Assembly (NCBI GenBank): GCA_964036295.1
Contig: OZ038462.1
Span: 14,849,264-14,913,263, forward strand
DNA: 64,000 nucleotides
Direction of reading: 5' to 3'
Origin: Plumapathes pennacea
Lineage: Eukaryota > Cnidaria > Anthozoa > Antipatharia > Myriopathidae
Part shown: positions 1 through 64,000 of the stretch, in pieces
How the letters are laid out: the number at the start of each line of letters is the position of its first letter
Position numbering within the stretch: position 1 is the first letter of the stretch
Notes under the pieces: generated by a model
Databases searched by the model: none
Seen by the model: only the letters and a program-made list of their open reading frames with translations
Told to the model about the DNA's origin: nothing
Program-made: the position numbers and the translations under genes

Positions 1-1040
1 GTGGAGGGCGGTGGGGATGGGATTGGAGGTGTGGCTGCTTGCGATGGGGCGTTTCTGTTGCAGTCTGTGCATCCCTCTGGCGTGTCGCGAATGTCCTGTG
101 ACATTCCTGGCCAGTACGCGATTGCGTGTGCGCATTGCTCCATCATGGAGGTGCCTTGGTGAGCAGCATGAAGGTGCTGTAGTACTTGGGTGCGGAGGGA
201 GGTTGGGACCACTACTCGATCTTGGAATAGTAGCACGCCTTCGTGGACATAGAATGACTCGCAGGCAGGCCAGTAGCTGGCCAGTGGGGTGTCAGTTCTG
301 TCGAAGCTTGTGTTTCCTTGCTCAATCAGTTTGAGGATGTAGCTTAAGGATGGGTCGGCTTCCGTTTCCCGAGCGAGGATTGGCCATGAGATCGTGCCTA
401 ACTCTTGCGCTTCGCTGCGGATGGAGGCCAATAGTGCTGACTCTGTCGCGTCAGGCGTAGTGCGTGAATCCTGAAAGCTGCAATCCACTGAGCTTGAGGG
501 CGAAGGGTGTCTCGAGGTTGCGTCAGCGGCAAGATTGGTCTTGCCTGGTTGGTGCACGATTTCGAACCGCCATGGAAGAGTGCGCTGCTTTAGACGGAAC
601 AGGCGAGAGTTTGAGATTTCGTCTAGGGTGCGGTCACCAAAGATCTTGGTTAGTGGCTTGTGATCGGTTACGATGATTAAGTTGTCGCATCCTTGCGTGA
701 AGTACCGCATCTGTTCGAGACCCCAGGCGACTGCAAGTGCTTCTCCCTCGATTGCTGCGTAGCGTTGCTCCGCTGAGGATAGGAAGCGGGAGCCTGCCAA
801 GCTGATTCTCCATCCCCCAGGGCAGCAGTCTGGGATGCCCAAGGGGCAGTCGCAGTGCTGTTGGAGCAGGAAGTAGCCGATGCCACGTTGAGACCAATCG
901 GGACGGAGGCAGGTGCGTTGCTGCATGTCGAAAATTTCGACTCCTTTGCGAATGGCTTCAACTATGGCTGATTTGGAAGACTGGAACGCTGCCTCGAGCT
1001 CGGGTGTCCACGAGAATTGGGTGCGAGCGCTTAAGGAATG
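1..1040 (-). pseudogene. Gypsy pol continuation: RNase H and start of integrase
   Basis: This is the frame-shifted continuation of pol on the minus strand, open from about 1040 to the window edge. It contains RNase H landmarks in order: RPDWSQRGIGYFLLQ, LSSAEQRYAAIEGEALAVAW and NLIIVTDHKPLTKIFG, then the linker FEIVHQPGKTNLAADATSR. Near the edge is an H2C2 integrase zinc-binding region (HLHAAHQGTSMMEQC ... GCTDCNRNAPSQ). There are no internal stops. Only the upstream frameshift separates it from the RT. The integrase catalytic core is outside the window. Confidence 0.85.
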
Positions 1041-2787
1041 GCTTAAAAGGCACCATGATGTCTCGCAGCTGGGCGTAGTTGGCGACTTGATTCATGAGCC
1101 CGAACCAGCTCCTGATGTCAGTGGTGGTTGGCGTGGGAAACTCTCGGATGGCGTCGAGGTATTTCGGTAGTGGCTCGATTCTGTCGTCGGATACCCTGAA
1201 CCCAGCAAAGTCGACTATCCTCTCAGCGAATTGGAACTTGTCTGAGTTCAGGACAATTCCTGCTCGCCCGACGCGTGTAAGGAATTCGATGGTTCTCCAC
1301 CAGTGCTGCTCCAGGTCTGTGTCGTGGTGGATTGTGTCGTCCACGCAGCATTCCTTGCGTTCGAAGGTGGATAGTACGGCGTCAAAGCGGCGGTTGTACC
1401 TGTCCCCGGATGACAGGAAGCCTTGAGGTGCTCTCGTATATCGCCAACGGCCGAAGGGAGTGATGAACATTGTCAGGTGGCGGTCGGGTTCGCGGAGGGG
1501 GACGCTGTGGTACCCGTTCCACGCATCGGTCACCGTCTTCCAGGTATTCTTGGGTATGCGACGCGCCAGCTGAAACGGGGACTCTGAGGCGAATGTCTCT
1601 CGTTTGCAAAACTTGTTTAGGGGCGAGAGATCAACTGTGCGTCGTGGAGACCCATCATGTTTCCGTGTGACCACCATACGATGGCACCATGTCACTGGTT
1701 CGCCATAGGGTACGCGCTCGATTACGCCCAGTGCTTCGTCGCGAAGCAGGTCTTCAAACACGCGCTGCTGCCAATGCAGGGGTACACTGGCCGGGGTATG
1801 GCATGCCTTTGGTTTGGCGTCAGGCTCCACAAGTATCTCAATCGGCGGACCATCCATGCAGGGTAGCGGTCTGTGGGGACAGGTGTTGAACGTCGAAGAC
1901 GCGTAGCGTTCGAGGAGCCACACTTTCATTCGCTCGTTGTTTTCCGGTGTGCATGGGAATGGGAGCTCGGATGGGCGTGGCGGTGGACTGCTGCGCTGTG
2001 GACAGGAGCACGTGGTGCAGCCTGGTGTGGTGGGTGTGTTGCAGCCGTCGTGGATTGATCGCGTTGCATTAATTGGCGGTGTCCCGCTGCTTTCGTCAGG
2101 GTGGGGATCGTAGAGGTTGACTGCGCGGGGGCTGGATGAGAACGCGATGGTTAGGAGGCCAAGGTTTAGGAGCGTCTCACATGACAGGTACAGGTCTTGA
2201 ACTGAGCTGCTAACGTACACCATGGACCGGCACCATGATTCCACGCCCTGTGGAGTCTTGGTTGTGAGCTTGGCAAAGAAGGCCCCTTCGACCAAAATGG
2301 GTGAGCGGTGAGCTGCAGACAAGCTCATCCGTATGGGATGGAGGTCATCACGTGAAAAGCCACAGGCGAGGAAATCGGACAAGGCCCATAGGTCGGATTG
2401 TGCACCGGTGTCGGCAATCCCAGATACGTCAGCAAGAGGGTTAGAGGCGTGGTGCGAGGAGCGGCTCTTTGTTCGGCCGGTGTTGTCTAGCTCAATGGTA
2501 ATGGGTACTCGCGGGTGGTCGCGAAGGCGGGCCCATCTCCATTCCCCTTTAGAAAAGATGTGATGACTTAGCGTTCCTGGTTTGCCGATGGACCCATGTG
2601 TCGTTGGGGTTTGATCTCGATTTCCTGGATGATCTGGGGTCTCTACTGCTTGAAAGGCTGCGAGCTGTGAGATGTGGTCAGCCTCTACAGCCTGAACGCT
2701 AGGTGTGTGGGCCTGGGGCGAGCGCCGTGGGCGCTGTTTCTGATGTCGGTCTCTGTAGCAGGTGATACACACCAGGTGGGGCTTCAT
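958..2787 (-). CDS. Gypsy pol: aspartic protease and reverse transcriptase
   Basis: The open frame is 609 residues. Near residue 135 the retropepsin motif appears as GIADTGAQSDLW. The reverse transcriptase follows from about residue 340: the substrate-side VTRKHDGSPRRTVDLSPLN, the FITPFGRWRY and APQGF boxes, and the catalytic box as CCVDDTIHHD (normally Y-x-D-D), then the thumb-side FAGFRVS. The frame ends early. After the segment MVPFKPFL the minus strand continues in another frame (SARTQFSWTPELEAAF, starting near 1040), which is the normal connection to RNase H. A single extra base at about 1040 explains this. The copy is therefore not functional as written. Confidence 0.85.
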   Translation of the reverse strand: MKPHLVCITCYRDRHQKQRPRRSPQAHTPSVQAVEADHISQLAAFQAVETPDHPGNRDQTPTTHGSIGKPGTLSHHIFSKGEWRWARLRDHPRVPITIELDNTGRTKSRSSHHASNPLADVSGIADTGAQSDLWALSDFLACGFSRDDLHPIRMSLSAAHRSPILVEGAFFAKLTTKTPQGVESWCRSMVYVSSSVQDLYLSCETLLNLGLLTIAFSSSPRAVNLYDPHPDESSGTPPINATRSIHDGCNTPTTPGCTTCSCPQRSSPPPRPSELPFPCTPENNERMKVWLLERYASSTFNTCPHRPLPCMDGPPIEILVEPDAKPKACHTPASVPLHWQQRVFEDLLRDEALGVIERVPYGEPVTWCHRMVVTRKHDGSPRRTVDLSPLNKFCKRETFASESPFQLARRIPKNTWKTVTDAWNGYHSVPLREPDRHLTMFITPFGRWRYTRAPQGFLSSGDRYNRRFDAVLSTFERKECCVDDTIHHDTDLEQHWWRTIEFLTRVGRAGIVLNSDKFQFAERIVDFAGFRVSDDRIEPLPKYLDAIREFPTPTTTDIRSWFGLMNQVANYAQLRDIMVPFKPFLKRSHPILVDTRARGSVPVFQISHS

Positions 2788-3632
2788 GTTCCAGCCTCGG
2801 GTGCCTTCGGTGAAGATCTTGAAAGACGTACTGCAATCTGGACAGAAACCTTCTCCCTGTCTGACAGGGTAGGGGCCTGGGGCGAGGCTGTGGTCGGTGA
2901 TCGTTTCGTCTGTTTAAACGTCGACATGCTGGAGAGTGTTGCTGACGGGAGAGCGTTCCGAGCCATTTCTTTATTTTCCACGACCGCGATTACATCGTTA
3001 ATCGGCTTAGTGAGAATATCTTTCGTTCCCAGGACCTCTCGGCGGATGTCAGGGTCGGAAAGGCCATTTATTAAGACGTCTCGGATGACATGGTCGGTGT
3101 ACGTGACGCTTTTCCCGCAATCGCAGGTCGCTTCGAAAGCACAAGTCTCGACTTTCCCACGCACCCTGGCGGCGAATGCGCGGAATGCTTCGTCTCGCTC
3201 TTGGTGCAGCTGAAGCAGTTCGGTGCATAGGACACACGTGGCCACCGGTATCATGGCGAGGGAACGCATGGCGGCGAGAAGAGTCAGCAGGGTCTCGGTG
3301 GTGGTGTGAGGGTTGGTCTTGAGAAGGCTATCGCCAAGCTCTGCTCCTGCACATTGGAAAAGTAGGGATGGGGCGGATTGCTCATCGATCCCAGAACCCT
3401 GCTTAAAAACTTCCCAACGTCTGATAAAGACGTTCCATTCTTCTATAGATACGCCGATATTGATTGTAGGTCGTGCCAATTTTGGCCCTCGGATGGGAGC
3501 CGGTGTTGAGTGGGCTTGGAGATGTGTGCTGTGGCCCACGGTGTGATTCCCCAACAGTGCGATGGCGAGCTGCTCGGAGACGTCCTGAGTCTTGAACTCG
3601 CAGCCGGGGACTGAACATGCGACGACAACCAT
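2784..3632 (-). CDS. Gag-like protein of Gypsy element
   Basis: This is a 282-residue open frame directly upstream of the protease/RT frame. It has the mostly helical composition of a capsid region (about residues 60-190), including a central stretch reading FIRRWEVFKQGSGI and a later AFAARVRGKVETC. Assignment to gag rests on position and general resemblance, not on a signature motif. The frame ends at a TGA that overlaps the next ATG (ATGA, 2784-2787). However, the other frame reads through the same place as a Cys-x2-Cys ... Cys-x2-Cys knuckle (FCPDCSTSF ... LVCITCY). The gag stop therefore probably results from loss of one base near 2855, not from a designed gag/pol boundary. Confidence 0.65.
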   Translation of the reverse strand: MVVVACSVPGCEFKTQDVSEQLAIALLGNHTVGHSTHLQAHSTPAPIRGPKLARPTINIGVSIEEWNVFIRRWEVFKQGSGIDEQSAPSLLFQCAGAELGDSLLKTNPHTTTETLLTLLAAMRSLAMIPVATCVLCTELLQLHQERDEAFRAFAARVRGKVETCAFEATCDCGKSVTYTDHVIRDVLINGLSDPDIRREVLGTKDILTKPINDVIAVVENKEMARNALPSATLSSMSTFKQTKRSPTTASPQAPTLSDREKVSVQIAVRLSRSSPKAPEAGT

Positions 3633-4383
3633 GGTTTACGACTCGTTCATGAAGTAAACGAGCCTCCTCGATGATGATAGTTTAATCAATCTCAACGATG
3701 AACGAGTCCTAATTGTACAAGTGACACCAAAATACAATAAGATACTAATACCAAATAGACAAATACAAAGTAATGAAATCAACTTACGTAATAACACGAT
3801 GATCAAGGGAGTGAATTACATATAATCACGAGAGTATTATCGCAGTGTTCGTAACCTAAAACAACGTGTCCGACAGTTCTATTCCTTGAGCCTTCCGGTC
3901 AGCGGTGACTCTGTACCGTACGGTCAGCGGTAGTTCTGCAGTCCCTTGAAAATATAACTTGGATCGACAAAGGATCTATGTGTGAAAGTTGGACGCCATG
4001 GAAGAATTTGAAGCTGACGTTTTGAGCGCTAGCCCTTCGTCTGAGCAATTAACAGTGGTTTCAAGTGTCAACTCATTGTTTGTAGCGTGGGAACTCCATT
4101 TACGTGTTTTTTTAGTTTGTTTACGTGCGTCATTGCAACACGTGGACGTGCTTTGGTATAAGAGCTCCTATTTACAGATCGCGCGACCATTTACAATGTC
4201 ACAACTCTCTTGCTCGTTCTTTAGTTACTGCAGAAGTCAGTGCAATAAATCTTCTCGGTGGAGAGGACACAGTGAATTCTACGCCCTGAATGCTTGCAAT
4301 AGCAATATAAAGTCACATCTGAAACAAGTGAGTATCTCACACATGTGTTTCATCCGAGAAAGAGCTAATATTAGCATGAGCAG
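3633..4383. other. Gypsy 5' untranslated/LTR-side region and spacer with an inverted repeat
   Basis: No gene is seen. An 11-base perfect inverted repeat (3640-3650 and 3699-3709, GACTCGTTCAT and its complement) lies just upstream of the gag start, about 48 bases apart, and could fold into a stem at the 5' end of the retrotransposon RNA. Read on the minus strand, TTGGTGTCACTTG near 3722-3734 is a possible primer-binding region, but without an LTR edge this is a guess. Confidence 0.4.
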
Positions 4384-5835
4384 GTCTTTTCGATGAGGAT
4401 GGTCATGGCCTTACCATTTGCCCAAAGCACCGGGCCAAACTCGGGGTGATGTTTTGTCCCAAAAAGAAATGCCTTCATCCTCTCCATGGACGCGGGAAAC
4501 GAAAGCCGGATAGGGGAATAAACCTCCAAATGGCAAAAGAAATAAAGGCAAAATGGAATGTAGTTGTTGCTGTTGGCGCAGGTAAGAAAGATGTTTTTTT
4601 TTCTAATTCTTTAACAGTAGGTTCTCAATTTTGCACGCATTGTTCTTATAAAAGATAAAAGCCGTACTCAGTACAAGTTGTAATCTATGATTTCCTAACG
4701 ATCGTTTTTTGAAAGTCGTCTTTGTTTTGGTATAATACAGGATTGTGTAGATTATGTCGAGTTGAGCATCGCGCCGCTATAGAACAGGCAGAGCAAGAAG
4801 ATGTCCAGGAAACGACAGAGGAAGAAGAACAGAAAGAAGAACAGTCAATGGAAGTCATCGACAACAAAGCAGCTAAAGTTGATCTGCATGAGGCACTCTC
4901 ACCCGTCCTGCACGTCCAGCATCAAGATCTTTTAAGTGAGGTAGAGATTTTTGTCCTGATAACTATTTAATCCGGCAAGTACACTCTTGACTAATTACCC
5001 TGAATTCCATGGCTGATTCTGTCCTCAATAGTCCAGCTGGTGGCTCAACGTTTTATTCTTGCTTTCTGCACGTTTGTAGTGTTTGCTCTATCTTTGTTCT
5101 TCAACATCCAAATTGCAGTCACTGTATCTAACTTCGTATGGCATCCTTTGGCATTCTGGGCGAGTTCCTTGTGATGAAAGTCGACTCGCTCTGCCCATAT
5201 TTCTTGGTCGCTCGGTCGAACATCCCATTCCTTTAGAGCCTATAGGTTCAGTCTTAGTTACGATACCACTAATTGAATATCACTACTAAAATGTGTCTTG
5301 CGCTTCCTCTCGGCTTATTTTTTGTTATATTATATATTCAATTGCAGCCAAGCGATCAAAACTCTGGCATCTCCTTGTCCTCCCAGGGTTCAGTTGCCGA
5401 GGGTGAGACTTCGCAGGAATGGCAGCCAACGCCCCAGGTGTCTCAGACTCCAGTTTCTGAACAACTTCTTGTGCAAGACATCAGATGGTCGTGTTAGCCC
5501 TATAAGGTTGCAGTGTACAAGTGACCTACTGACGTTATCCTCCACGTTGCCTACGGAACCAAAACGCTAAGATTGTCGAGCGGAGAAAAAATACAAATCC
5601 CAAATGTGGTTCACACGGTCATCGCTTCTCGTCTTGTGCAACTGTACCAAACCTATTGTGCAGAAACCGGCTTTCCTACAATGTGACAATCTACGCTCTT
5701 CAATATTATTAAGGTATACTTATAATAGCGCTGTCAGTATCATGCCTTATTGTGCTTTATTGGTCATTTGTTGAGATAAATCGTGTGATAGTCATCGGTA
5801 ATGTTGATAGATGTTTTGCAAGTTGGCTAATTGTA

Positions 5836-6030
5836 TAGAGTCATTTTCGGATGACTTTCTAAAAGCAAAACCAAAGCAAGTACACCGCCAATCACAGAGG
5901 CTGTAGAAAACAATTTCACCCAATCAGAATTGCCAAAGTAACTTTTAAAAGACGTTAATCAGAAGTGCAAGGATACACTTTTATAACTTACTTTCTTGTG
6001 TAAAAAATACTATAATCAGGTTTTGGTTTT
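5836..6030. repeat. Fragment of an anthozoan short inverted-repeat (MITE-like) element
   Basis: The stretch reads TAGAGTCATTTTCGGATGAC followed by AAAGCAAAACCAAAGCAAG and a CCAATCAGAATTG box, and ends with TTTTGGTTTTGCTCTTGATT. It resembles a MITE-like repeat I recall as common in coral genomes, and a related copy lies at 35932-36080. It sits in an intron of the 4384-8988 gene. Confidence 0.45.
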
Positions 6031-7813
6031 GCTCTTGATTAACCAAAATTGCTGCCAAACTTGTTTGTACCAATTGGAAAGTGAAGCAAACAAGAATCCT
6101 GTCTTTTGAAAGCAGCTCAATGTTGATAGCTAATTTATGACCGTCTTCTTAATTTGTTTACTTTCAGGTTTGTGCTGCCTCACAAAAAAAGTCCCTCGCT
6201 GGATTAGACAGCACGCAAACAGATGGTGTGTTCACAATCAATACCTTGGAAGAGACAACTCATCAGCTGGGTCTGCTTGGTATGTTCATTATACAGCGAT
6301 TGTTTTTTCACGGCGCGACTACAAAATGGAAAAATGAGAAAAACTGCTCACGGTGCATCTCACAAAAACCTATATTAAGCAGCCACCTGGCTCGGGCAAT
6401 GGCTTTGTGAGGGACACCAACAATGGGACTTAGGTGTGGTCAAGCTTTGTTTGATGACGCATTGAGTTTGATTATCTGTAAGCTTGGCTGAGGTGTAACA
6501 TTTTGAGTGATGTTGACATTAATTATACTTAATTCTACGTTCTTTAATTTAGCTCTCGCTTAGTCTCGGTTCCCTCGTGGTAAAAAGTGCGCCAAACTAA
6601 TTTATACAATAGAAAGCGTCAGTTGAGACCGCTCATAGGCCACAGTGGCCGCTTAATAAAGGTGACCGTTTTAAGAGGGACAATCTACAGTAAAGTATAG
6701 AGAATATTTTTCGGACTTAACGTTGGTTTTACTCCAGTGTTTTACTCAAGAATATGTTTCAGCACTTACGTTCTTTGTTTGAAAAGGTCTCAAAGATGAC
6801 ACATCAAAGAGTATTCTTAGTGGTCTAAAAGGAGCAAGGCATTACTGGAAAACAGACTTCAAGTTGCATATTTCCAGGGAAGCCCCTTGCGCCCACCACT
6901 GCAGCGTGCACGCGTTAAGCAGTGCTGAAGAGGAGTACCGAGGGAATTGCAAGCACCTGCATGACGTCACTTGTGACCGTTGTGAAGACATCAAAACTAC
7001 ACTTATCTACACAAATCTACACAAATCGATGATCACTGACAACCTAACCGACACGCAAGTGCTGCTAATCATGGACTGGGCAATGAAGTTCCTACCGACC
7101 AGTTACCGAGAGACCCAACGGGACTGGTTTGGGGAGAAGGGGAAATCTTGGCACGTGACTGTAGCCATAACCAAGGACCGCGAGACTGCCGAAATAGAGG
7201 TAATTATTATATGCGACACACAAGGAAGGACCGGAATGGTAATCACATTACCTCAAAGGAGCATAACTATGTGGCAAATACTATTAAAGGGGTTCCACTC
7301 GGGCAATTTAGCATTTCTAGTTTAATGAACATGTTTATTTTCTGTTTAGACCAGAACCTACATTCACCTATTCGAGGATTGCACTCAAAACTGGTTTGCA
7401 GTGGCATCCATTGTCGAGAACACCTTATCGATACTCAAGGAACTTAAACCAGAGCTCTCTCAAGCATTCCTAAGATCAAACAACACTGGTTGCTACCATT
7501 GTGCGTACCTCCTTCTCTCTCTCCCGAGCCTTGGGCAGCGGATTGGTGTGACAATTGCACACTACAACTTTAGCGAGACCCAGGCAGGCAAAGACATCTG
7601 CAACCGCCGCATTGCCGCTGTCAAAAGCCATATGAGGGCACAATGACAAATCCACAGCGGAGTCAAAGGCTGCTATGGAGTGGTGTGTCAAGTCCAAACC
7701 TCGTTGATGACCATGAAAAGGCACACCATGAGCGGCGTCGGCCATCACACCACAAGGATGAGGAAACCATGGGAGAGACAGACGAAGTACACTTTGCATG
7801 CCCGGAGGACAGG

Positions 7814-8988
7814 TGTATAAAAGTGTATCAATCTTACAGCACCCTGCAGCCCCATCTCGATGTTGGAAAGCACCTGTTGAAACTAGAGCGCGAGACCGTG
7901 TACGATGGGATCAAGCGCAAATGGGTCGAAGCTTGCAGGTCTGTGTCTGGGAGTTATGTCCACGGCAACCCATCTGCCTACGGCAGCAGCATGGCAACTT
8001 CAGGTGAACAGGACGCACCAGCAATAGAAGAGGGGTGGGTGCTCAAGAGGCCGAAGAAAGTCGCGCAGTTCTCTGACAATGTCAGGAAATACCTGAAACA
8101 GGTTTTCCTTCAAGGTGAGGAAACAGGGAATAAAGCAGAACCCCAAGATGTAGCTGCACGGATGAAAAGCACCCGCAGAGACGATGGCGCAAAGTTGTTT
8201 GGGAAGTCAGAGTGGCTGAGTACAGCACAAATCATGCACTTCTTCAGCAGGCTCTCGGCCCTGAACAAGAGAGGCCGTCTTCCACGAGACACCTCCAAAG
8301 CAACCGCAGCTGCTGACAGTGATGATGATGAGCCCTTCATTGCCGAGGCGGACAATGAGCGAACCAGGAGGCACATCAGGAGGGAGCTGGAACTTCGGGG
8401 TGGGTGTATAAAAGTGTATCAATCTTACAGCACCCTGCAGCGCCATCTCGATGTTGGAAAGCACCTGTTGAAACTAGAGCGCGAGACCGTGTACGATGAG
8501 ATCAAGCGCAAATGGGTCGAAGCTTGCAGGTCTGTGTCTGGGAGTTATGTCCACGGCAGCCCATCTGCCTACGGCAGCAGCATGGCAACTTCAGGTGAAC
8601 AGGACGCGCCAGCAATAGAAGAGGGGTGGGTGCTCAAGAGGCCGAAGAAAGTCGCACAGTTCTCTGACAATGTCAGGAAATACCTGAAACAGGTTTTCCT
8701 TCAAGGTGTGAAACAGGGAATAAAGCAGAACCCCAAGATGTAGCTGCACGGATGAAAAGCACCCGCAGAGACGATGGTGCAAAGTTGTTTGGGAAGTCAG
8801 AGTGGCTGAGTACAGCACAAATCATGCGCTTCTTCAGCAGGCTCTCGGCCCTGAACAAGAGAGGCCGTCTTCCACGAGACGCCTCCAGAGCAACTGCAGC
8901 TGCTGACAGTGAAGATGATGAGCCCTTAATTGCCGAGGCGGACAATGAGCGAACCAGGAGGCACGTCAGGAGGGAGCTGGAACTTTAG
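7814..8988 (+). repeat. 591-bp tandem duplication inside the last exon
   Basis: Sequence from 7814 (TGTATAAAAGTGTATC) repeats from 8405 with a 591-base offset, that is 197 codons, so the first junction stays in frame (..RRELELRGGCIKVYQ..). The copies differ at only scattered bases, so the duplication is recent relative to the gene. Copy 2 has lost one base near 8708 (GGTGTGAAAC against GGTGAGGAAAC in copy 1), which creates a stop at 8741-8743. After that point the original frame is readable again to a stop at 8986-8988. Confidence 0.93.
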
Positions 8989-9811
8989 TTGAAGTTTTTT
9001 TATTCTTACAGTATGAATTTTGTATATAGGCTTATTATCAGCCGATATTTTTCGACAAACAACGTTTACTACATGCAAAGTACATTCAGACTTTCGAGAT
9101 ACATTTTGTAAAATCGAAGGTAAAATCAGCACTCTTTCGGCACGCCAATCCTCATCTAATGCCTGTTCAAGAGCAAACTAAGCGCCACGGCATCGTTGGA
9201 GTAAACCTTGAAATATTTGTAAATACTTTGTTTACCGTTTCAATGGGGTTCCCAAGCCTTTTAAACTATTTCTGCTCATTGGTTAGTGTACGTTGATCAG
9301 TTAACCGAGATTTGGCTTGCAGTGAAATTTTATTGCATGTCCTGGGGTGTTTTGGTGAGTTGTTTACCAAGTTGAAACTAATTTCTCATCACTCTACAAA
9401 CACTAGGATTTCTAAAGTTCTCAACGACTGTTTAGAAAAGCAATGGTTTTCAAATGCTTGCTGTATTTGAAAATGAAGCAGAATGAAAGATCAATCTCAA
9501 GTGACAGTTCAATCGAGTCAAGCTTTTTGTGCGTGTACAAAAAGCACGCCCAGCACGCCAAAATCCATGCTGGTGAAAAATGTTACAATTTGAACATGTT
9601 AATTAGCGTTTCATTACGTGTCCTCGCCCCGTGCCTGTTTAAGGGCTAAACAAGAATTGATAGAATATACGTATACGATAGAGTATACGTTTAGATCCTA
9701 GTGAATTCTTTATTTGCAAAAAAACAACAACAAAAGAACAAACATGGTAAGTGATTGATATGCGTTGACTGGTGCTCATATATCATGTTTCCCGAATTTG
9801 ATAAATTGTAT
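8989..9811. other. Spacer with no recognised feature
   Basis: AT-rich sequence between the end of the broken 4384-8988 gene and the left terminal repeat of the ISL2EU element. Short open frames here (for example 9443-9649) show no recognisable motif. Confidence 0.6.
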
Positions 9812-9865
9812 AAGCGAGTTCAGAGTCTCGGACGTGTCAATTTTTACCGGGATAAAAACTCTACA
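9812..9865 (+). repeat. Left terminal inverted repeat of ISL2EU element
   Basis: AAGCGAGTTCAGAGTCTCGGACG followed by TTTTTACCGGGATAAAA. It matches the complement of the right end except for about 25 bases missing between TTACCG and GGATAAAA. The transposase ATG lies only about 30 bases inside. Confidence 0.85.
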
Positions 9866-9891
9866 ACGACAAGGCAGTTCCTGTTAACTCA

Positions 9892-11008
9892 ATGAAGCAT
9901 GATCACGATTACGTTTTCTCCTGCAATTGTGTGGAGAATTGTACATGCATCGGTTGCTTGCAAAAAGAGCAAGAACTAAAGAAGAAGCAATCGGAAATTG
10001 ACCTCCTGCAATTCCAAAATTCATGTCTCCAAAACAAGCAGCAGTTAGGAAAAGGGGACACTGATGTGCTGGATAAATTCTTGAAAACCGATGCTAAAGT
10101 CAAAACGTACACTGGATTACCTAGTAAGAGCGCGTTTCAGGACCTCGCAAATTACTTAACTCCAAAAAGCCAAAAAAATAAGGTATTGAAGTGCCTCCAA
10201 GAAAGTAATTTCAAGCAAGGTACCCCGCAAATTTAAGAAGTCACCCAAAAAGTCAGGGCCAAAGAGAAAAATGAAAATAAAGGAGGAGTTGGCACTGGTT
10301 TTAATCAAACTACGCCTTGCAGTTAGGAATGAAATGCTTGGAGATTTATTTTCTATTAGCAAGGGTACTGTTTCCCAGATCTTCAACACCTGGATTAAGT
10401 TCCTGGCCCAGGAACTGAGGCCACTTGTGTACTGGCCCACCAAAGAGAGAATTAAGCAGTGTCTCCCATCATCCCTGTCAAATTACTCAAACCTTCGATG
10501 CACAGTTGACTGCAGCGAAGTATTTATTGATCGCCCAAGAAAGTTGGAAATCCAGGCTCTCACATGGTCTGACTACAAAAAGCATAACACTGTGAAATTT
10601 CTGGTAGAGATTGCACCAAACGGGATGATAAGTTTTCTGTCCAAGGCATGGGGTGGGCGGGCATCCGATCAACTGATCACAAGAGAATCAGGGTTCCTAA
10701 GGCTGGTGGATCCCACAGATTTGATAATGGCAGACAGGGGTTTTACAATCAAAGAAGACCTAATTGTTCGAGGGTCTACTCTGGAAATCCCTCCACCTAG
10801 CTCAGGGCTTGAGCAGATGACCAGAGAAAAAGTGAAAGCTACAAAAAGAATTGCAAATGCAAGGATACATGTAGAAAGGGCTATTGGTCGCATGAAGGGG
10901 TTTTCTATTCTCAAGGATGTCCTCCCAGTCACACTTGTACCTGTCATTGATGATATTCTTGTTGTTTGTGCAGGGCTTTGTAATCTTCTTCCACCATTAG
11001 TTACATAA
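9892..11008 (+). pseudogene. ISL2EU (IS5-like) DDE transposase, one frameshift
   Basis: The protein begins with a Cys-rich coiled segment (SCNCVENCTCIGCLQKEQEL), then a helix-turn-helix region (MLGDLFSISKGTVSQIFNTW) and a DDE_Tnp_4-type core: first Asp in LRCTVDCSEVFID, second in DLIMADRGFTI, Glu in ARIHVERAIGRMKGF. The family signature ALTWSDYKKHNTVKFL is present. The frame breaks at 10219-10220, where an extra G shifts FKQ|VPRKFKKSPKKSG out of frame. The downstream part (from ATG 10271) is clean to the TAA at 11006-11008. It would cut and insert the transposon DNA in the nucleus. Confidence 0.88.
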
Positions 11009-11039
11009 GATCTCAATTCATTATTTACAGATAGACTGG

Positions 11040-11354
11040 TATGGTGGCCCAGGACTGCCATAGGGAAATCATTAAAAAAAATCCATAAATCTAAAAATAA
11101 AATGAAACGAAATCGAAACAAAACGAAAACAAAAACAAAATAAATTGAAAACAAAAGTAAAAGCAAAACAAAAAACAAAGTAAATCAAAATCAAAATCAA
11201 AACAAATTGAAAACAAAAGTAAAGCAAAAAAAAGCAAAGCAAAACAAAATCAAAATCAAAATCAAACAAATTTAAAACAAAAGTAAAACGAAATGAAAAT
11301 CAAAATTCGCTGTGGCCCAGAGCTGCCATAGACCAGCATGCTTTGCACGCGTAT
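11040..11354 (+). repeat. Left terminal inverted repeat (about 315 bp)
   Basis: It starts TATGGTGGCCCAGGACTGCC, passes through about 200 bp of AAAACAAAATCAAAATC-type low-complexity DNA, then GCTGTGGCCCAGAGCTGCC and ATGCTTTGCACGCGTAT. The right repeat is the mirror image with small length differences in the low-complexity part. GGCCCAG(G/A)(A/G)CTGCCATAG occurs at both the outer and inner ends of each repeat. Confidence 0.93.
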
Positions 11355-11360
11355 CACCAA

Positions 11361-11397
11361 AACCTCGTTCCCAGGCTCTATATCCGGGAACGAGGTT
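11361..11397. promoter_or_regulatory. Perfect 12-bp hairpin between terminal repeat and kinase start
   Basis: AACCTCGTTCCC (11361-11372) and GGGAACGAGGTT (11386-11397) are separated by 13 bases. The hairpin lies between the left terminal repeat and the likely ATG at 11425. Its role is unknown. It could be a 5' UTR structure or a remnant of a short palindromic repeat. Confidence 0.6.
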
Positions 11398-11424
11398 GGA
11401 ACCAGCATGCTTCGCACAAACATC

Positions 11425-12735
11425 ATGGCCGAACAAGATGAAGCGTGGAGAACATTCAAAGACGCAATGAAACAAAAGCGTTGTGGTGGCGGTGGTAAAA
11501 ACGCAACAAAAGGTACAGACAAGAAGAATTGCAAAGAAGAGTTGACGGTGCAGCGCTTGAGTGCTGACGTAACCGGTAAAGCCCAGAAGTATGCACGAGT
11601 TGGTCCGCGGGAGTTTGTCGCTTTTAAGGACAGGGAGCTAACAATAGAAAACATTAAAGAGGCCTGTACAATCCACTTTGGATCTAAGATTGGATCGGAC
11701 ATGTGCTGCGACATTCTTGCAGGCGAGCAAGGGCCATCGTGTTCCTCGATCAAACAGATCCCAAACCTTAATCTAATCCACGTTCGCTTCGTCGAGGAAA
11801 CCGATCCTAGCGATGATTCAGGAATCATGCATGTGCAGCCATGTAAAAAGAAGTTTCGCAGCTTAAGCCCCATGCAGCCCCACAGAGCATCAACCATGGC
11901 ATCCAAGTCATGGGATAGTCTCCCTCCCCAAAAAAATGGTAACAAAGCGAAGGTTTGTCCAAAAAGTCTGTCAGTTTCAACAATCCTAAAGTTAGGAAGA
12001 GTTGTAGAATCCACTGGAACACTGGTCAGTTTGTATTCCTTCTGCCTGGAGACCATTACTTGGTCGAACATTCCAATCCCTGTGGAATTTGTCATTTCAC
12101 AAAGTGTTCTTGGTGAGGGAGCATTCAGAAAGGCTTACAAAGCAAGCAGTAGTACCAAAGGTTTTTCAAAAACCGCTTGGGTTATAAAAAAATACAAGCC
12201 AGCAGCATTGCAAGAAATTCAAAACATTAAGGAAACTGCGGAAAGCCACACAAAGAAAGTTGTACAAATGCACCAACTGGCACATAATGTTGCCTGCCAA
12301 CTGCAAGAGAAGGTCCGAAACGACGATGACCTAGTCGACACATTTGGTGACACTTTTCAATACAGAACCATTTACCTTGGAAAATTGCCAAATGAAGAGT
12401 TTGTAACAGTGGAGGAATTCGTGGAGGGCAAGGTTGTCAAACATGTGAACAATGATGGAATGCTTTGTGGCAGTGGTGAAATCAGTCAGAAGGCGCAGTG
12501 TCTTTCTCACTTTTCATATGAGAAAACAAACAAAGAAGTTATGCTGGTTGACATCCAAGGTTGTGGTTATAACCTCTTTGACCCTGAGATTGCCTCATCA
12601 GTTTTGGTAGACATGGACAACAACGAAATCATGTTCACCACAGGAAACCTATCAACTGCTGCAATTCAAAATTTTGTAGAAAAGCATGCGTGCAATGTGT
12701 TTTGCAGATGTCTGGGGTTGACGCCACTAAAATAA
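11425..12735 (+). CDS. Alpha-kinase domain protein carried by DNA transposon
   Basis: Single uninterrupted exon, 436 residues from the ATG at 11425 (context ATCATGGCC); an upstream in-frame ATG at 11338 lies inside the terminal repeat. Residues 1 to about 215 are unrecognised, with a basic, Gly-rich start. The rest is an alpha-kinase (myosin heavy-chain kinase/eEF2K type) domain: glycine-rich loop LGEGAFRKAYKA near residue 230, Lys in WVIKKYKP near 255, VEEFVEGKVVKHVNNDG, then CLSHFSYEKTNKEVMLVDIQG, the LFDPEIAS loop, and the closing Cys/His zinc cluster EKHACNVFCRCLGL. Every landmark I know for the family is present, so an active Ser/Thr kinase is plausible. No intron, frameshift or stop is seen, unlike nearly all neighbours. 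Confidence 0.9.
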   Translation: MAEQDEAWRTFKDAMKQKRCGGGGKNATKGTDKKNCKEELTVQRLSADVTGKAQKYARVGPREFVAFKDRELTIENIKEACTIHFGSKIGSDMCCDILAGEQGPSCSSIKQIPNLNLIHVRFVEETDPSDDSGIMHVQPCKKKFRSLSPMQPHRASTMASKSWDSLPPQKNGNKAKVCPKSLSVSTILKLGRVVESTGTLVSLYSFCLETITWSNIPIPVEFVISQSVLGEGAFRKAYKASSSTKGFSKTAWVIKKYKPAALQEIQNIKETAESHTKKVVQMHQLAHNVACQLQEKVRNDDDLVDTFGDTFQYRTIYLGKLPNEEFVTVEEFVEGKVVKHVNNDGMLCGSGEISQKAQCLSHFSYEKTNKEVMLVDIQGCGYNLFDPEIASSVLVDMDNNEIMFTTGNLSTAAIQNFVEKHACNVFCRCLGLTPLK

Positions 12736-13205
12736 CGTAATCCTAGCTGATAGTAGTACATTTGTTCTATAATGACAGACAAAAGTATTCTAAGGCATGT
12801 TGCCTTTATTCTTATAGCATTTCTGATGCTACTTTGTTTTGTTGCCACCAGGAAGTCCACAGAAATATTTTAAACTGTGCAGGACTCCTGATCATGTTCT
12901 TATACCATTTGTTTTGTTCGCTTGCCACTTTCTGGAAAACAGTTGGCAGTTGGGGGAAACCCTACTTCTACAGATGTATATATAGTCACAGCATCATGAT
13001 TCTGAAGCCTGGTGCAAATGGACACAACATTGTTTGCCAACAATTTGGGTGTTGTTGGCCCAACGAGTTTGTTTGATAAATGAAGTAAAGTTTAGATGCA
13101 ACATGGAGACCTAATACAAAAATTAAGGTTTATAACTTAGAATCAAGATTTCTAACTTTTGTTGTACAACTATTTGCATGCAAAATGCTGTTGGTTCCTT
13201 GACAA
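12736..13205. other. Spacer between the two convergent stops
   Basis: 470 bp of AT-rich sequence between the kinase stop and the transposase stop. No gene is visible. It should hold both polyadenylation regions; AATAAA-like strings are not clear enough to call. Confidence 0.6.
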
Positions 13206-15046
13206 TCATACAGTGAAATTGTCTTTAAGAAACAGGTAGGCTTGGCTGCATTCCTTGGGCTCAACATGAGAAGGAAAGGGTATGATGCTTTCACATCTGG
13301 CCCGGAATTCAGCTTCAAGGAAATCATTGTCAATTTCCAAAACTCCAGAATGCTGAGCGACTGCCTTTAGCTGCTCCTCTGTGACAGGGTGTCCTTCACG
13401 AGTTACAGTAGAAAGCCATTATTAGCTAAAGTTAGATGCACTGTGATAGATGTGGATGTGATCTACCAAGGTAAATTTCATTCAACAACTATTTTTTGTA
13501 AACAGTCTATCTACATGTAGGTTCCTGAAAAAAAAAAAAGAAAAAAAAATTATTTACCACACTCCTCCAATCCATATTCTTCTGGGAAGCTGTACATGTG
13601 GTCTGGAACACCACAAGGCAGGACAGTGTTTTTCTGAGTACGAATTCTGTGAGTGTTCCACACAGTTTCTCGGAATGTATCAAGTTGGCCTTGGAGTACT
13701 GGTATAAGTACAAATGCCAAAAGCTTCCTGGAAGTAAAAAAGCAAAAACTTGAGGGATCCTGCACAAACATTTTTATAATTCATTCTCTCTAAATCTAGA
13801 CTTGCGTCTCAGTGTCATTATTGCAATGTGCTGTGCTATGAAAGCACAATGTGTAATATTTTGGTTCTGATGCAATATGACATCACAGCCCAATGTCCTT
13901 CAACCAAACACATTTTATCAATATTGACTTGCCTGTCTGTCTCATTGTGTGGACTGTAGTGGCCCTGATCCTTAAGCCAACCAAGCTGTTCCTTGAAATA
14001 CTTCTCCATTCGTTCATGTAATTCTCTCCACCATCTTTCAATCTACATAGGAAAATAAATACATTCAGTTTATATTTGAAAAGTATATGTATTCACTAAA
14101 GGTAACGTGTTGAACAGAGCAACCTGTATTTTTTTTTTTTTTTCTGTACTGTGTACTTCTGGATAAGGGAAGACACACACAAGTATAAAAGACACTACAG
14201 TATTCTACTATACAGTTTGCATATATCAGTGCCATTTCTGAATGCATGCAGAAGGATCATTTTCTTTGCATAATGGGAAACTTGTGTGCTTACCTGGTTA
14301 GCCGTTGACGGTCCAAAGACTACTGTGTCACTGGGGTCCATGTCACCGTGGTTTTGGCGGAGGAATGCATGCATTGTAGCCATTATCCCAGTTTCAGTGC
14401 CTTTGTCCACTCTTACAATCGAGGAGATGCTTCTTGATTCATAGAGATGCTCTAAGTACCACCGACCAATTCGTTTGGGGTCAGAGTTGCTCACCCAGAC
14501 TCTTAACCACAAGAGTTTCCTGCTTGCTGTATCAATAGCACCGTAAATGGCAAGTGGGAATGTGCTGTTTTGATATCCCATTAGTTTGTCATGGCCATCC
14601 ATTGAGTGGACCCAATTAGTCCCTCTGGTCGAGAAATTTCCTTTGACCTTCCTCCTCTTTCTGATGGGGCATCGAGCTTCAAGGCCTTCTGGATCGAGAT
14701 CGAATAACACGTCATGTACCAAGTTCCGTGGTACATTGAGATGGTGCACCTGCCTTATTTTGTTGTACATGGCTCGATAGCCAAGAAGCCGGCCAGGTCC
14801 TTCAAGCTCTATTGTAATGGCTGCTCTTACTTCATCCACGGTGACATTCGTGTCAGTATAGCGGATATCAAAGTGTCGCAGACGCCGATCGAGGGTTCGC
14901 ATGCTCCAAGCGTATTGACTAAAGTCCCGTTTCATAAAACTCAAAATCTCTTCACGTTGAAGACCTTTGTGAACCAATTTCTGCATTTCTTCTTTTAAAA
15001 CAAGATCCTCAGTCCATCCATCATTTCGTATTCGAGCGGCGGCCAT
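13206..15046 (-). CDS. Integrase-fold (rve) DDE transposase, four exons
   Basis: Minus-strand exons 15046-14294, 14042-13933, 13727-13558 and 13393-13206 total 1221 bases with consistent phases, giving 406 residues; an upstream ATG at 15097 would add 17. Introns 1 and 3 are GT..AG, and intron 2 has a GC donor (ACAG|GCAAGT). An N-terminal helix-turn-helix-like region (VHKGLQREEILSFMKRDFSQ) precedes the rve core: Asp150 in NWVHSMDGHDKLMGYQ, Asp214 in IVRVDKGTETGIMATMHAF, Glu253 in the spliced TANQ|IERWWRELHERM, spacing D-63-D-38-E. The C-terminal tail has LDTFRETVWNTHRIRTQKN and ends KDNFTV. No stop or frameshift was found once spliced, so it may still work as the transposase of its element. 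Confidence 0.88.
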
Positions 15047-15080
15047 GATTATGGTATGGTGACACCAGTCCTTCTCGGTC

Positions 15081-15398
15081 ATACGCGTGCAAGGCATGCT
15101 GGTCTATGGCAGCTCTGGGCCACAGCGAATTTTGATTTTCATTTCGTTTTACTTTTGTTTTAAATTTGTTTGATTTTGATTTTGTTTTGCTGTGCTTTTT
15201 TTTTTTGCTTTACTTTTGTTTTCAATTTGTTTTGATTTTGATTTTGATTTTGATTTACTTTGTTTTTTGTTTTGCTTTTACTTTTGTTTTCAATTTATTT
15301 TGTTTTTGTTTTCGTTTTGTTTCGATTTCGTTTCATTTTATTTTTAGATTTATGGATTTTTTTTAATGATTTCCCTATGGCAGTCCTGGGCCACCATA
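15081..15398 (-). repeat. Right terminal inverted repeat (about 318 bp)
   Basis: Mirror copy of 11040-11354. It carries the TTTTGATTTTGATTTTG low-complexity core and ends GGGCCACCATA next to the GACTGG duplication. An in-frame upstream ATG of the transposase (15097) lies inside it. Confidence 0.93.
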
Positions 15399-15667
15399 GA
15401 CTGGGTACTTGCTCATCACATATTACTGGCATTGAATATTGAACAAGTACAGTATGTAATAGTTGTGTTTGTACAGTAGTTTCTTTTAAAAAAATCACAG
15501 ATAAATCAGAATTATTGATGTATCTGAAATATGGATTTTTAAAATCAATAAAAGAAATTTGTGATGAACTTGACTTGTACTAATGTTGTACTTGCAACAA
15601 TATTGCACACCCAGTAAAATCATTCACTACAAATTTAACAATGCATCAGTTAATTACATACAGCTAG

Positions 15668-17732
15668 CTAAAGCTCAGGATGGTCCTCACACTCTTCCTG
15701 TGCTGAGTGCGATGGGACTGCAGAGCATGATGCCTTCATAGAGAGTAACTCGGGGGCCAAATAATTGGCAAAAAAATAGTCAGCAGCCTTAAGAAGCTTC
15801 ATCCACACTTCATCTTGAAACATGATTCTCTCCATGTGAAACCCATGATGTGTGTAAACAAAAGTCACACCATTTCCTGCCTAAGACACCCATTTGTGCC
15901 TGCATTTGACTGAAATATGGATGATTAGGAACAAGCCTAACATCCTGTGAGCCATCCTTTAAATATGGTAAATTTGCCTCACATGGGCTTTGGTTAGCAA
16001 TACTGAATGGGCATTTTATTTCTAGTAGACCCTCTCCACAGCAACTGCAACTGACTAAACCATCAGGACTTGCCCCAATGTAAGCCTTGTCTTGAAGTAA
16101 GAAAAGTCCACATGATTTCACTTGAATATTCTTGTGCTTCTGCAACTTCATCTCATTTACGTACTTTGTACGAGCCTCCTCCTCCAATTGCTGACCATAC
16201 TTGAGAGAAGGTATACATTGGGTTGGGATTGAAGATGACTGCCCTGTAAGTGATCTCACTAATGGAATGGCAGAAGCAGTGTCTGGTTTTCTCTGCAGAG
16301 AGTTCACTTTCGTCATAACCCTGTGAATATTTGATGCAGTTATCCTGCCAATCCGCTGGGTGCTCCACAATTGGTTGTCACTCTGGCCTTGTGTACTCTC
16401 CTCAAGCATTTCTATTTCTTTAGTTTCAATTGCATTTATTGCTACCCTAAGTTCATCCACTGTATCAGCACTGGAAACAAGATCTGTTATACTCGGAGGT
16501 ATGTTTGGTGTTGTCTCAACATCAATACACTTCTCAACATTGAAGTCAGCTTCAGGTGGGTACTCGTTAGTAACAGGAATATCAGCATAATGGAACACAG
16601 GCAGATGGCTTATTGATGGCTTGGGTTGATCACATGGATGGGTTGGATGGATGGGTTGATCACATTTGATTTTCCTGCAACAAAACAGCATTGCACATCA
16701 CATGAATCTGAAGTGTGCCAAGCTACTACTTTTCCAGAGGAACAGTGCATTTTATAAATATAATATATTGTTGGCAGAAGAGCATCACTTCCTAAAGGGC
16801 TTTCATCTTTTTGCTACTACACATGAAATTATGATATTATGTTACAAGACCTTTCTTGTGGTAATGAGGCTTTTTCCATTCCATTTTTGCAACTTCTCGT
16901 GGTGTAATCTTCTTCTTCTTTGCTCCATATTCATTCCATGCACATTCCTTAGAAGTTGGAGATTCCCCCAGTGTCAATCCATTCATCCAGGCATGTTCTA
17001 CTTTAAATAGCACTGCTGCAACATGATTACAGGTTGACCCAAAACTCAAATGCAAAATATTGCAATCTCTTACAATATGTACATGAGTTTATGTCAGACC
17101 CTTTTCGATACTCACCCAGCAAAACAAGTGCAGTATACACTCTGCACAGTTCCAGTCTTTCTATCAACACAGACCCAGATCTTGTGCGGAACATTGTTGA
17201 TGCTCTGAGATGGTGTCGACTCGGATTTCAAAAAGCATAACTCGTGGGAGATCTCGTGGTACAATATTTCCCTCAGCCATTTGGAGTCAAAGTACCTGTA
17301 TGCTTTTCCCTCCTTGTAGTCACTGAGAAGTCTTTTCCCCAATGTTGCCCCGTTTTCTGCTGACAGTAAAAATTCTGCAATCTGTAGCTGGAAAATAGAC
17401 GGCCACTTTTCCATGCCTTCAGATTCCTGCACCCAACTGCTTTCATCCAACTCCACAAATGGATCGGGTAGTTGCTTTCCTCTACAGTGCAACAGAACTT
17501 TGTACTGCTCAGCCTTTGCCATTGCCTCCCGTTTTGCAGTCAGCTTTAAGGGGACTGAAAATTGTTCGGCACCGAAGGCAAGAGCCGTAAGTTCTTCCTT
17601 GGTTCCAGTAGTTTTAAGTCCACAATTTCGCAAATAATTCTTCAGCTCTGGGATTTTCCATCGTTTAAAATCGTCGAGAGACATCTCAGGTGAATCGGTT
17701 GAAAAAGACATGATGAAAAAGACATGATCCAC
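15668..17732 (-). pseudogene. SAP-SWIM-YqaJ nuclease of ISL2EU element, one frameshift
   Basis: Exon 1 (17732-17116) starts MDHVFFIMSF and carries a SAP DNA-binding motif (DDFKRWKIPELKNYLRNCGL..). Its end (VYCTCFAG) joins the next exon (about 17045-16855: FGSTCNHVAAVLFK) to complete a CxC..CxH SWIM zinc finger. Exon 3 (about 16675-15668) is a YqaJ/lambda-exonuclease-like domain: WSTQRIGRITASNIHRV, GQQLEEEARTKY, YIGASPDGLVSC, LLEIKCPFSIA, YFSQMQAQMGVL. The phase of the exon 2/exon 3 join is unresolved. One extra base in an A/T run at 15860-15863 breaks the C-terminus (MTFVYTHHGFHMERIMF resumes in another frame), downstream of the catalytic residues. ISL2EU elements are known to pair their transposase with a YqaJ nuclease. 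Confidence 0.82.
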
Positions 17733-17818
17733 TGGACCACTTAAATGTTCAAGTAATCAATAAAAAGAACGCTGCATCGGGATGATTTACAGAGCTTCTG
17801 AGAGCCGCAAAATTATAT

Positions 17819-17884
17819 TTTATCCCGACTCGTTACCAGTCTCGCACGGTAAAAGTCGACTCGTCCGAGACTCTGAACTCGCTT
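17819..17884 (-). repeat. Right terminal inverted repeat of ISL2EU element
   Basis: This is the complement of the left end (ending CTCTGAACTCGCTT), followed by an AT dinucleotide that also precedes the left end. The YqaJ gene starts about 90 bases inside it. Confidence 0.85.
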
Positions 17885-19396
17885 ATTGCCTGGAGTATCT
17901 CTTGGAATACCTTGGTGAAGTTTTGGTGACTTTTCTAGCAAATTGAAACGGATTTTCGTATGAAGAGTCAATAGAGAGAGTTTCATGAAACCTCATTTGC
18001 ATATGTTCGGTGATGTTTTGTGATCAATGTTTGTGTCGAAAATATTGAAGAGCCCAAAAATATTTTTAATGATTTGAGAAGAATTAAGGTTGGTCTCAAC
18101 TGGGATATAAGCCTTATTTCCAAAGCAGGATGCAAACTAGAGATAATAGAGCTCAAAATAGCCAATTTTCAACTTTTTGGAAAAGCCTGGCTACCTATTC
18201 AATAATTAACCAGCATTGATTAGCAGGCAATTATTCATATGGCACACAAACTTCTGTTGTGAACTCACAAAGGTAGTATAAGTGCTCATGTGAAATAAAA
18301 ATAACATCTGTTGTATTATGTGCATGTGAGAGCTGTCTACTTATGTGTTTAATTTTGGCAGATTTTCCCCATTTTTCCCTTGAAAGCCAGGGGGGTGGTC
18401 TAACTCCCCCCGAAAAATTTCAAAAAGCGATCCACTTTGGGTTTTGAAGTTTTAGGGTGTCCCCTACAAACTGGCAAGTTTCATTGAAATCGGTGAGATG
18501 GCATGTGTCGCCCCTGCCTGGTCCTCTCCTGGACAGGCTTTTAACGCGTATTTAACATGGCTCTTCCCCGGGGTCGCCGGGAATTTAACGATTGTCGGAA
18601 ACTGACTTGTACTTCATTTAATCACGCCAACATATAATTGTAAAGTGAGAGTGTGACTTGTGATCAGCGAGAAGAGTGGATTAGTAAGATAAGAGCAATT
18701 TAGCCAACGAGTGGAAAGATTAGTGAGTGAAACGAGATACAGCTTTAAGTGGGATTAATTTTGGGTAAGTGATAGGAGTGAATTGAGCCTTTGTGTGAGA
18801 AAACGGGATGAACATCTTTTGGGGAGTGATTGTGGAAGACTGAATAAAACGTGTTTTGGAACTTTTGATTCTGTGTCGCAACAAACAGGGACGCAGTTTG
18901 CGACAATATTCACAAATGCTAAGTTCCTATAACGAAATTAACCAGATTGTATGGACGCCCGGGAAAGAGCGCGGATTTAACGCCAAGGAGACTGGGAACC
19001 AGTGTTTTCGCTCACCGAAGCATCATGGCGGAAGTCTGGACAAACATCATTAATTCTTTTCATATGTCGAACTCGATGGCAATAGCTCAAATACTGGCTT
19101 TTGCTCATTTGCATTGAGTTCGACTCATGAAAAGAACGACGTTTTTCCCAGGCCTTAGTCTCCAGAAATGGCAGGAAATGGCGTTTCAGTATTGAAAACT
19201 TGCAAAATTTTAATTCTCGCTGAAGCATCAATAATTCTCACAACATCACACACATTTTTTCTTCCACTAATTTAATTGTTTGCATGGGAGTCCCCTTCCT
19301 CGGCTTTTGTGAACATATCTTCAGATAATTTTTGTTCATAAATGGGATAATATTATAATAGAATATTAATTCTGTATCATGCTTCATTTCAGCACC
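17885..19396. other. Spacer with a 21-bp hairpin
   Basis: No gene is recognised. At 19054-19074 and 19116-19136 there are 21-base arms (TTCTTTTCATATGTCGAACTC and its near complement, two mismatches) around a 41-base loop. A possible small upstream exon beginning ATGGCGGAAGTCTGG (19024) cannot be linked to the HECT gene downstream. Confidence 0.45.
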
Positions 19397-22148
19397 ATGC
19401 CAGGCACAAAGAAGTTATCCATCCCCAAAATATCAACTTCGTTTTGTTGGAATGCTCCTGAGGTTTTGTCCCTTTGCTCTCGAGGATCATTATACATTGT
19501 TGCCAATGTGTACCCTTGGAAATTGTTAGATAAGGTATGTCACCTTTTTTTTACTAGAATTGTCATGCACTGTACATCTTCCACTACAGTCTAATTTATT
19601 TTTTTTTAATTGAATTCCACAGCTTGTTCATGGAGGAGAAATATGTTTGGACAGCATGATTCACCGGCAATCTTTTAGGGAAATTTACAGTAACAAAGAT
19701 AATGGTTCGATGTACAATGTTATTGAGTTGCAGAAGTTGAGCAGTTCTGATGACGAGCAGCTAGAGCAGTCTCCATTTCAGGACACCAAACGGAACAGTG
19801 ATGAGCTTGGTTTCACATTGAACACACCCATGCAGGCCACACGTGAGCCAGGGACATTGATGCACACTTAGAGGAACATGCTTCATATGGTGATTATTTA
19901 TCTGAAGATACTCTTAATTCTATCCACACTAAATCAAAAATGTACAGGAAATACCCTTATATAGATCTAGACACAGTCAACTTGGGAGGCTGAGTGGCGA
20001 GGGAAAATGTAGGTTGATCATGTTTAAATATTTTTATTTGATTTTGGTTAAATTTTTAAAACAGGTCTTGTATGTCTCTGGTGGATGAGAATGACATTGT
20101 CATCAAAGTCAGCTCTGATGAGGAGGACAATTGTGAACATGAGAAAACAGTTCAACCAACTGCTGTAAGGTAAGTAAGCATTCACTTCATTATAGAACAT
20201 TTTACACTGTGTTGATTATTGCAATAATAATGAATTATAAGTATTACCTACTCAGTAGCCTTACAGTAATTTCACAATTATAAGACATCTGTTTATGTGT
20301 CAAGTCAAGTGTGAGCCAGTGTTCCCAGATTCAATTGGACCTTTTATGATGGTACTATATCTTCTTTACAGACATAACATCCAACACATTCTAAAGGATA
20401 TGTTCCAAAATGTTGGTGACCCGGGCCTTAAAACATCAATAATCAATGTCCGTAGAAGCCACATCTGGGAGGACTCCTGCCGGCACTTGTGCCGCAAGAA
20501 ATTCCAACCAAATGCTGCAGTATCTGTAAAATTTGCTGATGATGATCGATCAAATGAAGGGGCTATTGATGCTGGTGGCCCACGCAGAGAATACTTGCGT
20601 CTGCCTGTAAGGGCAGTAAACAACCATTCGGAAATTTTCTGTGGTCCACAGGAGCGAAGAGTTCTATTCTCGAATGCTACAGGTACATCGCTAACTCTCT
20701 CTCCTCACAAAGCCTGCTCCCGACTCACTGACTGATCAAACTTGAAGTATTAATATAACCCCTTCCTTGTTTTCTTCTTGTTACATTTTTTCATTCACTT
20801 TTATAGTCTGCTAAAAAATAAATTATTTTTACAGCACGTGAAAAAGGCTATTACCGTCTCGCAGGCCTTATATTTGGCTGGTCTTTGGCACATGGGGAAC
20901 CTGGGCCCCAGTTTTTCAGTACCACCCTGTACAACACCATTGCATACGGATTCTCCCACAAAGCTGACCTGAAAGACATCCCAGATCCAGACATGCAGGA
21001 GAAACTCATGAAGGTGAATTTAATCAAGAGGGACAAACTGGTTTACCAAATAGATGTACTACCATGAATGTTTGGGGAAGGGACAGGTGGACAATGAGGT
21101 CTTCACACATTAATGGTACTACAGAGGGCATGGAAAATAGCATTTTTTGTCCAAAAAAATGAACTGTATGGTTGTACTGTATATGTTATGTACATGTTAA
21201 TCTTGTACTTCAGGTCAAAACATCCACAAATATGATGGAATTGAACCATCATCTCCAGGAGCCCAGCCTCCAAGCAGTGCTAGAGGCACAAGGACATGCC
21301 CTTCAAGCACAAAGTTTGAATGCAAGAGAGAAGTTTGTAAATGTGATCATCCAGCACGTGTTGGTGGATTCAACACGGTACCTGCTTGAAGAGCTAAGGA
21401 AGGGTTTGGCAGTGATGGGTGTACTACAAAAAATCAAGGATCACCCATTACAGTTTGCAGAGATTTTTTGTTATCAAACAACTGAACTTGATGCCCATAT
21501 TATTGATGCCATGTTCAAGATACGTTATGCTGAAAGGGGCACTAATGCCCGACCTCGACAAGAGAGAGCTGTAATACACTGGAGAGATTACATGCAAGAT
21601 TGTGCAGGTGTGCTAAATTGTAATATACTTTGCACTTTTCATCCAAAATAGAACAGTTACTTCAAACTATACTGTGATCATGAAACCCTTTGTCCTCGTG
21701 TGCACCAGGAGTTATTTAGTTTCTAAACAAGAACATAGTCACACATCTTCAGTCTTGGCAAAACATGTACATGTAACTCTTGTATGTTTCATCCATTATT
21801 TCACTGGCTAGAAAAGAAAAACATCTGGTATTCTTCAAGCTAATTCTCTATACAACCATGTTATATTATATGTTCCCTGAAAGCCTACTTCCCTGATCAT
21901 GCTTCTTTCAGATGGTGAGACCGGTGCCACATTGTCAGATGTCTTGGTATTCACAACTGGTGCAAGTGAAATGCCCCCATTAGGCTTCGAAACCACCCCT
22001 GAAGTAGCCTTCACAGAAGGTTTACTGCCAAGAGCAAACACCTGCAGTACAAACTTTGTACTTGCCCATCAGCCATGAAGATTACAATCTCTTCAAGGAA
22101 TCCATGGACTTTGGAATCTTAAATTCTCCATGTTTTGGCCAGCCCTGA
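19397..22148 (+). pseudogene. HECT-domain E3 ubiquitin ligase (G2E3-like), spliced, two frameshifts
   Basis: Exons seen: 19397-19534 (MPGTKKLSIPKISTSFCW..LLDK), 19623 to about 19990, about 20065-20171, about 20310-20681, 20835-21013, 21214-21609 and 21912-22148. The HECT domain starts near 20440 (VRRSHIWEDSCRHL, VKFADDDRSNEGAIDAGGPRREYLRL), continues with REKGYYRLAGLIFGWSLAHG and GPQFFSTTLYNTIA, and reaches the catalytic-Cys region ANTCSTNFVLA. The last segment NLFKESMDFGILNSPCFGQ is one base out of frame (near 22075), and a second frame change lies near 19855. Known HECT ligases transfer ubiquitin through the Cys in this tail. The gene converges on the rve transposase at 22392-25434. Confidence 0.8.
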
Positions 22149-22391
22149 GTTAAAATTTCTATAGCAAGGTTAATGGCCTGGCTGTGCGACCCCTGTAGTT
22201 TAGTCACTTCACTCGCTATTTTTATTGTAATACGAGTAATAAAGTTCGCATTGTTTTTGCTCTCGAGCAGTTCCATAGTGTTTTAGATGTCTTTCAGTCA
22301 TCAGGAATTGGTGAAACGTTACATTTGCAGAGAAATTGGCAGAACGTAATTCGGAAATCCCACATACTGAGATATATATATAGGAGGCAGT

Positions 22392-25300
22392 TCAATTTCC
22401 CAAAATGCTCCTGCCTACGAACTCTACTGTACGCCGGTACAGTTCCTTCCCACTGGCAGGGTATAATGGGTCAATACTGTCTTGAAGTTCAGCATAGGAA
22501 GCACTACTTAAGGGTTGCTGGTTTCGGGGACTGTAACGTGAGGCCTCTCTGAAGAAATTAGATGTTCCACATTAATGCCCATCCATGCATCGTTTGGATC
22601 TCTTCCATGACCAAAGGCAGTAAGATGGAGATTGGTCTAGAAAATTTGGGCACGAGTGTTGTTTCCTTCAGTGGACACCTTGTGATTGTTATGTCCAGAA
22701 ACAAATTCTGCAAGATTATTGTTTATGCGTGGCAAGTACACATAATGAAGACAAAACAAATCAGCTTCATTGAGTGGGTTGAGAACACCTTCCATTTCAA
22801 GCTCATAAAAATCTTGTTTGAAAACAGAAAGTTCTTCCTCATTTGCTGATCTGTTATGCCGTTCAATCCTCTGGTTGTGCACAGAGCTTCCGACAATGAC
22901 AGGTCGGGCTTCTTCCCCCCACGCCATGGTCATATCCCTCCAGATAGCTACGTTTTCTCCTCCATTGTCAGTGCGAACACGAAATGGTCTTCCAAATTTG
23001 GGGATTGCCTCTTGAAACAGTGAGAACACAGTAGGGCCGTTTATACAAGAGAAATAAGATGCGTCTTGAATAAGGCGCGCCTTAAATAAGACGCGAACTG
23101 ACCGTATAAATGATACAAAACCCTTGTTCGTGTCTTACGCAAGCCGCGTCTTATTTGAGACGCGTCTTATTCTAGACCAGGGTTTTGAGCTGTTCTTATT
23201 CAAGACGCGTCTTAAATAAGACTCGAACATGCTCGTATAAACGGGTTCAACAGTTATTCACGGCTTATTTTAGCTGGGAACACATACTGCGCAAGCGTCG
23301 GGTTTGTTGCTGCATCCCAGTCTTCTCCCGGCACACTATAACTATTTTTAAAATCCGTCTCGTCCCTCGCATGCGTAAATCCGCCTTCACCCAGTTACGG
23401 TATCGTTTTAGGATAATAGATCGAAACTGTTTCTAGAAGATAGGAACTTTATTAAGCACAGAATTCAGAAAGTTTAAACAATTTCTACTGAAGCTGTGCA
23501 ACCCATTCAAGTGCAGCTTTGATGACTCCTGTCAAAGTTTGTCCAGTTACTGCGTGCGCAGATTTGCAAAGCTACCAGTTTCATTCAAGCCGAAATTTTT
23601 ACTAATATTGCCAATCCGAATTGTCTTTTACCTGCGTGAGAAGCAATTCACTGAGAGGTTAAAGGACAAAAGTGACCACAATGAGAACAAATTCTCTTTG
23701 AAGGCAGACCATTTTGAGATGCATGGGTCGAATAACTCGATCACTCGAGTACTTTCATAATTCTTCAGACTGACAACAAAGCTGTTTTGTGGAACAGTTT
23801 ATTGGTCGTGTCTGGGTCTGAATCTCCGATAGATACCCACGATAGAGAGGGCAATGGATTGCAAAAAGGCCTGACATTATACAAGACTGTCTGCTGATCG
23901 ACACCAGATACTTTACACCAGACAAAATGAGGCATCGCCACAACGCTATGGTATGTCAGGCTAATATTTGTAAATGCTCAAAATAGTCCTTCTTGCCAAG
24001 GAAATCGGATGATGCAGAGACTAATACGATAGAAAACAATTCAGACGGGAATTCTGCTCAAAGTCACCGACAAATCGGAAACGTCAAGTTCAATGTAAAG
24101 CTGGAACGTTCTCCATTCAGCTCCTCTTCTTCGCAGTTTCCCATTGTTATTATATTGTCATTACGCAGTCAACATCGCACGAAAGTTTTGCAAATAGCAC
24201 TTTAGTCTGTACGAACTTCTTGCTTTACGAATCCCGTAGCTTTTTACATGACATTTTAGCCATGACAAAAGACCCTGAAACGAAACACATAAACAAACGA
24301 TAGTCTTGCTGGACGCGAACCATTTATACGAGCACTTCACATCCAACACAAGCCGTGCTCGTATAAATGGGTCAGTTCGCGTCTTATTTAAGGCGCGTCT
24401 TATGTAAGACGTGTCCTATTTTTCTCGTATAAACGGCCCTAGTGTCAGCTCTGTTGTTTGTTGAACAGTGACAAAATGTTACCAGTCAACTGAATCCATC
24501 AATGGCATGGTGGACAACAAAACGCCATCGTATCATCTTATGGTTCCCTTGTATGTGCCATATATAATTAGGGCAGGGGACTGCATATACGCAGCATCGG
24601 ATGGCTGGTCGCTTTCTAGCAGAGACAGGGGTCAAGGTCATGAATAGCCTTCCTCACTCGGTTACGTTGGACATGTATGCCTTGTGCACTTAAATGGCCC
24701 TGCAGCATAATCTCCCCAGCATTTGGATGCCTGGCCTTAACAGCTGCAACAGCCTCTTGGATGCCACTTTCCGAGATGTTGGTGTATTTTGGGACATTAA
24801 CATTGAGCTCTTTAATAGCTTTGTACACACTTGGTCTGGATACCTGTAATTCATTGGCAATATAGGAAATAGGCAACTTTAACCTGAGCAAGTTTTGCAG
24901 TCTTTCCTTCTGTAATTTCTTCCCTGGTCTTCCGTGTTGCCTGTGTAAAATCATATTGCTACACAATGTTCTTACTGTAAACACAATGGTAAATATTGTT
25001 ATTAAATGCTATTAGTATTCACAAACATACCGATCAGTTGATGGGTCTTCATTTGAAGGTTGTTGAGTTTCCGGTTGGAGATTCCCACTTGCAGCGGTGT
25101 CTTGCTGCGAAAACAGTAGTAAGTATACTCGTCTGGTATATGAAGCGGTATCAAACTTCATGGACAACAGCCAGAAATTATACTACACGGAAATATTTTA
25201 ATTTATGTAAGTAAACTTTTGGTCGATAATGCTGTTCAGTTGTCGTCGTCCACATTGGAACGATTTCTAGCCCCAAATTAAAATGGATTTCAAATGCACG

Positions 25301-25434
25301 AGCACTACAAGCACAAGCGTCATAATCCGTTCATCCGTTAACCTACCTGAGGTAGAGAGGCTTGTAAGGCATCCCTCACCGCTGTTGACACGGCCTCAGT
25401 GATGGATCGAATCAGACCTTTCTGATCCGCCATT
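22392..25434 (-). pseudogene. Second rve-type transposase, decayed and interrupted
   Basis: Exon 1 is 25434-25347 (MADQKGLIRSITEAVSTAV..), exon 2 about 25104-25030, then a helix-turn-helix exon (24978 on: LPISYIANELQVSRPSVYKAI, HPNAGEIMLQGHLSAQGIHV). The rve core follows: WHIQGNHKMIRWRF (I recall relatives with WHIDGNHK, so the first Asp appears lost), FRVRTDNGGENVAIWRDM, and the Glu region SSVHNQRIERHNRSANEE. Breaks: a frameshift near 24635, TGA replacing an Arg codon (DGFS*LVTF), a TA-target insertion at 23034-24439, TAG at 22637-22639 and a frameshift near 22510. The tail RRTVEFVGRSIL is still readable. It is a different subfamily from the 13206-15046 transposase. Confidence 0.85.
23034..24439. 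mobile_element. TA-target inverted-repeat element (1406 bp) inside a transposase gene
   Basis: The ends GGGCCGTTTATACAAGAG and its near complement (TCGTATAAACGGCCC) are flanked by TA on both sides (23032-23033, 24440-24441). Excising the element plus one TA restores the interrupted reading frame (RADT|TVFSLFQEAIPKF). The terminal regions are full of GCGTCTTA/TAAGACGC modules and repeat the string CTCGTATAAA(C/T)GGG internally (about 23233-23250 and 24357-24373). I found no transposase inside, so it looks like a non-autonomous Tc1/mariner-style element. Confidence 0.9.
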
Positions 25435-25475
25435 TTCCCGCTCTCGTGAACTTTGGAGCCAGGCCTTTGTGACGT

Positions 25476-25514
25476 ATTTTATTTACACTTGGCGTCGCCA
25501 AGTGTAAATAAAAT
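25476..25514. repeat. Perfect 39-nt palindrome (19-bp arms, 1-nt centre)
   Basis: ATTTTATTTACACTTGGCG, a single T, then its exact complement. It lies just upstream of the first exon of the 22392-25434 transposase, which suggests a transposon terminus or the tip of a MITE-like element. Confidence 0.9.
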
Positions 25515-25574
25515 GTAAAATCGTTATATAATAAATAATGATTTCACATGTTTGCCACAATTCCATGATTTATA

Positions 25575-25765
25575 AATAACCACTTTAAGAATTTGGTTAT
25601 TTGTAAATAACCAAATTCGCGTATTGGTTTTTTATGAAAGCTGGATGGGTTATTTATATATAACCAAATTTCTGCACGCGAAGCAAAAAAACTTTATTTA
25701 TATATAACCAAATCTTTGAAATGGTTATTTAGATATAACCAAAGTTGTGTTTCTCCTTTATTTGT
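25575..25765. repeat. Cluster of TGGTTATTTATATAACCA-like palindromes
   Basis: At least four near-palindromic units (around 25590-25617, 25647-25670, 25692-25713 and 25729-25754) share GGTTAT..ATAACC arms with AT-rich centres. No coding potential is seen. The stretch 25515-26100 is otherwise AT-rich spacer. Confidence 0.7.
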
Positions 25766-26124
25766 AAATAATTGTGTTTTATTTATAAACAATAGAAAAT
25801 TGTACCCATTTACTGCTAAATAATAAATTTACATTTGGTGCCCCATAGTATGTGGCTTAGAAAAGTACCATATACTTCGAGATGTCGCGAAGTGTGGTAT
25901 GAAAACCATATCCTGAAATCGCGAACTGGTTCAGTAGAGAACTAAATTATAGGTGTTTTCACAGTTATATTATGTCTTTAATTCCTTGTTACTCCAACTG
26001 TTGGAAGCTTATTAATAGATGAATAGAGTATTCCATTAATAGAATAAATAGAACCCACTGAACAAGAGCAGTGTTTTGACGGCGCGAGCACATGGCATGA
26101 TATCACACATCGGACCATAACATC

Positions 26125-26689
26125 GTGCCGGCTGGAGTTTTAGCATTCCTGCAGTCCCTTTACGATATTGCGGTATGGCAGTTCATTTTGATGGGAGGGT
26201 TCTCCAAAGCACAACACGAGGGACAAGGCAAATTGATCATGTCTTTTGAAATGCAAGAGGTCATCGCTGGTTTTATCTGCAAGCTGCTGGAAGTCAATGC
26301 ATTTACACTTATTAAACAGAAGGTTGAAATGGTAGAAACAGCTACTGGAGGCTGGAAAGTTGGGGAAAAGCCAACAGAAAAACTGGTCGAGTGGTGCCAG
26401 GATCAGTGGCGAAGAAAACAGCCAGTGTTTCCTGAGGATCACCGCCGATATCCGGTTGGCGAGCCCTTGTGTGTGCCATTGTTTGGGCAAGCCATGCCGT
26501 TGTGCCACCAGTGTGGCACTCCATGTCCAGTGTCGTTCTGAATTAGGCCACGAAATACCTGCTGAACTTTTATCTGCCCACGTTGTTCATGATCATGTTG
26601 ACTCAAATGACTCAGAAGAAAGCGAAATGGAGCAAGATGAAGAGTTGGCTACGGCTTCGTCAAGCCGCATGAAACTGAGGAGCAGATGA
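26125..26689 (+). pseudogene. Unrecognised protein fragment, two frames
   Basis: One frame (26125-26541) reads MPAGVLAFLQSLYDIAVWQF onward and includes KLVEWCQDQWRRKQPVFPED and GQAMPLCHQCGTPC. The other frame takes over near 26520 and reads QCRSELGHEIPAELL, an acidic segment (SEESEMEQDEELATASSS) and ends RMKLRSR. The two read as one protein joined by a single-base shift. I do not recognise the family. The CxxC spacing hints at a small zinc-binding end, but nothing more can be said. Confidence 0.4.
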
Positions 26690-27705
26690 GCGTTGGCAAG
26701 TTTAATAATCAAGCTTTGAACAACCGGGACCTGGAGTTTACGTCGACTTTTTATTGACTCGATTGTCATACTGTCATAATGTTTCAGTTAGTTGATATTT
26801 CACTTGAATTTATTCCCCTTACAGCAGTTCGTCCTTTGATTGTTCACTTTCAATTAAGTCTTAGTCCACATCTTAATCTGCAAATAAATCCACCGATGTA
26901 AAGCTGTTGCTTCTTCTTTGCTCTGAAATCCCATAAGGCCTCTAGCATGTGGTACTTATAGTGTGAATTTAAGGCTGTTTTCAAACCTTTTTAGCTTAGT
27001 TTTTTACACCAACGAGCTTCTCTGAAACTTTGAATACAAATCCATCCAGGATTCTTAGGGAAATGGGAAGAATCATATTGTTTCTGCAAATTTTAAAATA
27101 TATTTTACCGAAGGGAAAAGGGAAAAATATAAGTCTCCTGATACTTCCTCTACTTCCTCTGCCTCCTCTATTATTTGAGTACTAAAGGTTCAGATTGATT
27201 CTCTTCTCAACCTCAAGCAATAACAACTAAACGAACCAATTATTTTATTCACGGTTGGTACAGAGGCCAACAAATGAGGCAGCCGTCTCCATCGTCAAAA
27301 TGGCGGCCATTTTTGTCCTGGCGAGGGGGGTGGGGTCGGGCCAGACATTTGTCATTCGCTTTTATGCTTAACCTGGAGCGTACGCTAATCGCACAACACG
27401 GAAAAGCGCGGGAGTCAAATCCTTAAAATTTCTTCTTTCAAATGATGTCAAACTTGACATATCCCAATGTAGAGTAACAAAGAATTCGAAGATCCTTCTA
27501 CAGGAAATGTGCCATGGATCGGTGGAGGTGTTTTTGGCCATTTTTTGCCTTCAAATAACTCACCAGGAATTGCTCGCAGTTCAGTCTTCGGTGGTGATTC
27601 TTCAACTTCATTCATCAGGTAAGAAACCTATGTTTTTTGTTTTTCGGAAAATGTACGTTCGTGTGATTTAATTGGCATTTCTTTTACCCTTATTTCTCAG
27701 TAAGA
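26690..27705. other. Spacer with no recognised feature
   Basis: AT-rich sequence with no convincing open frame. A CATCGTCAAAATGGCGGCCA stretch near 27291-27310 could be a promoter-proximal ATG of the gene starting at 27706, but no splice link is clear. Confidence 0.5.
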
Positions 27706-30602
27706 ATGCCGCTCAAGAAGAGCAGAGTGTATGTGCGTTTAATTGTTGGCGAGATGATGAACGCTCGTAAACAACAGCGGCAGGAAGCAGCTAATGCCCA
27801 TGATTCCATCCTCAGGGCAACAAAAGATCTGGAAGCAATGCAGGCAAAGCGCAGAAGGCTTGAAGTTAAGGTAAAGTTCATTCAATGTGGTGTGTCTCAG
27901 GGATTGAATATTTCGTGAAAGTATATTAACTATATATAGCCCACATCAAATCTATTCTTGCTTCATAAAAACAGCCTTGAAATTCCTCATTCGTAGTATT
28001 AAAATTGTCCTAAATTTTGTGTGCATGAATTAATATTGAATTTAAATTAAAACAATTCCATATTTCTATAGGCTGCCCAAGTATCTGAAACCATCAGCAA
28101 GCTGGAAGAAGACACTCAGACACTTGTTCAAAATCCAGTGGCTGTTCGGAACAGGCAACTCTCCCCAACCAGTGATGAAAATGGCAGTCTCATAATCTCA
28201 AAAAGAACAGCTACCAAGAGGCAAACAGAAACTTTGGAAGTGGCACGTAAGATTTATGGTGGCACAAGTGGTAATACTGCACCAACTGTTGCTGGTTTGT
28301 TAGACACACTATCAACAAAGTTTTCTGGTAATGTCCTAGTTAATGCTATATCTAGGAAAAGGAAATTATTTGATCAAGTGTTTCCTGAAATTTACAATAG
28401 AAAAGTGGCAGAATTTGAATCTTCAGAAGACAACTTGTTATGTAGCATTGCCACTTACTTTACTAAGGGAGTAATGGGTAAGACTAAGTACAGATCTGTA
28501 TATAGAAGTCTGTCCATGAAAAGAAGCAATAAGGGGGCAAAACTAGAAAGGCTTAAGATTATGTCATGTAAAGTTCCTAAAATCTTGCCTTACAATAAGA
28601 TGATGGCACATGTAAACACTATTGACCTTGGTAAAATGAGAGATGTGAGGGAAGAGTTGTGTGAGGGCCTAGATGAGAAAGAAAAATTTAATGGTTGTTT
28701 CAGATGCCTGCCAGAATTTCTTCCATTGTTGGCATCAATTTACTTAAATTTAGAGCAACAAACAGGTAAAGAGCTGCTCTGGTTTGGTGAAGTTAACACT
28801 TTTCAAGTGGTTTTGGGAGGGGATGGGGCTCCTTTTGACAAGGATGATTCTGCTTGTTTCCGGCTGGTAAGTTTTCTAAATAGGGGAAAGCATATTTTGA
28901 GCAGCAATGAAAACTTTTTGATATTTGGATCAAACTGCTCAGAAAACTCACCTGTCATGAAAAGTATGTGAAGGAACTTGTCAAAGATATTTCAGAAATG
29001 GAGAAAACATTTTATGTAAATGAAAGAGAAATCAAGTTCAAATTTTCTGAGTTCCCAAATGACCTAAAAATGATGGCATTTTTAGTAGGAGAGTTATCTG
29101 TAAGTGCAAAGTTCTTTTCAACGCATGGAAATGCTAGCACTGCTGATTACGATGACCCATAGGGGACATTTGGATCAGGCCCTGATTATACCTGGCAGCC
29201 ATGGAGCTACAGCAGTAGGGTATCTATCTCAAAGCAAGTTGACAAATTTAAGGAGAAAGTAAACAAGCAAAAGATTTCGGCAACAGGAAAGCGAAAGAAA
29301 GTAACAGAATTCATTGCTTCCAAGAAAAGTAGGCAGGAATTTGAGCCTTTGATTGGTCCATTCCACAGGGCACATGTTGAACCCCTTCATCCTAAGAATA
29401 ATGCCTGCCAACAGATTTTCAGGGCTATTTTTTACGAAAGTATTGGAAAGTCAGCTCTATCAGCAGCAGTATCACAATTTGATTCTGTTCCTCCATCTTC
29501 CCCTTTTGGTAGACTTGTAAACTGCCTTACACAAAAGGCAAAAATGGGTCGCCTTGCTAACAAAATCAGGCGATGGTTTAATGTAACCAAAGGCTCTGGT
29601 AAAGATTTTCAATACCGTTTTACTGGTCAAGATTCTCGATCATTTTTGCACTCTTTTATGGATCTTATTGATGCTATAAAGCAGCCAAGTAACTCAGTTA
29701 GGCAAACATTCTCCCTTCATGTTTTTGCTTACATTTGCCTTCAGTTAAGGAAAAGTGCTCAATTTCTTGTAGAATTATGAACGTCAAACTGCAAGATATC
29801 CAGGAACTTCAGCAGCATTGCTCCAATTTATTTCGTGCTATATGTATGTTTAGTACTCTTTCCCCCACTTTCTGGACAATAGGTCACATTATACCAGCTC
29901 ATGCCTTTGATGTGTTCAAGAAGTACCACATGGGACTTAATGCTGTATCAATGGAGGGAAGAGAGGCCAAGCATATGGCTATTAGGAGATACAGCCAAAA
30001 TACAACATATTCAAGGAGGTGGTCCCAGATTTTCCGGCATGAATTTGTTGAAATGATTTGGTGAAGGGAAAGGGGCTATTTTGTTGAGGAAAACCTTAAT
30101 AGAAAGCAAACCTACATACCAGCAAGGGTTACAAAGGGAGAATCCTGTTTTTGTGGGTTTGTAAAGGGTCCACAGGAAGAGAAATGTTCGTATTGTTCTC
30201 ATGAGTACCGAACACAAATTGAGGAGTGTCAAGGTGGGGAGGATTACTGTGGAAAAACATGTTCTGATTTGAACTGTGGATCACTTTTGGTGACTGAAAG
30301 TAAATTATGGCTGGCAAAGATATTTTATGAACTGGCAGGAAGGGTCAGTATAAGGACTCCATACCACAGATAATTCGCAACATTCCCTTACGAGTTCCTC
30401 TCTCTTAAAAGGGCAGTCTGCCATCCCAGAAAGCAGGATTTTGCGAACAATGTATGTCACAGCAAAAATGAGAGCTATGTGATGTCATTCACACCCATGA
30501 AAACAGTATAGTTGCTGCTTTCAGTATTGCTGTAGGTGACTTGAGTCCAAGTAGTGTTTCAACTTTCTATAAAAGAGCAGACTGCCATTTGAAAAAGGAC
30601 AT
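27706..30602 (+). pseudogene. Unclassified multicopy (probably mobile) gene, copy 1
   Basis: Exon 1 (to 27870) begins MPLKKSRVYVRLIVGEMM and is a basic coiled coil. It splices in phase 0 to exon 2 at 28072 (AAQVSETISKLEEDTQTL). Conserved blocks follow: MSCKVPKILPYNKMMAHVN, VVLGGDGAPFDKDDSACF, FGSNCSENSPVMK, KFKFSEFPNDLKMMAFLVGEL, GRLANKIRRWFNVTKGSG, and a C-terminal Cys-rich end (ESCFCGFVKGPQEEKCSYC). Breaks: loss of one A near 28955, TAG at 29160-29162, a frame change near 29760 and several stops after 30060. The same blocks recur at 62.3-63.6 kb. I know similar multicopy genes in anthozoans but cannot name a superfamily; a transposase is plausible, not shown. Confidence 0.6.
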
Positions 30603-31462
30603 TGCTAACATAAGCTAGATAATTTAGTATTTACACATTTTTGAAGATTATTAATGCCACTTGTTTTGAAGGGTGGTAAAGAGTAACAGTGAAGTACTAA
30701 ATATTTTCACTGTAAATTCTATAGACAAACAGACGTAACTTTAGCTTCAAGTTGTCACTGATTAAAAAACAGTGTCCATTGTATTCATATGCATAGTTAA
30801 TCATTGTAATGTCTTTGTGGCACAATAAAGATGGGTGTGTAATGAATTCACATACCATTGAATGTTGCAATGTTTCTCCATTATTATCAAATGTGTTCTT
30901 CTTGAAGGATGGATAATTATGCACAGCAAATAGTAAAATATGTGCACAAATATATACTGCAAGTATATCAGTTACCAATTAAAATTCATCAATGGTGAAG
31001 GGGGAATCCTGCCTTGTTCCTCACTCCATACTAGAATGATATGCTAAATTGTGCAGGCTTGATCTTGTAAACAAAAGCAAAATCTTTCTCAGTGTTTACT
31101 ATAAGTTCAGCTTTTCCATTGATTCTTCCAGTTAGTTGTTTGTGGAAATACGACTGCACACTGCTTTCGCTCAAGCCACTTAACATCGAAAGCAGCAACA
31201 CTACTCCTTTCATGGACGTGAATGCCATCACATGACCCTTCTTATCTTCACTGTGGATTACATTGTTGACAATATCTTGCTTCCTTGAATGGCAGACTGC
31301 TCTTTTAAGAGAAAGGAACACTTCCAAGGGAATGTTGCGAATCATCTCTGACTGGTATGGAGTCCTTATACTTACCCTTCCAGCCAGTGGATAACATATC
31401 TTTGCCAGCCATAATTTACTTTCAGTAACCAAAAGTGATCCACAGTTGAAGCCAACGTTCAA
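30278..31462. repeat. Diverged inverted duplication (about 320 bp arms)
   Basis: The plus strand at 30278-30600 and the minus strand at about 31450-31130 encode the same segment (CGSLLVTESKLWLAKI.. GRVSIRTPY.. FLSLKRAVCH.RKQD). The plus copy has stops; the minus copy is open. About 530 bases separate the arms. Confidence 0.8.
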
Positions 31463-31718
31463 TAAAACCTTTAATGGGTCAGATGGTGATTTAAATGCGT
31501 GATAGGATCCTTTGATGTATCTCCCAACGCAATCTTTGAATGCACCGAGGATTCCTATTCAAGTCGAGGCAATCAAAGGCACGCAGGCAGTCTTCTGTCT
31601 GCTCATCTAAGGCAGAGTCGTCACAATCTAATTCTTGAGGGTCTTCTTCTTCTTGAGGGTCTTCTTCGCCATCTAACAACACTTCTTCCAACACTTCTTC
31701 AACAGAAAACGACGCCAT
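31031..31718 (-). CDS. Unrecognised gene related to the tail of the 27.7-30.6 kb gene, possible frameshift
   Basis: The start MASFSVEEVLEEVLLDGEED (31718) opens a strongly acidic 75-residue frame. A second frame picks up near 31540 (GRYIKGSYHAFKSPSDPLKV) and runs to 31031 through CGSLLVTESKLWLAKICY, ESSVQSYFHKQLTGR and KDFAFVYKIKPAQF. The join is either a one-base shift or a small intron near 31545. The body matches the decayed plus-strand sequence at 30278-30600, so both derive from one gene. I do not recognise a domain. Confidence 0.45.
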
Positions 31719-32317
31719 ATTGAATCGGGTCTGGTAAATACTTCATATATGGCACCATTATAGTGTCCCCAAAAGAAGACTCCGCTGACCAAACACACTA
31801 CAGACCCATGCCACATTTCGGACTCTGTGTGCCCACCGTGATTTCCTTCACAATGTGGTCAGAAACTGAAAGGACTGTGATTCAGTCAGTACCCAGCCAG
31901 CTCAAAATGTCAACAAAACATCATAACAGGTCGTAAAAACTCCCTCCCAAAATAAGAAGTCAATTCCATCTACAGTTCAAACAAACTTGAAAAGTAAACT
32001 ACTACATTATGTTCATTGATCCCATAGTGAATTTCAAGGCAAGGAAACTGGGATCATATTTTTTGCGTCGTCAGAGTTTGGTGAGTTAAATGTGGTCAGA
32101 AGGTATCCAAACTAATAAGGAAAGCATAGGAAAACTTTTTGTGACGGAACACTCACTGTGAAAGGGCTTACCCTAAATGCTCTATAAGCCCCCTAATTTT
32201 TGTGATTAAAGTTGACAGCAAGAAAAGGGGGAAGGGGGGCTTATTATAGCATTTATGGTATCGCTTTCATACTGGAGATTCTAATCACTTTCATTCACAT
32301 GTTGTTCATCTTCTTCA
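31719..32317. other. Spacer with no recognised feature
   Basis: Short frames only. The stretch near 32215-32245 (AGAAAAGGGGGAAGGGGGGCTT region) is purine-rich. Nothing is supported as a gene. Confidence 0.5.
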
Positions 32318-33169
32318 TCATAATAAAAAATCTCCTGATACTTCCTCTGCATCCTCATCTTCATCAAAAAACACATCACCAGATGTAAATTGCTCCATAA
32401 GTGCAACTGCCTCCTCTTCGCTGACGTCCGAATGTTGGTCCGGGAGGTCGCCTCCCTTATCACTAATGTCACAATTGTTGTTCTTCTCGCCTTGAGCATC
32501 CAGGACATCCAACAAGGGAGACATCAGTCTTGAAAATAAAAAAATAAAATAAGTGCTCTTCCGAAGATTATTATATATAACAAAGACCCCACCATGCATT
32601 AACTTATACATGGACCAAATATCTAAGGGATAATTGATGGAAATTAGAAACATTTCAGGATGTTTATCATTTGGGACCAGTCATTTATGCAACCGATGCA
32701 TCGAAATAAGTCTCACTTACTCGCTTCTAAAGCCATGGGGAATAAAGGCTTTCTTGAGACGGCAAAAGTGACACCGCCTTTTGCACTGCCAACAGCAAGG
32801 ATACAAACGTGTAACCACTGTCTGTGGTCTCGTCCAGGCGCTCACACTTTTCGAACAAAGCCATGGGGGCGCTCAGCTTGGTTTCCAACAGTTGCCCTTG
32901 TGCCTTCATGGTTTTCAATTTTGAAGACACAAGAGTCAACAGTCAGCAGTTGGCTCATTGTCCGGCGTCCAATTCCCAAACCTTGATGCTGTGCTCGCCC
33001 GTAGTGCCTCTGTTGTTTCTGGCGAGGCGCACGAAAGGAGCTGTGCGAACATGGCGCAGACACCTTTGAGTATGGGGTCTCCTCGGACTTTATTGGTCGA
33101 GCGCAATCCAGAAATACTGGCGAACGAAAAAATTGCAATCTCCAGCAACTCCATAAGGCATGGTGGCAA
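32318..33169 (-). pseudogene. Unrecognised spliced gene with acidic tail, one frameshift
   Basis: From 33169 the minus strand reads MPPCLMELLEIAIFSFASI and CAMFAQLLSCASPETTEALRA to a stop at 32936. One base away a second frame continues SSKLKTMKAQGQLLETKLSA and YTFVSLLLAVQKAVSLLPS to 32727. After a probable intron, an acidic exon (about 32530-32318: SDVSEEEAVALMEQFTSGDV..DEDEDAEE) ends the gene. The two frames overlap by only a few bases near 32937, which points to a single-base shift in one original exon. Family unknown; I suspect an accessory gene of a mobile element. Confidence 0.45.
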
Positions 33170-33179
33170 GCGCTTTTAA

Positions 33180-33737
33180 GACTTGCACGAGTCTGTCTGC
33201 GTTTCTGCGGTGCAAGTACTTGTAGACACAGACGCCATATTTCTCACTCGACTTTAATTTCGTACCCAGTCCACCTCATTGTCTCGCACATGTTCGCAAT
33301 GAAAAACGCGAGAGGGTCTGAATACGAGAATGCGGAAATACTTTGGCCCCTTACTATATTATCGCCCTCATAACAAGAACAATTCATTAGTAATTCATGA
33401 AATTACGAAAAGTTTACTTATGTGCCAGAGCAAACTAATTTGAACATTAACAACAAATGCATAAAACAGAACAGTTCCCAGTCTGTCCAGTGGTATATAA
33501 ATTTATATATTTACATCATATCATGCTAATTGTATCCAACCCTAAACCCCCCTCACCTCACAGAACATGAACATGAACAATTTAATAGAAAATTATGAAA
33601 TTACAAAAGGTTTAGTCATGTGCCAGAGCTAAAACATTTCAGTTCATCTTCAATTAAGGCCAAATAATATTTTAGTTCCCATGCTGAACACAGGCCTTAT
33701 TAAAGTTGCCTGATAGCCTAATGGAAGAGCAAAGTTC
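33180..33737. other. Spacer with no recognised feature
   Basis: AT-rich. ATTAGTAATTCATGAAATTAC near 33389 and a similar ATAGAAAATTATGAAATTAC near 33583, each followed by AAAAG.TTA and TATGTGCCAGAG/CATGTGCCAGAG, show a short direct repeat. No gene. Confidence 0.5.
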
Positions 33738-35479
33738 TCACCAGGGGCGAGTCTTCTGTGCTAATTTGACGCTAAGAGCTTGTTTTTCCTGCAGTTGCCT
33801 CAACTTTCCTGAGATTTGCAACATAGATTTCTCACCAATGAGACAGGAAGTTGCTTTACAGACTGCTGAATTAGTAACTGTGTTGTATATCGTTCCTATG
33901 TTATCGGCCGTGAGAGGCACAGCTGTTGTTTCTATTAGTGAAATGATACTAATAATTAGGCAGTTTTCGTATGTCGTCCATGAACCTGGCTGTGGTTTTG
34001 CACTATGTTTAACCAAAAAATCTGCACTTCGTTTCCTTTTGTATGCTTGGGGACTGTTTCGGGCTCTTAGTTTCAGGACTTGAGAACGATTTCTCCATGG
34101 TTTTTGACTGGTAGACATTTTCGCAGTTGACGCATGTGCATGAAGCTCCGCACCCTTGTTGGTTCCGTAGACAAGGACACTTGGAACATACGGAGTTGAT
34201 TGGAACATACGAAGTTCCAATGATGCTGGTTACAACAAGAATGGGAACTCGCAGAATGTCTGCACACACCCTGGTCACGAGGTCCCCCACTTCACCGCAA
34301 AACGATCCTTGCTCTCTGAATTGTTCAGTTTCATCATTTATATCGGTACATGGTATTCCTATGAGCTCCTGGTAGTGGCTGTAACTCTGAACAGTGTCCA
34401 CAAACAATTGACGGAGCTCAAATACATCCCTATCTAAGTCATGTCCAAGTCCAAGTTCCTTTAAATGATGCAGGAGAAGCTCATTTCATTCATTCCATTC
34501 ATCAATCTTTTGCAGTTGAAATATTATCGCTCTGAATGCACAATCTCCATCACCTTGCACTGGGTCGATTTTCAAATTGAATGACGATAGATTTCTTTGA
34601 AGTAAATTCGAGTGAGTGGATGTATTATGCATAAAATCATCGTCTGTTAACAGAACATTCTTGATTCCACTTGCTTGCATAATTGGCACGTCAAAAGCAT
34701 CCACACATCTATCTTTGGAATTTCGATTAATATTTTCTAAAATGTTGTGCAGTGTACATGTGTTATTTATCAACAGCATTGATACTGTGTCGCTACACAT
34801 TTGTGTCATATCCTCTAAAATTAAAGTATCATCTTGCAGTTCGTCGCCGACTGAACTATCTTTGTTTCCTTCAGAAGTATTAGTTTCCTGTGACGTGACA
34901 TTGCAGGCTGTTTTGAAGTGGGGTGGGTAAGGTTCTTCTGATGTCAAATCATCAGCAATCTTGTTAATTGAAGTGAACGGGATTATTCGAGCGTTTCCTT
35001 GGTGTTTTTTCCGTCTGTTTTATTGTTTATCCCGAAAAACAGAAAGGTTAACACCGCTATTATTATTTTAGGTCCGATTGTCATGACACCAGTCAAAAGT
35101 GATTTGTCCAGTGTATGATGAAGACTTTCGTTGGATTAGGTCCCCTCTCCTGGCTTCAAACTGGACAGACATCCTTTTTAATATGCACTCAAAGGTTTTC
35201 AATCTCCGACAGAGTCTTCTTCAGGTTGTTGTTCGTTAAGATATTCTTCCATTGTTTGAGAAAGTGCTCTAGATTTCTTTCAATTGTTGCCACTTCGGGT
35301 GTAGGTAGCAAGTGTTTAGTGCCAAGGTTGCCATCTTCTCGGAAGACCTGCCCAAATTCTTTTGAAATTTTTATGGAAAGTTCTGTTCCTTTTGGAATAG
35401 TTTTAGTTATCCTTTGAGCACCATGAAATAAATCTAGTTTTACTTCTATTCTAACATAAGCGCCCCCTTCCCTCTCCAT
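33738..35479 (-). pseudogene. Transposase-like protein with OTU cysteine-protease domain, decayed
   Basis: The 5' part (35479-35189) has KLDLFHGAQRITKTIPKGTE and TPEVATIERNLEHFLKQW, which I know from the upstream half of OTU-containing transposon proteins in cnidarians. It continues in broken frames to about 35000 (VFHHTLDKSLL, IGPKIIIAVLTFLF). From 34947 a Thr/Asn-rich linker leads to an OTU core: QGDGDCAFRAIIFQLQKIDE with the Asp..Cys pair, then an in-frame TGA (34486-34488), LFVDTVQSYSHYQELIG and VGDLVTRVCADILRVPILVV. The His part expected after this is missing. A Cys-rich end (VCSKCPCLRNQQGCGASCTC) follows directly after a short duplicated stretch. A frameshift near 34020-34080 precedes the tail ENCLIISIISLIETTAVPL. 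Confidence 0.6.
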
Positions 35480-35591
35480 CCTTTCAAAGGCGAGGAGAAA
35501 ACAAAGGTTGAGTATAGCCCAAATAATAGAGTACAGGCATTTTGAACTCAGAGCTGTGAGCTGAGCTGATGTTAATGTTTGGTGTTTCTTT

Positions 35592-38431
35592 ATAACAGAG
35601 AAGCCAGTCGCGTTGTGTTAATTCCGTTTCCAAAGATCAAGGAGGTAAATCAACTCGCAAATCAAATCACTCATGAAGCCAAGCTTCGTAAGTGCACCAA
35701 GAAAGCGAGCCGCTCCATTGGTTGTTTGTTATCTATCGCAGCAAAGTTGGAAGCTGACCAAGGAGCAGTACCATCCATAGTAGAAAATGTGAAGAACACC
35801 TTGGGCGAAAACGTTCACCACAGAATAGTACGAAACTATTCTATGCTAATGATGTTTGCGATCAAGGTATTACTGGTATTACTAGTATTACTAAGTATTA
35901 ATAAGGTATTAGTAAATAAGTATTGGTAGTATAGAGCGGTTTTCGGATGACTATCGAAAGTAACAGTGTGATTGCTTTGGTTTTGCGTTTGCTATGCATT
36001 CGGATTGGTCCATACAAGCTTGCGTGCATTCTCAGCCAATCAGAAATTCATGGTCCATGGTACTTAAGACATTTCTTTTATAAAAATACTAATAGAAAAA
36101 GGCATGATTAGGTGGTTATATGCCCTTTACTGTTTGCACTCTTTATTAGCTTGCAGAAGAATGCCCGGAAGCGAGTCCACCTCCACAATGTCTTTGGGAA
36201 ATTTTTGAGACGTTACCGAACATTACCATCTACCAAAGGGAGGACCATGGTGAAGAGAATCAGAACAGGAATGAAGCACCTGTGAGCGGAACAACAGCGC
36301 TGATGGATTTTGTTGAACACATTCTGGTTCCGTTGTCCTCTATGGACAGCAGACAGGTCAATAAACGGCAAAAGGATTAAAACATTGTCACATGTATCTC
36401 ATTTTGTAACTCGTTTCGATAGCTGCAATTTTGTGTTCACTGATACCGCTCGTGAGTTAAGTTGTTGAGAGCACAAATGAATTAGCCATTTTGTTGCTAT
36501 CTTAAGCACGCGAATACGTCAATCCCGCGGTACGTTGCTCGGAGGTGGACAAGAGTGGTTATGCGGTCGCGAGAACCAAAGCCACGCAGTTGTTGAATGG
36601 AAACCATGACCTGGTGGAGAGCACCGTAAAAGTGATAGAGGAGAATCATCTTGGTGAGACGACTGTCTTGAGGGAGTTTAACAACCCCAAGAATCACCAA
36701 GTAAAAAAGAAATTTAGAGCCTTCACGTTCAGGAGAACTGCTGTTCACCGTGCCTCGAGGGAATCTTTGGACGAAGGCAAGTAAATTTCATAAATCAACC
36801 ATTCGTTCTAATCTCATCTCCGACGTAAAAATCTCTCTTTCTTACATGTATCTGTAATTGACTTGTAGATATTGAATTGGCATGCTACAATTTTGGTGGG
36901 AAAATATTTGCCTCAAGGTCATGCCGTACGGACCGAGCCATTTCGCCCCCAACCAAAGTCGATTCATCCCCAAGTTAATTTGTTGAAATAACGTCTTAAG
37001 CAAGGAAATGAGCAAACGCTTCGGATGATTGGAATATTGTTATTGAAACGAGCAAACCGTTGCAAAACCAAGCATACCGTGTGACCTCAGCCAACATTAC
37101 AGATATTGATTGTCTTTCATTTTATTTTCCTTTCTCTCCCTCTCTTGTTATTGTACAGTTCTTGGCTACAGAGCGGTAATGGAGGAAGTCGGTAAGATAT
37201 TTTAATAAAAATATAGTACGGTAGTAATGTAAATTAATGGGGATCTAATTTTTGCGGAACGTTGCTAAAATCGCGAAAATGAAAATAATATTGTCCACAA
37301 AATAATATTGACCACATTAACAACTTCAAAGGTACAAGAACGAAGTTTCTGTATGACACACAGAAACGTATGAACATCCTGTTGACTGTAAAAAGTAAAC
37401 TCAAGTATTTACTCAGTCTGTGCAATTACTACGCAAAATCTTTTTGCCTAATCGTTCGTACTACAATGTATTTATTTGCTACAGATGAGGTCACAGACGG
37501 GACATATCTCTATTGTTTGTAAGTGCCACGTGTAATCTTTGTTTAATGACTGCTGTTAGAATTTCTTGATACAATTGGCAACTGTTTCCTTTTTCGTTGT
37601 TGATATGATTGTCACAAAAACAAAAACAAAGAACAAACATAATTTCTCAGATAAACAACAAACGGAAATAAGATAATTTGCATATACTGAACGTTGTGTT
37701 TTTCCCAATAAGGCTCGAGTAACACGCAGTGGTTGACGCATCAAGGGAAAGTTCTAGCAGAAGGACTGCAAAAGAATGATGAAACCTTCCATATTTTGTA
37801 CACCATGGAGCCTAGTTTGCATGCAGGTGAGGAAGTCTTGACAGGACTTGAGTATTCAGTGTGCTCATTTCCCGTTGGAACCAAAGTAACCTTTTCTGCT
37901 ACAGTGCCCTGTACAGGTGATGAGTCTATTCATGATTCATCCGGCAATGATGGAGAAGAGAACGATGACAACGATGAGGAGAAGGACGATGATGGAGAGA
38001 AGAGCGATGACGACGGTGAGGAGAATGATGACGACGATGGAGAGAAGAACGATGATAACGATGACAACGATGGAGAGAACGATGACGACGATGCTGAGGA
38101 GAATGACTACAACAATGAGAATGACGACGATGAGGGAGAGAACGACGACAATGAGGGAGAGAACGACGACGATGATGGAGAGAATGATGACGACGATGGA
38201 GAGAAGAATGATGACGACGATGCTGAGAACGACTACAACAATGAGAACGACGACAATGAGGGAGAGAACAACGACGATGATGGAGAGGCGAACGATGAGG
38301 ACGTTGGTGTAGAGAAAGACAATGGTGATAGAGAGGTGAACAACAGCAAAGATGGTGAGAACAACGACCATGTCCACAGAAAAGCTGCCACACGAACAGG
38401 TAATCTAACGATTCTGAGTAATGATGAGTAA
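35592..38431 (+). CDS. Unrecognised multi-exon gene ending in an Asp/Asn/Glu repeat
   Basis: Exon-like blocks with splice signals: 35598-35868 (EASRVVLIPFPKIKEVNQLA.. to MLMMFAIK|gt), 36155-36357 (EECPEASPPPQCLWEIFETL.. to MDSRQ|gt), about 36508-36780 (EYVNPAVRCSEVDKSGYAVA.. FTFRRTAVHRASRESLDEG), small pieces at about 37160-37192 and 37485-37519, and a last exon 37713-38431 (GSSNTQWLTHQGKVLAEGLQ..). The final exon ends in about 150 residues of acidic repeat followed by RKAATRTGNLTILS. No family is recognised and the gene model is tentative. It starts about 100 bp from the divergent OTU pseudogene, so it may belong to the same element. Confidence 0.4.
35932..36080. repeat. Second fragment of the anthozoan MITE-like repeat
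   Basis: AGAGCGGTTTTCGGATGACT then CGAAAGTAACAGTG..TTGCTTTGGTTTTGC and a CAGCCAATCAGAAATTCATG box. It is related to 5836-6030. It lies in an intron of the preceding gene model. Confidence 0.5.
37917..38330 (+). repeat. GA(A/G)AACGA(T/C)GAC-type minisatellite coding an acidic tract
   Basis: Trinucleotide-phased imperfect repeats of GAG-AAC-GAC-GAC-GAT encode ENDDD/GEND units (for example GENDDDDGENDDDDGEKNDD). All three forward frames and two reverse frames stay open because of the repeat, so frames other than the acidic one are artefacts. Confidence 0.8.
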
Positions 38432-39350
38432 GGGTAGAAAAGGTAGGCTTTTTTCAACAAGAGGTTACTGGTAAAAAACACATGTACCTTGAACGGCTTC
38501 ATAAGTGTTCTATTAGTATCCATTCTCGAATATAGTGATTAAAATATAGAAAAATCCTCGGTATGGCAATCTGTAAAAAGGGCTTAAATTTTCTGGAATT
38601 AGGTTTTTTGGTTTTCAAAGGAAAATGTGAAACCCACCAAGATGTTGTGTTGACTTTGAAACCATAGCTGAGTAATTATTAATACTGTTTTTGCCTGAAA
38701 CCACTGATTAAATTCATTTCTTTTCCAGGTGAATTGCGATGCCTTCAGACAGGTTTTAACTGGTGCAAACCATCTGATTCTCCAAGAAGAAAAAGACAGA
38801 AACGAATGTAGGGGAGTGCGTACAGAAACAATACTGTTTGACACCCTAAAATCGGTGTCACGTTTGAAATTAGTTTCATCTATAGTTTCATTCGTTCCAA
38901 TTAGTTTCGCGATTGAAATTAGTTTCTAAAGCCGCATGAGAAGGCCTGTTCTCAGCTCAATTTGTACAAAAAATGGTAGCATTTTCTGACATCACATTTT
39001 TTGACATCACATTTTGACATCATTTTACATTCCTTACATCACATTTCGCAGTTTTCGGCTTAGCCAATCTGCCGGCACTTGTCTATAATGTGGCAGTCCA
39101 TGAAATGATGGCAGAAGGAATATAGAAGGTAGAAGATCATATAGAAGAATGTGGCAAGAAAGTGTTTCCAAGCCCCTAATAACTGAAGAGGATGATTCTT
39201 GAAAACTTATGCCTCCTAGTTCAAACATAGTATTTCCGTACCCCCTTATTTCCCAGTCAGACCGACCAATGCTTGTTTCCTTCCACCATATACTTCGTCC
39301 TTTGGCGAGAGAGCTGACTTCGTTTAGCTTCGAAACCATATATCTATAAC
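38432..39350. other. Spacer with no recognised feature
   Basis: A TTGACATCACATTT motif is repeated three to four times near 38980-39050. No gene is supported; the 39034-39339 minus frame shows no motif I trust. Confidence 0.5.
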
Positions 39351-39369
39351 TTCTGTAACACCTTCGCCA

Positions 39370-39663
39370 AAGAGGCAGTCTTCAAAGCTACTTCTAGCGA
39401 TGATAGCACCGCACGCACCAATATCCAGTCAGGCTGTTTCGAGATGGTTGCATAATGTTTTGAAACTAGCTGGGATAAATCCCAAATTCACAGGACACTC
39501 AACTCGCAGTGCCTCAACATCAGCAGCCACCAACGCTGGCATTCCACTGGAAATGATCTTAGAAGCAGCAGATTGGTCATCAGTGGGAGCTTTCCATAGA
39601 CATTACCTAAGGCCTACCTGTCTAGGCAGAGAAATATTCGCGAACACAGCTGTTTCAGGGTAG
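39370..39663 (+). pseudogene. Tyrosine recombinase C-terminal fragment (DIRS/Crypton type)
   Basis: A frame open to the TAG at 39661 carries the C-terminal boxes of a tyrosine recombinase: ISSQAVSRWLHNVLKLAGI, FTGHSTRSASTSAATNAGI (the His-x-x-Arg box) and a final WSSVGAFHRHYLRP with the candidate nucleophilic Tyr. Only about 95 residues are left and the upstream first-Arg box is absent. The combination resembles DIRS-type retrotransposon recombinases. No RT or RNase H is seen next to it, so it is a fragment. Confidence 0.75.
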
Positions 39664-39810
39664 TTATTTGTAAAAACTGGTGTGTAAGTTACAGTTACAG
39701 TTACATGTTGCAAGTATTAAATGGTGATAGTTGGACATACTCATGTCAGCATGCTTTTTAGTCTGCAAAAGTATTGTGAACATCAGTCGGAGAAGAAGTG
39801 AAGGAGAAAT

Positions 39811-40157
39811 GGAGCTTCCCCGGAGGGTAACTTACCTGAAGGGGAGATGTAGTTCTCCGAGCTTCTTTGTAGACTGATGTGAGCAATACTGTTCCCCAAC
39901 CGAAAGAAATTATATGGTATTGCTATGACGAAGGTTGAATCTCTTCCTTCCCACCCTTTGCTGCCCTTCATATTAGGTTTTATAGATTAGGAGCCACTCG
40001 ATCAAAGAGAAAGTTAATAGGCATGCGCAGCTTGTTTTATTATTCGTGGTACCAGACCTCTCTCCACGCGAGATCTGCAACAGTATTGCTCATATCAGTC
40101 TACAAAGAAGATCGGAGAACTTCAGGTAAGTTACCCTCCAGGGAAACTCCATTTCTA
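39811..40157. repeat. Inverted repeat (about 80-bp arms) with U1-snRNA-like start
   Basis: The left arm, about 39811-39893 (AAATGGAGCTTCCCCGGAGG.. TTGTAGACTGATGTGAGCAA), matches the complement of about 40075-40155, with one roughly 8-bp gap (GGGGAGAT present only on the left). The arms enclose about 180 bp. The left arm contains ACTTACCTG followed by AGGGGAGAT, similar to the 5' end of U1 snRNA (ATACTTACCTGGCAGGGGAG), but the rest does not clearly follow U1. Confidence 0.65.
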
Positions 40158-40587
40158 GATATTGCCCTTTTTTTTTCAGAATTATTCTCCAGCAATTTTG
40201 AAGAAGTCTGGATGCTTGCTCTTCAACAGAAAGTATAGCTCCAAGCCTTTTGTTAAACCTTTGTTTGTGTGCGTCCAATGCACCACGATTAGGTAATGGT
40301 TTTATCAACCAGTTTGTTAGAGGGTACGCTCTGTCACCTACAAGCATAGGCCTTATTTCGATTACATCAGCATTTCTTGTGGCCAGATTCAATATACATC
40401 CATTTTCGAAAACTCCGCACAAGCGGAGAATGAGAGCATCTTGAATACTCCTGGGAAATCTAACTGCTATACACCTGAACAAAAGTTCAGAGTCTACAAT
40501 GGCCTGAAGATTCACACTACAGTAGTGCTTTCTGTTGAAATAATCCTCATGGTTCTCTAAAGGAGCTTTGATTTCTACATGGGATCC

Positions 40588-40721
40588 TGTGGTGTATCAC
40601 GTGATACCAGTAGTTACCTATTATGGGATAGTAAGGATTAACACGAGGAGAGCTGATAAAAGAGCCGTTGAGTTGTTGTTGACAGAAACTCAGTCCTTGT
40701 TACTCACACCGTGCCACCACA
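40588..40721 (+). repeat. 5' LTR
   Basis: 134 bp, TGTGGTG..CACCACA, matching 49308-49439 with about a dozen differences and a 2-bp length difference. GATCC precedes it. Confidence 0.93.
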
Positions 40722-40768
40722 TTTCGCAACGAGGATAAAAAGAAAAGCCAGTCAAGAAGACAGCACAA

Positions 40769-43095
40769 ATGTCCAAGAAACACCGGAAACAATTCAAGGC
40801 AAATGGCAGTGTGTTTGAGTGGACTACCGGGACTACCAGCGTTCGACGCTGTAGGCAAACCAGCAACCTTGGCACCACGATGGCAAAACATGGAAGGCAG
40901 AGTTTGAACTGTACGTGGTTGCATGGGGAATTGCAGACCCTACGCAGAAATGCGCCCTTCTCCTGCATCTTGCCGGCCCAGCTGTGAGAGACATTTCAAG
41001 ACCATCGCCGATGACACAAAAGGAGGCACCAAAGATTACGACAAAGGCATGGAAAGCTTGTCAAATTACTTCAAGGTGAAAAAGAACGCCCCAATGGCGA
41101 GACAGACATTCTTATCGACTAAACCCAATCCTGGAGAAACCATAAACAACTTTGTGTTGCGTCTCAAAACCCTGGTGGAACACTGCGACTATGAACAGGA
41201 GTAACACAACCAGGTGAGAGACCACAAGATTTCGTTTATCAAGAATCACAATCTAAAGGCAAAACTGTATCGCGAAGAGACACTGACATTGAGCAAACTC
41301 CTAGAAATTGTCAGTCTGTACCATGACAAGGAAGCACTCATACTCCCGCCAGAAATCCACATAAACAAAATCAATGCTGATTACAAAGGTGACAATTCGC
41401 CAAATTCAAAGGACGATGCTGGAAGTGTGACAAGATAGGTCACCAAAGCAAAGACTGCAGGGTTTCCCGCGACCACAAATGTGAGATGTGGTACCATGGG
41501 TCACTTCAAAGCATGCTGTCGCAGCCAGAAAACCACTGCCCATACCATGGGCATGAGCGTGGATGTGAAAAAACCCATGAGCGAGGAAAAGGATGTTTGT
41601 GAAGACCGCACAAGGTCCAGGCAGTCACTGAAGACACAAGCGCAGAGAGTTCAGCATCAAGTGAGGACTGCTACCTGTTCAACACTACACCCACTGAGGA
41701 TTCAAGCAATCTGGAACTATATAGAAGATAAGCCCATTAGTGTAATAATAGATTCTGGTGCTAGTTGCAATCTAATGTCAGAAGAGGTGTTTGAATATGT
41801 GACAGGGGAAAAGTTAGCCTGTCTGAGTGTAACAAAAGAGTGTATGCTTATGCATCTACCAAACCCCTCCACCTCAAAGGAATGTGTAGCTTACAAGTAT
41901 GTGTACCCCAAACAAAAATGTCAAGGCCCACACAGTTTTTCATTGTACCTGGTAAAACAGCAGCACTATTGGGTCATGAAACATCCCAGTCACTTAACAT
42001 CTTAAGGATCGGGGTGTCTGTCAATAATTGCAGTATCAAGCTAAGCAACACAAGCAATAATAAGAGGCAGTACACAGATAAGAAAGCTGCCCTTAAGGCA
42101 AAATATCCCAAAGTATTTCAGGGCCTGGGTAAGCTAAGAAACTATCAGTTAAAGCTCCATATTGATGCGAGTGTACACCCAGTGGCCCAACCTGTGCAAA
42201 GAATCTCTTTCAGTAGAAGGAAGATTATGGAGAAGTTGGAACAACTTGAAGAGCTTGATGTCATTGAAAAAGTGGATGGCCCTACCAGCTGGGTCAACCC
42301 CCTGGTAGCTGTTGAGAAGTCCAACGGTGATGTCAGAATATGCCTAGACATGAGGCAAGCCAACGAAGCAATAGTAAGGGAGAAACACCCATCCCTACAG
42401 TGGAAGAAACACTGCAGGAGGTTTCATACGCCAGTGTTCTCCAAGCTAGACCTGAATATGGCATTCCACCAAATCGAGCTCCACCCCAACTCCAGGAACA
42501 TTACTACCTTTGCAGAACCAAACGGCCTATACAGATACAAACGACTTCTGTTTGGTGTGAATATGGAAACATCGAAATTCCAGCAAATTGTGTGGCAAGT
42601 CATCAAGGACTGTCCAGGTGCACACAACATTCATGATGACCTGTGAGTGGTTGGTGCGGAGGAGAAAGAGCATGACGAAAACCTGAAGAGTCATGGACAA
42701 ACTCGAACAAAACGGATTGACACTCAACTACGGGAAATGTGAGATTGGTGAAGGACTGAAAGTGTCAGGTGAGCAGGTGAAAGCAATCATTCATGCTCCA
42801 CGACCCCAGAACCAGTTGGAGATGAGGAGCTTCCTTGGTGCACTCCAATTCTGTGCCCAGTTCATCCGAGGATTTGCCACCATCCTGAGTCCGCTATGGG
42901 ACCTGACATGCAAAGGTGCACAGTGGAAGTGGAGTGAGAGAGAGGAAAAGGCATTTCAAGAAGTGAAAACCAAGCTCACCCAGGCACCTGTGATGGCCTA
43001 CTACAAGCAGGAGGCCAAAACCAGGATCACAACAGATGCCTATACCTATACCTATATGGGATTGACTTCAAAGTCTGCACAGACCATAAGGGTAA
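40769..43095 (+). pseudogene. Gypsy gag-protease-RT, many frameshifts
   Basis: The reading hops between frames. Gag begins around 40820 (FDAVGKPATLAPRWQ, ELYVVAWGIADPTQKCALLL, DYDKGMESLSNYFKVKKNAP, GETINNFVLRLKTLVEHCDY). Two CCHC knuckles follow in different frames (CWKCDKIGHQSKDC; CGTMGHFKACC). The retropepsin motif is at about 41740 (ISVIIDSGASCNLMSEEVF). RT runs from about 42200 (DVIEKVDGPTSWVNPLVAVE, RICLDMRQANEAI, FSKLDLNMAFHQIELHP, catalytic NIHDDL followed by an in-frame TGA). The thumb and tether continue to MRSFLGALQFCAQFIRGFA, and RNase H is truncated, jumping from RITTDA to DFKVCTDHK. It cannot encode a working polyprotein. Confidence 0.85.
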
Positions 43096-43385
43096 TTGTG
43101 AACAAGTTGAACTGTCGGTAAGTGGTCGATAGACGACTTACCGACCACATGCTGACCACGCGATTGACTTTACCGACCACATACCGACCACTCAAAAACT
43201 TTTACCGACCACACTTTTTGCTACGTATTTTTTTCCATTCTCTTTTCTTTTTTAAGAACTGAAAGCAAGAAAGACCATTTGATTTATTCGCAATGTGATT
43301 TGCATGTGTGCTGTAATCGATGTGCGTGAGCAAAATCAGTCCGGTTGTGGAAGTGAAATTGCCATTGACTTTCATTGAACTTGGT

Positions 43386-43401
43386 GGCTCCTAAAGGAGC
43401 T
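43386..43401 (-). promoter_or_regulatory. Histone-type 3' stem-loop (copy 1)
   Basis: On the minus strand AGCTCCTTTAGGAGCC is flanked by ACAAC on the 5' side and ACCAAGTTCAATGAAA on the 3' side. A 6-bp stem (one A-C mismatch at the outer pair), a 4-base TTTA loop and a trailing ACCA match the general form of the animal replication-dependent histone mRNA 3' stem-loop. No histone coding sequence is attached. Confidence 0.5.
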
Positions 43402-44040
43402 GTTGTTTTCAAGGCGAATCTCACTCAAAGAGTTGAAAATTGAAAATTACTCATCCAAGCTCGTCACTAACTGGACGCGTGTACGTATGGACGTGAGCCA
43501 AAAATTTACCCGTATTTATACATTCACAATAAACTTGGCGGATCAAAATGCACTAACTTTTATTGGTCTAAAGAATCTTGTTTGTTCTATTCATGGATAA
43601 AAATATACCAAAATACACCAGTGTTTAGAAAAGCTTTTAAAAGGATTCATTCTTTACGCAATTTGACACCTCAACACGTCAACACCTGAATGCCTCCTTT
43701 GGCTCATTAGCGCTAAATGTCTATTGAAACAGATTATTTGTGCTTATGCTTCTTTGTGCTCATGTTTCTAGTTGAATCTCTTTCAAGATTTAATAATTCT
43801 AGTATTTGCAAATGTGTTTGTGTTTTGTGTTTCGCCGAGGATTCTTTTCCCTTCCGATCAGTGTCATGCGAATTTTATATTTTTAGCTCATGTTTCTAGT
43901 CGAATCTCTTTGAAGACTTAATGCTAGTGTTTGCAAATGTGTTTGTGTTTCGAATTTTATTTATTTCACGAATTTTATATTTTTGGAAATATAGTGTGGT
44001 TGTCGAAGTGAAGTTGTCATTGAATTTTATTGAACTTGGT

Positions 44041-44056
44041 GGCTCCTAAAGGAGCC
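44041..44056 (-). promoter_or_regulatory. Histone-type 3' stem-loop (copy 2)
   Basis: On the minus strand GGCTCCTTTAGGAGCC has perfect 6-bp arms with a TTTA loop, is preceded by AAAACAAT and is followed by ACCAAGTTCAATAAAATTC. It is the best match of the three, and an AATAAA signal follows it. Confidence 0.55.
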
Positions 44057-44170
44057 ATTGTTTTTGAGGAGCATCTCATTCGTTTGGGCTGAGCGCGGTC
44101 GGCTTGAGCTGGCTGTGCTCTTGTGATACGTTCATCAATCTCTTGCTCCCTTCTCGCAACTCATAACAAT

Positions 44171-44184
44171 GGCTCTTAAGAGCC
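44171..44184 (+). promoter_or_regulatory. Histone-type 3' stem-loop, collapsed loop (copy 3)
   Basis: On the plus strand CATAACAATGGCTCTTAAGA then GCCACCACG and TTAATAAAAG. The stem sequences and both flanks fit a histone 3' end, but the loop bases are missing, leaving a 14-base palindrome. Confidence 0.45.
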
Positions 44185-44432
44185 ACCACGTTAATAAAAG
44201 TGAATGATTCATCTAGCGCTTCACATAAACGTTATCCGAAATGAAAAATGCTACAGACCACTTACTGACCACTTACCAACCAAACCTTTCACTTTACCGA
44301 CCACTTACCGATCACATAAATCTTACCGACCACATACCAACCACTTACCGACCACATTACCGACTACATACCGACCACATACCGACCACATACCAACCAC
44401 ATACCAACCACATACCGACCAGTTCAACTTGT

Positions 44433-47332
44433 AGAACTGACTGCTGCCTTTCAAGGTATGTAACTACCTTGCATCTTGAAACATGGTCCAGTTCATAGAC
44501 CCGGTTAGCATGCACAGCACAACCAGCACAATAAAAGTACCCTCCCCTCTGCTGTCCACACTCCAGCTCAACTGCAGGGCCATCACCCTTGCAGAAACGC
44601 AACTTGTCATGAATGTGGACACCAGAGGGAAGTTCTAGTGGTTGTCCCAGATTTCTGAGACAATCACAACGGGTTTCTGTGTATGCTAACTGGTCAATAT
44701 CTGCATCTCCACATCTGTAAGAAAAAAATACATGCATACATACATATCATTATTTTCTGTTTTATTCACATTCTTGCTCCCCCATATACCCATATGCACT
44801 TGTAAATCAATGAAATTGTGATATTAGTCGAAGCTCTCATAAGTGGACAAGTGGAAAGTATAAATTAAGGTGTCTGGAACTGGAACTGGAACTGATGTGT
44901 AAATAAATAGTTTGACAGAGTTAGAGTTTAAATGGAATTGGGTTAAGGGCATTATAGTATAAGACGTAGAGCTCTGTCCACTTATGGGAGTTTCTGCCCA
45001 GAGAGATTTGACTTTATTATGCATAAACTTGCAGAGGTTAGAGTTAAATTTCACAAATGGTACAGCTATAAATTACAAAGCATATTTTTTAAAGCTTAAA
45101 GCAATGTACAAAATAATTTTGTACAATATTATTGTATCTGAGGTGACTTGATCAGATTACTGGAGTATTATCAACACATCCCAAATGTGTATAAGCAGTT
45201 GTTCTCCACTGCACATGTGCACACTTACCTTGCAATAATGTAGACCTGTGGTTGTTCAACAGCTGCTTGTATGTCAACCTCTCTCCCATTTCTTTCTTTG
45301 TATTCCTCTGATGTGAGATGAAATGCAGGGTCATACAAAGTTGTGACCATAAACAGTAAATAGCCATGGTTGGCAACAGTTGAATGATCATGCCAAATAA
45401 TCAGATGCCTTGTTCTTTCTAGTATCTTCAACTTCTTCCTCATGGCTGTGAGCCCCTCGCTGTCATCAAATTCATTTAATGCTTGGAGTCGTGCAGCAGC
45501 CTCCAACCTTGACATTTCAGCATAATACTCATCTGGCTGATTCCAGAGGAATTCTGATTGGTTGTGGAGCATTTTGGTTCTGATTTCTTCTAAAGGCCTT
45601 TTCCTTCCTTCAGCTATCACTTCAACTTGTTTGATGTTTTTATCTTTGTCCAAAATCAGTTTCTTAAATTTTTTAGGGACAATGACCTCCCCAATAGAGA
45701 ATTCACCAGAAGCAATCTTGTCTTTGACCCTTGACTTGATGCTGGCATTGCTTTCCTGAGTTGGGAGAGTTATCTCACCTGACAGGGAAATTAAGCATTA
45801 AATCTCTTAGTTATTGTCACACTACATACATGTATTAAATAAATGATACATAACTTAGGGGGAAAAAGCAAAAAAAAAAAGCATTCTGTCAATATTGCAT
45901 ATGCTGGAAATGTTGCTAACATAATATACCTCCTGCTCCTCGAACTTTCTCCTTGCTTGTCGCTCCCCACCAAGTCTGTTTTCTGATACCTGGAATCGTT
46001 GGACATCCACTCCTTGACTAATCAACCAGTCTTTGACAATCTGCCCTCCATTTTTTGCCACTGCACCTGTCTTGTTGTTCACTTGATACTTTTTAGCCAA
46101 TGCTGACCAGTTGATTTTTGTGTCACTAGGGTATCCTTCCACCTCCAGCTGCAGATCTTCCAACCCAGATAATTTTTGTAGATTCCCACTGTGATTTTTT
46201 GGCTTTTTCTTTCCCTCTCTCACTTTGAGCAAGTATGCATCACGTCTTTCTTTTGCCTCTCTCCTGCTTTCAAAACTAGATGCCAACCTTTCTCTTTGCC
46301 TGCTTGCATGATTGTCAATTGCCAAGGCATCTGAAAAGATTTTTTTAATTATTATTATCTAGTTCTGAGATACTTGAATGAATTACTGTAGACCAGGTAT
46401 CATGTGTGTGAATTTATTGTGTATGCTCATCAGAGGTTGGAGGTTGGCAATACTGCTAAGCTGACATGATAATCATTGAAGCATTGTATTTAATGTTGTT
46501 TTCTAACCCCATGGTGTCTCTCAAAGTAGTGCTTCAAAGTCTCCACTTTCCCACAAAAGCACATAAAGACAAACAGAGATCATTTAACTCTACCTGAGCA
46601 CTGAGGTTTCCTTCCAGTTTTCTTCCACCTTTGCTTTTGCTTTCCTCAAGACATCTCTGAGCGCTTTCTTTTCTCCACTGCAGATCTCCTTTCAACATTA
46701 GCCCCTGGCACTTTAGTCAGGGCCTCTCCAAGTGACACACCAGACCATTTCTGAAAAACTGGGTTTAGGGTTTCGTAGATTGAATTAGCCCCATCCAGTG
46801 CCTCTTTGATTGGTACTGTTTTGTTTGCTCTTGCTTGTAGATTTGCATTCAACTCTCGAGCTACTAAAAATGGATTTTCTTTTGCTTTGCCTGTCAGGCG
46901 CGGGCTTTTCACGGGAAATAAAGCTTGGGCTTTAGAGTAGCTTTGAAAGCACCCCTTACAGTTGGCAAAGCAGTGTTCTCGCTTTTTACTGAGAGAAAGC
47001 TTCATCCAGTTGTCGACCGAGAACGTGTTAAAATATGTCTCTTTCTCCGCCTTCATCTTCGGGTTCCATTTGTCAACTCCTCTTTGAAGTGTTGGGAAGC
47101 GCTTATTAAATGCCTGAATGTCAACTGCAAAGCCCTCTGGGCGATCTTGGAAGATCTCCCTGAAGATTTCGTAACGGACCTTCAGCTCAAGGGATTTCGG
47201 TGAACCGCTAAGACATTCTCGCTGTTTCGCCGTTGATCTTGCAGATTTGCTGGCATGTAGAGCTGCTATTTTTGCAAATCCGCAGGTTGTTGGCGATAAG
47301 AAACCGCCGGACATTTCGATCGAGAATCTCAA
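44433..47332 (-). pseudogene. Cnidarian multicopy family gene, 3'-truncated
   Basis: Minus-strand exons: 47332 to about 46590 (RYEIFREIFQDRPEGFAVDI, FNKRFPTLQRGVDKWNPK, YFNTFSVDNWMKLSLSKKRE), about 46334-45931 (RQRERLASSFESRREAKERR, INWSALAKKYQVNNKTGAVA, KNGGQIVKDWLISQGVDVQR), 45779-45238 (GEFSIGEVIVPKKFKKLILD, RTRHLIIWHDHSTVANHGYL, FMVTTLYDPAFHL) and 44716-44433 (CGDADIDQLAYTETRCDCLR). Introns have GT..AG ends. Exon 1 needs a frame change near 46655. The gene stops at the 44432 element boundary, so its normal 3' half is gone. I recall this architecture as a large anthozoan expansion of unknown function. It probably arrived on a mobile element that landed in the Gypsy pol. Confidence 0.6.
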
Positions 47333-48280
47333 GCGATAGATGAAACACGACGTTGCTCATGAGTTTGCGATTACACTAATGTTAGCGCCATAAATTCAAA
47401 GAAAGTGCGCCCAAATAATTAGTAATCTGAGCCTGAACTGCAAGATTCTGGCGCAAAAACGTTGGATATAGTCAGGAGGAAGAAACCACGCAAAGCGAAC
47501 ACCACAGAATGTAAATAAACCTGTTTATTCGCTACTCGTTTGGTAGTTTTACATCATATAAACATGAACAAAGTATATCGAAAACCTGCTAACCCATTCT
47601 GGTTCCTCGATTCTCCGGCTAGTCTCGTTGAGAGCGTTCTGCATCGATATGGACACCATAACAACTGCAGTGCCTCTTCGACCGCCATCTTGAAAATCAC
47701 CGTTTCAAGCGAAACCGCTGGCGTAACATACCGCATACTCTTATATTTGTATCCAAAATGGCGTCAAAAGCTATCACCGAACTGCAAGATGAACTTTTTG
47801 GTGGCATAATGATTTTTCGTGTATCTAACCTGCCTTACTTCTTCTGGCACGTAAAATGTGAACGTTTCTATCTAACACCAATGAGGATGGACGTCTATAA
47901 TGAAAGTGAAAAGAGGAATTATGGTTTAAGTACGCCAAATAACGGTATTTTGACTATAAAGAGTCAGGCTTACAAATGTAAGCAAGCAAATCAACCATCC
48001 TCATTGGCAAGAAATAATTCAAGAAGACCTTTAATCTATGTCAAACTAACAAGGTATTAAGTGTCCGTTTAGCTATTATGCTAGGCTAAGGAAAACGAGT
48101 ATTCAAAATTGCGCCATTTTTCTAACACTACCGGTCACGTGTTTGGTTGTCATGCCAACAAGAGAGCGCATTGGATAGGAAATATTTTTACCTTTTTTTT
48201 GATATATGACTTACCACCATCGGCCCCTTTGTCTTTGATTTTTTTAATTAATTTATTTATTTAGGTATTTTTCCCACCCG
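47333..48280. other. Spacer; one unsupported small open frame
   Basis: A 100-residue frame (47758-48060, MASKAITELQDELFGGIMIF..) has no recognisable motif. An inverted repeat (ATGAGGATGG near 47881 and CCATCCTCAT near 47996) lies within it. It probably contains the promoter side of the 44433-47332 gene and the unknown right boundary of the inserted DNA. Confidence 0.45.
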
Positions 48281-49219
48281 GCCCAGGCCTTAATCTACTT
48301 GAGGAAGTGGTACTTCTAAAGAAGACAGGTGCAAGACATGTAAAGAGCATGGAGCCATATTCAGGACACACGGACTACCAGAAACACTGCGCAGCAACAA
48401 TGGACCACCCTTTGCTTCCAAGGAATTTGAAGGCTTCCTCGATTACCTTGGAATTGACCACAAGAAAGGTGTGCCATACTGGCCCCAAAGCAACGGGGAA
48501 GTCAAACGCTGCAACGAGACCCTTCTCAAGATCATCAGAATAGCTAACCTCGAAGGGAAGGATTGGAAAGAAGCCCTTCACAACTTCCTGTTCCAGCATA
48601 GGATGACACCTCACACCATGACCAGGCTATCACCAGCTGAGCTACTGACGAGTAGGAAGTTTTTTGACAAGCTCCCTAAACTCAAAGTGCCAAGTGACCA
48701 AGCCACAGAGGCACAGTGGCAGCAACTCCTTAGGGGGAGATGCTCGTGTGAAGTTACGACAGAAAGAATATACTGATGGAAGGAGATCAGCCAAACACAG
48801 CGACATAGAGCAAGGTGATCAAGTACTCCTCAGACAAGCCAGACAAAACAAATTATCACCAGCCTATAAGCTGGAGCCTTAAGACAGTCATTGAAAAGAG
48901 TGGCAATGCTATCATAGAGAATGCTGATGGAGAAACCAAGATGCGCAATGCCTGTCACATAAAGAAATTCATACAACCCGAGGGACTGAGAAGTGAGGAA
49001 CCAGGGCAGCCACCTGAACCCACTATACAGGCTGAACAAGATCCAACAGTGGATGATCCTACTACAGTCCCCAGCCCTACAGAGGCCAGCCCTTCGATGC
49101 CCACACCGCAAGCAGCAGAAAGTGTGAGTCCTGTCCCCAATCCTGTAGTTACATCACCACCTACAAGATCCAGACAACCACCAACCTGGATGAAAGACTA
49201 TGTATGTGGGGGGACTTAG
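48280..49219 (+). pseudogene. Gypsy integrase C-terminal part
   Basis: From about 48360 the integrase core end is readable (FRTHGLPETLRSNNGPPFAS, GVPYWPQSNGEVKRCNETLL with the catalytic Glu, FLFQHRMTPHTMTRLSPAEL). A one-base shift near 48740-48770 leads to the basic C-terminal domain (IEQGDQVLLRQARQNKLSPA, NACHIKKFIQPEG) and a Pro/Thr/Ser-rich tail ending RSRQPPTWMKDYVCGGT at 49219. The first catalytic Asp and zinc domain are missing because of the internal insertion or deletion. Confidence 0.85.
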
Positions 49220-49307
49220 ATCGTCAACTAATAAAGACCAAGGCAAAATAGCTAATGCATGTTATTAGAAATAGATTTTTTCGTGGACACTAGTAATAAG
49301 AGGGGGA

Positions 49308-49439
49308 TGTGGTGTATCACGTGATACCAGCAGTTACCTATTATGGGATAGTAAGAAGTAACACGAGGAGAGCAAATAAGAGTCATTGAGTTGTTGTTGA
49401 CAGAAACTCAGTCCTCGTTACTTGCGCCGTGCCACCACA
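49308..49439 (+). repeat. 3' LTR
   Basis: 132 bp, preceded by the polypurine tract AAGAGGGGGA and followed by GATCC. Confidence 0.93.
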
Positions 49440-49896
49440 GATCCGTCTATTGCTCACACGATTTGTGGGAAATGATATCGTTCCTCAAAATTACCCACTG
49501 TGCATCTGACTTTGGCTTGCGTGGTAGGAAATTTTAATAAACATGTGCTTTTTTGGCACAAGACTCTTTCGAAATCTCGGTAAATAACCTTGACAGTTGA
49601 CTTTCTTAATCCAAACTGCAGCCTGCAAGACCTGAAACTGTTCCCTGTAGAAAGCCTCCAAACCCTAACTGCCACACGTTTCTCATTCTTGTTTCTTCCC
49701 TGATAAGATCATCCCTCAGAAGGTTGCACAATTCTTCGAATGTGTCCTTTTCTATTCTAAAATTTGGTTTCCACATAGGGTCTAAGCCCTGCAGAGCCCT
49801 GTGGTCATGGTCAAGCCCAAACTGTCTTCTGCGTGCCAGTCGATGAGCCATGATTTGTCTTACTATGACTATCATCCAAAACGTCCAATTCCACAA

Positions 49897-52315
49897 AAAT
49901 CTCTTTCATATCATGAACTGGCAACAGCAATCACGTTGTCCTCTCGTTTCACTGCTTGTATAATGTCAAGCAAGTAAAGAAAGATAGAATCTCGCACAAT
50001 TTGCATCTGGAGAGGCATATTCAACCAAGAAGTGTAACAGGCCTCATGTGGCAAACAGCACTCAAGCTGTGAGATTGAATTACCAAGTCAATTCTAAAGT
50101 CACAAGCACGTGTGTGAATATCTAATTGAACAAACGCAACAAAGTCAGACTTGGGCTTCTAATGTGAACCCAATCATTGACATAGTGGCAGTCACTAATT
50201 TGTTTGTGGGGGACAACCAGTGGCCCAAGCACTTGTTTGAGAAGTTTTCAAGAAGCAACCTGCCCATGAAGAAATATATTTTTGCCTCTAAGGGCTGGTT
50301 TACATGTATGATGCAAGCACAAACACAACCATAACCATAAGGTATGTGTGAACCGGGAAGACGCAAGCACAAATGCAAGTAGAAGAAAAAGGAGCGAGTT
50401 CCTTTCTCTTGTACTTGCGCTTATGCTTGCATCATTATTTCGCTTTAAAGATGGTGGCCACAAACATTCAATTCAATTAATGGCTTGCCGAAACAAGTTA
50501 TCCAGTTCTCCTTGATAAATCCTGCCTAGATTTCAAAGAGTAAAAAACTTTACCTCTGAACGATGTTGCAAGAGCTAATGGCCTTGCAAACAGTAAGTAA
50601 ATTATACAAAGAGGTCAAGCATTGTATCAATCCATTGCACTCAGCCTCCCGTTTGGTATGTTACTTCCTGAGCTAGCTATAATTAAATACATGGTTTGTC
50701 TCCCTCACTTAATTCCATTCGTGTATAAATAAAAAAGAACTAAAGTCTTTTAGCAATGTTTCCCTGTTTGTACATTTTGTATTCGCCTAATTTGTTATGC
50801 TATCACATGTATATTAGGAGAAGTACTTATCCCCGAACGAAGTGAGGGAAATAATCACGATGCTAATGCAGCAAAATCGCCTTATTTGAAGACTCCAAGC
50901 GTGTCCCCATCTCGAAATTTAATGTTCGTGTGTGTGTCATAGACCTCGTCCCAAGGCCCTCCACGTCTAGGGACCAATGCAGGCGAGGTTACATTGGCAG
51001 CTAACTGTAAACCGCCATTTTCTTGGTGACATGACTTGATTTCTTTTTTCTTTCAAAGATTTTAAAATCGTCAAATACAGTTTGAAAAGTTGTTGTGTTC
51101 AAAATTGAACCCCTGCCAAAATTCACACGGTTCCCAGACTTCGAAAGCGTGTAAACAAGCGACTCGCTTTGACGGTTCTAAATTTGTCACACTCGAAGAA
51201 GCGTATTAAATTGATAAAGTAAAAAAAAAAACATACACGTATGTGGTTAGGATAAAGCATTGGCTGGAGAAATCGCGGCTTTTCTTGAAATTCATAAAAA
51301 TTTTGGTGTCCAAGATCGACTTTGCTTGGCTTTCAAGCCTCAGGAGTATTCTGTAGTTGCGTGTAAATGTTTTCTCTGCAAATCTTGAAGTTCAGCTAGT
51401 GTCTACGAAAATTACAGACTGTACACGTTGTCTGAATTAAACCAGACTGCCTGTGACAAAGATTTTTTTTAGCGGCCAACTGGTGAAGTCGCTACACAGC
51501 CATGGTTTGCAAAAAATTTTTAAATAATCTCCTAACGGAAAATAAACAAGAATACCGCTTTCCGAAAACCCACTACTGAGCCAGGGGATATCTGCGATTA
51601 TCGTATTTCTAGTTTTAGGAACTTAAGGAACAGATACTCGTGGGACAAGAGAAGAGTAAAGAACAGTTAGTGGAGCTGGTTCGGAGGGTGTAAAACAAGC
51701 TAAACTAGAAGCATCAGAGTTATACTTATATTTGACATAGTTGGATCCCTATGTTCAACCTCAGAGAATAATTTCAAATTTCATTGATCTGACATGCTGC
51801 AGAGGAAGATGAAGGGTCCAATAGCACCATGAGGTAAATGCAATTCTTGAAAACGGGAAAATTGCATTTAAAAACTTTTTCAAACGTTTTCACCACTGTG
51901 CCAATTACAATCTGTCCTACTAAAGCCACTGAAATTTCACAATATTTTGAGACATCAATGTTGTCATCACTTTTTTTCCTAGCTTGAAACATCCCCAGGC
52001 AAAAGGAACACGGGTCTTCCAATAATGGAAGAGGCATCCATGAAGATACAGAACTGGAGATCCTCCAGTCACTAGGAAAATGTATGAAGAGGCAGCAAAT
52101 CAGCCAGTTGAAAAGGATGAGGATAAATTGTTTTCCAGTCTGTTAGCAGCTCAGTTGAAACAGCTTCCACAAACACAAAAGTTGATGGTCAAAATGGAGA
52201 TAAATAGTTATGTGACTGTTGCAATCTACATCTCCTATGGAAGAAGCCTACAACATAGCTTCTGTTCCAGAAACCAACATGTATGAACCTCATCAACAGT
52301 TGCCCAGAAACACTT
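49897..52315. other. Spacer with Harbinger-type subterminal GCAAGCA/GCATAAGC repeats
   Basis: Around 50300-50440 a run of ATGCAAGCACAAACACAACC, ACGCAAGCACAAATGCAAG and TGCGCTTATGCTTGCATCAT resembles sequence at 57070-57150, where Harbinger remnants also lie. It may be the terminus of the 40090-49896 Harbinger element. From 50450 to 52315 I see no gene; a short frame at 51774-52037 (minus) is unsupported. Confidence 0.45.
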
Positions 52316-53626
52316 AGGGACCGGTCATTATTTATGCCGGAGGGGGGGCTGGCAAAAAGTTTGAACTGAAATGTAAAAACCTCTTGAACCCCCCCCCCCC
52401 TCTCGATAAAATTGAATATACAGTGACCCCCCCCTCCATTGTCAATTTTCCTATTTACATGCATCCTTTCAGCATCATATGGGTGACAATATTTATGATT
52501 CTAGAAACTGCTACTAATATTTTCACAACATATATAAAACAAGAACAGGCCACAGGTTCTTCGTTGCCATCTTAATTAATTATTTCATTGCTGTCCCTCC
52601 CTGTGTTCTTCTTCTTCTTCCTCCTCTTCTTCTTCTTCTTCTTCATCTTCCCCTTTTTCTCCCCATCCTTCTCCGTCTTCTTCACTTGCTGCTGCTGATT
52701 CATCTAACTCCCATTCTGTCAGCTTGACGTTCAAACATTTCTCGGCGTTTCTGTATCCCAGTGCTTTATTTCCTGTAGTGATGCTTCTAAACCAGCTTTG
52801 TGTCTTCTTGTCTTAAGACTGTCTAACCCGCTCTTCCTGACCATTGCTGTAGTGATATGTGTGGGGAATGTGACATGCTCATGTGACTCATTCTTGAATA
52901 TTTTGCTGCCTATCTCCTCCTTGACTCTTTCAAGTCTGTTTCTTTTTCTCTTCCTTGACTTCCTCTTGTTCTCCTTTAGTCTTCTTGACGTTATGCTCTG
53001 ACCACTTGTTGATGGAAGGCATTTAAAGACTCTGAAGAGACTCTTTTGTGCTCAAAAGCTTCTTTAAGTTGTCACAGGCTGTGGTTTTGAGAACACAAAT
53101 CTGATCAAATCTGTTCCGTAGCCCATGGTTTTAATGTGTTGTTGTGAAAGATAGCCTGGTTATTTGCCTTTAAGATTTTCTCATCTTTTTCCATTACTTC
53201 AAGTAGCCCTTCCAGTTTGTGTATACCTCTGGAAACGACATCGATATGACCAGCTCTTGGTCTTGGGAGCATACTGAGAAATTTGAAGCAAGAAGCTTCA
53301 TGTTTACTAGAGAAAAGGACTTGCAGCTCATGCTCCACTCTCTCAAGGAGTTTTTTCCTTTGGAACCTTTTCTGCTGGGTACTCCAAACACAGGACCGGT
53401 AGTTTGCAGTTCACTGTGACAGTTTCAGGTATAGGATTGACAGCGGACCGGATCTAATTTGTTCGAGAAACTGGCAACATATTACTATGAACAGAGAAGC
53501 TTCCGGTATCATGTTATCTTCTCTTGTTAATAAAAGGCCACGCCTTTGCCTGGTTAAACTAAAAAAAACTCGTAGCCCCCCCCCCCCCCCCCCCCCCCCC
53601 GGCATAAATAATGACTGGTCCCTTGA
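52316..53626. mobile_element. Inverted-repeat element, ends GGGACCGGTCATTATTTATG
   Basis: The left end AGGGACCGGTCATTATTTATGCC is mirrored at the right by GGCATAAATAATGACTGGTCCCT (53601-53624). The outer flanks GAAACACT and GAAACCCG could be a degraded 8-bp duplication (hAT-like), but two of eight bases differ. Both ends carry G- or C-runs next to the repeat, including 25 consecutive C at 53576-53600. A minus-strand gene fragment fills the interior. Confidence 0.65.
52575..53338 (-). pseudogene. Unrecognised basic/acidic protein gene in the 52.3-53.6 kb element
   Basis: The minus strand reads MEHELQVLFSSKHEASCFKF.. from 53338 to a stop at 53105. A frame from about 53020 (CLPSTSGQSITSRRLKENKR, RVKEEIGSKIFKNESHEHVT, FPTHITTAMVRKSGLDSLKT) then shifts near 52760 into NAEKCLNVKLTEWELDESAA and a run of Glu (about a dozen) encoded by the CTTCTT microsatellite (52605-52650). 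Low-confidence splice sites and one frameshift are needed. I do not recognise the domain. Confidence 0.4.
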
Positions 53627-53889
53627 AACCCGCTCACCCATCAGGGCCCAAGAAAACCCACATTTGCATTGAAATCCCTACTTTTCCATCAAATCTGTCA
53701 AATCTGATTCTTGCAAGCTGAAAAATATGTGCACGTGTTAACCGCCTTCAATTTCCAGTATGCATGTGTGCGTGCTTCTTGATTGAGATTCACACCCAGT
53801 TAATGGTGCATGGCAAACGAGTTATGGAAAGAACATAGTGTTTAAATCATTTAGGTGTGTAACACAAGTTTTGGAGTGTCACATCAAGG

Positions 53890-55722
53890 CAAGAGGGACG
53901 TGGAGAGGCATCTAAATGGAGAAGAGCATCAGAAGAATGCAAGAGTACTGTCAGCCAATGAATGCCTACTTTGCTGGAGACCGAAGTGATCGAGAAAAAG
54001 TCATGAATGCTGAAGTGTTATTCACCGGTTACATTTTGGAGCATAATCTGCCCTTTGAAGCTTCAAGTGATGCAGGTCCCCTAGTCCGGAAAATGTTTCC
54101 GGCTAGCAAGATTGCACAGAAGTATGGATGCGCAGCTACCAAGACTGCAACAATAGTAAACTATGCAATGGCCCCAGAAATGCTCTGGTTGTGGACTACT
54201 TAAAAAAGGAACCTTTTAGTCTAGCTGTTGATGGAAGTTCTGACACTGGGACTGAAAGCCTTTATCCCATGGCCATTCGCATATTTGGCATAGACAGGAG
54301 TGGCAATCAGGTTTTGGTACATGTGTCTTGTATCCGACTGCAGTGCAAGGGGCATACTTGACCAAATCAGCCTCGCCTTTGAACAGTACAGCATTCCATG
54401 GGAAAATGCTATTGGGCTAAGCCTGGACAATGCATCGGAAATATGGGAAAGCACAAGGGCTTATTCACGCATTTTGAAAAGAAAAACATTGGTATCTATA
54501 CTGCTGGTTGCCCATGTCATATGGTGCACAATATTGCTGGCCATGCTGCCAAGGTGTTTGCACATGAGTCAGGCTTTGTTGTCTCCGACTTTCTGGTGGA
54601 CGTACTTTATTATTTTGAGAACAGCACCAAGTGACAAGCCTCCCTCAAGAAGTTGTGTAACTTCTGCGACCAAGACAACAGAAAGATCTTGAAGTATTGT
54701 GCTACCAGATGGCTGAGTAAAGAACATGTATTCAGCGGGTGCTACAGCAATACCCTAGCCTAAAGAGCTACTTTGCCAGTCGAAAACCAGTCAAATCAGA
54801 TCAAAGGCTTCTCCGTCTTCAGAAATACTTTGAAGACCCTCTTACAGAAATTTATCTTCTATTTTACCAGTCCATCCTGCCCTTGTTTTCTTCACTTTTC
54901 TTCAGTTTCAAGAGCCGAAAATACACGTCATGAGAAAAGAACTAGTCAGCTTCATCGAAAAATTGCTCAGCAGATTCCTACAGGTTAGTGCAATCAAGGA
55001 CGTACCTATAGCTGAAGCTGACATGCAAGACTGCAACAGTTTTCTTGATGACAGGACAATCATGATCGGATTCTCCACACGGCAGGCAATCAACAGCAAA
55101 AACCTCTTACCCTCAGAGGTGGCAACTGTTCGATGTTGCAGAAGCTTCTTTGTTGCAGCTTATGAGAATTCAGTGTCACGCCTACCCCTTGCTGAGGAAG
55201 TGCTGAAGCATGCTGAAGTCCTACAGATTGAGAACAGGTAAAGGGCAAGCTTTGACAGCATTGTCTACTTTGTGGAAAGGTTCCCCACATTAAAAGCCAA
55301 GTTGACTCATGGGAAGATGGACAAGCTGTATGACCAGTTTACCTCATACCAGCTTCTGCCAGACAGTGTTGTCAATAGCAGACTGCGAGTTGACCAAGCA
55401 TGGTGTAGCCTTAATCAGCTGACACAAGAAGATGGGATTGCAAGGTCTGACTTGCTGTTTTAGGTTGCAAAACACATTTTGGTCTTGCCTCACAGCAATG
55501 CTGAAGAAAATTTTTTCAACTGTTTCAAAAAACAAGACAAAATTCAGAGCTGGTCTTTCGAACCAAACTACTCTGTCGAATGTCTGCTGAAACTCCTTGC
55601 CAAACATTTGTTTCTTCCAAGACTTTTTTTGAGAAGACAAAAGTTGCAGCAAATGCATGTAACACTGACCACAGCAACTCCTAAGTTTATACATACAGCA
55701 TTGATTTTGAAAAGAAAATAAT
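53890..55722 (+). pseudogene. hAT-like transposase, heavily frameshifted
   Basis: Pieces in successive frames: KVMNAEVLFTGYILEHNLPF and VRKMFPASKIAQKYGCAATK (53916 on), SLAVDGSSDTGTESLYPMAI (54205), CSARGILDQISLAFEQYSIP (54350), GIYTAGCPCHMVHNIAGHAA (54490), YPSLKSYFASRKPVKSDQRL (54745), then the C-terminal dimerisation region with VLPHSNAEENFFNCFKKQDK (55485), which is the hAT C-terminal signature in altered form. At least six frame changes and several stops are needed. The DNA-binding N-terminus is not visible. It lies immediately to the right of the 52316-53626 element but outside its ends. Confidence 0.7.
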
Positions 55723-55868
55723 TATTTACAAAAAAGGCTACCGCATTTTAGAATAATCTGTATCACTGAAAATTACAAGTGGTAGTTTATGTTCTTAATC
55801 CTTCTTTGACTTCTCTGTTCGATGCAAACAAATTTATTTACGTTTTACTATAATAGAAAAAGAATTTC

Positions 55869-55912
<44 letters not shown>

Positions 55913-55945
55913 AAATAAAACAGTAAATATATATATATATATTAT
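55869..55945. repeat. (AAT)n then (AT)n microsatellites
   Basis: About 12 AAT units (55869-55905), AAAT-like variants, then about 10 AT units (55926-55945). They lie at the 3' side of the minus-strand LINE fragment and may be its simple-repeat tail. Confidence 0.85.
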
Positions 55946-56442
55946 ATACATATATACAGAAAAAATATAAGTAGATAAATAGAATAATAATAGGTTCTAG
56001 CAAAGAGGGGATAATATCTATCTATTTCTTGTGTTTTTTGACTTGAAATTATCGTGGGTGTTTCAATATACGAATCTTCGTTTTTAAAGATGTCAAACAG
56101 CTCTTTTAGTTCGCATTTGAATGCCTTTTTTGATAGTTCTTTTAGGTAATTGGGTATCTCATTCCAAATCTTGGCACCAACTCGCGATAAAGCATCTTTT
56201 TGAACGTCAAGTCTCGATCTTTTTATATAAAAATTTTCAGATGTTGATGATCGTGTGTTATAAGAATGAATTCTTGATGTTCTGGAAAACAAATTTAAAA
56301 TGTTTGTTGGTGCAATATTATTACTAACATCGTGCATTAAGTTGCAAACAGATTCGTAATATAAAAAGTTTAGTGGTAAGTTTTGGCATTGACAAATAAA
56401 GGTATTGCAGCCACTAGTAGAAAATCCATCCAGAACAAACAA
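55869..56442 (-). pseudogene. Non-LTR retrotransposon (LINE) 3' end, 5'-truncated
   Basis: A 166-residue minus frame carries the conserved C-terminal tail of CR1/L2/Jockey-like reverse transcriptases: CNLMHDVSNNIAPTNILNLF, SYNTRSSTSENFYIKRSRLD and GAKIWNEIPNYLKELSKKAF. Nothing upstream (endonuclease, RT core) is present. The simple-repeat tail on its 3' side fits a 5'-truncated insertion. Confidence 0.75.
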
Positions 56443-56603
56443 ACACTTTTAACAGTCAAAGTTCTCTTGAAATATTTAACAACATAGTCAAGCTTTGTTG
56501 AATAATTTCTAAATTATGAACTGACTCAGCTATCAGTACTATTGTTGTGTAGTTCAGCTGTTTGGCTGCCACTAGTAGAAAATCCATCCAGAACAAACAT
56601 AAA
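56408..56603. repeat. Direct repeat of about 38 bp, 156 bp apart
   Basis: GCCACTAGTAGAAAATCCATCCAG..AACAAACA occurs at about 56410-56441 and again at about 56567-56598. One copy is at the 5' truncation point of the LINE fragment, so it could be a target duplication or a local slippage event. Confidence 0.7.
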
Positions 56604-56785
56604 GTAAAACACAGACATCTCAAATCAAAGGTAAAATCCCGAGGCAAGCAGAATGCACAATGACTGGATGCATGTGTGAACAGCTGGCTATCTAAGTCAC
56701 ATTAACCTAAAAAAGTCCAAATGTGCTAAAAAATGATGCCCTCTGCCGACTGTCCTGATGTTGGGATGGGATGGTGGAGAATTTG

Positions 56786-57034
56786 TCACTTTGCAGCTAA
56801 AATCTTAAATGTGTTCTCAATGACACAGCGTGCTCTGGAAAGGCGGTAATTGAAGATCCTCTCATCTTCCGTCAAGTTCTGACCAGGATAGGGACGCTGC
56901 ATCGTTGATTTCAGGGCAAATGCCTCATCTCCCAAAGTGGCATTGGAAAAACAAGAATACCATCTCTGGGTGCTGGATTCCAAGCTTGAACAGCTTATCC
57001 AAAATTTGATTTGGGCCAATTGAAATCCCATCAT
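56786..57034 (-). pseudogene. Harbinger (DDE_Tnp_4) transposase C-terminal fragment
   Basis: The 82-residue frame contains [20 protein letters not shown] (region of the second Asp), [20 protein letters not shown] and [15 protein letters not shown] (catalytic Glu). It differs from both other Harbinger transposases in the window (40090-49896 and 61970-62230). Repeated GCTTATGCTTGC/TTATGCTCATGC strings at 57075-57140 could be its terminal region. Confidence 0.75.
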
Positions 57035-57150
57035 AAAATCAAAATGTGATCATAATGTGCCTGTGTACGTTGTCTTATGCTTATGCTTGCTGCACGTGTG
57101 AACGTCTTTATGCTCATGCTTATACTTGTGCTTATGTCATTTCTATGACT

Positions 57151-58029
57151 GACAGGTGAAACATTCGCTGGTCTCAAGATAGAGACAGTTCGGTGTTTTG
57201 ATTTGTAGTTGACATTGCAAGTGTATTACTTTTTCAATATGCACTGGTTTGCTAAGACACTGTAGTGATACGAATAAATCACAGATAGCTCTGGGAAAAT
57301 GCTGGAAACGGCATTTCCGAGCCTCTAGATTTCAAAATCTTCTGGGGAACCCCATACCCTCAGACCCCCCTAGCAGCTGGCACCAACAGTACTTGCTCCA
57401 CATCCACCAAGGCCCCTCACTTATTTTGCCCTTGCTACGGCACTGCGATACAAGAGGGAATGTCTCTGAGGGACTGAACCAAGGCAATCTTTAAGAAATA
57501 TGGCTTTACAGGTGTTGCAGTCGCTGCTGCTGTAGGAACCGTAATTGCTTGTGACGACACAAGCTTTAAAATGGAACGATTTTTTTTTTCTGGGTTACAA
57601 ATCTGCATGCGGTGATTGGTTCATATTATCATGTGATTTGTGATGACGTTGTGATCAAGTGACTTGGCGGGCCAGCAGTTTCGCCATTTTGAAGACAGCA
57701 AGTTGCTTGCCTTAGTTGGCTCAGTGGATTATTTTATGGACCGCTCATCTTACTTACAAACGCATACGCCGGCTGCGGTAGACCCATACTAAATTTCATT
57801 GAGCGGTTTTGGCTTGGGTCGGTCCGTTCAGCCTCAAAAGCCATATTGAAAGCCATGAAAGCAAATGCAATGAACTTATCAATGAACTGCATAACTATGC
57901 ACAACTGTACAGAAATGTACGAAGAATCTGATATCCAGAACCTTGAGAACTTGAAGGAACAAGCTGAACGAAGGCACTCGAGATACAAAGACGAGAACCT
58001 GTGTAAAGACGGCAATTCTTGACAAGCGC
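57151..58029. other. Spacer; possible unanchored open frame
   Basis: From about 57790 to 58022 one plus frame is open (FWLGSVRSASKAILKAMKAN.. to DENLCKDGNS) without recognised motif or defined start. Nothing else is supported. Confidence 0.35.
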
Positions 58030-58602
58030 TTGATAGCGGATTATATGGAACTGTTTAGTATGAGGGTGAACTTGAAGGTACTTTGTATTCTTTTACTTTG
58101 TATTATTCTTGCTGATACAAGTAAAGAGTCAGAAAATCTGACTTTTGTTTGGGATCAAAATTTCACTCTGCTGTACATTTATGTTGTTGTTGCGACATTT
58201 TGGCTCGGTGTCATGAAGGTCAAACAATCAGTGGAACAGATGGCATTATTATTTGAAAATTGGGAAATGGCTGAGGAAAAAGTGACCATTGGTAGATCTC
58301 GCTTCGCTCAGTTTTATTGCATTCCCACAAATGTTTATGTGAAAGAAAACCGAAGTCCTCCAAGACAAAGTTGTGAGCCAAGCCACGTACCCTTGAATAA
58401 CTTTTCACACATTTTGAACAAGAGTAGAAAAAGCAGGCGACTAATACAAGAATACATTTCAAAGAATGTCCCAAAGTCGTCAAAAGTTCATGATTATACC
58501 CGAGCTTACGTACTTCGCAATGCTAATGCGTTCCGTGAACGTGCATGTAAACAACATGGAAACAATAAAAAGCCACAGATGGAAATGGAAAGAGAAAATT
58601 AG
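58030..58602 (+). CDS. Unrecognised 190-residue open frame with two hydrophobic segments
   Basis: The open frame starts MIADYMELFSMRVNL. Two hydrophobic stretches, LKVLCILLLCIILADTS (about residues 15-31) and LLYIYVVVATFWLGVMKV (about 46-64), could be a signal anchor and a membrane helix. The rest is basic (KSRKSRRLIQEYISKNVPKS, KKPQMEMEREN). No family is recognised. The frame length is above chance for this AT-rich DNA, but coding status is uncertain. Confidence 0.3.
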   Translation: MIADYMELFSMRVNLKVLCILLLCIILADTSKESENLTFVWDQNFTLLYIYVVVATFWLGVMKVKQSVEQMALLFENWEMAEEKVTIGRSRFAQFYCIPTNVYVKENRSPPRQSCEPSHVPLNNFSHILNKSRKSRRLIQEYISKNVPKSSKVHDYTRAYVLRNANAFRERACKQHGNNKKPQMEMEREN

Positions 58603-60667
58603 GATCAATAAACCATCGCTGCGAGAAAGCTAGAAGCTCAAAAAGAAGATTGCCGAGGTGCAAAGATACGTTTGTATTTCAAAATGTGTTAAAAAACAGG
58701 CATTGCAAGATCAGACATATTCAGAGATCAAAATCACAGAACCAAGTACAATGGGTTTTCTCTGTCAAGGGATATAGAAAAAAATTCCAGTCCTTCAGTT
58801 GTTGATCCAAACAAAATGATCATCGGTTGGCTTTCTGGATGCACGGAAGCCATACATTAAGAGCGATTTTGGCTTGCATTGTTTTTAAGCGTCGGAAGAC
58901 TTGAAAATAGCCGTACACAAATGCTTGATGTGTTACCAGCGGGACCCCCGTAAAGTACGAAGAGTTGTGTTTTGCAAATGCTCGATTATAGATACCGCTT
59001 CAACCAATGTATCTGTGTTCTGAGCAATATTTGTGTGAAAGAACATCGAATAAGTAGTAGAAGACGTGTCGAAACTTGATAGAACTTCAACTTTTCCCTG
59101 CGGGCAGAGTGTCTCCCTTTGTCAGAAACTCTGCGGCTTTGTGTAACGCGCGGCATATACAAACAGTCGGCGTTTAACTTCGTTTTGCGTGCAGTAAAGG
59201 TTCTTCGTTTATTGTCTGAGGATATTGAATTAGTAATAGGTTTGAGGCAAATATCACACAAGATTAAGATACAAGATCTGTCAATGAAATGTCACGAGCA
59301 TAATATCATAGAACGGGGAATCCCGAATCATCAGCTACTTAGCTTTCACTCACGCCGCTTTAACAAAAGCAGGAAAGACCGGCAGGCGATTACATAGAGA
59401 ATATTTGTCACTGAATACCTCGAAGTCTTCAAAAGCTCAAGGTTGATATCCGACTATCCGAGCTGTAATGTTCACTCCACAAGCCCGTGATGCATGCCTT
59501 TGTTGTCACGGTATTCAAACGTCTGCAGCTTCTGATAGAGATTAATTTCGTATCGACCCAGAATATTAGTGATCAGACTTGTACATGTAGGATGCATGAC
59601 GTCTGAGATGGCTTTTTCATACGAAGTAATTTCATCATGGGAAGTGTCATGTTTTAATGTGCTACAGAGATAAGTCTGAAAGCTTTCAATTACAGCTACT
59701 TGAACATGATGGGAAGATGAGATAAGGCTATTACGCTGTCTTACAGCTATTTAAGATGTCGGGTATTCCCCAGTCAATCCCATTACAAAATGACAACACA
59801 GTTCCTCCACAAAACATGTCAGCTTGAAAATTCACTCAACAAGGTTGCCAGGTTGTATAGCAAGCGTCACACAAGTATTGTCACGTGCATCAGAAAGCAA
59901 TGAAAACTGGGTTGTTGCAAACGAAGAATATTCCTACGGGGCCTTCGATAATTGTTTTCTCTCAATTATTATAATACACTTTTTCGTGAATATCTGTTTG
60001 ACCGAAATTAGAAGAAAACAGGGCAAGAAAAATAAAGGGAGCTCTTGGATCCGTCATGTGCAAAAACTGACTCGGCTATAATATCTTTTGCATATAAATG
60101 CACGACAAAAGTTCCTCTCCCGGGACCCCGCGAGTCTCTATTCATTGTACTAATGACGTCACAAGCGCACTGGCCACGGGCCTGTCTTGTTAATGTCTCA
60201 AAATTGGGTTCACAAGTGTCACAAAGGGCGTTTGGAACACATTAAAAGATATTGGTAAAAAGCTTGGCCAAATCTTACCTATAAAGGTTTGGGCTATCGC
60301 TACCTTTGTTTTCAAAACAGCGGGACAAGCTGTTGGATTCTTAGCAAAAAATACCTGACTTTTAGTTGCTGCTGTAGTAGTTTACTTTGTCAAAAAAAAA
60401 TTAAAAACAAGAAAAATTAGATAAAATCATGTCAACCATCCTAACAATTTGGACAGCAACAGCAGTTAGTCTTAGCCAAAAGGAGTAGGGGCCTATCCGC
60501 ACTGGCAAAAAAATCTTCATTCAGACAAATTTTGGGTCATTGCCTGCATTTTACAAGTGCGGAGGGTTTGTCGTGACACGACAATTTTTTATCGAAGTGG
60601 ACAAATCTTCAAACACACAGCCGACAAAATTTGCCCTGGGTAAAAACTGGACAAAATCAACAAAATC
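58603..60667. other. Spacer with no recognised feature
   Basis: No convincing gene, inverted repeat or RNA gene was seen in these 2 kb. Short frames at 58986-59261, 59119-59397 and 59824-60245 show no motif. Confidence 0.5.
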
Positions 60668-60751
60668 GTGATGACTTGTCAATCACTTGTCATAAAAGCA
60701 ATTATTTCGTTCCATTGGCGTCTCGGGTTACAAATGCACTGTGAATTCAAG

Positions 60752-61682
60752 ATGAATCCCGGCGGTTGGAACTTAAATCCAATTGCAAACATTGCCCGTC
60801 TTCCTTATGCACCGACTGAATCCGTAACCCCCTGGAACGTCGCACCTTTCGACGACCATTTCAGCTGTTTAACTGGTTCGAGTTATGGCAATGTATTGAT
60901 TTCCCAGCCACGTTTTCAATCTGACGAAACAGAAGAGGTTGCACAATCGTCTGAGACACAAAGCAAAGAAAAAAGGTAAAGAGCCTTACCAGAAATGGAC
61001 AAGCGAGGAGCAGGATTTCCTTGTTGATCTATGGGCCGAAAAACATAAGCAAATGGAAAGTAAGGATGCAAGGAAGGTCTGGCAGGAAATATGCAAAGAG
61101 ATGGAGCTGAATTTCAGTGTAAAGACAACAGTCGAGAAATGTCAGCACAAGATCAAGTACCTTATTGATAAGTACAAGGATGCGAAATCATGGAATCGAA
61201 GTCAAACTGGGGGTCACATGCAAAAATCGGTCTTTTACAACAAAATAGATCGTGTTCTTGGGACAAGAGATATTGTGACCCTGAAGCACGTAGTCAAAGC
61301 AGGGTCACACACTGCTCCTCTGAGCCAAAATTCGCCTCCTTCAAGTACTGAATGCAGAGCACAGCCAAGCAGTGGAACCCCAAGTCCTCAGCAAAGCACT
61401 AGTGCTGCCAGTGGGACCAGTAGCAGCGTTGAAATGTCTGATGTTGAATCCCGACCCAGCAAGCTGAGAGAAAGAAAGCAAGCACGGACAATGAAAAGGA
61501 AACTGCCAGAAGATGGGGGAGAGGAGACAACTTCGCTCAAGAAGAGCATTTAATCTATGGAAAAGCAAGGTGAAAAACTCACCGAGATTGTACAAGGCTT
61601 TCAAAAAACCCAAAGCAAGCAACTTGAAATGATGACATCTTTCATGGGCTCTCTTCTTCAAGCCATAAAAGACAAACAATAG
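60752..61682 (+). pseudogene. Harbinger accessory MYB/SANT-like protein, two breaks
   Basis: It starts MNPGGWNLNPIANIARLPYA. An A-run at about 60965-60975 shifts the frame, after which the MYB-like DNA-binding domain is clear: GKEPYQKWTSEEQDFLVDLW, WAEKHKQMESKDARKVWQEI, KTTVEKCQHKIKYLIDKYKD, NRSQTGGHMQKSVFYNKIDR. A Ser/Thr/Pro linker and a basic patch follow. TAA at 61551-61553 interrupts the C-terminal coiled coil (GEKLTEIVQGFQKTQSKQLE). In Harbinger elements this protein helps the transposase bind the ends and enter the nucleus. A matching transposase tail lies convergently at 61970-62230. Confidence 0.8.
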
Positions 61683-61969
61683 ACCACTTTCTTGCGGTTG
61701 ACTTTTTATTGAAAGAAACTGATCAGTTTGTTACAGTTTTTATAGTTAATCACATGGTTGGATTGAGTTTACCGTTTTGCAATGCTTTACTCTTGTAAAA
61801 GAATAGTTATAATAGATTGCAATATTTCTCAATAAAAAGAGCTGATCCGGCAGTGTCAACTAATTTTAACTTGACTCCGTCCAGTGGAGATTTTCTCATG
61901 GTTTATTAGGGTGAATTTCTCTTGGAATTGATTGCAGAAGAAGATAATTGATCAAATGTTATGTTCAGT

Positions 61970-62230
61970 TTATGCATTTGCAATGTACTCTCTTAATACA
62001 TTTTGGACATCATCTCCATCCCTTATAACATCATTGTTGCCTTCGTGACCTTGATCTCAAAGATCAACATTCTCATCCTCATTCCAGTCGTCGTGATTCA
62101 ATAGACAAGTTGTGAAGAACTGCACAAGCAACAGCAATTTTGTTGGCAAATGAAATCTTGCTATCCAGGCGTTTTCCAAGTATACGCCAGCGGTTTTTCA
62201 GCATCCCAAAAGCGCACTCAGCAGCATGGC
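61970..62230 (-). pseudogene. Harbinger transposase C-terminal end
   Basis: The minus frame reads ECAFGMLKNRWRILGKRLDS (catalytic Glu region), FANKIAVACAVLHNLSIESR, then after a small frame change an acidic tail (WNEDENVDL*DQGHEGN) with an in-frame TGA and a final DVQNVLREYIANA. Upstream coding is absent, replaced from about 62250 by the unclassified multicopy family, so the Harbinger copy was truncated there. Confidence 0.75.
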
Positions 62231-62249
62231 ATAGCTATACTTGGGCTCG

Positions 62250-63620
62250 GGTTCTGAAGAGCTTTCTCCATGACCACCAGTCTAAAAAAGAAAACCAAAA
62301 CGACTCGAATTAATGTGATGTCATGCCCTTTACCCAGGATAGTTCCCTATAACAAACCAATTACGTTTGTAAATGGAGTTGAAATAGCTACCCTGAACAG
62401 TGTTAGAGAAAGGTTTTGTTCTGATTTCGAGAAGGAAGAACAGGTTGATGGTTGCTACGGAAATTTGACAGAATGCCTTGTCAGATTAGCTCCCTTCTAC
62501 TTGACTACATTGAAAGCTGAAGATCTTGAATGGTTTAGGGAGCCAAACCCCCTTATAAAGTTGCTATTGGTGGGGAAGGAACACCTATGGGTAAACACGA
62601 CCAGTCATGTGCCCAGCTTGTCAGTTTCTTGAATGTTCGTCACAGGGTTTTGAGTAATGAAGATAACTTTCTAGCCTTTGATCGTAACTGCTCTTAGCAA
62701 AACACTGCTGCTAAGAGGTATATTGCCATGATTCTAAACAAATTGAGCAAATAGAGAAGATCTCAATTACTATCAATGAAACTATTATCAAGTTCAAGTT
62801 TTCTGAGCTCCCTAATGAACTCAAAATCACAGCTTTTCTTGGAGGGAAACTCACAAACAGTGCTAAGTATTTTTCAGCCTTAGCTAACATTTCTTCTGAT
62901 GACAAGTGTGATGTTAGTAAAACATTTGGCTCAGAGCCCCACAATAACTTCAGACCATTGAGTTATAATCAAAGTATAGCTAAGAAAGTTAATTCTTTCA
63001 AAGACAAGATAAACAAGAAGCAGTTATCCAAGAAAACCAAACGCAGCAAAGTAGCAGTGTATTACTTCAAACAAGAGAAGGCAGGAATTGGAACCACCAA
63101 TTGGCAAACTCATTGACAGAGCAGATGTGGACCCCCTCCATTTGAAGAATAATACATGCCAACTGATTCACAAAGAGGTGCCACATGAAGCAATTTAGAA
63201 GTCCACCCTTGGAAGTCATGTTAAGAATTTCAGCGAGGTTCCAAGGGGTTCTCCATTTTCTGAGTTTCTTCATGCACTCACAGCTAAATGCCAGCTTTCT
63301 TGCCTTGCAGACAAAGTCATCAGATGGTTTTATGAAACTAACGAAAATGGGAAACATTTGGAATATAGTCTCTGATAGATCCTGGACCATGACAAGGCAC
63401 TTCTCGCAAGAAGCTAATTTCCCCCAAAAAAGCCTTGTTACAATAATCTCAACAATTATATCCCTACAAAGGACAGGTACAATCCCAACAGAGTGACCTG
63501 TGACACTTCTTTCTGCTACTGTGGTTTTTCTACACAAGGTGTCGAGCGCAAGTGCTTATTGTTCACATCCGTACAGGCAGGCCCTTCAGTCATCATGTCA
63601 GTCAAGAAAGCTGGCAGTTG
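62250..63620 (+). pseudogene. Unclassified multicopy gene, copy 2, more decayed
   Basis: The same order of blocks as 27706-30602 is present with different wording: INVMSCPLPRIVPYNKPITF (62300), FEKEEQVDGCYGNLTECLVR, then frame-hopping IKFKFSELPNELKITAFLGG, KLTNSAKYFSALANISSDDK (about 62790-62900), SIAKKVNSFKDKINKKQLSK, VIRWFYETNENGKHLEYSL (63320) and SFCYCGFSTQGVERKCLLF (63510). Multiple stops and frame changes are present, and exon 1 is missing. It starts immediately beside the truncated Harbinger transposase. Confidence 0.65.
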
Positions 63621-64000
63621 ACAAAAATCTGCTGTAATACATTAAACCCGCAGGAAACTATATTTGACAGGCACTCTTAATGCATTTTAACATGCAATGC
63701 TTATAATAATGGGAACTAGGAAACCTCATCGTTTTAAACAGATGCTCATTATAAAAATAGGTATGCAATGCGTACATGGTTGGACATGCATATTAGCTTA
63801 TTAAGAATGACAAGTTCTGTAGTCATCTCCTGATCATTTATTTGAAACAATATAAAAACAACAACAACAAAAACTAGTTACAACAGGACCTGGGTTTGTC
63901 TCAACATCATTGGCAAGCCAAATTCAGGGATATAGAAGCAGTACAAAAAAATCTGTGTAAGCCAGAGACAACTAGACTGGCCTTGCCAGTGAGCTCGTGG
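63621..64000. other. Spacer with no recognised feature
   Basis: AT-rich, with a short CAACAACAACAA run near 63858-63870. Nothing further is supported. Confidence 0.5.

What the first reader, a model, noticed from the sequence alone, without database searches (positions are those of the whole stretch)
11040..15398. Complete DNA transposon carrying an intact alpha-kinase gene
Seen: about 315-bp inverted repeats, perfect GACTGG target duplication, a 436-residue frame with every alpha-kinase landmark (LGEGAFRKAYKA, VIKKYK, VEEFVEGK, HFSYE..VDIQG, HACNVFCRCLGL) and an rve-type transposase. Known: alpha-kinases (eEF2K, MHCK, TRPM6/7) are host signalling enzymes; I know of none as standard cargo of an IS3EU-type transposon. 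Inference: the kinase is under selection as part of the element, perhaps acting on host translation or on the transposase.
Basis: partly seen in the sequence, partly recalled or inferred. Interest (0 to 1): 0.9.

Follow-up and report, generated by a model that had tools for sequence, protein, structure and literature searches.

The report
Jumping gene carrying its own kinase
This is a complete cut-and-paste DNA transposon whose second gene encodes an alpha-kinase; most alpha-kinase-like stretches read in this genome resemble this transposon gene rather than host kinases, so an enzyme type known from host signalling is here a long-kept part of a genetic parasite.

Summary
Window 11040-15398 is an intact IS3EU-type transposon: 319/322-nt inverted repeats, TATGG..CCATA ends, and a GACTGG duplication proven by an empty site in the same genome. 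It carries an open 436-aa alpha-kinase and a 4-exon, 406-aa rve-type transposase, convergent. The kinase is not a one-off capture: in the 290-Mb genome 34 of 56 alpha-kinase places lie within 10 kb of a related transposase (0.4 expected), 33 of them convergent. Of 20 other long loci read, 12 have matched ends and perfect 6-bp duplications. Recent stop-free kinase copies show constraint (omega 0.39; degraded group 0.93). In a tree the kinase is apart from TRPM7, eEF2K and MHCK-A, and it has a conserved N-terminal beta-grasp-like domain. Trees suggest exchange between element families. New here: the animal-type element, its abundance, constraint and exchangeability, and a likely explanation for kinase-only 'TRPM6-like' gene models. 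The substrate is unknown; a nuclear, host-directed role is the best guess.

The parts
11034..11039 (.). left copy of 6-bp target site duplication GACTGG
   Evidence: sequence; single GACTGG at the empty site
11040..11358 (+). left terminal inverted repeat (TATGGTGGCC..., 319 nt); its first part recurs at 11312-11331 (20 nt, 90%)
11425..12735 (+). alpha-kinase gene, 436 aa (open frame from 11338)
   Evidence: start as in relatives
11530..11811 (+). N-terminal beta-grasp-like domain of the kinase (ORF residues 65-158), more conserved than the catalytic domain
12013..12732 (+). alpha-kinase catalytic domain (ORF residues 226-465)
13206..15046 (-). transposase gene, exons 15046-14294, 14042-13933, 13727-13558, 13393-13206; 406 aa; D150, D214 and E253 as probable DDE triad
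   Evidence: the triad assignment is mine from conservation
15077..15398 (-). right terminal inverted repeat, 322 nt
15399..15404 (.). right copy of target site duplication GACTGG

Best explanation
An intact two-gene IS3EU-type transposon, inserted into another sequence with DDE_Tnp_4 and YqaJ frames (probably one other DNA transposon). Shown: the rve transposase and the alpha-kinase are convergent, each starting just inside a terminal repeat, so each repeat probably holds a promoter (inference). Shown: the kinase has been kept through deep divergence of the element, with a catalytic domain whose key residues are intact and a conserved beta-grasp-like N-terminal domain. Inferred, about 0.4: the kinase enters the nucleus and phosphorylates a host chromatin, silencing or repair factor, or a conserved part of the transposition complex, so that the element can be expressed and moved; the N-terminal domain recruits the target. 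The identity of the element is about 0.97 sure, the kinase as a selected component about 0.9; the stated confidence covers the whole chain.
Against: No expression, localisation or substrate data. L016-L019 show 7 non-synonymous and 1 synonymous change (too few, but no sign of constraint). Kinase and transposase distances correlate only weakly (Mantel r 0.39, p 0.07). 40 of 73 higher-identity transposase places and 35 of 35 lower-identity ones have no kinase hit within 10 kb. The 20 long loci were the best-scoring kinases, so intact ones are over-represented. The exchange test named its groups after the distances had been seen.
Confidence: 0.5

Rival explanations
1. The kinase acts on its own transposase: it phosphorylates it, or the complex on the terminal repeats, to license or limit transposition.
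For: Lasting physical linkage and convergent layout; kinase and transposase are the only two genes I recognise in the window's element.
Against: The L009-L011 kinase groups with that of L013/L027 (100/98), whereas the transposase data reject that grouping (p-AU 0.0005), so a kinase seems able to serve a different transposase; a conserved transposase site could still be the target.
Confidence: 0.3
2. The kinase acts in the cytoplasm on translation, like eEF2K, or on the cytoskeleton, like MHCK.
For: Same catalytic fold as eEF2K and MHCK-A; some relatives bear those names in databases.
Against: Pfam finds only Alpha_kinase in the protein; the clade is separate from eEF2K, MHCK-A and TRPM7 (99/97, with a long-branch warning); basic linker motifs suggest the nucleus.
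Confidence: 0.12
3. Passive cargo: a host kinase captured once and carried along without use.
For: No second DNA-level copy of the window kinase was found in its genome (which scored 40 of 128 candidates); the nearest copy of the element (C3, L030) lacks the kinase half.
Against: Eight diverged representatives show saturated pS with pN 0.26-0.45 over the catalytic domain; catalytic residues are intact in 19 of the 20 transposon-type loci checked including the window, the exception being L012 at one zinc-ligand position; the C3 copy appears one-ended, not a complete kinase-free element.
Confidence: 0.04
4. The kinase mainly benefits the host (domesticated) and the transposon ends are incidental.
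For: Some kinases stand without a transposase (L014, L020; 22 of 56 places).
Against: L014 and L020 are close kin of element kinases and each keeps one element-type end; L016-L019 are near-identical copies at four sites with four different duplications.
Confidence: 0.04

Closest known systems
TET-bearing IS3EU families of fungi, rusts and one truffle (PMC12730594, 2025; author Kojima by recall; passages and section 4.1 read)
   Same: 6-bp duplications and TAYGG..CCRTA ends (stated for the rust families), transposase and alpha-kinase in opposite orientations
   Different: Here an animal-type element without a recognised TET/JBP gene between them; repeats of about 320 nt. Sequences were not compared (none held).
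IS3EU/GingerRoot superfamily (PMC10045372, passages read)
   Same: TA..TA termini, usually 6-bp duplications, DDD/E transposase
   Different: That paper does not mention a kinase (0 occurrences of the word).
Fungal Intons derived from IS3EU (Kapitonov, meeting report PMC3520738, passage read)
   Same: IS3EU-derived transposons with extra conserved proteins; host-derived transposon proteins proposed there to regulate transposition
   Different: Five to six proteins in fungi; proteins not named in the passage.
TRPM7, eEF2K, MHCK-A, ALPK1 kinases
   Same: Alpha-kinase fold and matching catalytic motifs
   Different: Separate clade from TRPM7, eEF2K and MHCK-A; stand-alone 436-aa protein with a beta-grasp-like N-terminal domain; gene lies in a transposon.

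Membership tests
IS3EU superfamily | Termini TA..TA, more narrowly TAYGG..CCRTA | tested here: met
   TATGG..CCATA; definition
IS3EU superfamily | 6-bp target site duplication | tested here: met
   GACTGG with empty site; 12 of 20 other long loci examined also perfect
IS3EU superfamily | rve-type DDE transposase | tested here: met
   Pfam rva_4 73.9 bits on three spliced exons; D150, D214 invariant and E253 at least 90% in 29 proteins
IS3EU superfamily | Transposase groups with curated IS3EU transposases | not testable with these tools
   Repbase sequences are not held
Alpha-kinase family | Sequence family and catalytic/zinc residues | tested here: met
   residue roles recalled from TRPM7 and matched through the alignment
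Alpha-kinase family | Alpha-kinase fold | tested here: met
Alpha-kinase family | Kinase activity | not testable with these tools
   needs biochemistry
TRPM6/7 channel-kinases | TRPM channel domains | tested here: not met
   436-aa protein, only Alpha_kinase in Pfam at E up to 1
eEF2K | Groups with eEF2K | tested here: not met
   Other side of a 99/97 branch (the three PDB host rows were stretches of 95-181 aa; the tool warned of long branches)
Ubiquitin-like beta-grasp fold (N-terminal domain) | beta-grasp topology | tested here: inconclusive

The most novel reading that the evidence does not exclude
A clade of animal IS3EU transposons carries, as a fixed but exchangeable second gene, a dedicated nuclear alpha-kinase with its own beta-grasp targeting domain that disarms a host silencing or repair factor; many alpha-kinase genes of cnidarians and tunicates now named TRPM6-like, eEF2K or MHCK-D are this transposon gene. 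It would be a transposon weapon of a kinase kind, parallel to the TET dioxygenase of fungal IS3EU.
Probability: 0.3. Interest if true: 0.8.

Novelty: new member of a known kind. Interest (0 to 1): 0.55.

Why it matters
Few eukaryotic cut-and-paste transposons are known to keep a signalling enzyme as a lasting part (my judgement). Here it can be studied with intact and broken copies side by side in one genome. It also bears on annotation: a 2026 study reports that some cnidarian 'TRPM6-like' genes hold only a kinase domain (PMC13143021, passages read), and several relatives of this transposon kinase carry just such names; whether those particular genes lie in transposons was not tested. The alpha-kinase expansion reported in rusts (PMC4469406, passage read) may likewise be transposon copies, given the remark in PMC12730594; that is inference.

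Tried and rejected
One-off host capture: rejected. Virus or prokaryote carriers: no relative confirmed in viral contigs (82 pattern matches) or genome contigs (115); the viral fold library gave nothing at E 0.001 or better. A lost fourth splice acceptor in the transposase, suspected, was wrong: an AG acceptor lies at 13394-13395. The C3 copy as a kinase-free active element: not supported, only one end was found; the same for L062 within the 5.5 kb read. The other kinase-free transposase places (40 of 73 in the higher-identity class) were not read closely, so complete kinase-free elements are not excluded. Strict co-divergence of kinase and transposase: not supported (Mantel p 0.07). A name for the N-terminal domain: Pfam gave only Alpha_kinase at E up to 1; fold matches weak. 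A DNA comparison with other animal genomes was not possible; only equal contig lengths hint at linkage there. Papers: the searches were made; of the 11 papers holding both 'IS3EU' and 'kinase' I opened 3 (PMC12730594, PMC3520738, PMC5753468), and only the first ties an alpha-kinase to IS3EU. The other 8 were seen as listings only.
Full report
THE ELEMENT. Window 11040-15398 begins TATGGTGGCC and ends GGCCACCATA, between two copies of GACTGG. The inverted repeats are 319 and 322 nt, 96% alike. The insertion is proven by an empty site: a second copy of the surrounding sequence on the same contig (C1:11799496 onward) matches the joined flanks 416 of 423 without a gap, with a single GACTGG. The surrounding sequence has a DDE_Tnp_4/HTH_Tnp_4 frame on one side and a YqaJ frame on the other, so the element probably sits inside another DNA transposon.

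THE TWO GENES. The kinase frame is open from 11338 to 12735; the relatives I looked at start at the equivalent of codon 30, giving 436 aa from 11425. The transposase on the other strand has four exons (15046-14294, 14042-13933, 13727-13558, 13393-13206), one GC-AG intron, and 406 aa before its stop. Spliced over three exons it matches Pfam rva_4 at 73.9 bits; the unspliced exon-1 frame reached only 19 bits, below the cut-off. D150 and D214 are invariant and E253 at least 90% conserved among 29 transposases; reading these as the DDE triad is mine. The genes converge, and each starts within about 70 nt of the inner end of a terminal repeat, so promoters in the repeats are likely (inference).

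ONE OF MANY. The window's genome is held as G000: 290 Mb, 24 contigs, unnamed. Alpha_kinase gives 63 hits there and the transposase 149; the tool calls such counts lower bounds. Merged, they make 56 and 108 places. Of the 56 kinase places, 34 have a transposase within 10 kb: 33 convergent, and one second kinase fragment on the same strand as its neighbour; 22 have none. Random placement predicts 0.42. Of the 20 hits with a full-length domain and no stop (my count, window included), 18 have the transposase beside them. Conversely, 33 of the 73 transposase places of at least 46% identity have a kinase, 40 do not, and none of the 35 more distant ones (31-44%) has one.

READING THE COPIES. Seventeen carry the transposase facing the kinase; L014, L020 and L025 do not. 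A scan for TAYGG..CCRTA ends found, besides the window, 12 of the 20 with matched ends and a perfect 6-bp duplication, 2 with matched ends but no clean duplication (L011, L024) and 6 without matched ends (L012, L014, L020, L025, L026, L028). L016-L019 are near-identical elements at four places with four different duplications. Nineteen further short pieces were read. Of the 39 loci read besides the window, 37 score higher with transposon-type kinases than with the TRPM7, eEF2K or MHCK-A stretches; two do not: L025, and L042, 57% identical to eEF2K (7shq) over about 60 residues. Fifteen of the 56 places were not read. L014 and L020 each keep one element-type end.

CONSTRAINT. In recent contrasts between kinases without stops (L009-11, L016-19, L022-28) there are 23.5 synonymous and 34.5 non-synonymous changes over 2303 codons: omega 0.39, p 3.6e-4. 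Adding L013/L027, where L013 has a stop, gives 0.38, p 8.6e-7. The degraded group L014/L021/L026 (stops in L021 and L026) gives 0.93. Against this, L016-L019 alone show 1 and 7 changes, too few to judge. The transposases of the same contrasts give 0.52. Between eight diverged representatives synonymous sites are saturated (pS 0.73-0.88 in the catalytic domain) while pN is 0.26-0.45. K284, E359, H391, D405, Q407, D415, H450, C452 and C456 are kept in the window and in 18 of the 19 other transposon-type loci checked; L012 differs at one zinc-ligand position. L025, the host-like locus, also differs at one position, and its matched stretch does not cover the lysine.

A MODULE THAT MOVES. In trees of 15 loci (L017, L019 and L024, near-identical copies, left out) the kinases of L009-L011 group with L013/L027 (100/98), but their transposases group with L016-L028 (100/99). 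The transposase data reject the kinase grouping (p-AU 0.0005), and the kinase data reject the transposase grouping (p-AU 0.015). The groups were named after the distances had been seen. Over eight families the two distance matrices correlate weakly (r 0.39, p 0.07). So the slot for a kinase appears more stable than the particular kinase in it, which argues mildly against a kinase fitted to one transposase.

ELSEWHERE. The kinase search found 316 relatives, the transposase search 631, a second kinase query 170; the 120 best of each were listed, most without a name. Named sources of kinase or transposase relatives include Paramuricea, Dendronephthya, Actinia, Actinostola, Desmophyllum, Exaiptasia, Stylophora, Clytia and Porites (cnidarians), Saccoglossus (hemichordate), Ciona and Phallusia (tunicates); the group labels are recalled. 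Names given to the kinases include TRPM6-like, MHCK D-like and eEF2K. Four kinase/transposase pairs sit on contigs of identical length (268778, 85488, 64267 and 5435 bases), which suggests the same contig; of lengths above 10 kb three coincide exactly and no further pair falls within 50 bases, one within 100. Shared lengths of 1668 and 1503 bases are too short to count. One kinase model, P0007, begins with 47 residues of the transposase (53% identity). No DNA of another animal genome could be read, and no relative was confirmed in viral or prokaryotic collections.

CLADE. In a tree of 40 kinase domains (chosen from those in hand), the 36 of transposon type are on one side of a 99/97 branch, with TRPM7, eEF2K, MHCK-A and L025 on the other. 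The host rows are long-branched and partial, the tool warned of a long-branch join, and the bootstrap had not quite settled.

PRIOR KNOWLEDGE. PMC12730594 (2025; passages, section 4.1) says that all TET-bearing IS3EU families hold the TET/JBP gene between transposase and alpha-kinase genes, which are in opposite orientations; these families are from rust fungi and one truffle. That is the layout seen here without a TET gene. A 2012 meeting report (PMC3520738, passage) mentions fungal Intons derived from IS3EU and host-derived proteins thought to regulate transposition. A 2026 TRPM study (PMC13143021, passages) notes kinase-only cnidarian 'TRPM6-like' genes; its main text has no word beginning with 'transpos'. 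A fungal genome paper says alpha-kinases are highly expanded in rusts (PMC4469406, passage). I found no paper describing the animal elements within the searches listed under Tried and rejected; Repbase itself could not be searched and may hold them.

VERDICT. Observation confirmed. The element is a new member of a known kind, IS3EU with an alpha-kinase, here shown to be abundant and constrained in one genome whose nearest named relatives are animals. What the kinase phosphorylates is the open question. I favour a nuclear host target or a conserved part of the transposition machinery, at about 0.4, over its own transposase alone at about 0.3.

Noticed in passing
window 10271-11008 (+) and 15810-16691 (-): DDE_Tnp_4/HTH_Tnp_4 transposase frame and YqaJ nuclease frame, probably two genes of one element (ISL2EU-like, a recalled label) interrupted by the IS3EU insertion.
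   Followed up: partly
G000:C1:11794338-11800974: Second copy of that host element; about 4.5 kb of other sequence lies between the parts matching window 10240-10914 and 10913-11039, probably another insertion.
   Followed up: no
L030 (C3:10359247-10364653): Nearest copy of the element (96%), cut off at element position 1952; the sequence beyond holds an open stretch that looked OTU-like to me by eye.
   Followed up: no
L045, L049, L051, L052, L053: Five places hold a fragment of about 67 aa, 58-64% identical to the window kinase; four are on C12 and cover the same part, perhaps amplified inside another repeat.
   Followed up: no
G000:C1:14753214-14755089 and C6:1839775-1841668: Two convergent transposase hits about 0.8 kb apart with no kinase hit: possibly elements with a second transposase in place of the kinase.
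   Followed up: no
L009 (C11:8507517-8516900): One pair of ends encloses a full kinase and a second kinase fragment next to transposase pieces: a rearranged or nested element.
   Followed up: no
L022-L024, L028: Transposases carry stops in three of four and show omega about 0.8, while the kinases have no stop in the compared parts and omega 0.36: the kinase may outlast the transposase in this family.
   Followed up: partly
window 958-2787 (-) and 41840-42646 (+): Reverse transcriptase frames (RVT_1; the second just under the Pfam cut-off).
   Followed up: no
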